Shown here: positions 1-34,239 of the stretch, piece after piece
Numbering within the stretch: the stretch's first letter is position 1
Layout of the letters: each line of letters begins with the position of its first letter
Source: a virus
Direction: 5' to 3' (one strand)
Virus record (IMG/VR): IMGVR_UViG_3300006332_000038
Span: 1-34,239 of that record
Length of the DNA stretch: 34,239 nucleotides
Position numbers and translations under genes: made by a program
The notes under the pieces: model-generated
The model's input: only the letters and a program-made list of their open reading frames with translations
Database searches by the model: none
Told to the model about the DNA's origin: nothing

Positions 1-220
1 CAGTCTTCGCCCGTTTCGCGGTGCTATAAGCGAGAGGGAAATGGAAATGCTTCGGGCACAGTCTAGTCCTATGCAGATGGACGCGATTAACGAAGAAGTT
101 CAAAGAGCGATGGCTATGAGGACTCCTTCTGCAAGCTCGCCCAAGCTCAAAAGAAAGCTAGGTATGACCAAGCGTCCTACCAGGGCTGGCACCAAACGGT
201 ACGGTACAGTCAAGGGTTAA
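1..220. repeat. 220-bp near-identical direct repeat, copy 1 (copy 2 at 33738-33957)
   Basis: Positions 1-220 match 33738-33957 in the same orientation with four substitutions. Similarity stops abruptly at the gene's stop codon, where copy 1 runs into a lipoprotein gene and copy 2 into a different basic-protein gene. It is therefore not a simple direct terminal repeat or an assembly overlap, which would be identical throughout. Confidence 0.95.
2..220 (+). CDS. Small basic phage protein, C-terminal part only (cut by window edge)
   Basis: This is the last 72 codons of a gene whose start lies outside the window. The product has the same amino acids as residues 28-99 of the complete copy at 33658-33957, and ends in a Lys/Arg-rich tail. 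The two DNA copies differ at only four bases, three of them synonymous and one changing the stop from TAA to TGA. The lack of any amino-acid change argues that this is a real coding copy cut by the contig edge and not a decaying pseudogene. A GTG-started lipoprotein gene follows at once. Function unknown; short basic proteins of this kind are common in marine phages. Confidence 0.7.
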   Translation, partial: SLRPFRGAISEREMEMLRAQSSPMQMDAINEEVQRAMAMRTPSASSPKLKRKLGMTKRPTRAGTKRYGTVKG

Positions 221-221
221 T

Positions 222-359
222 GTGGCAAAAACAGTATTGCTAATACTGCTGCTACTGATAGCCTTCGCCTGTTCTGCCAGTATGAATAATTGTTGGCATG
301 GTAATGAGTCTGTTGTGTGTTGCTCATCAGGGAGGTGTGTTGATGCCGTATCGCCTTAA
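222..359 (+). CDS. Tiny putative lipoprotein
   Basis: A 45-residue ORF starts with GTG two bases after the preceding stop, with an AAGG ribosome-binding site inside the preceding gene. Residues 3-16 are a Lys followed by a run of Leu/Ile/Ala, ending in Ile-Ala-Phe-Ala-Cys (Cys17). This is a signal peptide with an imperfect lipobox, since Phe at -2 is atypical. The predicted mature part is about 29 residues and contains several further Cys. It overlaps the next gene by 17 bp. It could be an outer-membrane lipoprotein, perhaps the outer partner of the membrane/coiled-coil protein at 477-755. It is too short for a confident family assignment. Confidence 0.55.
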   Translation: MAKTVLLILLLLIAFACSASMNNCWHGNESVVCCSSGRCVDAVSP

Positions 360-477
360 GGGGAAATCTGTCCAGGTCCAGAGAAAGTCTGGGGTATGGC
401 ATACGATAAAGTCCCACAAAACACTGAACATGGCCCGAAAGCACTTGCGAGCCCTAAAAGCCAACGTTAAGCACTGA
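343..477 (+). CDS. Small basic phage protein (44 aa)
   Basis: ATG at 343 follows a GGAGG-type ribosome-binding site at 330-334. The 44-residue product is strongly basic (many Lys, Arg and His) with no membrane segment. Its pattern (MPYRLKGKSVQVQR at the N-terminus, then a Lys/Ala-rich helix) matches a class of tiny basic proteins common next to structural genes in marine phages. Its stop overlaps the next start (TGATG). No function is known; nucleic-acid binding is possible from the charge. Confidence 0.7.
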   Translation: MPYRLKGKSVQVQRKSGVWHTIKSHKTLNMARKHLRALKANVKH

Positions 478-755
478 TGGCTAACGGTATCTCAAAAGCA
501 ACTTCGCTACCTGCAATATCAGTCGGGTTTGCTATAAGTGTGCTAATCGCAACATGGGTAGCGGGTGCAAGATTTGAGGGGATGGAACGAGCCGACGCAC
601 AGGCTATGGTAGAAATACAAGACGTATCCGAAAGACAAAAAAAATATATAGGCACAACAGGATTACTTACTGAGCAGATCACAGAGTTGCGTCAGGCCGT
701 TGTAGACCTAGAGCGAGAAATTGCACTGTTAAAAGTAAAAATGGAAATACGCTAG
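477..755 (+). CDS. Membrane-anchored coiled-coil protein (holin or inner spanin candidate)
   Basis: The 92-residue product has one hydrophobic segment at about residues 12-30, followed by an acidic, heptad-patterned helix (about 35-90). Such an N-terminal anchor with a coiled coil fits an inner-membrane spanin or a small tail-assembly or holin-like protein. The start overlaps the previous stop (TGATG). The neighbouring tiny lipoprotein at 222-359 would be a natural outer partner, but the endolysin is far away at 19.8 kb, so a lysis role is only an inference. Confidence 0.55.
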   Translation: MANGISKATSLPAISVGFAISVLIATWVAGARFEGMERADAQAMVEIQDVSERQKKYIGTTGLLTEQITELRQAVVDLEREIALLKVKMEIR

Positions 756-760
756 GAGTT

Positions 761-946
761 ATGTTCGATCCTGATGACACCAGCCCAACCATTATGTTTT
801 GTCCCCGATGTTCCGCAGAGAATACTATTACGCAAGATTTTTGTGTGTATTGCGGATGGGATTTTGCATCTGGATGGCGACTCTGCTCGCTATGCAATCA
901 AACCCTAAAGGGGGACGAAACGTGTGAGCTTTGTGAGGAAGACTAA
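761..946 (+). CDS. Double zinc-ribbon protein
   Basis: This 61-residue protein carries four CxxC knuckles: Cys14/17 with Cys28/31, and Cys42/45 with Cys55/58. The spacing fits two short zinc ribbons of the double-zinc-ribbon type. A TAGGAG ribbon-binding-strength Shine-Dalgarno site precedes the ATG. The stop codon overlaps the terminase start by one base (TAATG), so translation of the two is probably coupled. Such ribbons usually bind nucleic acid or protein. Location directly before terL suggests a packaging-linked role, but this is not shown. Confidence 0.65.
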   Translation: MFDPDDTSPTIMFCPRCSAENTITQDFCVYCGWDFASGWRLCSLCNQTLKGDETCELCEED

Positions 947-2331
947 TGGATTTTGCCGCCTCGATTGCTAGGTTCCGCAAAGACCCAACATTGTTTGTAA
1001 CCAACATCCTAAACGCCGATCCTGATGACTGGCAGTCAGAAGTAATGACTGCTGTCGCAAAGGGCGACCGTGGGGTATCAATCCGATCTGGTCACGGCGT
1101 TGGAAAAACAAGTTGTTTGTCATGGCTCGCCTTGTGGTGGATCAGTTGCCATTACCACGCAAAGGTAGTCATCACTGCACCTACGTCTGCTCAGTTACAT
1201 GACGCATTGTTGCCTGAAGCGAAAGCGTGGCTAAAGCAGTCACCCGCAGGTTTTATGGATATGTTTGTTATTCGATCTGACAGAATAGAACTTGCTGCTG
1301 ATCCCGAACGCAATTTTATATCAGCACGAACATCCAGGGCCGAACAGCCCGACGCACTCCAGGGTGTACACGCCGAACACGTTCTATTGATATGCGACGA
1401 AGCCAGCGGTGTGCCTGAATCGGTATACGAAGCTGCTGGTGGTAGCATGAGTGCATTACACGCTTCGATGGTACTGGCTGGAAACCCCGTAAGAAGTTCT
1501 GGCTACTTTTACGATACGTTTCACAAACTGTCAGATCGCTGGACAAACTTTCATGTGTCTTGCGAAAAAACAGCACGAGTATCTGAAGAATATGTTGATG
1601 AGTGCAAGTTAAGATATGGTGAGGAATCCAATACATACCGTATCCGTGTGCTTGGCGAGTTTCCTAAAGGTGACGACGATACAGTCATTAGCATGGATTT
1701 AACGGAAGCCGCCATAAACAGAGATGTGTTACCGACTCAGTACAGCCCGACAGCCTGGGGCGTAGATGTAGCACGGTTTGGTTCGGATGCTTCGGCGTTA
1801 TGCAAAAGAAAAGGAAACGCCGTAACAGAGCCAGTAAGATTGTGGCGTGGGTTAGATACAATGCAACTGACAGGTGCCATCAAAGCAGAATACGACACAT
1901 CAACTGAAAAACCTGAAGAAATTTTTGTTGATGCCATAGGACTAGGTGCTGGTGTAGCTGACAGGCTTAGAGAACTTGGTTTGCCAGCCTACGCAATCAA
2001 CGTCAGTGAAAGCCCTGCCATGGGCGACACTTATTTAAATCTCAGAGCAGAATTGTGGTACAAAGCTAAAGGGTGGCTAGAGGGCCGCGATGTTCGCTTG
2101 CCAAAAGATGATCGTTTAAAATCCGAGCTTACAACATTACGCTATACATATACGTCTAGTGGTAAGGTAAAAATTGAGTCTAAGGCAGACTTAAAAAAAC
2201 GAGGTGTCGCAAGTCCTGATGCTGCGGATGCGTTTGTATTGACCTTTGCGTCTGATGCTGGTACTGCTATAGGTGGCAGATCACGCAGACGTTCTGGCAA
2301 ACTGAAAAGAGACTTGGCAGGAATTGTCTAG
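946..2331 (+). CDS. terL: Terminase large subunit
   Basis: This is the ATPase/nuclease motor that packages DNA into the prohead. The 461-residue product has a Walker A motif at residues 49-56 (GHGVGKTS) and a Walker B at 146-152 (VLLICDE). The RNase H-like nuclease domain is seen at 271-281 (WGVDVARFGSD), around Asp329 (IFVDAIGLGAG) and at Asp425/Asp428 (SPDAADAF), which are probable metal ligands. Length is normal for the family. The start overlaps the zinc-ribbon gene (TAATG). The probable small subunit is not adjacent but on the opposite strand at 23726-24202. Confidence 0.95.
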   Translation: MDFAASIARFRKDPTLFVTNILNADPDDWQSEVMTAVAKGDRGVSIRSGHGVGKTSCLSWLALWWISCHYHAKVVITAPTSAQLHDALLPEAKAWLKQSPAGFMDMFVIRSDRIELAADPERNFISARTSRAEQPDALQGVHAEHVLLICDEASGVPESVYEAAGGSMSALHASMVLAGNPVRSSGYFYDTFHKLSDRWTNFHVSCEKTARVSEEYVDECKLRYGEESNTYRIRVLGEFPKGDDDTVISMDLTEAAINRDVLPTQYSPTAWGVDVARFGSDASALCKRKGNAVTEPVRLWRGLDTMQLTGAIKAEYDTSTEKPEEIFVDAIGLGAGVADRLRELGLPAYAINVSESPAMGDTYLNLRAELWYKAKGWLEGRDVRLPKDDRLKSELTTLRYTYTSSGKVKIESKADLKKRGVASPDAADAFVLTFASDAGTAIGGRSRRRSGKLKRDLAGIV

Positions 2332-2413
2332 GGGGTTTGGCTGTTATTTGGCGTACCAGCCTGACTTAAACAAACAAAGGTGTCTCCCTCCTACACGGGC
2401 GTTGCCCCTAGAC
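2326..2413 (+). other. Intergenic structured segment between terL and portal
   Basis: A perfect 9-bp inverted repeat (GTCTAGGGG at 2326-2334, CCCCTAGAC at 2405-2413) spans the terL stop and closes a 70-nt interval. Inside are a 5-bp stem (GGCTG/CAGCC) and GGGC-GTT-GCCC at 2397-2407. The latter shares bases with the outer stem, so the two are mutually exclusive. There is no U-tract, so this is not an ordinary terminator. It may be an RNA element or a packaging-linked site. Confidence 0.35.
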
Positions 2414-2481
2414 CCTACTGTTGAACATTAGAAACAAAAAGCGTAGGTTCCAAAAGTACACTTTTAAGTGAGTGGTATAGT

Positions 2482-4551
2482 TTGGCGTATATAGACGAAG
2501 CCGAAACCGAAGCTGGTATAGGCATGACCGAAGACGAACTTCAGGTTGCGGTTCGTCAATACATCGAAGACGCTATTCAATTTATTGATGACGACATCAG
2601 CCCAATAAGGGCCGAGTCTACTCGTTACTACAATGGCGAACCCTTTGGCAATGAGGTAGACGGTCGTAGTCAGGTCGTGAGCCGCGATGTTCGCGATAGT
2701 GTCCAAGCGATGCTCCCATCACTGATGCGAGTGTTTTTTGGTGCAGAGAACATGGTCGAGTTTGTGCCTCGCGGCCCCGAAGATGTGGGCATGGCAGAAC
2801 AGGCAACCGATTACGTCAACTATATACTTCGTGAAGACAATGATTCTGTAGGAATTTTTTACAGTGTGTTCAAAGACGCACTAGTTAACAAAGGCGGTAT
2901 TGTTAAGTGGTCTTGGGATGATTCGCTGGAAGTACATACCTACAGCTTTGAAGGACTGGATCAGGCAACTCTTGGGTTGTTGTTAGACGAAGAAGGCGTA
3001 GAGGCCGTGTCAGTAGAAGGCATACCTGACCCTAACGCCCCGCCAGAGCAAATAGAAATGATGACGGCTCAGGGTATAGAGCCGCCCATGATTTATGATG
3101 TAGAAATTAAACGTCAGCGTAGGCGAGATCGTGTTCGTGTCGAGACGATGCCACCTGAAGAATTTTTTGTGGATTCGGCTGCGACCAGTTTGGACGATGC
3201 AATGGTTGTGGGACACAGGACGATGGCAACCGTCAGCGACCTGGTAGCTATGGGCTATGACAAGGATATGCTCGACAACTACTTGTCAGATGAAGTAGCC
3301 TTTACGGATAACGATGAATATTGGGCTCGTTATCCAGACCGCACGGTGCCTGGCCCATTATCGTCATATAACCAACGCAGAGTGTTGTATGTAGAGGCGT
3401 ACTGCTATGTCGATTATGACGGGGATGGCCTAGCCGAGTTACGGCGTGTGTGCACCGTAGGCTCGAATTACCATCTCGTAAACAACGAGCCGATCCACAG
3501 TATTCCGTTTGCTGTGTTTTCATGCGATCCAGAACCCCATGTGTTTTTTGGTTCTGATGTCGCAGATATGACCAAAGACATACAGAGAGTAAAGTCGGCG
3601 GTTCTTCGCGGTATGCTCGACTCTTTGTCTTTTGCCTTGTATCCCCGAACAGGAATTGTTGAAGGTCAGGTAGATATCGACGATGTGCTAAATCCTGAAG
3701 TCGGGTCAATTATTAGGATGCGAGCACCAGGCATGGTCCAGCAGTTGAATGTACCGTTCCTTGGCCGCGAAGCGTTCCCAATGATGGAATACCTTGATGG
3801 AATGAAAGAATCAAGGACAGGTGTAACTGGTGCATCACAAGGTCTAGATCCAGATGTGTTGCAGTCAACTACCAGAGCAGCCGTCAGTGCTACTATCAGG
3901 GGTGCAGAACAACGGCTCGAAATGATTGCTCGTTTGTTTGCGGAAACAGGTTTTAAACCTTTGTTCAAAGGACTGCTGCGTTTAATTATTGAGCACCAGG
4001 ACCAACAAAGAATGGTCAGGCTTCGCAACGAGTGGACTCCTGTAGATCCAAGAATTTGGGATGCTACAATGGATGTCTCTACAAACGTTGGGCTTGGCTC
4101 AGGCATGACAGACGAACGGTTAAATACACTTAACCAAATTGCTGGCAGACAAGAGCAAATCATGCAGCAGATGGGTCCAAACAATCCCTTAGTAGGACTT
4201 GGACAAATAAGACACACGCTGGCAAAAATACTCGAAGTCAGTGGCTTTAAAGATTCAAACCAGTTCTTTAATCCGATACCACCTGACTATCAGCCGCCAC
4301 CACCTCCTCCTCCGAAGCCAACACCCGAGGAGCAGTTGGCACAAGTTCAAATGGCCGACATACAGGCCCGTACTGCTATCGACCAGGAAAAATTGCAGCT
4401 TGACGCGACGAAAGCACAAATGCTCAACGAGCGTGAAACCACAAGAATAGCTGGCGATTTAGCATTACGAGAAAAGAAATTCGAGGACGACGTAGAATTA
4501 GAAATGCTAAGAGCGGCGATTAAACAAGAAGCTGATATTATAGATGGATAA
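2482..4551 (+). CDS. Portal protein (P22-like)
   Basis: This 689-residue protein, directly after terL, fits a portal that forms the dodecameric DNA channel at the capsid vertex. The acidic N-terminus is followed by a motif-rich body typical of P22-type portals (YYNGEPFGNEVDGRSQVVSRDV around residues 50-70). A proline run (about residues 595-610) leads into a charged coiled-coil tail. I keep the TTG start at 2482, although ATG at 2524 is an alternative; neither has a strong ribosome-binding site. Its end overlaps the next gene by 8 bp. Confidence 0.85.
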   Translation: MAYIDEAETEAGIGMTEDELQVAVRQYIEDAIQFIDDDISPIRAESTRYYNGEPFGNEVDGRSQVVSRDVRDSVQAMLPSLMRVFFGAENMVEFVPRGPEDVGMAEQATDYVNYILREDNDSVGIFYSVFKDALVNKGGIVKWSWDDSLEVHTYSFEGLDQATLGLLLDEEGVEAVSVEGIPDPNAPPEQIEMMTAQGIEPPMIYDVEIKRQRRRDRVRVETMPPEEFFVDSAATSLDDAMVVGHRTMATVSDLVAMGYDKDMLDNYLSDEVAFTDNDEYWARYPDRTVPGPLSSYNQRRVLYVEAYCYVDYDGDGLAELRRVCTVGSNYHLVNNEPIHSIPFAVFSCDPEPHVFFGSDVADMTKDIQRVKSAVLRGMLDSLSFALYPRTGIVEGQVDIDDVLNPEVGSIIRMRAPGMVQQLNVPFLGREAFPMMEYLDGMKESRTGVTGASQGLDPDVLQSTTRAAVSATIRGAEQRLEMIARLFAETGFKPLFKGLLRLIIEHQDQQRMVRLRNEWTPVDPRIWDATMDVSTNVGLGSGMTDERLNTLNQIAGRQEQIMQQMGPNNPLVGLGQIRHTLAKILEVSGFKDSNQFFNPIPPDYQPPPPPPPKPTPEEQLAQVQMADIQARTAIDQEKLQLDATKAQMLNERETTRIAGDLALREKKFEDDVELEMLRAAIKQEADIIDG

Positions 4552-4813
4552 TTTGTCAGCAGAGCAGAAGGGTCGCAGGGCAAAGGAAATACTTGAAGAC
4601 GGAGTATTTCTGGAAGTGCTGGAAAAAGTTAGGCAAAACATTATTGCACAATGGACACTTACAGATGTAAATGATGTGGGTGTCAGAGAAAGTTTATATA
4701 TGCAAGGCAGGGGCCTTGATGAGATCGTGCGAGGACTCCGCACCCTGGTAGGCGATTGGGCTGTGGAGCAGTCTCGCAGTGTTTCAAAACCAAAAAGAGG
4801 AAGAAAATCGTGA
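4544..4813 (+). CDS. Small helical protein between portal and scaffold
   Basis: The 89-residue, mostly helical product begins inside the end of the portal gene and ends in a Lys/Arg-rich tail. Its stop overlaps the GTG start of the scaffold gene (GTGA), so the three genes form a tightly coupled unit. Genes of this size sit between portal and scaffold in related phages without a known function. No catalytic motif is visible. Confidence 0.7.
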   Translation: MDNLSAEQKGRRAKEILEDGVFLEVLEKVRQNIIAQWTLTDVNDVGVRESLYMQGRGLDEIVRGLRTLVGDWAVEQSRSVSKPKRGRKS

Positions 4814-5826
4814 GCGAAGCTACAGTCACCAACCCAGCGGGGACAGAAAACCCCCAAGGGAGTGAACGCCGACGCACGAACAGTGAGATTCAAGAAAGTC
4901 TCGCTGAAATGCTTAGGGCAGACTACGCGGAACCCCAGGAAGGGGAACAGCACTCTGAACCTGAGCTAGAAAATGGCGTCGAAGAAGATGTCATCGAGTC
5001 TGAATTGTATGACGATTCAGATGAAGTGGATGAGATGTACGATGAGGCTGATGGCGAACAATCTGAAAGTGAGACTGCATCCTACCGTGTCATAGTAGAC
5101 GGCAAAGAGATGCAAGTCCCGCTTGACGAACTCATATCAGGCTACCAACGGGGCTCGTCATTCACACAGAAAAGTCAAGCATTAGCAGATGAACGCAGAG
5201 AGTTTGAAGCTAGTGCTTTGGCTGTTCAGCAGGAGCGTGAGTCGTATTCGACTGTGCTCCAGCAACTTCAACAGCAAATGGAAGCTGCTGCAAAACCGAA
5301 CATTGATTGGGACCGCTTGGAAAGGGAGAACCCCGTTCAGTGGTTAAAGCTCAAGCAGATGGAGCGAGATCGGCAAACACAGATCCAAGCAGTACGAGAA
5401 GAACAGTCTAGGATGCAACAAGTCTTAATGCAGCAACAAGAACAAGACCTGGAGAATAGACTAAACACTGAACGTGCCTTGGTGTTGGAGAAAATCCCTG
5501 AATGGTCTGATTCTGAAGTTCAAACCAACGAACAACGACAGTTGCTAGAGTTTGGTAAACAGTTGGGTTTCAGTGAACACGAACTCAATGAGATTTACGA
5601 TCACAGAGCGTTAGTCGCGTTGCGTGATGCGTGGAGATACAACCAGCTTGCAAATGGTGAGAAAGTCAAATCAGCAAAATCGAAAATCAAAACCGCTAAA
5701 TCTGGAGGCAAACAAATGAGTCGTCAGATGCGTGGGCGTAAGGCAAAGGCTCAACGAGCAAGGCTGAAACAAACTGGAAAGGTTGAGGATGCTGCGTCTC
5801 TGTTGGGTGCGATGCTTACGGAATAA
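4810..5826 (+). CDS. Capsid scaffolding protein
   Basis: Translated from GTG at 4810 the product has 338 residues. I prefer this start to an in-frame ATG at 4756 because a GAGGAAG ribosome-binding site sits just before it and it gives a GTGA overlap with the previous stop. The N-terminal third is very acidic (Glu/Asp runs), the middle is a Gln/Glu-rich coiled coil, and the end is Lys/Arg-rich. This is the usual architecture of scaffolds that bind coat protein through a basic C-terminus. Position between portal and coat gene supports the call. Confidence 0.8.
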   Translation: MSEATVTNPAGTENPQGSERRRTNSEIQESLAEMLRADYAEPQEGEQHSEPELENGVEEDVIESELYDDSDEVDEMYDEADGEQSESETASYRVIVDGKEMQVPLDELISGYQRGSSFTQKSQALADERREFEASALAVQQERESYSTVLQQLQQQMEAAAKPNIDWDRLERENPVQWLKLKQMERDRQTQIQAVREEQSRMQQVLMQQQEQDLENRLNTERALVLEKIPEWSDSEVQTNEQRQLLEFGKQLGFSEHELNEIYDHRALVALRDAWRYNQLANGEKVKSAKSKIKTAKSGGKQMSRQMRGRKAKAQRARLKQTGKVEDAASLLGAMLTE

Positions 5827-5844
5827 CACAAGGAAACATTTATC

Positions 5845-6855
5845 ATGGCAGTTGTAACAAATACCTTTACCACATACGATGCTAAGGGTTTACGGGAGGA
5901 CTTGTCGGATCTGATTTCCGATATCAGTCCTACGCAGACTCCGTTCCAGAGCAACATTGGAACGCGAGATGCAGAAGCAACATATTTTGAATGGCAGACA
6001 GATGCACTTGCTGCCGCTTCAGCAACACCTGTTGTTGAAGGTGAGGATCTGAGCAGCTTCACGGCAGTCACCGCGACCGCTCGCATGGGGAATTACTGCC
6101 AGATCAACATGGTCGATTTCATCATTTCAGGAACGGAGCAGACCGTCCTGAAGGCTGGTCGGGCATCTGAGGTTGGTTATCAGGCAGCAAAAGCAGCTAA
6201 GGAACTAAAGCGTAATGTTGAAGTTGCTTGCTTGCTAAACGGTGTTGGTGCCGTTGCTGGTGCCACGGGAACCGCTCGCGTAACCGCTGGGTTCCCTGGC
6301 TGGATCAAAACCAACGAAACTTCCACCAACGTAACCAAGCCTTCCTACACGGGTTCAACCCCGACAGGTGCGGCTCAGGTGTGGAAGTCGTTTGGTACAC
6401 CAACCGCGTTTACTGAGGCTATGCTCAAGACCACGATGCAAGAATGCTTTGTGTCAGGTGGCGAGCCGTCGATGCTAATGGTTTCCCCGTACAACAAGAC
6501 TGTTGTTAGTGGGTTCAGTGGTATCGCTTCAAGCCGCTACAACGTAGACGGTGCCGAGCCTTCGGTAATTATTGGAGCGGCTGACATTTATGTTAGCGAC
6601 TTTGGTAATTTAAGCGTTGTTCCAAATCGGTTCTTTACCACGGTAGAGGACGAGGGTGCCGGTTCACTAATGAACGACTGGGCGCTGCTCATCGACACCG
6701 ATGAGGTGAAGCTCGCAACCTTGCGGCCTTACAGCATTGAGGCTCTTGCAAGAACGGGTGATGCAGACAAGAGAATGGCTCTAATCGAGTGGGGGCTTCA
6801 GGTTAACAACGAAGCTGCTCACGGGATTGTTGCCGGAATCACGGCTGCGGCGTAA
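5845..6855 (+). CDS. Major capsid protein (DUF5309-type)
   Basis: This 336-residue protein forms the icosahedral shell. The N-terminus (YDAKGLREDLSDLISDISP, then TPFQSNIG and EWQTD) is the recognisable signature of DUF5309 coat proteins with an HK97-like fold. The ATG follows an AAGGAAA ribosome-binding site. A strong hairpin lies directly downstream, as is common after coat genes. Length is typical. Confidence 0.9.
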   Translation: MAVVTNTFTTYDAKGLREDLSDLISDISPTQTPFQSNIGTRDAEATYFEWQTDALAAASATPVVEGEDLSSFTAVTATARMGNYCQINMVDFIISGTEQTVLKAGRASEVGYQAAKAAKELKRNVEVACLLNGVGAVAGATGTARVTAGFPGWIKTNETSTNVTKPSYTGSTPTGAAQVWKSFGTPTAFTEAMLKTTMQECFVSGGEPSMLMVSPYNKTVVSGFSGIASSRYNVDGAEPSVIIGAADIYVSDFGNLSVVPNRFFTTVEDEGAGSLMNDWALLIDTDEVKLATLRPYSIEALARTGDADKRMALIEWGLQVNNEAAHGIVAGITAAA

Positions 6856-6861
6856 TCTTCT

Positions 6862-6891
6862 GGTGGGGCAGGGGGCAACTCCTGTCCCACC
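6862..6891 (+). terminator. Strong hairpin after the coat gene
   Basis: An 11-bp stem with one G-U pair (GGTGGGGCAGG with CCTGTCCCACC) and an 8-nt loop begins seven bases after the coat stop codon. The downstream T-tract is weak (ATTAGGTTT). It may act as a partial terminator or as a 3' stabiliser that sets coat mRNA above that of downstream genes. Confidence 0.6.
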
Positions 6892-6909
6892 ATTAGGTTT
6901 GCTATATCC

Positions 6910-7224
6910 ATGAAGCGAATACTCGACTACGATCCAGAAACCAAGACTACACAATGGTTTCATTACGATGACTCTACCGGAAATTACGGACTAGAGACTC
7001 GTCAGGATATTACCCATATCGTAGAGGCTAATAAGACTCAGTTCAGACAAGTGGACGAGCGGGCTAACTGGAAAGGCGATCAGCACCATGTCGCGTCGAT
7101 TCCAATGAGTATTTATCACGAATTGGCAAAAGTATCGAACAATTTCAAGGATCAAAAAGCTATAAAAAAATGGCTAAACGATCCTGACAACCGCGTGTTC
7201 CGAACACGGCCTGGGAGAGTCTGA
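6910..7224 (+). CDS. Conserved virion-module protein of unknown function
   Basis: This 104-residue soluble protein lies between coat and adaptor genes. It is rich in charged and aromatic residues, begins with MKRILDYDPETKT and has no membrane segment or catalytic motif. Its stop overlaps the next start (TGATG), which ties it to head completion. Proteins of similar pattern accompany DUF5309-type coat genes in marine phages; no function is established to my knowledge. Confidence 0.7.
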   Translation: MKRILDYDPETKTTQWFHYDDSTGNYGLETRQDITHIVEANKTQFRQVDERANWKGDQHHVASIPMSIYHELAKVSNNFKDQKAIKKWLNDPDNRVFRTRPGRV

Positions 7225-7856
7225 TGGCGATTACAACCTATGCACAGCTAAAGACTGCGACTGCAAACTGGTTGGATCGAACAGACCTGACAGATCGGAT
7301 ACCTGAGTTTATTGAGCTGGCTGAAGCAAGTTTTAACAGAACAATTCGCCAGCCCGATATGGTAACGAAAAACGATTCGTATTCGATCGCAGCTCGGTAC
7401 ACGACATTACCGACTGACACGTTAGAGATTACTAGAATAGTGCTGGACTCATCGCCAGTTATTACGCTTGAATACCTGACGCCAGAAGAAATTGCCGAGA
7501 GACGGGCTGACATGAATAGTACGGGTCGGCCCGTTTACTTTACGGTTATAGGAGGATCGAGTAACCAGTTAGAGGTTCTTCCATCCCCTGACGAGACGTA
7601 CACATCATCTATTGTGTACTACACAAAAATTCCTGCGTTAACGGATTCAGCAACAACAAACTGGCTTTTAACCAATCATCCAGATATCTATTTATTTGGC
7701 ACTTTGGTAGAGGCAGAGCCGTACCTAAAAAATGATGAACGAGTGGCTTTGTGGTCTACAAGACTAGATGCGTCACTAGGTGCGCTTCGTTTGCAAGGTG
7801 AGCGTCAGATGCACACAGGATCATCGCTTCGCATGAGATCAAGACCGCTGGGGTAG
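7224..7856 (+). CDS. Head-tail adaptor protein
   Basis: The 210-residue product starts with a helical motif (YAQLKTATANWLDRTDLTDRIPEFIELAEASFNR) found in phage adaptor proteins that attach below the portal, comparable in role to T7 gp11 or P22 gp4. The beta-rich middle and the C-terminal helices fit that family. It follows the coat module and precedes the tail-fibre gene, as expected for a connector. Confidence 0.75.
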   Translation: MAITTYAQLKTATANWLDRTDLTDRIPEFIELAEASFNRTIRQPDMVTKNDSYSIAARYTTLPTDTLEITRIVLDSSPVITLEYLTPEEIAERRADMNSTGRPVYFTVIGGSSNQLEVLPSPDETYTSSIVYYTKIPALTDSATTNWLLTNHPDIYLFGTLVEAEPYLKNDERVALWSTRLDASLGALRLQGERQMHTGSSLRMRSRPLG

Positions 7857-7862
7857 AATACT

Positions 7863-10157
7863 ATGGCTGATACAACCACTACCAATTTAGGCTTAACCAA
7901 ACCCGAAGTTGGTGGTAGCACAAACACCTGGGGCACTAAGCTAAACAGCGATTTGGATTACATCGACGCAATGTTTGCCAAAGCGTCTACATCAGTCACG
8001 TTTCATGTTAATAATCAAAACATCTCAGGCAGCAGTTACAAGCTTGACCAAATCAAAATGGGCGACGATCGCCCGCTTCAGTTTGGTGCCGCACCCGACT
8101 ATTGGCTGATCTACGACAGTAGCAACACGCAGTTTGAACTAAACTCTACAAACGTAGACGGCGGGGGAACTGACGGTGTTGTGTTTAGCGTTAGTGACGG
8201 GACAGATGATGTAGCCTTTACGGGTAAGATTAGCACGGCCCAGGTAGACATTCTTGCTGAAGGCGATTTAAGGCTTCAAGATGCGTCAGGAGGCGAGTAT
8301 GTTGGCTTCGACGCTCCAGCTACAGTTAGTGGCTCTTACACGCTTACGTTGCCAGCAGCGGTCGGCTCGTCAGGCCAGATCCTGCGGACTTCCGATGGCT
8401 CTGGAACGCTAGAATGGGTTACGGACCAGGAAGGCGATCTTAAATCTGTAGCAGATGCTACAAACGGTGGACTAACCGTTACGAACGGTACGGGTCCAGA
8501 CGTAACGCTGGCCTTGAACTTTAACGATTTATCTGCTGCTGCCGTAAGCGTAGCCAACGACTCGATTGCAATTATTGATGCTTCCGACTCGAATGGTACA
8601 CGCAAAGAATCAATAGCAGATTTAGCAACCGCGATGGGCGGTACGGGCCTGACGGGTTCCTCGGGTACGCTTAATGTCGATGCTTCGCAGACGCAGATTA
8701 CGGCGGTTGGTACGCTTGCAACGGGCACCTGGTCTGCAACCACAATCGCAGTAAACAAAGGTGGCACAGGGCTAACCAGCTATGCCGCAGGGGACGTTCT
8801 TTACGCTTCTGGCTCGACAACACTAGCCAAGCTCGCCAAGGGGACAGACGGCCAGGTATTAACTCTAGCGTCGGGTGTCCCTTCGTGGGCTACTCCGACT
8901 ACGGGTGATATTACCAGCGTAACAGCAGGAGATGGTCTGTCTGGTGGTGGTACAAGCGGGGATGTAACGCTGGCTCTCGATCTTGATGAATTGACAGCAG
9001 CAGCCGTTAACGTAGCAAATGACAGCATCGCTATCGTAGACGCTTCTGATTCAAATACATCCCGAAAAGAATCTATAGCTGATCTTGCTACGGCTATGGG
9101 TGGCACTGGCTTAACAGGTTCGTCAGGAACACTCAACGTAGATGCAGCTCAAACGCAGATAACTTCGGTCGGTGCCCTGAACGCTGGCTCGATTACGTCT
9201 GGCTTTGGGGCCATCGACGTTGGATCAAGTGCGATTTCTGGAGGAGCAGGGACGCTCAGCTCACTAAGTGTTGGTGATGGAAACATTACCAACGTCGGGG
9301 ACATAGCACTCGACAGCATTTCTAGCGACGGTAGTGCAATCGGAATTGGTGCGTCGGGCGACACAGTTACCTGCGAAGGTGCTTGGATTTTTAACGAAGC
9401 TGGAGCCGATGTTAATTTGCGGGTTGAAGGTGACACAGAACAAAACCTTCTGTTTGTAGACGCAGGAAATGACCACGTTGGTATCGGCGTAGCAACGCCT
9501 CATGCTAGGCTTACTGTTAAAGACGGGCAAGACATCTCAATGGACTCTAGTGCTAGCGGCCAGTTTGCTATCACTGGAAACGGTTACAGTGCTGCTATCG
9601 CGTTAGACGCTAGCAACATGAATATCTACAACAATGCTGGCTCAATAGGCATAGTTTTTGGCACCAATGAAACTGCTCGAATGAGCATTTCAAGCGGTGG
9701 CACAGTCAATGTGGTTGGGGAGCTTACCGCAGGAACAAAGACGTTCCGAATTGACCATCCTTTGCCAGGCATGACGGACACGCACACACTGTCTCATGCA
9801 AGCATTGAGGGTCCGCAAGCTGATCTTATGTACCGTGGCAGCATTGATCTTGAAGAAGGTGCTGCAATAATTGACTTAGATGAGGCCGCGAGAATGACTA
9901 GCGGTACATGGGCGGTTCTTTGCCGCAATCCTCAAGCCTGGGTGCAGAACGAAACAGGTTGGACTCAAGTGCGTGGGTCTGTGTCAGGTTCTACACTTAC
10001 TCTTTCGGCACAAGACGATGACTGTGCAGATACTGTGTCATGGTTAGTAGTTGCTGAAAGAAATGATAGTCACTACACAGATTCAAAATCAACTGACGAC
10101 AATGGGCTTTTCAGACTAGAAAGAAATAAAAAAGAGTCTGAGGAGAATGGCGAATAA
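7863..10157 (+). CDS. Tail fibre / receptor-binding protein
   Basis: This 764-residue protein has an N-terminal attachment segment ([29 protein letters not shown]), a long Gly/Ser/Thr/Ala-rich shaft with GGTGLT-type repeats, and a C-terminal domain from about residue 625. That domain starts [24 protein letters not shown] and ends near [10 protein letters not shown]. It is a recognisable tail-fibre tip widespread in marine phages. Two 68-residue shaft segments are 82% identical (see repeats). It probably binds the host surface. Confidence 0.85.
8514..8717 (+). repeat. Tail-fibre internal repeat, unit 1
   Basis: This encodes residues 218-285 of the fibre. It matches unit 2 at 8976-9179 in 56 of 68 residues, with a period of 154 residues. 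In a 28-residue stretch with no amino-acid change, 20 codons differ synonymously, so the duplication is old at DNA level. Confidence 0.9.
8976..9179 (+). repeat. Tail-fibre internal repeat, unit 2
   Basis: This encodes residues 372-439 of the fibre and is the partner of unit 1 at 8514-8717. The protein is conserved while third codon positions are largely scrambled. Confidence 0.9.
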
Positions 10158-10214
10158 TTGTGTTGTTGTTTGTTATAAAAGAAAAGACTCACGCATTAGA
10201 GCTGGAGTCTGGGG

Positions 10215-10433
10215 ATGACGGGGCTTGAGGAGATGCTTTCGTACTTCCCCGCGTTGTTAGCAGCAGGAGCAGCTTACGGCGGGGTACGAGCGGGACTTAA
10301 CGGGGCTAGGCAGTCAATCGCACAGATAGAAAGAATCGTTACCAGTTTGGATAACAAAGTTGACGATCACGGTGAGAGAATTACTGTATTAGAGGTAGAA
10401 ACTCGTAATTTAAAAGAGGACAAAAAGGCATGA
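10215..10433 (+). CDS. Small membrane-associated coiled-coil protein
   Basis: The 72-residue product has an Ala/Gly-rich, weakly hydrophobic segment (about residues 9-28) followed by a charged heptad helix (about 33-70). It could be a small membrane or tail-associated protein; holin is possible but not supported by neighbours. Its last bases overlap the next start (ATGA). Confidence 0.6.
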   Translation: MTGLEEMLSYFPALLAAGAAYGGVRAGLNGARQSIAQIERIVTSLDNKVDDHGERITVLEVETRNLKEDKKA

Positions 10434-10678
10434 ACGCCAAAAAAGAGATGCTTGTTACGCCAAAAAACAAAGTAGAACTAACCGAAGAACAGGCTCAGGT
10501 TTGGAGGCAAGTGTTTGCAGACCGAAAGCAGATCCAAGAACACGCTCAAGCACTAGATCAAAGAATCCACACAATGATGGCTGCTGCGGGATGGGCAGGA
10601 AACAACATTGTTGAGGGCGATCTAGGTGAGAACGCATTTTTTGTACTAGAGCCAGTGGAAGCGGAACTAACAGAGTGA
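10430..10678 (+). CDS. Small soluble helical protein
   Basis: This 82-residue protein is coupled to the upstream gene by an ATGA overlap. It has a Gln/Glu-rich central helix (about residues 17-52) and an acidic end. There is no membrane segment. It lies between the fibre and the stabilisation gene, so a tail-assembly or chaperone role is conceivable but unproven. Confidence 0.6.
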   Translation: MNAKKEMLVTPKNKVELTEEQAQVWRQVFADRKQIQEHAQALDQRIHTMMAAAGWAGNNIVEGDLGENAFFVLEPVEAELTE

Positions 10679-10682
10679 GTAC

Positions 10683-12221
10683 ATGGCTAGGCCCCAATAC
10701 GTTAACCTACAATTTCAGCCTGGACTTTTTAAAAACGGCACAGTCTATCAGGCACAAGGTCGATGGTATGACGCAGACCTTATGCGGTGGAGTAATGGTG
10801 CGATTGGTCCGATGGGTGGATGGCGTGGTTGGGGAGAAAGCACCACAGCAGTAACGGGTGTACCTCGTACATCGGTTACATGGATGGACAACTCTAACAA
10901 CCGCTGGATCGGTGTCGGATCTGCCAGCAAACTGTACGTCTACAATTCAGCAGCAAGTAGGTACGATATTACTCCTGCTGGCTTTACTGCTGGAAGTACA
11001 GATGCAGACCCCAACACTGGGTATGGCGATTGGTTGTATGGCAAGTCAAGCTACGGGACCGCTCGCCCTGACTTGGGAGTGCCGTCGCCAGCTACAATCT
11101 GGTCGCTTGCGATGTGGGGTGAAGATTTAACGGGATGTACACCCGACGACGGCAAACTGTACTTGTGGGACACTAGTGTCGGTACGGGGACCGTTGCTGC
11201 CCAGGTGTCTAATTCGCCAGAGCACATTACGGCTACGATTGTAACACCCCAACGCATACAAATGTGTTTTGGTGGTGTTGTTAACGGTGGGTCTGCCGCA
11301 AACGCCGATCAGCGAAAGGTGTTTTGGTCAGATTCCGAAAACAACACTACTTGGACAGCTTCAGCTACAAACCAAGCTGGAGATCACATTATTGAATCAA
11401 CAGGTGATCTTCTTGGTGCCGTTTTGGTGCGTGGGCAAATACTCATTTTTACAACGGCTGACGCTCACACAGCTACTTATGTAGGTCTGCCGTATGTCTA
11501 TCAGTTCGATAACGTAGGCGACGACTGTGGCCCTGTTTCGATCAACGCTGTGGCTGTAGCCAACAACACTGCCTACTGGATGGGCCGTAACGCTAATGGC
11601 TTCTTTATGTACGACGGGTATACAAGAAGTATTCCGTGTGATGTAGAAGAATTTGTTAGCAACAACATGAACGAAGCTCAGTCTAGCAAAACTGTTGCGT
11701 GGCATAACAGTTTGTACTCTGAGGTCGTGTGGTTTTACCCAGGCAGCGGGACCGAGGTAGACTCGTATGTGGCATATAACTATTTAGAGAATCATTGGTC
11801 TGTCGGAACGTTAGCACGAACGTCAACGACTAGCCGTGGAATTTTTGCGTTTCCAATCTTATTCGATTCAGACGGCAATCCTTATGAACACGAAGTTGGT
11901 GGGACATATCAAGACAAAGATGGCACGACTAAAACGCCTTATGTCGAATCTGGCCCAATACAGCTTGGTGTTGGAAACGAAGTGTTGTCAGCAACATCGC
12001 TGATACCCGATGTTACTACTTTGGGCGACATAACGACGACTTTTTATACTCGTTTTTACCCTACCGACAGCGACACAACACATGGCCCGTACACAATGGC
12101 GGCACCAACATCTGTTCGGTTTACAGGCAGAAGTGTGCGAATAAGGTGTACGTCTAATTCTGCAAATTCATGGAATGTAGGGATTCCAAGGCTAGAATTA
12201 AAACCTAACGGCAGACGATGA
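10683..12221 (+). CDS. Tail tube / stabilisation protein (P22 gp10-like)
   Basis: This 512-residue, beta-rich protein has many Trp, Gly and Asn residues and the N-terminal pattern YVNLQFQPGLFKNGTVYQAQGRW. This is typical of phage stabilisation or nozzle proteins that plug the tail after DNA packaging. Size and position match P22 gp10 (about 470 residues) in podovirus gene order. A GAGTGAG ribosome-binding site precedes ATG 10683. The stop overlaps the next start (ATGA). Confidence 0.75.
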   Translation: MARPQYVNLQFQPGLFKNGTVYQAQGRWYDADLMRWSNGAIGPMGGWRGWGESTTAVTGVPRTSVTWMDNSNNRWIGVGSASKLYVYNSAASRYDITPAGFTAGSTDADPNTGYGDWLYGKSSYGTARPDLGVPSPATIWSLAMWGEDLTGCTPDDGKLYLWDTSVGTGTVAAQVSNSPEHITATIVTPQRIQMCFGGVVNGGSAANADQRKVFWSDSENNTTWTASATNQAGDHIIESTGDLLGAVLVRGQILIFTTADAHTATYVGLPYVYQFDNVGDDCGPVSINAVAVANNTAYWMGRNANGFFMYDGYTRSIPCDVEEFVSNNMNEAQSSKTVAWHNSLYSEVVWFYPGSGTEVDSYVAYNYLENHWSVGTLARTSTTSRGIFAFPILFDSDGNPYEHEVGGTYQDKDGTTKTPYVESGPIQLGVGNEVLSATSLIPDVTTLGDITTTFYTRFYPTDSDTTHGPYTMAAPTSVRFTGRSVRIRCTSNSANSWNVGIPRLELKPNGRR

Positions 12222-12460
12222 GTACATCGGGAGCGTCAGGTTCAGTACGGTTGCGGTTATCACGACCAGAACCAGCGTACAGTATTGTGTCTGAAACAAA
12301 TCGCAATTTTGCGTTAGAACAAGCGGATCGAGCAAACTTTAAAAAGTTTGAGGACATAGACTTGGCGAACAACGAGCGTTTGATATTGGTAAGTCCGAAC
12401 GGGACTCGTTATAGTGTTACAGTAGACAACTCAGGTAATTTGGGCACCACAGCCATATAA
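12218..12460 (+). CDS. Small protein in the tail module
   Basis: The 80-residue product is coupled by an ATGA overlap to the stabilisation gene. Its C-terminal half (LILVSPNGTRYSVTVDNSGN) looks like a short beta structure. No membrane segment and no catalytic motif. In comparable phages a small structural protein often occupies this slot. Confidence 0.65.
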   Translation: MSTSGASGSVRLRLSRPEPAYSIVSETNRNFALEQADRANFKKFEDIDLANNERLILVSPNGTRYSVTVDNSGNLGTTAI

Positions 12461-12461
12461 C

Positions 12462-12857
12462 ATGAGTGATCTTGATAAAGAAAATGTGCGTTTCCAGAAG
12501 GAATGGGATGAACGAGTACAGTACATCGAAGCTGCACTTGCAAAAAGCGGCAATACCTACAAAGTCGATGACGTATTTGAACTCGTCTGTGCAGGATTGG
12601 CACATTTCGAGCCATTGGAAGACGGTGCAGCAATCTTCCTATATCACCAATACCCTCAAAGAAAAATGCTGCGTATTTGGCTTGCAGGAGGAGTGCTCCC
12701 AGACCACTTGGAACAAGTCTTGGACGCTGCCCAAGAACACGCCGACCGATTACGCTGCGACGGAATTGAACTGGAAGGTCGAAAAGGGTGGGAACGGGTA
12801 CTAAAACCATATGGGTTTGACCACAAACAAGCGGTGCTAATTAAGGAACTGAATTAA
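12462..12857 (+). CDS. GNAT-fold-like internal protein
   Basis: The 131-residue product resembles the acetyltransferase-like small proteins found before internal virion protein genes (T7 gp13-like position). The end (CDGIELEGRKGWERVLKPYGF) matches the last strand-helix of the GNAT fold. The usual acetyl-CoA P-loop (R/QxxGxG/A) is not visible, so catalysis is doubtful. It probably acts as a structural or assembly factor for the ejection proteins that follow. Confidence 0.6.
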   Translation: MSDLDKENVRFQKEWDERVQYIEAALAKSGNTYKVDDVFELVCAGLAHFEPLEDGAAIFLYHQYPQRKMLRIWLAGGVLPDHLEQVLDAAQEHADRLRCDGIELEGRKGWERVLKPYGFDHKQAVLIKELN

Positions 12858-12858
12858 A

Positions 12859-14871
12859 ATGGGATCGAGCGGAAATTTACAAGCCGTTGGTGGCGAAGGT
12901 ATTGATGCAGCTAGCAAGGCCAGGCAAGAGCATTTGTATGGTCAGGCAGAGCGATTCGCGGCTACTAACCCGTTTAGTCAGAGATATGGTGGTCAAGTAC
13001 CAGGGATGACCGCTATGGGTCAGGCAGGGCAGCAGTTTCTTACAAATCGGCTATTAGGACCTAATGCGTACCAAGCACAAAACTTAGGTTTTCAGAACTA
13101 TCAGCCTCAGTTTACCTACCAGCCACAAGGGGGTAGTGGCTACACACCGTTTGTGCCACAGCAACCACAACAAGCTCCACAAAGCTCCCCTGAGCAAGTG
13201 CAGCAATTTCAACAGCAAACCGCACAGCAACAGAGAAACTTTGGGGCTGAAGGTTCACCTGACGATATGATTATGTCGGGCGGCAAGCCTAGTGATGAGC
13301 CATTTCGACCTAAAAGCGGTGATGGGTCACAGATGTATGGTGGTGGGCCTCGCTTTGAGGGCGGTGGTGATATCGGCATGGGTCAAGGTTTTGCGGATTC
13401 TGGCGAGCGAGACAGACCAAGCCGACAGGCACAAATGCCACCGCAAAATGTTGGGTTTGGCAGACCTGACGAGGTAATGGTAAGGCGAGATGGAGGTGGG
13501 CGTGGAGATATGCAATTTGGTGGCCCAGGGCTAGAAGCTCCTGCCGTATTGAAGGCATCGCCGCAACCCAGCATAGGCGATATGCGGTTTAGGGGGCCTG
13601 TACGACAAGATCCTAGAGAGAATCCCGCCCTTGGAGTTGGGAAAATTTATCAAGCACCGCCTATGGAGGAACCACTTTCTAGGGATGACGGTCCTCCGAG
13701 AATGCCGCAACAAATGACGCAGGAGATACTACCTGGTCTTTCGCCACAGCCAATGGCCCGAGATCAACGTCCTCCTCCTCCAGCAGGGCCACAACCGTTT
13801 GTGCCAGCCGCTATTGGTGCAATGGAAGGCATTTTAAATAGACAAGAACCCAGTGCAATAGCCGCACAAACAGTAGGTGCCCCAGAAGGCGTAGAAGTAG
13901 ACACCCTAACAGGGGTCACAACGGGAGGGCTAGATGCTATAAACGAGCAGGACATAGCAGGACCGACTGCCGTTGAAGCTCAAACGATTGACGCTGCGTC
14001 GGCTTTAGGTCGTCCCGAAGGACAGGGTATCCAAGCGTACATGGATGCAACAGGTGTTAGTGCCCAGGTAGATCAAGCACAACAGGACTACGAACAGCAG
14101 TTAAATGCGTTACAAGCACAGCAAGCGGGATCGGGTGCATTTGGCTCTAGAGCACAGCTTCAAGACTTAGGAGCCATGGGCCAGCATTTGCGTAACATTG
14201 GTCAAATTCGTGCTGCTGGCTTCGATAAAGCAGCACAAAGAATGGAGGCTGACTTAGGTAGAGAGCAGCAAGCAACAATGCAGACTGCTCAGCTTGGACA
14301 ACAGGCAGCGTTGCAAGAACAGCAGTTGTCGCAACAAGCAGGAACCAGAGAGGCAGAACTTAGCCAACAAGCTCGTCTACAACAGCAAAACCTTGAGGCT
14401 CAAAGACGGCAGCAAGATGCCGCAAGAGAGCAACAAGCTCGTATGCAGGGACAGCAGTTAGGCACCCAAGCCGCGTTAGATACGCAACGATTGGGACAAC
14501 AAGCTCTAACAGCAGACGCGGATCGGGCGTTACGAGCAGCACAGTTAACGCAGCAGGGCAGTCAGCAGTACGTTGACAATCAGTTACGGGCAGCGGGAGC
14601 CTTGGGACAGGAAGAACGAGCCACCGCAGCCGCGTTGCAAAACATGGGCAGAGATCAAAGGGATATTCAACAGGAGCAGATGGCCTTTGATTACGAACAG
14701 TGGCTTAGGTCGCAAGAAGGCGGCGGTAGAGAGCTTGCAATGTTGCAAAGTATGTTGCCAGAGGCACAAAGGCTTCAGATGGAAAGAGAGCAAGGGTTGG
14801 GCTCTAAGATATTTGGTGGATTGTTAGCGGGTGGTGGTATTGCCTCTAAATTCTTTAATCCTTTAGGATAA
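12859..14871 (+). CDS. Gln-rich internal virion (ejection) protein
   Basis: This 670-residue protein is low in complexity. The first half is Gln/Pro/Gly-rich and probably disordered. Residues about 400-620 form a long Gln/Ala coiled coil preceded by a motif seen in phage ejection proteins (QAQQAGSGAFGSRAQLQDL). The C-terminus ends in a short Gly/hydrophobic segment (SKIFGGLLAGGGIASKFF). An AAGGA ribosome-binding site precedes the ATG. It is the first of three consecutive large virion proteins that probably make the DNA-ejection channel. Confidence 0.7.
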   Translation: MGSSGNLQAVGGEGIDAASKARQEHLYGQAERFAATNPFSQRYGGQVPGMTAMGQAGQQFLTNRLLGPNAYQAQNLGFQNYQPQFTYQPQGGSGYTPFVPQQPQQAPQSSPEQVQQFQQQTAQQQRNFGAEGSPDDMIMSGGKPSDEPFRPKSGDGSQMYGGGPRFEGGGDIGMGQGFADSGERDRPSRQAQMPPQNVGFGRPDEVMVRRDGGGRGDMQFGGPGLEAPAVLKASPQPSIGDMRFRGPVRQDPRENPALGVGKIYQAPPMEEPLSRDDGPPRMPQQMTQEILPGLSPQPMARDQRPPPPAGPQPFVPAAIGAMEGILNRQEPSAIAAQTVGAPEGVEVDTLTGVTTGGLDAINEQDIAGPTAVEAQTIDAASALGRPEGQGIQAYMDATGVSAQVDQAQQDYEQQLNALQAQQAGSGAFGSRAQLQDLGAMGQHLRNIGQIRAAGFDKAAQRMEADLGREQQATMQTAQLGQQAALQEQQLSQQAGTREAELSQQARLQQQNLEAQRRQQDAAREQQARMQGQQLGTQAALDTQRLGQQALTADADRALRAAQLTQQGSQQYVDNQLRAAGALGQEERATAAALQNMGRDQRDIQQEQMAFDYEQWLRSQEGGGRELAMLQSMLPEAQRLQMEREQGLGSKIFGGLLAGGGIASKFFNPLG

Positions 14872-14874
14872 ATT

Positions 14875-15147
14875 ATGGCTAATGTCGCAAACCTTGGGCT
14901 AACTAACCGTTTTGGTGGCGGTATGGTGCAACAGTTTTTGCCACATCAGCCTAATGTGCCAGTGCCAGGTGGTATTGTTCCAGAAGTAGAGGAAGAAGAA
15001 GACTTAAAGACCAGAGTAATGTCGAGATTAGGACAGGGATTCAAGAATCCTGCAATGGGTGATGCAATGACAGCGTATGGGCTACAAATGATGGGGCCAC
15101 AGTTTGCTCAACAGAATCGTGGGCTTTTAAGCTCGTTTGGAGGTTAA
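14875..15147 (+). CDS. Small virion-module protein
   Basis: The 90-residue product lies between two large ejection-protein genes. It has a Gly/Pro-rich N-terminus, an acidic stretch (residues 38-43) and a C-terminal part (GFKNPAMGDAMTAYGLQMMGPQ) that resembles a segment of the next protein (LTSPGVGDALIATGTRVMSEGF). This suggests a shared packing or membrane-interaction motif. Function unknown. Confidence 0.6.
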   Translation: MANVANLGLTNRFGGGMVQQFLPHQPNVPVPGGIVPEVEEEEDLKTRVMSRLGQGFKNPAMGDAMTAYGLQMMGPQFAQQNRGLLSSFGG

Positions 15148-15148
15148 A

Positions 15149-16822
15149 ATGCCAGACGACAATGGCAATCGGCAAACATTTCTTAAAAATCTGCTAGGCA
15201 ATACAGGCAGTTATTTTAACAGACAAGGGGCACCAGGAAACCAAGCGGGATATTTTGAAGAAGACGAAGACGACCCGTTAGTGCAAGCCTTGGCAGCTAG
15301 TCAACCGTTGGAAGCTCCTGCACAACAAGCTCGCAACACGCCTCCAGGGTATCGTCTTACAGCACCATCGCCACAGACCCCACAGATAAGTCCAATACAG
15401 GGGCCACAGTTAGATATTGCTTCGTTAAACATACCAAGTTTTGACGCACCAAGTGATATGGCTGCTGGCCTTACGGGTCAATCATCATTTTTAGTAGATC
15501 CAAGCACTTACGCAGAAACAGAAGAACCAATGGCTCCCGAGGCAGAAGGCCCACGGAGCTTTTGGGACAAGGTGGGCGGTGGCTTGAAGGGTGCGTTAAC
15601 AAGCCCTGGTGTTGGTGATGCGTTAATAGCCACAGGAACTCGCGTAATGAGCGAAGGCTTCGGTGGGCTAGGACAAGGTTTACGAGAAGGCGTAGCCGAA
15701 CTAGAAGAAGGCCGTCAAGAGAGAAAATATCGGGATACCATTGAAGAAGTAGGCTTTGGTATGCCTGAAGAAGAAAAAGCAATTATGGCTTCCATGCCAC
15801 CAGCACAGGGTATGGAATACATGATGAAATGGCGGGATAGCGAACGAGGTCGCAACGCTAGAGCCGCAGGATTGATGAGAGCGTTAAATATTGACGAAGA
15901 ACAAGCTCTACAGATGGGTTGGGATGCCGCAACAGTTGATAGAATCCTGTCTCGACCAAATGAGTTGCAGACCATTACAGATGGCAGGGGCCAAACATGG
16001 GTAGTAAACCTGAGAGCGGGCCTTGATGATGACGAACGGGTTGCTGGTGGACCGATAGGTGCCGCCAGAATTGATCTGACAGGAGAGCAGTTAAAACTAC
16101 AAAAAGATGCGTTAGAGCAAGCGGGACAACTGCCTTTGTTTGAACGAGTACAGGAACAGTACACGGCAAACGAACAAAGCGTCAGAGGACTAGCGGAACT
16201 AGAAACAATGGTTGATTTCCTCAGCGAAAAAGACGACGAAGGAAACTATGTGAATGCGGAAGGTCATTTTGGACCGTTTTCTGACATAAAAGCGGGTCTT
16301 GATGCCATAGTTAACAATGAAGGAGTCGTTAACAGACAAGCAATGCAGAAAGTGTTGCTCAGCTTAGGTATTAACAATTTAGGTATGTTTAAAGGTGCAA
16401 TCAGTGAAATGGAGCTTGCAAAAGCACTAGAAGAAGCTGGTAACTTTACAGACCTAAGAGAAGCGTTGCTATCTAAGCTAAATCTGGCACGGGCCCGAAC
16501 GCAGGGCATTATGGACGATCACCAAGCAGACGTAGAATATTTAAGAGACGCTGCTGGAACGGACTTGATGTTAGATCGGTGGGAGCTTCGTTTCGATCCA
16601 GAATTAAAAGAACAAATAAGAACAGAAATGAACCTGGCAGGAAATACTCAGGACAGCTTGCCCGAAGGGTCCGAGTTAGTGTCTGGTGGCACCCAAATGT
16701 TCCCAAATAGGCTTAACAATTCACCAGTTAAATGGGAAGCGGCTCCTGGGGGTGGCGTACACGCGGTTTATGTTGGGGGCCTTAACAACGGTAGAGTAGT
16801 TCCAAACTCGCTAAGACAATAA
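15149..16822 (+). CDS. Internal virion protein 2
   Basis: I choose ATG 15149 because GGAGG lies at 15139-15143; an in-frame TTG at 15137 is an artefact. The 557-residue product has a Pro/Gln-rich N-terminal region, a Gly-rich amphipathic segment (about 135-175) and a helical C-terminal half. No enzyme motif is seen. Its place between two other large virion proteins suggests it is part of the ejectosome. Confidence 0.65.
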   Translation: MPDDNGNRQTFLKNLLGNTGSYFNRQGAPGNQAGYFEEDEDDPLVQALAASQPLEAPAQQARNTPPGYRLTAPSPQTPQISPIQGPQLDIASLNIPSFDAPSDMAAGLTGQSSFLVDPSTYAETEEPMAPEAEGPRSFWDKVGGGLKGALTSPGVGDALIATGTRVMSEGFGGLGQGLREGVAELEEGRQERKYRDTIEEVGFGMPEEEKAIMASMPPAQGMEYMMKWRDSERGRNARAAGLMRALNIDEEQALQMGWDAATVDRILSRPNELQTITDGRGQTWVVNLRAGLDDDERVAGGPIGAARIDLTGEQLKLQKDALEQAGQLPLFERVQEQYTANEQSVRGLAELETMVDFLSEKDDEGNYVNAEGHFGPFSDIKAGLDAIVNNEGVVNRQAMQKVLLSLGINNLGMFKGAISEMELAKALEEAGNFTDLREALLSKLNLARARTQGIMDDHQADVEYLRDAAGTDLMLDRWELRFDPELKEQIRTEMNLAGNTQDSLPEGSELVSGGTQMFPNRLNNSPVKWEAAPGGGVHAVYVGGLNNGRVVPNSLRQ

Positions 16823-16824
16823 TT

Positions 16825-19449
16825 ATGGCTAACGGCGAATATCAGATTGGTCAGCGGTTTAAAAGCCCTGCTGGTGACACTTATGAAGTCATAGGCATAA
16901 GGCCCGACGGAAGCCCACGGGTCCGCGAGGTTACTACCCAAGAAGATTTAAGTAGCGGGTTTGCTCGCACAGTAGCCCAGGGAGCAACGTTTGGGTTGTC
17001 TGATGAGCTTCGTGGCGTTGGCAGGGGCTTAAAGGGCTTATTAACAGAAGGTGGCAGTTTTGCCGAAGACTACAGGTCAGGCAGACAAGCCGAACAAAGT
17101 GCATTACAAAAATATAGGGACCAAGCGGGTGGTGGAGCCGCCTTGCTTGCGGAAGGATTAGGAGGGTTAGCGGTAGGTTTTGGTGCCCCTGCGTTACTTA
17201 GGGGAGGGGCTGCGGGGCTTAGGGCAGGAGCCAGTGCGTTACGGTCTGGTCAAGGTTTACGACGAGCATCTCAAGCTGCCCAGGTTGCGGGGACAGGTGC
17301 CAAAGCTGCTAGAGCCGCACAGTTATCAGGAACAGGTGGCGGCATAAGTCACGCTGCTATTCAGGCTGGAAAGATTGGGGCACTAGAAGGGGGCATTTAC
17401 GGTGCGGCTGCGGCAGACGCAGACGAAGACACATTAGAAGAAAATATTAACGAGCGTATTACGGGTGGTTTGTTAGGGGCGGTTACTGGTGGTGGGTTAG
17501 GTGGAGTAATGGGAGGAACTATGCAAGCTGTAATCCCAAAAGCTCAAACTATATTTAAAGGATTAAGAGCGGGTCGCCTGGGGACAGGCTCCGTAGCAGA
17601 AGGTGCGGGATCAGCTTTAGATATGGCCCAGGAAGTAGGCGATCTGGCTATTGCTAAACAAATTCGTGACGAAGTAAACTCACAAGCACAATCAGGTGGA
17701 AATCTAAACTTTAGAGAATTAGCTGACGAATGGGCTTCTAAGGTCAACAAAAACAGCAAGGAATACAAAAAATATTTAGAGTCTGAAGACTCAGAATTGT
17801 TTGGTGGTTTGATGGCTTTAGCCAAACAAGGATTGCACAGAAAGTCTACTTTGTCGCCAGCCTTTCTTAGAACTATTGATAGTGTATTAGGTGATACATC
17901 TGGTGGACGGCTACTTGCAACGCTTAATGACCAGTTAGAAACAACGGCGGTTGTTGCTAGTGGTGCTGCTGGAGGAAAGGGCGACCCTGTAAGGTTTCTA
18001 AGAACTAATGCAGACGCTAATGCAGAGGGCACCGCTGCTGGCTTGCTTGGTGACTTAAAAGATGCAACGGGAGCAGGTCGAGTAGGCAGACAACGAGCGA
18101 CTGCTGAAAGCATTGATGAAGCCGCAAAAACATTAACAAACAAAGAATATTCTAGCTTGTACGATATGTCTGACGTTGAGTTTAATGACGTAAAAAAGGC
18201 GTTATTAGACACTCCTGAAGGGCGTTCAATCATTGAAGACCTGACAAACGCTATGGGGCCAAATCAACCTCTTGGCGGCGAATTGGTAGAAGCCCAGCTT
18301 GAAGCAACAAGGCTTGCTTACGTTCAAGCGTTAAATGCAAAACCCCAAAACAAAGCGTTAATAGCACGACTTAAGGATGGGCTAGACAAAACCTTTGACG
18401 TTGACCAATCAACGGGAGAAGTGTTCCGAAGGGTTATAGGGGCCAGTAACGTTAAAAGTAAACCTGGTCAAACGGTTTCATTGTTTGGAACCATAAATCC
18501 TGACGGCACGGTGACGCCTCCTGATTTAAGAGATTTAAACATTGAACAAGTAGACGTAATGCGGAGAGCATTGCGAGACTTAGCAGACACCAAATTAAAT
18601 TCTCCCGTTGCTACAACACGGGCTCTTGGGGCTCAAGCAAAAACACTGTTAAGTCGTTTAGATAATGTGGTAGATAATGCTGCCCCTAAATACGGCCAGG
18701 TGCGTCAAGATTTTGGTGCCAGAAGGGAAGCTACGCGGGCTTATGGCAAGGCATCAGAGGTATTTAACCAAAACGAAGTAGACGTAAAGACCTTTTACGA
18801 TACTCTGTCTGATGTTCCAGTTCGTGTAGGAAGAACGCAAGAGGGCGTGGGCCGTGCCATTAACAGGTCAGAAAAGCAAATGTTTAGGCAGGGAATACTT
18901 GATAACCTTGCAGACCAAGTACAAGATGCAGCAGATGAAGGGGCTAAAGTCGAAATTATAGATAAGGCGTTTAAGAAATACTTCGATCCACCTAACGGTG
19001 TATTTGTTGGCGATTTGAGCAGTGCTGATATAAAACGTTTAAGGGATAACTTAGTAAAAGGGAAACGCAATTTAAATTTTGCTGACAGCCTAAATAGTGA
19101 CAGTGCCGAAGCTCTGCATGGGGCAGTTATGCAGGACCGAGGCCAATTAGCGGCTACAGCTTTTGGTTACGCCCTTGCAGGACAGCCTGGAGCAGGTGCA
19201 AGAACAGGGATTGCCTCAATGATGTATGGCCCTGGTATGCTGGACAATGTGTCTAATGCTTTTGCAAAACGATTAGGGCAACAAACAAAAGCTGGATTGT
19301 TAGACGTAGCAGATAATATTGTTAAACAAGAAGCAAAAACGGTCCAAGAATTAGCACGAAGACAGTTATTGTCGGCAGCTACAGGTGCAGCAGGAACAGG
19401 TTTATTACAGTCGCTTAATGACCCCGAACGATTCCGAAGAAGACGTTAA
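16825..19449 (+). CDS. Internal virion protein 3, large
   Basis: This 874-residue protein has an N-terminal motif (FARTVAQGATFGLSDELRGVGRGLKG) found in large phage ejection proteins. Ala/Gly-rich hydrophobic segments at about 105-245 could insert in a membrane, and a long helical body follows. No lytic transglycosylase signature is evident. It is the last of the three ejection-type genes and directly precedes the lysis cassette. Confidence 0.65.
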   Translation: MANGEYQIGQRFKSPAGDTYEVIGIRPDGSPRVREVTTQEDLSSGFARTVAQGATFGLSDELRGVGRGLKGLLTEGGSFAEDYRSGRQAEQSALQKYRDQAGGGAALLAEGLGGLAVGFGAPALLRGGAAGLRAGASALRSGQGLRRASQAAQVAGTGAKAARAAQLSGTGGGISHAAIQAGKIGALEGGIYGAAAADADEDTLEENINERITGGLLGAVTGGGLGGVMGGTMQAVIPKAQTIFKGLRAGRLGTGSVAEGAGSALDMAQEVGDLAIAKQIRDEVNSQAQSGGNLNFRELADEWASKVNKNSKEYKKYLESEDSELFGGLMALAKQGLHRKSTLSPAFLRTIDSVLGDTSGGRLLATLNDQLETTAVVASGAAGGKGDPVRFLRTNADANAEGTAAGLLGDLKDATGAGRVGRQRATAESIDEAAKTLTNKEYSSLYDMSDVEFNDVKKALLDTPEGRSIIEDLTNAMGPNQPLGGELVEAQLEATRLAYVQALNAKPQNKALIARLKDGLDKTFDVDQSTGEVFRRVIGASNVKSKPGQTVSLFGTINPDGTVTPPDLRDLNIEQVDVMRRALRDLADTKLNSPVATTRALGAQAKTLLSRLDNVVDNAAPKYGQVRQDFGARREATRAYGKASEVFNQNEVDVKTFYDTLSDVPVRVGRTQEGVGRAINRSEKQMFRQGILDNLADQVQDAADEGAKVEIIDKAFKKYFDPPNGVFVGDLSSADIKRLRDNLVKGKRNLNFADSLNSDSAEALHGAVMQDRGQLAATAFGYALAGQPGAGARTGIASMMYGPGMLDNVSNAFAKRLGQQTKAGLLDVADNIVKQEAKTVQELARRQLLSAATGAAGTGLLQSLNDPERFRRRR

Positions 19450-19450
19450 T

Positions 19451-19768
19451 ATGATGAAACAGCTTTTGGCTGACGAGAAGGGCAAACTTTCCGCAGCCAG
19501 AACCTTTCTCGCCGTGTGCTTGGCGTTTACGGGGTTCATAATTGTGACGGATGCCTTGTTTTGGGGGGATGTCCCGAACGCGGCCTACGCACTACTCGGG
19601 ACCATCTTTACTGGATTGCTCGCATGGACATCTGGTCCAAGGATTGCACAGTATTTTGGACCCCAAATCGGAGCGATTGCCCAGGGGATCGGGAGTGCTG
19701 TCCGACAGCCACGACGACCCGAACTTTTGGATAACGACTCAAGATTCCGAGAGAATGACGAAAGGTGA
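19451..19768 (+). CDS. Holin candidate, 2 TM segments
   Basis: Translated from ATG 19451 (not an in-frame upstream TTG at 19385), the 105-residue product has a charged N-terminus, two hydrophobic segments (about 17-36 and 45-62) separated by a short turn, and a basic, polar C-terminus. This fits a class II holin. The endolysin gene starts inside its end (14-bp overlap), which is the common holin-endolysin arrangement. Confidence 0.65.
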   Translation: MMKQLLADEKGKLSAARTFLAVCLAFTGFIIVTDALFWGDVPNAAYALLGTIFTGLLAWTSGPRIAQYFGPQIGAIAQGIGSAVRQPRRPELLDNDSRFRENDER

Positions 19769-20201
19769 ATGGGTCGAGGTTTGTGGAGACAGGCTTCGAG
19801 AATTAGGCATTACAAACTTTACGCCATTAGAAATTTGTGATGTAGGCCGCAAGTCAGGCGACACCATTCTTCAAGCACCTAATTTTAAAATGCTTGAAAC
19901 TGCCATAAAACTGATAGATATTCTATCATGGCTTCGCGAGGAAGAAGTTACGGCTCCTGTGTTGGTCAATTCTTGGTACAGAGATCCTGACTACAATCAA
20001 GCAATAGGGGGAGTTATTACCTCAATGCACATTACTTGTGGTGCTGCTGATGTAGTTAAAATCGGCTATAAACCGAATGAAGTTGCGGATATGTTAGAAC
20101 GGCATCCTCAAAGTCATTTATTTGGAATAGGTCGATACGAGACATTTACTCATATAGACATACGAGGAATGATCGGTAGACCTACGCCAGCCCGATGGTA
20201 A
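19755..20201 (+). CDS. Endolysin, M15-type D-Ala-D-Ala peptidase
   Basis: This 148-residue enzyme should cleave peptidoglycan cross-bridges. The zinc-site pattern SxHxxGxAAD (His92, Asp99) and THIDI (His133, Asp135) marks the Peptidase_M15_3 class, and the SWYRDPDYN motif at 73-81 is also typical. I choose ATG 19755 because the domain begins there and it overlaps the holin gene; earlier in-frame codons extend into holin coding sequence. It has no signal peptide, so export depends on the holin. Confidence 0.85.
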   Translation: MTKGEWVEVCGDRLRELGITNFTPLEICDVGRKSGDTILQAPNFKMLETAIKLIDILSWLREEEVTAPVLVNSWYRDPDYNQAIGGVITSMHITCGAADVVKIGYKPNEVADMLERHPQSHLFGIGRYETFTHIDIRGMIGRPTPARW

Positions 20202-20824
20202 GAATACCAACATGGGTGTGGATAGCGGTCCCTGCTTCTTTATTAGTATTTGCGTTAGTTAATCAACTAACAGAATCAGCGTACTGGCGTGGAATTGCAG
20301 AGGACACAGCAGTCAGGGTAGAAGAACAACAGGTTGTTATTGATTCTATTTCTGAAAGAACAGACTCGCTTGAGATAGAGCTAGAGCGTTCAGATTCAGC
20401 CATCGTAGAAATACGGACACAGAATCAAGTTGAGGTTGCCAGGCTTAGAGAGCGTAGCCGTCAGGCACAAATGCGTTCTGAGGCTATTACAGCCAGCCTG
20501 AGAGAATCCCTAGATTCGATCCAGGTCGTTAAGCTAGACGAAATCGTAGAAAGCTACGAAACGCAGATTGCTGTACTAGACTCCCTGGTTATCGAAGAAC
20601 GAACTCTTACCGCTGCCGAACGGTTAAGGGCTGACCAAGCTCAAGAGCTTATCCTGACCATGCGACAAGAACTGACGGCACATGAGTTCAAGGACATAAT
20701 CCAACGACGGCAAATAGAAGCCTTAGACAAGGCGATGAACCCATCTCTAGGTCTACGCTTAAAGGTTGATTGGTGGCTGGCAGCTACGGGGTTAGCTGCG
20801 GGTTATGTCATATGGGGTAGGTAA
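20195..20824 (+). CDS. Spanin candidate with a membrane segment at each end
   Basis: The 209-residue product has an N-terminal hydrophobic segment (about 5-24), a long Glu/Arg/Ser coiled coil (about 35-185) and a C-terminal hydrophobic segment (about 193-207). It follows the endolysin with a 7-bp overlap, where spanins are found. It has no lipobox Cys, so it is neither a classical inner spanin nor a known unimolecular spanin. It may be a new arrangement or a tail/lysis accessory. Confidence 0.6.
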   Translation: MVRIPTWVWIAVPASLLVFALVNQLTESAYWRGIAEDTAVRVEEQQVVIDSISERTDSLEIELERSDSAIVEIRTQNQVEVARLRERSRQAQMRSEAITASLRESLDSIQVVKLDEIVESYETQIAVLDSLVIEERTLTAAERLRADQAQELILTMRQELTAHEFKDIIQRRQIEALDKAMNPSLGLRLKVDWWLAATGLAAGYVIWGR

Positions 20825-21711
20825 TGTCTACAATCGTAGCAGTTGCTAGTGATCTGCACTGCGGATCGACTATCGGGTTGTGTCCCGATACAGGTATAGA
20901 ATTAGACGATGGTGGTTGGTACGAAGCGTCCGACGCTCAAAAATGGTTATGGAGCGAATGGAAACAGCACTGGCAAATTGTTAAGACGTTATCCAGAAAA
21001 AAAACACTACACCTTGTCTTGAACGGGGACATGATTGATGGCGACCACCACAGAACTCCCCAGATCGCCAGTCCGCTTACAGGGATCCATATACGAACAG
21101 CAATGGAATCTTTGGCTGTTCCGTTAGCTCTTAAACCGAAACAGGTTCATGTAGTTCGGGGGACACCTTCTCATGTTGGTCGGTCAGCAGAATCAGAAGA
21201 AGGCATAGCGAGAGCGTTGCACGGCCAAGGCTGGCCCGTAGAGCAAGATCCTGACACGGGTATGTATTCGAGCTATCGACGCAGGTTAGATATCGGCAGT
21301 GTGCGGTTGGATATTGCTCATCATGGTCGTATGGGTCAGCGAGCTAACACCAGGCGTTCATACTCGTCGTTATACGCATTTGATGTCTGGGCCGAAAACG
21401 CACTTGATATGTGGCAAGAGATGAAAAGAGGAAATCTCCAAAAAGCGTGGGACGAAAAACGCCCACCCGATATTGGTATCCGATCACATAATCATCAGTA
21501 CATGGACAGTGGGTACGATCATCGTGGTGTTACTCGCATGATTGCGTGTCCCGCGTTTCAACTTGCGACTGAATGGGTCCATAGAATCGCTGCCGAAAAC
21601 ATGGCAAGTATCGGGATCTTAGTTCTTGTTATTGAAGACGACGGTAGCGTCGAAGTAAAACCATTGCTGTCTAATGTGTCTCGCACAACACCGATCCAGG
21701 GCGAGAAATGA
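20824..21711 (+). CDS. Metallophosphoesterase (calcineurin-like)
   Basis: The 295-residue product has calcineurin-like motifs in order: SDLHCGS (9-15), NGD (67-69), the position usually GNHE here reading GTPSH (113-117), AHHG (165-168) and SHNH (221-224). Most metal ligands are present although the GNHE motif has changed. Phosphodiesterases of this type are frequent in marine phages and their substrates are unknown. Start and stop overlap the neighbours by 1-4 bp. Confidence 0.8.
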   Translation: MSTIVAVASDLHCGSTIGLCPDTGIELDDGGWYEASDAQKWLWSEWKQHWQIVKTLSRKKTLHLVLNGDMIDGDHHRTPQIASPLTGIHIRTAMESLAVPLALKPKQVHVVRGTPSHVGRSAESEEGIARALHGQGWPVEQDPDTGMYSSYRRRLDIGSVRLDIAHHGRMGQRANTRRSYSSLYAFDVWAENALDMWQEMKRGNLQKAWDEKRPPDIGIRSHNHQYMDSGYDHRGVTRMIACPAFQLATEWVHRIAAENMASIGILVLVIEDDGSVEVKPLLSNVSRTTPIQGEK

Positions 21712-21974
21712 GCATGACCGAAGAAGACATTATCAAAGAAATTCTGGCAATACGGACGCATGAGGGCGATCAGGATTCTTTTACAACAACAGAACTGAGT
21801 GACGCGATAGGTTTGAGCAGTCCTACTGTGCGAAAAAAACTTCGGGTGCTCTGGAACGCTGGTCGGCTGGAAGCAACCCAAAAACGCATAGCAGGTATAG
21901 ATGGTAGGTCGTACATGAGAGCGGCGTATCGACTTCTTCCTCCGAAGGAAACCCAGGATGAAGGAACCGAATGA
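21708..21974 (+). CDS. Winged-helix DNA-binding protein
   Basis: The 88-residue product shows a helix-turn-helix (about residues 26-50: TTTELSDAIGLSSPTVRKKLRVLW) followed by a basic wing. It is a likely DNA-binding regulator. It is coupled to the phosphoesterase by an ATGA overlap and lies near the end of the late operon. Its target is unknown. Confidence 0.7.
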   Translation: MSMTEEDIIKEILAIRTHEGDQDSFTTTELSDAIGLSSPTVRKKLRVLWNAGRLEATQKRIAGIDGRSYMRAAYRLLPPKETQDEGTE

Positions 21975-22251
21975 AATCCAACAGGTTATCGACAGAGCGG
22001 TCGAAGCGTACCTGATCTGTCAAAAAAGAAACACGGCCCGTGGAAAGCCTATTGGGGATCTGTCAAAACAACACCCGCAACACTTTAAGAAATTAAAGAA
22101 CAACAAGTTCCGTTGGATAGGAAAATCGCCAGACGACATCATAGAGGAGTATCTTTCTCAATTCGGATACCCTCCAGCAAGCCGCGTATGGCAACTTTTA
22201 TGCGATATGGTCGCTAACCGTGCTGAGGGGCGAATTAACAGACATCTCTAG
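21958..22251 (+). CDS. Last gene of the rightward operon, unknown
   Basis: The 97-residue soluble protein overlaps the previous gene by 17 bp. It is rich in Lys, Gln and Arg with no clear family signature. It is the last gene before the convergent junction with the leftward early genes. Confidence 0.6.
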   Translation: MKEPNEIQQVIDRAVEAYLICQKRNTARGKPIGDLSKQHPQHFKKLKNNKFRWIGKSPDDIIEEYLSQFGYPPASRVWQLLCDMVANRAEGRINRHL

Positions 22252-22311
22252 TCTGCCCTACCCAACACCCTCGGAATGGTCGCCATGTGCCTTAAAACGC
22301 AACCTCGCGGG

Positions 22312-22902
22312 TCAAAATCGCTCAAGATCCAAAATAAAAACAAGTTTTAAGAAGTTGGGTGGCAACAGGTGTTCAAAACCGTAAAAAGCGGTTTTTGTCC
22401 CCCTGGCCTTGAGGCGAGCGTCGAGAATCAACTCGTCTGTTTGGTGTGTGTTTAAAATGTCGGGCTCTGCCCAGCCACATAACCAGAACGTGTTGTGGTC
22501 TTTTCTGACAACAATGAACTCTGGTGTCTCGGCGTCCTTGAATACAAGCGGGTACTTCCCGTGCTCGACAGTCTTTATTCCGCAATCAATACCCAAGCTG
22601 GAAAGATCGGGCCGTCTATACAAAGAAGAATCTCCCACAGACCAATCTATGAAAGGGGTGCCCAAATACTTCTCGACCGCACACTCACCCAGGTATCCCG
22701 TCGTCCACCGCTTGTGCTCGTTGCTGCCATCAATCTGGTGATGTGCCTCTTTTCGTTTTTCAGCTATAACCTTTGTGACCCAAGCCGAAAGCCGATCTAT
22801 AAATGAATCTTCGAGAGTAACGACCACAAACGTGTCAGCAAATGCGTCTACATATTCTTCGTAGCTATATAGGGCGTCTAAATACTCTTGGTACTGACTC
22901 AC
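22312..22902 (-). CDS. Conserved protein, possibly nuclease-like fold
   Basis: The 196-residue product starts with GTG right behind the preceding stop. The part RPDLSSLGIDCGIKTVEHGKYP (about 94-115) recalls phage proteins with a restriction-endonuclease-like core, but the usual acidic residue before xK is replaced by Gly/Ile, so catalysis is doubtful. A helical N-terminus contains GYLGECAVEKYLG. It is the last gene of the early operon and directly follows the PAPS-reductase-like gene. Confidence 0.55.
   Translation of the reverse strand: MSQYQEYLDALYSYEEYVDAFADTFVVVTLEDSFIDRLSAWVTKVIAEKRKEAHHQIDGSNEHKRWTTGYLGECAVEKYLGTPFIDWSVGDSSLYRRPDLSSLGIDCGIKTVEHGKYPLVFKDAETPEFIVVRKDHNTFWLCGWAEPDILNTHQTDELILDARLKARGTKTAFYGFEHLLPPNFLKLVFILDLERF
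22375..22395. terminator. A/T-flanked hairpin inside the 3' end of the convergent gene
   Basis: A 7-bp stem (AAAACCG with CGGTTTT) has a 7-nt loop and is followed by T. It lies about 125 bp after the last rightward gene but inside the coding region of the leftward gene. It could stop rightward transcription at the junction. The stem is AT-rich, so the call is tentative. Confidence 0.4.
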
Positions 22903-23736
22903 TCACACCCCACACATACCTTCACACTCACTTCCAAACATATCTACCTGGTCGGGATCGCCACCAAAGATGACTTCTGACAGTGGGGTCAAAGAGCGAT
23001 GAACATATCCAGGCGAATTACGGCCCCGTGCGGTCATGTCCCTAATGTCGTTATCAAATTCTACAGCTTTGCCAAATTCGTCAGGATGATTGTCTTGTAA
23101 CCATTTCCAGTAGCTATCGGAATGGTATGGACAATAGACGCAAGCGGATCGCTCGGGTTTAGGCAAACCAACGTCTTCAATAATTTTATAGCAATCTTCT
23201 CTAGTAATACCAAGATCGACCAGTGGAAACGAATTAGTACACCAGTTGAGTGGGGATGGCTTTAACCGCTCCACCTCATCAAGAGAAATCCCCATCATGC
23301 AACGAACCCGCTCTTTAACCCGTTGCCTCGGTTTATAACCCATGTGTTTACGGACCGCTTTAATGATGGGTTGAATCTTAAATTCCTGAGTACACTGCCT
23401 CATTAACATTCCTGTAGACCCGTCAGAGTTCTTGGTAAAAAGCGGAACACTAATAAATCGTTCCCCCGATCTCTGTCGGTCCACTACCCATTCACTTAAG
23501 CGACCTTTTTGGGCCACAATAACCTCAATCCCATGTGACTCTGCGTAAGTCTTTAAAACCTCTAAATACTCATACACCCACGCAGGTTCATCTCCAGTAT
23601 CAGCAAAGATCGCTACGTCGGGCTTTGGCACCCTGTCGTCCGTACACGCCAAGACCAACAACGCCGAACTCTGGACACCCGCACCTAATGACAAATAGGT
23701 GAAATCAAAATCCCCAGAAGTGGTATCAATCCTCAT
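22903..23736 (-). CDS. PAPS-reductase-like PP-loop ATPase
   Basis: From ATG 23736 the product has 277 residues (a TTG six bases upstream is less likely). It has the PP-loop variant SLGAGVQSS (16-24), ADTGDE (45-50), RQCTQEFKIQPI (113-124), a CVYC pair (Cys199/Cys202) and a C-terminal CEGMC (Cys271/Cys275). These fit the phosphoadenosine-phosphosulfate reductase / N-type ATP pyrophosphatase superfamily. Such phage proteins have unproven roles; sulfur transfer to nucleic acid or nucleotide is one idea. It overlaps the TerS-like gene by 11 bp. Confidence 0.8.
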   Translation of the reverse strand: MRIDTTSGDFDFTYLSLGAGVQSSALLVLACTDDRVPKPDVAIFADTGDEPAWVYEYLEVLKTYAESHGIEVIVAQKGRLSEWVVDRQRSGERFISVPLFTKNSDGSTGMLMRQCTQEFKIQPIIKAVRKHMGYKPRQRVKERVRCMMGISLDEVERLKPSPLNWCTNSFPLVDLGITREDCYKIIEDVGLPKPERSACVYCPYHSDSYWKWLQDNHPDEFGKAVEFDNDIRDMTARGRNSPGYVHRSLTPLSEVIFGGDPDQVDMFGSECEGMCGV

Positions 23737-24202
23737 CAACAATCTCGTAGTCAGCCTCGGGTAACTCTGTAGAGCTTTCGTGCTCCACCTTTTTCAAGGC
23801 GTTCAAGAAATCAGTTCCTATGCTCACAACGTTCAGCGTGGCGTCAGGCTTACCATACTCCTCGCGGTTATATCGCTCAGACATCCACCGTCGCTGTTCC
23901 GCTTTCAACCTGGCGGCTTGTACAGACCCGTCGTCCGCATCATCAACTATGGACAACGCTTCTTCAACAAGGTTAGACCCTATGATCTTTTTGTTGTCCT
24001 GCCACCTCTGCCAACGTTCTCCCGTCCTGTCGCTATGGAGCCATTTATAGAATACACCCATACTAACGTGCCCAATATCAGGCTCAATATTCTTTAACAA
24101 ACGTTCTACACTACGAACTTCCAAATACTTCTCAAAAATGACGGTTTCACCAAGTCCAGTAAGAGCCTTGTATGCCGCCTTAATAATCGGTCGTCCAGCC
24201 AC
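23726..24202 (-). CDS. terS: Probable terminase small subunit
   Basis: The 158-residue product starts with GTG behind a GAGGAG ribosome-binding site. It has an N-terminal HTH-like region and a central motif QAARLKAEQRRWMSERYNREEYGKP (95-119). This matches the ARLRVDxRKW...YGxK signature of Sf6-type small terminase subunits. It should recognise viral DNA for packaging. Unusually, it is on the opposite strand from terL and about 21 kb away within early genes. Confidence 0.7.
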   Translation of the reverse strand: MAGRPIIKAAYKALTGLGETVIFEKYLEVRSVERLLKNIEPDIGHVSMGVFYKWLHSDRTGERWQRWQDNKKIIGSNLVEEALSIVDDADDGSVQAARLKAEQRRWMSERYNREEYGKPDATLNVVSIGTDFLNALKKVEHESSTELPEADYEIVDED

Positions 24203-24221
24203 TAGTCATTCTCCTCTTTAG

Positions 24222-24452
24222 TTACCATGACTGTATAATCATTTCAAGCTTGGCGTCTAACGCCTCCCTAGACAGGGGGATGCCGTTCTTGTCGAACCTC
24301 AAGGGATCGTTGTCTGGCAACCTGTCGCGAGACTCTACTTTGTCTAACACTGCGGATATCATTGTCTCAAGATGTTGTGCGACCGACTCAGACACGCCTT
24401 GTCTGAAATCAATCGTCTTTAATACTCGCAACAACAACTCTACTTCGGCCAC
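24222..24452 (-). CDS. Small helical protein
   Basis: The 76-residue product starts with GTG with a strong GAGGAGG site, and overlaps the upstream gene by 13 bp. It looks all-helical with no membrane segment or metal motif. It lies between two early genes; no function can be assigned. Confidence 0.6.
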   Translation of the reverse strand: MAEVELLLRVLKTIDFRQGVSESVAQHLETMISAVLDKVESRDRLPDNDPLRFDKNGIPLSREALDAKLEMIIQSW

Positions 24453-24793
24453 AAGTCCTCCTCATCCCTCAAATATCTTCCATCATCAGCCCATATCTTT
24501 GTTTTGTCTAAGTTGAAGTCTTCAATAATCTTTACGAGCTTTATCGGTGACTGAGTATTATCGTATATCAGCAAATCGCAATGTTTTCTGCCTCGCTTCT
24601 CAACGTATGCGACGACCTCTTCAATCGTTGGGTGCGAGCCATACCAAGACACCTTCCCCCTCTGCCCTTCGTGCTTGTTAATTCCTAGTGCTGAGTACCT
24701 ACCGCAACCACGTGCGGCTGTGTATTCCCAATTTGAATAGCTGGTCATGTCGGCCACATACCTCCCTTTACTCGGGCCATAGGTGCTCCTCAT
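24440..24793 (-). CDS. Unknown early protein
   Basis: I choose ATG 24793, which follows an AAGGTG site and overlaps the helicase end by 26 bp; an ORF extension to 24880 is inside helicase code. The product has 117 residues, alpha/beta in appearance, rich in Tyr, Trp and charged residues, without a membrane segment. It ends DEEDLWPK, similar to the helicase end EEHLWPE, which is curious but short. Function unknown. Confidence 0.6.
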   Translation of the reverse strand: MRSTYGPSKGRYVADMTSYSNWEYTAARGCGRYSALGINKHEGQRGKVSWYGSHPTIEEVVAYVEKRGRKHCDLLIYDNTQSPIKLVKIIEDFNLDKTKIWADDGRYLRDEEDLWPK

Positions 24794-25634
24794 GTGGATC
24801 ACCTTCGCGAACCGATAGGGTTCGGTAGTCCCACTCAATCGGAATCTCAATCGTAGGCCCGTGGCGGTTCTTAGCCGCACACAGATAAGTCATAGCACTG
24901 TTCATGTGACGTTCATAACGGCTATGGTCGAGAAGCAACACTAGATCGCTGCTGGCTTCTAGAATCATACCACCAAATAAACCCTGGCTTCTTGGTGTAG
25001 AATCGTAATTACCAGACGTAGTTCTGTTGAACTGACTCAAACAAACTATGGTGCACTGGTTTTCTACCGCCCATGCCCGAAGCTCGGTTACAATACGTTG
25101 TGTCGCCCTGTAGATAGCATCTTCGTCACCTAGTTGCACAAGCTGGAGGTAGTCAAGAACGAAGTATCTGCATCCGTCATCGTAGCAAGCCTTACAGTAA
25201 TCAACGACGGACTTCCATGTGCTCAACAGGTTTGTAGGCACCCATAAGGGCGGCGACCCTTGCATGGCCCTCCTAGCGTCCCTCCAAACGAGTTCGGTAA
25301 ACCCGCCCCGCTCTAGCTTGGATATTTTGGTGTTGGTATGTAGGGAATACAGTCGCGTTGCTAACTGCTGTGCCGACATTTCTAGGCTTATATAGCCCAC
25401 GCTGACACCATGATTTAATGCGGCACTCGCCATATTTAACGCCAGTGCAGACTTGCCAAACCCTGGGTTGGCCCCAACGGACACAAACCAACCCTGAGCA
25501 AACCCGCCGCCCCCGCCATCATCCCTACATATACGATTTAAGGTCGGCAAGCCAGTTGGCACACTAACAATTTCTTCTTGTTGCTTGACCTCATAACTCT
25601 CAAGGAAGTCAGACGATAGTATGTCCTGTTTCAT
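24768..25634 (-). CDS. DnaB-family replicative helicase (C-terminal domain)
   Basis: From ATG 25634 (ATGA overlap with the exonuclease gene) the product has 288 residues. It has Walker A GANPGFGKS (54-62), Walker B FVLDYLQLV (158-166) and the LSQFNR motif of RecA-fold DnaB helicases. It lacks the N-terminal primase-interaction domain of cellular DnaB (about 450 residues). It should unwind the phage DNA at the fork, probably loaded by the initiator-like protein at 26464-27198. Confidence 0.9.
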   Translation of the reverse strand: MKQDILSSDFLESYEVKQQEEIVSVPTGLPTLNRICRDDGGGGGFAQGWFVSVGANPGFGKSALALNMASAALNHGVSVGYISLEMSAQQLATRLYSLHTNTKISKLERGGFTELVWRDARRAMQGSPPLWVPTNLLSTWKSVVDYCKACYDDGCRYFVLDYLQLVQLGDEDAIYRATQRIVTELRAWAVENQCTIVCLSQFNRTTSGNYDSTPRSQGLFGGMILEASSDLVLLLDHSRYERHMNSAMTYLCAAKNRHGPTIEIPIEWDYRTLSVREGDPHEEHLWPE

Positions 25635-26467
25635 CCGATTTGCGGTGTAGCCCAGGCGGGAAGCTCTAGCGTCTGGATCGTATTTCCGTAGGCATCCCAA
25701 GTATCCGTGTCGATACATTCCGCATACCGTTCCATAAGCCGTAGCACTTCATAGGCCCCTAATTGCACCAAGTCCGTCGAAAGCTCGTAAACACCACAAG
25801 CGTAAGGCGGCGTTTTTTCACAAGCTATGATTACGAACTTGTCCCTCGTGTCCTCGGGATGAGATGCGTTCCAGCAATTAAAGTAATGTGCCGCCTGTCG
25901 GTGGTATCCGTAAGAAATAACAGACCGACCAAACGCATCTGGTGAAGCGTCTGTTGTGGTCTTGAAGTCCACCAGACAGTCGTTGTACATCGACTTAATC
26001 CCAGGAACAACATCAATTCGTGCCTTACAGGACACCATGTTGTTGGTGTCACCGTCTAACGCACAGGTGTAGAATACCGATTCCTCTATGTATCCTCCTT
26101 CCTGACCCTCGGACGCCGACTTTATCAACGTAGCCGCACTAGGGTTCGCGAGTACGCTTTCGACCATAGCAGAAATCTGGTCATAAGTTTCATGCTTTAT
26201 GATGCGTTCTGGCGGGTATTGTTCAAGCATTTCTTGATGGGCCGCTTTGACAGCTTTTGTCCTCCTGTCGCCCTCTACGCCTCTGACGTAACCAGCCCAC
26301 TCGGACGGCTCTAGCAAGGCGGTGTGGGCGTAAGTGCCTAGAATCATCGCCGCAGTAGGTTCATGCGGGTTATCCAGGTAGTGCCGCAGGTGTGCAGGAC
26401 TTTTGAGCAACCTGCTCATCATGCTATTCGATAGCTCTGGCCTGGCGTGGTAATCTTCTGCTTTCAT
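25631..26467 (-). CDS. RecE-like 5'-3' exonuclease (DUF3799, PD-(D/E)xK)
   Basis: The 278-residue product has SNSMMSRLLKSPAHLRHYL near the N-terminus, LGTYAHTALLEP (43-54), CKARIDV with Asp152, VDFKTT with Asp167 and Lys169, and YHRQAAHY (188-195). This order is the signature of PDDEXK_1/DUF3799 nucleases related to RecE. It would resect DNA ends to give single strands for the annealing protein at 28011-28655. Both ends use ATGA overlaps. Confidence 0.85.
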   Translation of the reverse strand: MKAEDYHARPELSNSMMSRLLKSPAHLRHYLDNPHEPTAAMILGTYAHTALLEPSEWAGYVRGVEGDRRTKAVKAAHQEMLEQYPPERIIKHETYDQISAMVESVLANPSAATLIKSASEGQEGGYIEESVFYTCALDGDTNNMVSCKARIDVVPGIKSMYNDCLVDFKTTTDASPDAFGRSVISYGYHRQAAHYFNCWNASHPEDTRDKFVIIACEKTPPYACGVYELSTDLVQLGAYEVLRLMERYAECIDTDTWDAYGNTIQTLELPAWATPQIG

Positions 26468-27198
26468 GCTTCAACGCTCCATTGATTGCGGCTCACACCG
26501 TGAGCCTTTGGCTGGTGTCTTTTTTCTGATCCCTTCATCATCCAACGCTCTCGGCGTTCTTCGTTCCTGAACAGAGACTCAGGCATCTGGTAGGCACGTT
26601 CCTTCATGTGGTGATCCGAAGCCTTAACAGCCCTGAGAATCCCACGGAACTCCTCTTGGTAGCCTTCCCCTAGCTGTTCATCAAAAAGCAAGCTCAATAC
26701 CTGCTTCCTTTTGGCTGTCAGGGTTGGTTTTTTGCCCGTGCCGCCCAACTCCTCCAGGTAGATGTCCCATAGTTCTTTTATTTCATTTACTGCTTTTATA
26801 TTGTTCCGTTGCTGTTTCTTTGCTGTTCCATGCTTCGCCTTGTAACTGTCAAAAGCCTGATACTTAGCGAAGTTATTGATACGAATGAGTGTTCCAAGCT
26901 CGGTAGCCTTGTAGGTAATTCTGCCAGAATCCTGTAGCAATGACAACATCCTAGCGATTTTGCTTGTAGACCACTGCACAACGCGGTTGTTGCTGACATA
27001 CTCATTCTCCTCGGCTATCGTGCGATAAGACTTCAGCACCTCCCCGTGGCGAACCGAGACAGATCCGAGTGCATACACCTTGTCAGGGTTGTAATTCGCC
27101 CTCATAAGCAGGTAAATCCATAGCTTGAGTAGAGAAGGATCGTCCCTCCATAGGCTTTTGTCCTGTATGCTGCGAGACAGGAGAACGAATCCTGTCAT
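26464..27198 (-). CDS. Replication initiator-like protein (winged helix)
   Basis: ATG 27198 gives 244 residues and an ATGA overlap with the VRR-NUC gene. The N-terminus (GFVLLSRSIQDKSLWRDDPSLLKLWIYLLMRANY) is typical of phage replication proteins with DnaD/DnaA-like winged helix. A linker rich in Lys/Gln and a helical end follow. It lies next to the DnaB gene, so it probably opens the origin and loads the helicase. Confidence 0.75.
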   Translation of the reverse strand: MTGFVLLSRSIQDKSLWRDDPSLLKLWIYLLMRANYNPDKVYALGSVSVRHGEVLKSYRTIAEENEYVSNNRVVQWSTSKIARMLSLLQDSGRITYKATELGTLIRINNFAKYQAFDSYKAKHGTAKKQQRNNIKAVNEIKELWDIYLEELGGTGKKPTLTAKRKQVLSLLFDEQLGEGYQEEFRGILRAVKASDHHMKERAYQMPESLFRNEERRERWMMKGSEKRHQPKAHGVSRNQWSVEA

Positions 27199-27515
27199 AT
27201 CGTTTCGATCCAGCCCATCTCGACAAACCAATCAAAGGCGTCACGAACGTCACGCCAGACGAGATAGTGAACGGGAGGATCGCAAGCGGCACACTCCTCG
27301 CTGAATCCAACTTGAGAATCTCTCAGCTTCCCTTTAGGGGTCTTTACCTCAACAAAGAAAAATGTGCCTCGGCCAAAGATCAAAAGGTCTGGAATGCCTG
27401 GGGTCTGGCGAGTTCCACCACGCTCCCTACGGTAGCCTTGTTCCGTAGAGTAAACGGCAAAACCAAGCCCTTTGCAAAAGTCTCGTATCTCCTTAGAGAT
27501 TGCCGATTCTTTCAT
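27195..27515 (-). CDS. VRR-NUC nuclease
   Basis: From ATG 27515 the product has 106 residues, a full-length minimal VRR-NUC domain. GIPDLLIF carries the catalytic Asp (residue 43), and FVEVKTPKGKLRDSQ carries Glu56 and Lys58. Members cut DNA junctions or replication intermediates. Start and stop overlap the neighbours by ATGA, consistent with coupled translation. Confidence 0.85.
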   Translation of the reverse strand: MKESAISKEIRDFCKGLGFAVYSTEQGYRRERGGTRQTPGIPDLLIFGRGTFFFVEVKTPKGKLRDSQVGFSEECAACDPPVHYLVWRDVRDAFDWFVEMGWIETI

Positions 27516-27757
27516 TTCGGGTACTGCTGGTGCAACGACTTCAGCATAAATACCAAGTCTTCGCAAGCGGCATTGATCTTGTGGATAGCCTTACCCCGAG
27601 CCGCCGCTGACCCGTTTTGTAGCAATGCTTCGGGTATGCGGTTAAGGCGGTTTTCCGAACTGCGAAGGTCGTCCATTGCGTGACCTACTTCGCGTTCCAG
27701 TTCGGGGAATAACTCCTTGGCTAATGATGTGAGTGGGTGACTAGAATGGGAGTCCAT
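27512..27757 (-). CDS. Small helical protein in the replication operon
   Basis: ATG 27757 is preceded by GAGGAG seven bases upstream, which decides this start. The 81-residue product is helical with no known motif. It lies between the SSB-like and VRR-NUC genes. An accessory replication role is possible. Confidence 0.6.
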   Translation of the reverse strand: MDSHSSHPLTSLAKELFPELEREVGHAMDDLRSSENRLNRIPEALLQNGSAAARGKAIHKINAACEDLVFMLKSLHQQYPK

Positions 27758-27998
27758 CGCCAGGCTCCTCAGACGCTTGCGGTGCGGTAGGTGTCTTCGG
27801 CTTCCAGGTATCGACTTGTAAGTACAGCTTGCCACCTTTCGACCGCTTGATGTCGCAGTTGACCCACTCACCTTCCTGCTTTTCCAGCCAGGGTATTAGC
27901 TCGTCTTTCTTCATGGAGATGCGGCCACGAACGAAGTCGGGAGCTTTTTCGTGGGGATCACGAACCGAGATTCCCTCGGGGAAGATTGCTTCTGGCAT
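27741..27998 (-). CDS. SSB-like single-strand DNA-binding protein
   Basis: The 85-residue product has an N-terminal beta-type core (APDFVRGRISMKKDELIPWL, then VNCDIKRSKGGKLYLQVDTWKP) and an acidic end GDGLPF, similar to the SSB C-terminal tip. It resembles small phage proteins found next to annealing proteins. The inferred role is to coat ssDNA and recruit partners. Upstream is the annealing protein gene. Confidence 0.65.
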   Translation of the reverse strand: MPEAIFPEGISVRDPHEKAPDFVRGRISMKKDELIPWLEKQEGEWVNCDIKRSKGGKLYLQVDTWKPKTPTAPQASEEPGDGLPF

Positions 27999-28010
27999 TG
28001 TGTATGTGTC

Positions 28011-28655
28011 CTATAATTGAGTTTTAATGAAGTTAGATGCTTTCTGCATCCTCTTAGTAGGCTTGCTAGAATCCTCCAGCAGAGCTTTAGCCGACGCTAA
28101 AACGTCAGCGTCGATCTCAGAGGTGTTAGAATCCTCTGCTTGTTTTACGACGGCCTCAAGCTCGGCCCGTGCCTCATCGTAGAGGTCTTTAGGATTGCGT
28201 GGCGTTAGGTCTACGGGATCGCTCTCGCCCGTAATCCAGAGTTGAAGGCCCAGACCGTGCAGCCCAGCCGCCTTCACGAAAGCCCGTTGATATGCGTCTT
28301 GTACGGTTCGTGCGTCACACGGAATCGCCTTAAACCGATGATCCATAACGGCGAGCTTCGCTGTTTGCTCTACACCTCGGATAGATACGGTGCAAGCTAC
28401 GAGTCCCGTTCCATCAGGTAGAATCTCTAATGGCTCATCTGTCCTGGTGTAATGGCCGCAGTATTTACTTTGTAGAATGTGGTGGACGACCGACCACGGT
28501 ATATACAACGGGTTGAAGCCGCCCCCACTACCCTTCCTTACTGCGTATTCGGAAACATCAATTTGTGATAAATCTTCCCAAATCTCCTTAGCCCAATTCT
28601 TTGCCGCTGGCATCGGTCCCCCCACTATGTTGGCGTTGATCTTTACCGACTTCAT
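28011..28655 (-). CDS. Single-strand annealing protein, Sak3-like (DUF1071)
   Basis: From ATG 28655 the product is 214 residues (ATG 28613 is an alternative). The signature VMDHRFKAIPCDARTVQDAYQRAFVKAAGLHGLGLQLWITGE corresponds to DUF1071 proteins (PVMDHRNKAI...QRCLVKNLAMFGLGL). It should anneal strands made by the RecE-like exonuclease. Its 5' end overlaps the upstream small gene by about 68 bp. It contains three TAGAATC motifs (on the opposite strand). Confidence 0.8.
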   Translation of the reverse strand: MKSVKINANIVGGPMPAAKNWAKEIWEDLSQIDVSEYAVRKGSGGGFNPLYIPWSVVHHILQSKYCGHYTRTDEPLEILPDGTGLVACTVSIRGVEQTAKLAVMDHRFKAIPCDARTVQDAYQRAFVKAAGLHGLGLQLWITGESDPVDLTPRNPKDLYDEARAELEAVVKQAEDSNTSEIDADVLASAKALLEDSSKPTKRMQKASNFIKTQL

Positions 28656-28779
28656 ATTCAATGGTCGATTCTCTCGCGAACTTTTCCCAGTCTCGCTGGA
28701 GCACCCCGAATAGCTCCGTCATTACACGAAGTTGATAGTCGTCGTTGCGGGAAAGTTTCTTCATATCGTCGTCAGTCAT
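28588..28779 (-). CDS. Small charged protein before the annealing protein
   Basis: ATG 28779 lies in the ATGACTGA overlap with the end of the 57-residue gene. The 63-residue product is Asp/Lys/Arg-rich and helical. Its last third overlaps the start of the annealing-protein gene in another frame. No function is known. Confidence 0.5.
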   Translation of the reverse strand: MTDDDMKKLSRNDDYQLRVMTELFGVLQRDWEKFARESTIEYEVGKDQRQHSGGTDASGKELG

Positions 28780-28945
28780 TTTGGTCTTTTTGTTGGTGTC
28801 TAAGTTTACGCTGCAATGCACCTAGCGTGGTTTGGCATTTTGCTAACGAGCCCTCAAGTGTCTTGACTCGCTCGTCTAGAATCTTCGTTAAATGGGCTAA
28901 ATCCCTAATTAACTTTTTACGGTCCTCGTCGTTGGGTCGAGTCAT
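28772..28945 (-). CDS. Small coiled-coil protein (57 aa)
   Basis: This gene fills the gap between 28779 and 28942. The start ATG is in an ATGA overlap with the upstream stop (28944-28942), and the end overlaps the next start by 8 bp, so it is continuous with a coupled operon. The product is a charged helix (KKLIRDLAHLTKILDERVKTLEGSL) with a Lys/Gln-rich end. Function unknown. Confidence 0.7.
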   Translation of the reverse strand: MTRPNDEDRKKLIRDLAHLTKILDERVKTLEGSLAKCQTTLGALQRKLRHQQKDQND

Positions 28946-29145
28946 GGTAGATCCTCGGCGGCGTCTAGGTAGTCGGCGACTTGTTGCATCGCCTTAGCCC
29001 GATCCAGCCAAAGCCGATTAAACGTCTTAGAATCATCTTTATGGCGTTTTGTTGACGGGGCCTCACTCCACTTGCCTAGTCGGTAGCTGCACAAGCCGTA
29101 TGCCCTTATCGCCTTCATTAGCTTGGCTCGCTGCTCACTCGTCAC
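28942..29145 (-). CDS. Small basic helical protein
   Basis: The 67-residue product starts with GTG (29145-29143), which lies in the 3' strand of a 6-bp hairpin (29143-29162) that also holds a TAGAATC motif. It overlaps the HTH gene by 11 bp. The product is rich in Lys/Arg/Ala with no known motif. Confidence 0.6.
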   Translation of the reverse strand: MTSEQRAKLMKAIRAYGLCSYRLGKWSEAPSTKRHKDDSKTFNRLWLDRAKAMQQVADYLDAAEDLP

Positions 29146-29365
29146 GGGTAGAATCGCCCGTGTACCTGAACGCTCCGAGCAGCCAAGAAATCACAACCGA
29201 GGGTATCGGCGACCGTTTCCCCTCATCCTCGTGGATCCAGCGGTGGACCGTGCTAGGATCGCGTATAAGCCGTTCCCTGGCATAGCGTGTAATACCTAAA
29301 CCCGACTCATCAATACGCCGCCTTAGCTCAGTTCTGGCGTATTCTTGGCCGTTTTGTTCTGGCAT
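29135..29365 (-). CDS. HTH protein, first gene of the replication operon
   Basis: The 76-residue product has a Cro/CI-like helix-turn-helix (about 24-45: ITRYARERLIRDPSTVHRWIHED). It is a likely transcription regulator. Its start is 21 bp from three tandem 13-bp repeats at 29386-29424, so autoregulation is probable. It heads the operon down to 22312. Confidence 0.75.
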   Translation of the reverse strand: MPEQNGQEYARTELRRRIDESGLGITRYARERLIRDPSTVHRWIHEDEGKRSPIPSVVISWLLGAFRYTGDSTRDE

Positions 29366-29385
29366 CGTATCTCCCGTGCTGATTA

Positions 29386-29424
29386 ACTCTTTAGAATCAC
29401 TCTATAGAATTACTCTATAGAATT
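29386..29424. promoter_or_regulatory. Three tandem 13-bp repeats (operator array)
   Basis: Copies at 29386-29398, 29399-29411 and 29412-29424 are contiguous. Two are identical (ACTCTATAGAATT) and one differs at two bases (ACTCTTTAGAATC). They lie directly upstream of the HTH gene. A possible leftward promoter (-35 TTGTTC, 17-bp spacer, -10 CACAAT) just upstream would place them at its start region. Binding by the HTH product is an inference. Confidence 0.7.
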
Positions 29425-29489
29425 GTGGACTACGAATCTGGCAGGAACAACAGGACAACGCAAGACCCAAAAAACTATAGATACGAAAA

Positions 29490-29511
29490 AGCCCCCGCGT
29501 TAACGGGGGCT
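29490..29511 (-). terminator. Intrinsic terminator for leftward transcripts
   Basis: A perfect 8-bp GC-rich stem (AGCCCCCG/CGGGGGCT) has a 6-nt loop and is followed on the minus strand by TTTTTC. It lies 33 bp beyond the small TM gene at 29544-29663 and separates the two leftward blocks. Confidence 0.85.
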
Positions 29512-29543
29512 CATTCTTACGCGACGGCGGCTATAGCGTAGCC

Positions 29544-29663
29544 CTACCTATTACGGCGGGTATAGGATTTTATCGCGGCGGCGGTAATACACCAGCCTAC
29601 AGCTAACGCCATGCCTACAGCGTACCAATAGGCGATAATAACCGTTGGATCTTCGTATGCCAT
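29544..29663 (-). CDS. Tiny single-TM protein (39 aa)
   Basis: ATG 29663 overlaps the preceding stop (TGATG). The product has one hydrophobic segment (about 8-33: VIIAYWYAVGMALAVGWCITAAA) and a basic C-terminal tail (KSYTRRNR). It is the last gene before the terminator. It may be a small membrane effector acting in early infection. Confidence 0.65.
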   Translation of the reverse strand: MAYEDPTVIIAYWYAVGMALAVGWCITAAAIKSYTRRNR

Positions 29664-30166
29664 CAGTTCATATCCTCCATAGGTTTAATCTCCACCCCGA
29701 GTACCCGCTCGACGGTTTCGCGGCCTAAAATGGTTTCGAGCTGAGGCCCTATCTTATTAAGCATCGAATAGATGCCCGTAGCTACTTCATATGGCAATTC
29801 AACCTCCAGCGGCATTAAAGCTAGAGCCTGGCAGAGAACTAAAGTCGCTTCCAAAGTGTCCTGGACTTCTTCGCTCCTATCGTTAAGGGGCACGGCTTCA
29901 TTAATCCGCTGTATATCCTCGGATACGGTACTTTCCAGCCAGGGGTTGTTGAACGGGCCGTTGTAGATAACGGCCTCTACTCCCGTACCCTCCCACGGCA
30001 CAAACTCAACAACTACCCAATCTTCTTCGTGTTCGGCGTTGTAATAAGCCGAGCAACGTACGGCCCCGTTCCAGGAAGCACATTCCGTAACCATACCTGA
30101 AGACTTGTTACCCGTGCGAGTGCCACGGCCTCTAGCACCCTTCAGTGTTCCGTAAAAATGCGACAT
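29663..30166 (-). CDS. Conserved phage protein, MSHFYG-type N-terminus
   Basis: The 167-residue product begins MSHFYGTLKGARGRGTRTG and continues with SSGMVTECASWNGAVR, a pattern I recognise in many phage early proteins of unknown function. The second half is helical and acidic. It is coupled to its upstream neighbour by a TAATG overlap. Confidence 0.7.
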   Translation of the reverse strand: MSHFYGTLKGARGRGTRTGNKSSGMVTECASWNGAVRCSAYYNAEHEEDWVVVEFVPWEGTGVEAVIYNGPFNNPWLESTVSEDIQRINEAVPLNDRSEEVQDTLEATLVLCQALALMPLEVELPYEVATGIYSMLNKIGPQLETILGRETVERVLGVEIKPMEDMN

Positions 30167-30732
30167 TATGCCCCCGTAGCTATCAGAAGTTGGTTATTAG
30201 ATTGATGCAAAATGACGCCATTGCACTGATCATATTCGCGTGAATCCTCATAAGCTTCAGATATAACGGCGGTTAATTCTTCGTTTTGCAGCCACGCGGT
30301 ATATATGTATCGTGGTGAGTTGCCGTACGGTACATATGTATCGTGGTACCGAAGAAAAGCTAAGGCGTCAGGTGATAGCTCGTCGTTTTCTTTAGCTCTA
30401 GCAACGGCGGCCTCGGTAATCTCAAAACGCGAGCCAGTCGGCTTGTGGTAAGAATCCCAATAGTACTCTTCCGATTCTTCGTAATATGATTCTAAAATAT
30501 CGTCGAGAATAAAAAGTTCTTCTTCATTTTCGATTAAACCCTCTAGAATCCATTGTGCATTACCTGGATCGAAATGACTGGAAAGAATACGCAGCCAGTG
30601 CTCTTCGGGATGATCGCAAATAAACAGCGAACTGCGACGGTGCCGCTGCTCTAGCTGTAATTGGTAAAGTGTGAACTGCTTATATGACTCGGCAGTTTCT
30701 TCTAATTGTTGCTCATTTAATAAAGCTAACAT
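30166..30732 (-). CDS. Acidic early protein of unknown function
   Basis: The 188-residue product is very rich in Glu, Asp and Tyr and has no membrane segment. It is the first gene downstream of a well-formed promoter at 30770-30798. TGAGG is its likely ribosome-binding site. Strong acidity and early expression are reminiscent of phage DNA mimics or host-takeover proteins, but this is only an inference. Confidence 0.65.
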   Translation of the reverse strand: MLALLNEQQLEETAESYKQFTLYQLQLEQRHRRSSLFICDHPEEHWLRILSSHFDPGNAQWILEGLIENEEELFILDDILESYYEESEEYYWDSYHKPTGSRFEITEAAVARAKENDELSPDALAFLRYHDTYVPYGNSPRYIYTAWLQNEELTAVISEAYEDSREYDQCNGVILHQSNNQLLIATGA

Positions 30733-30769
30733 TGTTTAGTGCCTCATAATTGGCGTTAGTGTGTGGTAT

Positions 30770-30798
30770 ATACTACTGGCATATGCAACGGGATGCAA
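30770..30798 (-). promoter_or_regulatory. Leftward sigma70-like promoter
   Basis: The minus strand shows -35 TTGCAT (30798-30793), a 17-bp spacer, and -10 TAGTAT (30775-30770), about 40 bp before the gene start at 30732. Its spacer shares the pattern TTGCAnATGCnAGTA with the promoter at 32574-32602. Confidence 0.65.
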
Positions 30799-30828
30799 GC
30801 TAAAAAATACCCCCGTCATTTTTGCGTT

Positions 30829-30861
30829 TAGAATCAAAACACGATTAAACGCCTTAGAATC
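30829..30861. promoter_or_regulatory. Two TAGAATC motifs upstream of the leftward promoter
   Basis: TAGAATC occurs at 30829-30835 and 30855-30861, 26 bp apart, in non-coding DNA just upstream of the promoter at 30770-30798. The flanks of the second copy resemble those of the copy at 29392 (GTGATTCTAA on the minus strand). Confidence 0.5.
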
Positions 30862-30912
30862 ACTACTTATTATGCCTGGAGCCTAATCGGGCCGTACTCC
30901 AGTACTGATCAC

Positions 30913-30956
30913 CAAGCCCAAGCCCAAGCCCGAGCCCGAGCCGAGCCCGAGCCCGA
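30913..30956. repeat. Hexamer tandem repeat (CAAGCC / CGAGCC)
   Basis: About seven imperfect 6-bp units run from 30913 to 30956: three CAAGCC, then CGAGCC units with one unit short by one base. The array ends exactly before the stop codon of the gene at 30957-31166. If its amber codon were read through, the array would encode Ser-Gly, Ala-Arg and Ala-Trp repeats. The region 30733-30956 otherwise holds only the promoter and motifs above. Confidence 0.9.
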
Positions 30957-31166
30957 CTAGCTGCCCGATATCGCGGCAATCCATTGCGAGCGGCTCACAC
31001 CGTCGCGGAACTGCGTTTGATCACCTTCCCCCGCTTTTGTGGGCTTGCCACACGTTGAGCACATCAAGCGGACTGTGTGCATATTGGATAAGGTGACGTT
31101 GTCGCCGTAAGTGGCGTAGGCAGCACAGCAGTCAGTTAGACGCTGCCCGTATTTGTCATAGTTCAT
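30957..31166 (-). CDS. Small Cys-motif protein
   Basis: The 69-residue product has CC at 13-14 and CSTC at 36-39, which could form one zinc site. It ends GVSRSQW..., similar to GVSRNQW at the end of the replication protein at 26464-27198. It follows a structured intergenic segment. No good ribosome-binding site precedes ATG 31166. Confidence 0.6.
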   Translation of the reverse strand: MNYDKYGQRLTDCCAAYATYGDNVTLSNMHTVRLMCSTCGKPTKAGEGDQTQFRDGVSRSQWIAAISGS

Positions 31167-31190
31167 AGGGTGCTATGGGTTGAGGTTATA

Positions 31191-31280
31191 GGCTCGCGTT
31201 CTGCGAGCCTGGAAAACGTGCCGAGGTAATGCGGCACAGGTACAGCAAAGCCCCTAGAGGCGGCGAAACCTCTAGAGGCT
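31191..31280 (-). other. Three consecutive hairpins (structured leader or small RNA)
   Basis: In leftward order: a 12-bp stem with one G-U pair (31249-31280, loop TTTCGCCG on the minus strand), a 6-bp stem GTGCCG/CGGCAC (31218-31237) followed by GTTTT, and a 7-bp stem GGCTCGC/GCGAGCC (31191-31209, loop 5 nt). The first stem is perfect only on the minus strand. This supports a leftward RNA. The second looks like a weak terminator. Confidence 0.6.
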
Positions 31281-31297
31281 AGATACTGCTCGGGTTG

Positions 31298-31468
31298 TTA
31301 GGTCATTAACAGATAGAAGAACCCTCCAACGTATCCGACAAGGCATAAGGATATGAGAAACTTCCACCATAGCGGCGAACGGCTAAAGCTCTTGCTAGTC
31401 GTGCAAACCATAAACGCAGCGGTCATGAGTGCTAGTATGGCGTATAAAGCAATTTCAGCAGGTGTCAT
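31298..31468 (-). CDS. Small two-TM protein (56 aa)
   Basis: ATG 31468 is preceded by AGGAG 8 bp upstream and two bases after the previous stop. The product has two hydrophobic segments (about 4-22 and 35-55) flanking a short basic loop. It is a likely inner-membrane early protein, function unknown. Confidence 0.7.
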   Translation of the reverse strand: MTPAEIALYAILALMTAAFMVCTTSKSFSRSPLWWKFLISLCLVGYVGGFFYLLMT

Positions 31469-31470
31469 GA

Positions 31471-31872
31471 TTAGAACTCCTGGACGAGAAAGGTGGGCGG
31501 CTCGTTAGTGTGTTTAACTTCAATTACTTCGGTACGCTCTCGCAGCACGTCAAGGAACCTAAAGTTCAGATAATGAGCCCTCGACTCCAACAAAAGATCA
31601 GGATACATATCCTTTAAGCAGGAATCCTCCGCGTACGCTTCCAACAAAAGATCAGGATACATATCCTTAAGTTCAGATAATGAGCCCTCGACCCAATCGC
31701 AACAAATCGCGATCATGTCGAATGCAATCGGCTCGCCTATTTCCTCGGCTAAATCGCTCAAGTGTTCATAGAGAGCCCGTAGAGCGGGGACACTGAATTG
31801 CTCGCGTCTCAGCTCGCTACGCAGAAAGGTATCTACGAAATCGTCGGAAGTTACTCGGCTGTATAGGTACAT
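31471..31872 (-). CDS. Acidic early protein with an internal duplication
   Basis: The 133-residue product contains LKDMYPDLLLE twice (about 67-77 and 85-95) because of an A-B-x-B-A repeat in the DNA (31562-31692). Outside the duplication it is helical and acidic with no motif. Start and upstream stop overlap (TAATG). Confidence 0.65.
   Translation of the reverse strand: MYLYSRVTSDDFVDTFLRSELRREQFSVPALRALYEHLSDLAEEIGEPIAFDMIAICCDWVEGSLSELKDMYPDLLLEAYAEDSCLKDMYPDLLLESRAHYLNFRFLDVLRERTEVIEVKHTNEPPTFLVQEF
31562..31692. repeat. A-B-x-B-A direct repeat inside a gene
   Basis: Block A (24 bp) is at 31562-31585 and 31669-31692. Block B (29 bp) is at 31586-31614 and 31640-31668. All four are in the same orientation, and identical as far as I can read. 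The two copies of A are read in different frames. Confidence 0.95.
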
Positions 31873-32108
31873 TATCCCATTCCCTCGGCTGTGATTAGTT
31901 CCTCTACTTCGGCTTCTACCTCGTCGCGTATCGCGTCCAAAAACGCAGCGTCATTCTCAAAAGAAAACCGATAATCCGAGCAGTAGCGGAACGTTCTTCT
32001 CGGATAACGTGCGAACAAGTCGCCGTCAGTTCCCGGGCTCAATACGAGCACGACGGTATCTAGTGTTCCGTCGTCGATGATCTCTAGGGTGTACGTTGGC
32101 GTTTCCAT
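31872..32108 (-). CDS. Small acidic early protein
   Basis: The 78-residue product is acidic with a beta-rich N-terminus (YTLEIIDDGTLDTVVLVLSP) and a helical acidic end. It is coupled to both neighbours by TAATG overlaps. No family is recognised. Confidence 0.65.
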   Translation of the reverse strand: METPTYTLEIIDDGTLDTVVLVLSPGTDGDLFARYPRRTFRYCSDYRFSFENDAAFLDAIRDEVEAEVEELITAEGMG

Positions 32109-32530
32109 TATGAAGCCCTCCGAAAGTAGGCGTTGCCATTGCTAAGAAGAAGAACGGCGGCGGCGGTATCGATACGCTGCCCGTCGTCGTCCTGAAAATA
32201 CTGCTGCCCTTTTGTGGGGTTGAAGCGTAGCCGCTGCCATGCAATAGGGTGCAGCAGTCCTGCTCTGTGCTCTTTCGCCGCCTCGGGCTCGATGCTGTAC
32301 GCATCGGCAGACTTGAGCCAAGCGAATACGCTACGCTTGCCACCGTCTAGGATACACCTCCTAGCGGCTTTGCTGCCCATGTTGGGCTGCTTCATGTCTA
32401 CATTGTAGAGCAGCAGTGAGGCGGCACGCTCAACACGTGCAGACTGTGGGAGCGTGTAGTAGCTCCACGTCTCGGAAGTGTCGCGGGCATTTAAGTTTCT
32501 ATGTGCCCTTATTCGTCCTAAAGAGTCCAT
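32108..32530 (-). CDS. First gene of the leftward early operon
   Basis: The 140-residue basic product has no membrane segment. AAGGA is its ribosome-binding site, and the promoter at 32574-32602 lies about 45 bp upstream. Early position suggests expression right after DNA entry. Similar proteins occur in marine phages; the function is unknown to me. Confidence 0.65.
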   Translation of the reverse strand: MDSLGRIRAHRNLNARDTSETWSYYTLPQSARVERAASLLLYNVDMKQPNMGSKAARRCILDGGKRSVFAWLKSADAYSIEPEAAKEHRAGLLHPIAWQRLRFNPTKGQQYFQDDDGQRIDTAAAVLLLSNGNAYFRRAS

Positions 32531-32573
32531 TGATGGAGTCCTTTTGTTATGGCGTTATGTAATGTCTGAAGGG

Positions 32574-32602
32574 ATGATACTTGCATCTGCAATAACGCAC
32601 AA
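32574..32602 (-). promoter_or_regulatory. Leftward early promoter
   Basis: The minus strand shows -35 TTGTGC (32602-32597), a 17-bp spacer and -10 TATCAT (32579-32574). A near-palindrome TTGCAGATGCAA lies in the spacer. The stretch 32574-32593 matches 30770-30789 at 15 of 20 positions. Confidence 0.7.
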
Positions 32603-32786
32603 GGGGTAAGATAGAAAAAAGAGTGGGGGTTCTTTCGATAGAATGAACCTCACGCCCACGTAGGAAAGCTAAAGAACCGAATGCAGAAAGGTTCGGTACC
32701 TTTCCGAGTCATGAGGGAATTCCCGAGGGAAGAACCAAAACCGAGGCGGCTCAAGTTCGGGTGGTTCGGTTAATCTGATCCAGCGT

Positions 32787-32836
32787 GTCCTCAAAAGTGG
32801 ACATGTCATCAAAAGTGTACGTCCTCAAAAGTGGAC
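32787..32836. repeat. Three iteron-like 16-bp repeats
   Basis: GTCCTCAAAAGTGGAC lies at 32787-32802 and 32821-32836, and a variant with two changes at 32805-32820. Each unit has a GTCC...GGAC dyad, so each could bind a dimer. Spacing is 18 and 16 bp. Confidence 0.9.
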
Positions 32837-32945
32837 ACCCCCCCCTTAAATAGATTTGATGTGGGTTTTATTTTTATAGCCCCACACACACCAACTTGAC
32901 GTTCTTGTAGAATCTCCCAATCTTGAGATAACAATAGGAGACACT

Positions 32946-33173
32946 ATGAATACTCAGCAGTTAATTGAGCAGTTACGATCCCGTGCAAAGTTTCATTCGG
33001 GCCTAGACTGGAAACTCATGCGTCAAGCAGCGGATGCGTTAGAGGGTTCTGGTTCAATCACGGGAGAATCAGCAATGGCGTATTTCAACAAGCGTGGTAT
33101 CAAGCTACTTCCCTGGCAAAGTAAGAAGTTGTTAAGTAGCCCTGTTGATAGCGTGGAGAGTACGCCCATTTAG
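32946..33173 (+). CDS. Rightward gene at the control region, unknown
   Basis: The 75-residue product follows a clear AGGAGA ribosome-binding site. It is helical with a Gln/Arg-rich N-terminus and a basic C-terminal half. It is the only gene between the divergent control region and the presumed late-operon start and could be a regulator. Confidence 0.65.
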   Translation: MNTQQLIEQLRSRAKFHSGLDWKLMRQAADALEGSGSITGESAMAYFNKRGIKLLPWQSKKLLSSPVDSVESTPI

Positions 33174-33183
33174 GCGGTTGAGC

Positions 33184-33282
33184 GGAACGGGTGCTTGGAA
33201 CACCCCCATGCACCCCACAAGTCGTTATGTGGCGTCATATTTTTTTTGTTTTTCTGTATGGTTGGAACGGGTACATGGAACA
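33184..33282. repeat. Two 19-bp direct repeats upstream of the late operon
   Basis: GGAACGGGTGCTTGGAACA (33184-33202) and GGAACGGGTACATGGAACA (33264-33282) match at 17 of 19 bases and lie 80 bp apart. A third partial TTGGAACA is at 33286-33293. They may be activator or promoter elements for the rightward genes; a weak promoter (TTGGAA, 17 bp, AACAAT) starts at 33286. Confidence 0.7.
33215..33253 (+). terminator. Weak hairpin with long T-tract
   Basis: A 5-bp stem (CCACA/TGTGG) is followed 7 bases later by eight T, then G and five T. It lies 40 bp after the gene at 32946-33173. A second hairpin GGGTG/CACCC (33189-33205) precedes it. Confidence 0.45.
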
Positions 33283-33324
33283 GGCTTGGAACAATATAAA
33301 TACAGTTAAACAATAAAAGATATT

Positions 33325-33540
33325 ATGTCGGAACTTGTGCAGTATCCTGAAAGCACTCCGTTGTGGATTGAATGTGATCTGTGCGAAGACTTCTGGTGTA
33401 CGTTCCATGACTGTCATGTTGCGGACTGCCCGTGTCCTGGGGTCGAGCAATTTATTACGTTTGGTGTAGACCCGTACAAGACTCCGAGGTCTGATCCGAA
33501 GGTCTTGGTAGCAATCGCGAGTCAACGGGGGGCGAGATAG
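33325..33540 (+). CDS. Small Cys/His-rich protein
   Basis: The 71-residue product has Cys at 17, 20, 25, 30, 35 and 37 and His at 28 and 31, so zinc binding is likely. It has no good ribosome-binding site. The end of the gene overlaps the first 13 bases of the tmRNA-like RNA. Function unknown. Confidence 0.6.
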   Translation: MSELVQYPESTPLWIECDLCEDFWCTFHDCHVADCPCPGVEQFITFGVDPYKTPRSDPKVLVAIASQRGAR

Positions 33541-33602
33541 GTTTCGACACCTCGTAGGCGTTGAGCTTGGGGTGGACGCCAGTTCGAGTCTGGCCGCCTC
33601 CA
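33528..33602 (+). ncRNA. tmRNA-like RNA: tRNA-like domain without mRNA-like domain
   Basis: This 75-nt sequence has a 7-bp acceptor stem (GGGGGCG 33528-33534 with CGCCTCC 33595-33601) including a G-U pair at the third position, and an A at the discriminator (33602). G3-U70 with A73 is the alanyl-tRNA identity. The tmRNA hallmark GGTTTCGAC is at 33540-33548. GGAC at 33574-33577 is followed by a normal T-arm (GCCAG-TTCGAGT-CTGGC). The long arm between (33548-33574) folds as 6 plus 4 bp with a two-base bulge. No tag reading frame or pseudoknots are present, and CCA is not encoded. It is far from a canonical tRNA because it lacks a D-stem. Confidence 0.75.
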
Positions 33603-33657
33603 TGCTTATGGTTATATACTCTTGAGTAACGAAACATACCTGACAAGGATTACAGAG

Positions 33658-33957
33658 ATGCCGAACGTTAATGGTAAGGAGTTCCCATATACTCCCGAGG
33701 GCCGACTAGCTGCTGAGATGGCTAAACAAGAGGCTGACAGTCTTCGCCCGTTTCGCGGTGCTATAAGCGAGAGGGAGATGGAAATGCTTCGGGCACAGTC
33801 TAGTCCTATGCAGATGGACGCGATTAACGAAGAAGTTCAAAGAGCGATGGCTATGAGGACTCCTTCTGCAAGCTCGCCCAAGCTCAAAAGAAAGCTAGGT
33901 ATGACCAAGCGTCCTACCAGGGCTGGCACCAAACGGTACGGTACAGTTAAGGGCTGA
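33658..33957 (+). CDS. Small basic phage protein (full copy)
   Basis: From ATG 33658 the product has 99 residues. MPNVNGKEFPYTPEGRLAAEMAK is a typical phage start, so I prefer it to TTG 33622. It has a helical middle and a Lys/Arg-rich end. Its last 220 bp recur at the left end of the window. Its stop overlaps the next start (TGATG). Function unknown. Confidence 0.75.
   Translation: MPNVNGKEFPYTPEGRLAAEMAKQEADSLRPFRGAISEREMEMLRAQSSPMQMDAINEEVQRAMAMRTPSASSPKLKRKLGMTKRPTRAGTKRYGTVKG
33738..33957. repeat. 220-bp near-identical direct repeat, copy 2
   Basis: This is the partner of 1-220. The four differences lie in codons for Glu, Val, Gly and the stop. The string GACAGTC at its beginning also occurs at the very end of the window (34231-34237). 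Confidence 0.95.
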
Positions 33958-34229
33958 TGGCAATTACATATCGCGGTGAACGGTTTAGTGGCTACAACAA
34001 ACCGAAGCGTACACGCGGCCATAAGACCAAATCTCATGCTGTACTAGCTAAGTCTGGCGACAAAGTAAAACTTATTCGGTTCGGTCAGCAGGGCGTCAGC
34101 GGTGCTGGCAAGAACCCTAAGACCAAAGCTGGCAAGGCTCGCAGAAAGAGCTTTAAGGCCCGTCACGCTAAGAATATCGCTAAGGGCAAAATGAGTGCTG
34201 CGTATTGGGCCAATAAAACAAAGTGGTAA
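33957..34229 (+). CDS. Basic phage protein, DUF5872-like
   Basis: The 90-residue, very basic product has GYNKPKRTRGHKTKSHAV in the N-terminal part and SFKARHAKNIAKGKMSAAYWANKTKW at the end. This combination is common in marine phage genomes. It may bind nucleic acid. It is coupled to the upstream gene by TGATG. Ten bases follow before the window ends. Confidence 0.8.
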   Translation: MAITYRGERFSGYNKPKRTRGHKTKSHAVLAKSGDKVKLIRFGQQGVSGAGKNPKTKAGKARRKSFKARHAKNIAKGKMSAAYWANKTKW

Positions 34230-34239
34230 GGACAGTCCT

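Follow-up and report, generated by a model that had tools for sequence, protein, structure and literature searches.

TmRNAs that have kept the tRNA-like domain (TLD) and lost the tag are already known from one phage and from organelles. The phage precedent is the TLD-only tmRNA of mycobacteriophage DS6A (Mao 2009; PMC4131195, PMC11915505). In E. coli, tmRNA is strongly inhibited by a TLD-only molecule resembling that of DS6A, and this inhibition is independent of the chargeability of the RNA and is perhaps exerted via titration of SmpB (PMC4131195; PMC11915505). Tag-less tmRNAs also persist in mitochondria and plastids, the mitochondrial ones together with a targeted SmpB; those of mitochondria are thought to be helpful, not harmful (PMC11915505). 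Both the tag-less tmRNAs of jakobid and other mitochondria (RF02544) and the ~65-bp forms of Mallomonadaceae plastids (PMC11915505) retain the TLD without the tag frame. Full-length tmRNAs, including permuted ones, are likewise carried by phages as ssrA genes (Melnitz PMC9004378; SM1, BUCT628 and others), but these have kept the tag. For the tmRNA of H. pylori, G19-A20-C21 has been mutated as the SmpB-interaction site, the G-U wobble has been described as mandatory for charging, and loss of the resume codon is lethal (PMC2584231). In the part of that paper in which in vitro work is cited, resumption is given as mandatory for the dissociation of stalled ribosomes. No report of a wider phage class of TLD-only tmRNAs was found in the open-licence literature.

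Here we describe such an RNA in a marine-type phage, the host of which is bacterial. The window, that is, the whole stretch of DNA analysed, is a 34,239-base IMG/VR virus record with SU10-type portal and major capsid genes.

A tRNA-like domain without a tag

Positions 33528-33602 of the window are confirmed as a complete tmRNA TLD without a tag. The features of the locus are as follows.

33325..33540, + strand: Cys-rich 71-aa ORF upstream of the RNA; its TAG stop is RNA positions 11-13
33528..33602, + strand: mini-tmRNA, TLD only, 75 nt through the discriminator A73; matches RF00023 and is an island of conservation among relatives
33528..33534, + strand: 5' strand of the acceptor stem, GGGGGCG, with G3 at 33530; 7/7 pairs
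33540..33548, + strand: D-loop motif GGTTTCGAC, read directly from the sequence; unchanged across 6 relatives
33546-33548, + strand: G19, A20 and C21, the SmpB-contact residues (site by PMC2584231)
33549..33573, + strand: short P2 arm, ACCTC (33549-33553) with GGGGT (33569-33573) and a 15-nt loop; outer helix conserved, inner pairing not
33574-33577, + strand: GGAC linker
33578-33594, + strand: T arm, GCCAG-TTCGAGT-CTGGC; compensatory change of C-G to G-C in L028
33595..33602, + strand: 3' strand of the acceptor stem, CGCCTCC (U70 at 33599), and A73 at 33602, read directly from the sequence

An earlier note on this DNA had delimited a 75-nt TLD with both of its halves, and its coordinates were right to the base. 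In the Infernal check that it had proposed, the Rfam tmRNA model RF00023 (gathering score 47 bits) matches 33528-33602 above the gathering score, at 55.6 bits with an E-value of 2.3e-19 (cmscan); the window gives no further Rfam match at E<=1. The alignment takes in both ends of the model (positions 1 and 374) and comprises the 7-bp acceptor stem and the T arm. The middle of the model is skipped, bearing out the claim that the mRNA-like domain and the pseudoknots (PK1-PK4) are gone; the P2 arm occupies their place. G3-U70 (33530/33599), A73 (33602) and the D-loop motif are kept, as had been claimed. G3-U70 and A73 give the RNA its alanine identity, with all that recognition by AlaRS requires in place, and the D-loop carries UUCGAC with the SmpB-contact GAC. 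An anticodon arm is absent: a tRNA anticodon stem-loop has 5 bp and a 7-nt loop, and the arm found here has 5 bp and a 15-nt loop. TGC lies directly 3' of the discriminator A, and CCA is not encoded.

Within the 25 nt that separate the D-loop motif from GGAC, there is no resume codon, tag reading frame or stop. The GTA in the arm loop is a chance occurrence that is not conserved in relatives, and the stop codons of the loop, considered as a mini-tag, were dropped because they are not conserved either. Since the tag and the resume codon were tested for and found absent, we file this RNA as a TLD-only tmRNA and not as a functional tmRNA. ARAGORN called neither a tRNA nor a tmRNA in the window, as one would expect where the tag is lacking. 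Thermodynamic folding of the RNA by itself is unremarkable (z -1.9), and the inner arm pairing, AGGC/GCTT, is not kept in relatives, in which the arm ranges from 12 to >60 nt. The evidence for the RNA is the covariance-model match, conservation and compensatory change, which together rule out a chance resemblance.

Compared with canonical one-piece tmRNA (RF00023), the window RNA shares the acceptor G3-U70, A73, the D-loop motif, the T arm and the start of P2, but measures ~75 nt instead of ~360 nt and is devoid of resume codon, tag and pseudoknots. In permuted tmRNA genes the 3' half comes first, whereas in the mini-tmRNAs (minis) the 5' half precedes the 3' half with a short arm in between. 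Two TLD halves joined by a short arm, in a phage-encoded RNA of ~60-90 nt, correspond to the CDS-less, DS6A type as published; the likeness lies in the phage-encoded TLD without an mRNA-like domain. Unlike the organellar genes, of which the mitochondrial ones are accompanied by an organelle-targeted SmpB, the window RNA is viral, lies on a contig without SmpB, and is expected to meet hosts with a full tmRNA.

Relatives of the window RNA and the wider phage class

Five related contigs carry an RNA 93-95% identical to the window copy; the DNA of their upstream ORF is 66-80% identical, and the downstream sequence is unalignable. ORF and RNA form a two-gene cassette, the ORF end being identical in the window, L028, L032, L043, L189 and L190. 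The Cys-rich ORF itself (33325-33540) has no Pfam or PHROG match. A check of relatives for compensatory change, also proposed in the earlier note, yielded two pairs: acceptor pair 5 is G5-C68 in the window and A-U in the relatives, and a T-stem pair changes from C-G to G-C in L028. All pairs (17/17) stay paired in the alignment of the relatives, which has only four distinct rows and a correspondingly weak shuffle control. Homologues of the Cys-rich ORF occur without the RNA in L272-L277. In L272-L276 the ORF homologue is present together with the downstream gene of L268/L269, and the empty site is ~90 bp shorter; this clean empty site makes the RNA an optional, compact insert. The window contig contains no SmpB gene, no sigma-70 promoter was found near the RNA, and the replication genes are on the opposite strand.

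A wider class of minis emerged from scans with a pattern that leaves the acceptor unconstrained (TTCGAC, 10-40 nt, GGACG...GTTCRANTC). The first scan of viral contigs gave at least 119 loci. After a structural filter (7/7 standard acceptor pairs) and widened scans, at least 80 distinct minis were obtained on at least 115 loci, falling into at least 65 groups that share less than 85% identity; almost all of the minis lie in viral contigs. TTCGAC, GGACG and GTTCRANTC were fixed by the search design and are not counted as evidence of conservation; the acceptor, A73 and P2 were independent of the pattern in the first viral scans, and the genome scan and the last viral scan required TCCA. Among the matches listed, G3-U70 and A73 are present in 80/80 distinct minis. 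When the filter was relaxed to 6/7 pairs, five RNAs of the first set were without G3-U70, and on inspection these were not minis. Across the first set, reduced to 59 representatives, acceptor pairs 1-3 are constant and pairs 4-7 vary, with four, six and five pair types at pairs 4, 5 and 6, respectively. P2 differs greatly in sequence from one mini to the next, yet its outer helix has 5.4 bp on average; when 3' halves were exchanged between RNAs 200 times, the average was 1.8 bp and never exceeded 2.4. RNAalifold, run without a supplied structure, recovered P2 and the T stem, with double changes at 8/10 pairs.

Nearly all of the minis among the matches listed are 61-91 nt long. The statement in the earlier note that it knew of no tmRNA this small in a phage has to be corrected, both because DS6A had been published (PMC4131195, PMC11915505) and because the class found here is large and diverse and reaches down to 61 nt. 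DS6A is a single actinophage case, whereas the present class spans many phage lineages. The breadth and the uniform alanine identity of the phage minis appear undescribed; what is new comprises the many lineages, the alanine identity with covariation elsewhere in the RNA, the almost complete restriction to phages, the site that is occupied in some relatives and empty in others, and the examples in isolated phages of laboratory Streptomyces strains.

In each of the 29 mini contigs examined (29/29), some of which may be fragments, there is one mini over the cut-off, no longer tmRNA over the cut-off and no SmpB; the mini must therefore rely on the SmpB of the host. ORF clustering over 4 kb around 105 minis showed that no neighbour gene recurs in >4 RNA groups. 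Of the gene families that do recur next to minis, nearly all point in the same direction as the mini. In ~26 of 65 groups an upstream ORF stops no more than ~25 nt from the 5' end of the RNA, suggesting that the two are transcribed together and that RNase P releases the mini.

A similar pattern run over 84,980 species genomes gave 68 matches; nearly all of these are the 3' end of a full host tmRNA in which TTCGAC occurs by chance. Just three, L164 (Cellulosimicrobium), L167 (Mycobacterium MAG) and L185 (Bacillota MAG), pass as minis, and a full tmRNA is also present in the two host MAGs with L167 and L185. A host ssrA gene broken by integration, considered as a source of the minis, was rejected on this distribution. 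Unannotated minis occur in the isolated Streptomyces phages pSt2308, GiJojo, LuckySocke and BRock (the last with TTTGAC) and in the isolated Stenotrophomonas virus Jojan60. Minis have been overlooked since both ARAGORN and most annotation rely on a tag.

Possible roles in host ribosome rescue

We consider it probable that the window RNA, a phage TLD-only tmRNA, would be alanylated, would bind SmpB and would block host trans-translation. The architecture, conservation, alanine identity and wide phage distribution are as described above; the course from transcription and processing through charging and SmpB binding to an inhibitory outcome is predicted from sequence. The RNA would be co-transcribed with the upstream gene and excised by RNase P and 3' processing, after which a host enzyme would add CCA, and host AlaRS would charge the mini with alanine via G3-U70. 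Host SmpB and EF-Tu would bind it through the D-loop GAC and the acceptor/T arm. Once charged, the mini would gain access to ribosomes that have stalled on broken mRNA and would take over the nascent chain. With neither a resume codon nor a tag frame, it could not move translation to a new message, and it is therefore proposed to compete with and block host trans-translation during infection. Poisoning or modification of trans-translation, as first proposed in the earlier note, would fit the DS6A precedent and is plausible.

The published inhibition occurs with or without charging, so decoy action alone would leave the constant G3-U70 unexplained. The invariance of this pair implies that charging is under strong selection and that more than simple SmpB titration is involved. 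A charged mini could be carried by EF-Tu into a stalled ribosome, which it would trap once the peptide has been transferred. Such a trap and an untagged rescue would differ in the release of the nascent chain. What a phage would gain from blocking rescue is not obvious.

Untagged rescue is the main rival, and we regard it as rather unlikely. It holds that the alanylated RNA takes the nascent chain and, with a release or recycling activity of the host, frees ribosomes without tagging, allowing phage proteins and broken phage mRNAs to escape degradation. The invariant G3-U70, implying that charging matters, and the persistence of tag-less tmRNAs in mitochondria and plastids, in mitochondria with a targeted SmpB (PMC11915505), would both agree with it. 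However, a mini has neither resume codon nor stop, and the in vitro work, as cited in PMC2584231, has resumption as needed for dissociation; H. pylori does not survive without the resume codon (PMC2584231), and in E. coli a similar RNA inhibits and does not substitute (PMC4131195).

It is less likely still that the minis are tRNA-like RNAs with a use apart from trans-translation, such as titrating AlaRS/EF-Tu or supplying Ala-RNA to a phage enzyme. Alanine identity is indeed their most rigidly kept feature, and some minis in Streptomyces phages lie within tRNA clusters, but the features that have been kept are specific to a TLD (no anticodon arm, the D-loop GAC and a short P2) and not those of tRNA-Ala, and mini neighbourhoods hold no common partner gene. 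Quite improbable, in our estimate, is a role as processing punctuation, in which the tRNA-like fold would do no more than guide RNase P and 3' cleavage of a polycistronic phage transcript. The closeness of upstream ORF stops to the RNA and the co-directional neighbours would suit such a role, yet it leaves the invariant G3-U70, A73 and SmpB motif unexplained, as a plain tRNA would suffice. Least credible of all is that the RNA is left over from an ssrA attachment site or is a pseudogene in decay. Pieces of ssrA are indeed carried by phages that integrate, and a tyrosine integrase is found in 6/29 mini contigs, in two of them within ~1.3 kb of the mini (G021, G027). True attP forms (Peanam, LilSpotty), however, consist of the 3' half only, beside an integrase, whereas the minis keep both halves and 7/7 acceptor pairs with compensatory change. 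The window contig has no tyrosine integrase, in agreement with the note, and no serine resolvase, so that a remnant is rejected for the window and, given an integrase within ~1.3 kb on the contig, not fully for L076 and L119.

Returning to blocked trans-translation, we note that the upstream ORF stops inside the RNA, so a cut by RNase P would leave the ORF message non-stop. One could speculate, at long odds, that charged minis are a general device of phage takeover, recurring across lineages to capture or jam host rescue, and that in the lineage of the window, when RNase P cuts out the RNA, the upstream ORF becomes non-stop by an ArfA-like logic, its Cys-rich product accumulating only once trans-translation is blocked.

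Similar minis in dozens of unrelated phages suggest a shared way to jam or redirect host ribosome rescue. If minis do block or reroute trans-translation, ribosome rescue would be a target of many unrelated phages, with a 60-90-nt RNA as the weapon. As some minis belong to isolated phages of laboratory Streptomyces strains, the idea is open to direct test. The question of why the minis never lose their alanine identity separates a decoy from tag-less rescue; it is relevant, too, to the mitochondrial and plastid tag-less tmRNAs, themselves unexplained.

Other observations in the window and in phage records

At 22903-23742 the window carries an auxiliary metabolic gene, phosphoadenosine phosphosulfate reductase-like (PHROG 424). 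Four minis of 95-114 nt with bigger arms were found, and only four, despite scanning of gaps up to 71 (L223:7505-7617, L257:2416-2529, L232:889-997 and L222:5845-5939); they are possible intermediates between full and mini tmRNA. In phage Alone3 a degenerate mini (L199:577-656), with a poorly paired T stem and an altered D-loop, lies where the LuckySocke copy is intact, possibly a recent loss. GiJojo gene 44 (L196:1201-1443), annotated as a hypothetical protein, overlaps the mini and is unlikely to be a real CDS. The matches in SM1, BUCT628 and other isolates were rejected as minis, being permuted full tmRNAs. Permuted full-length tmRNA genes that are unannotated in the phage records are found at L191:1474-1773, L200:572-786, L201:572-825, L202:566-862 and L205:570-954, in SM1, BUCT628, QDWS595, Tunturi_5 and JWDelta, respectively.
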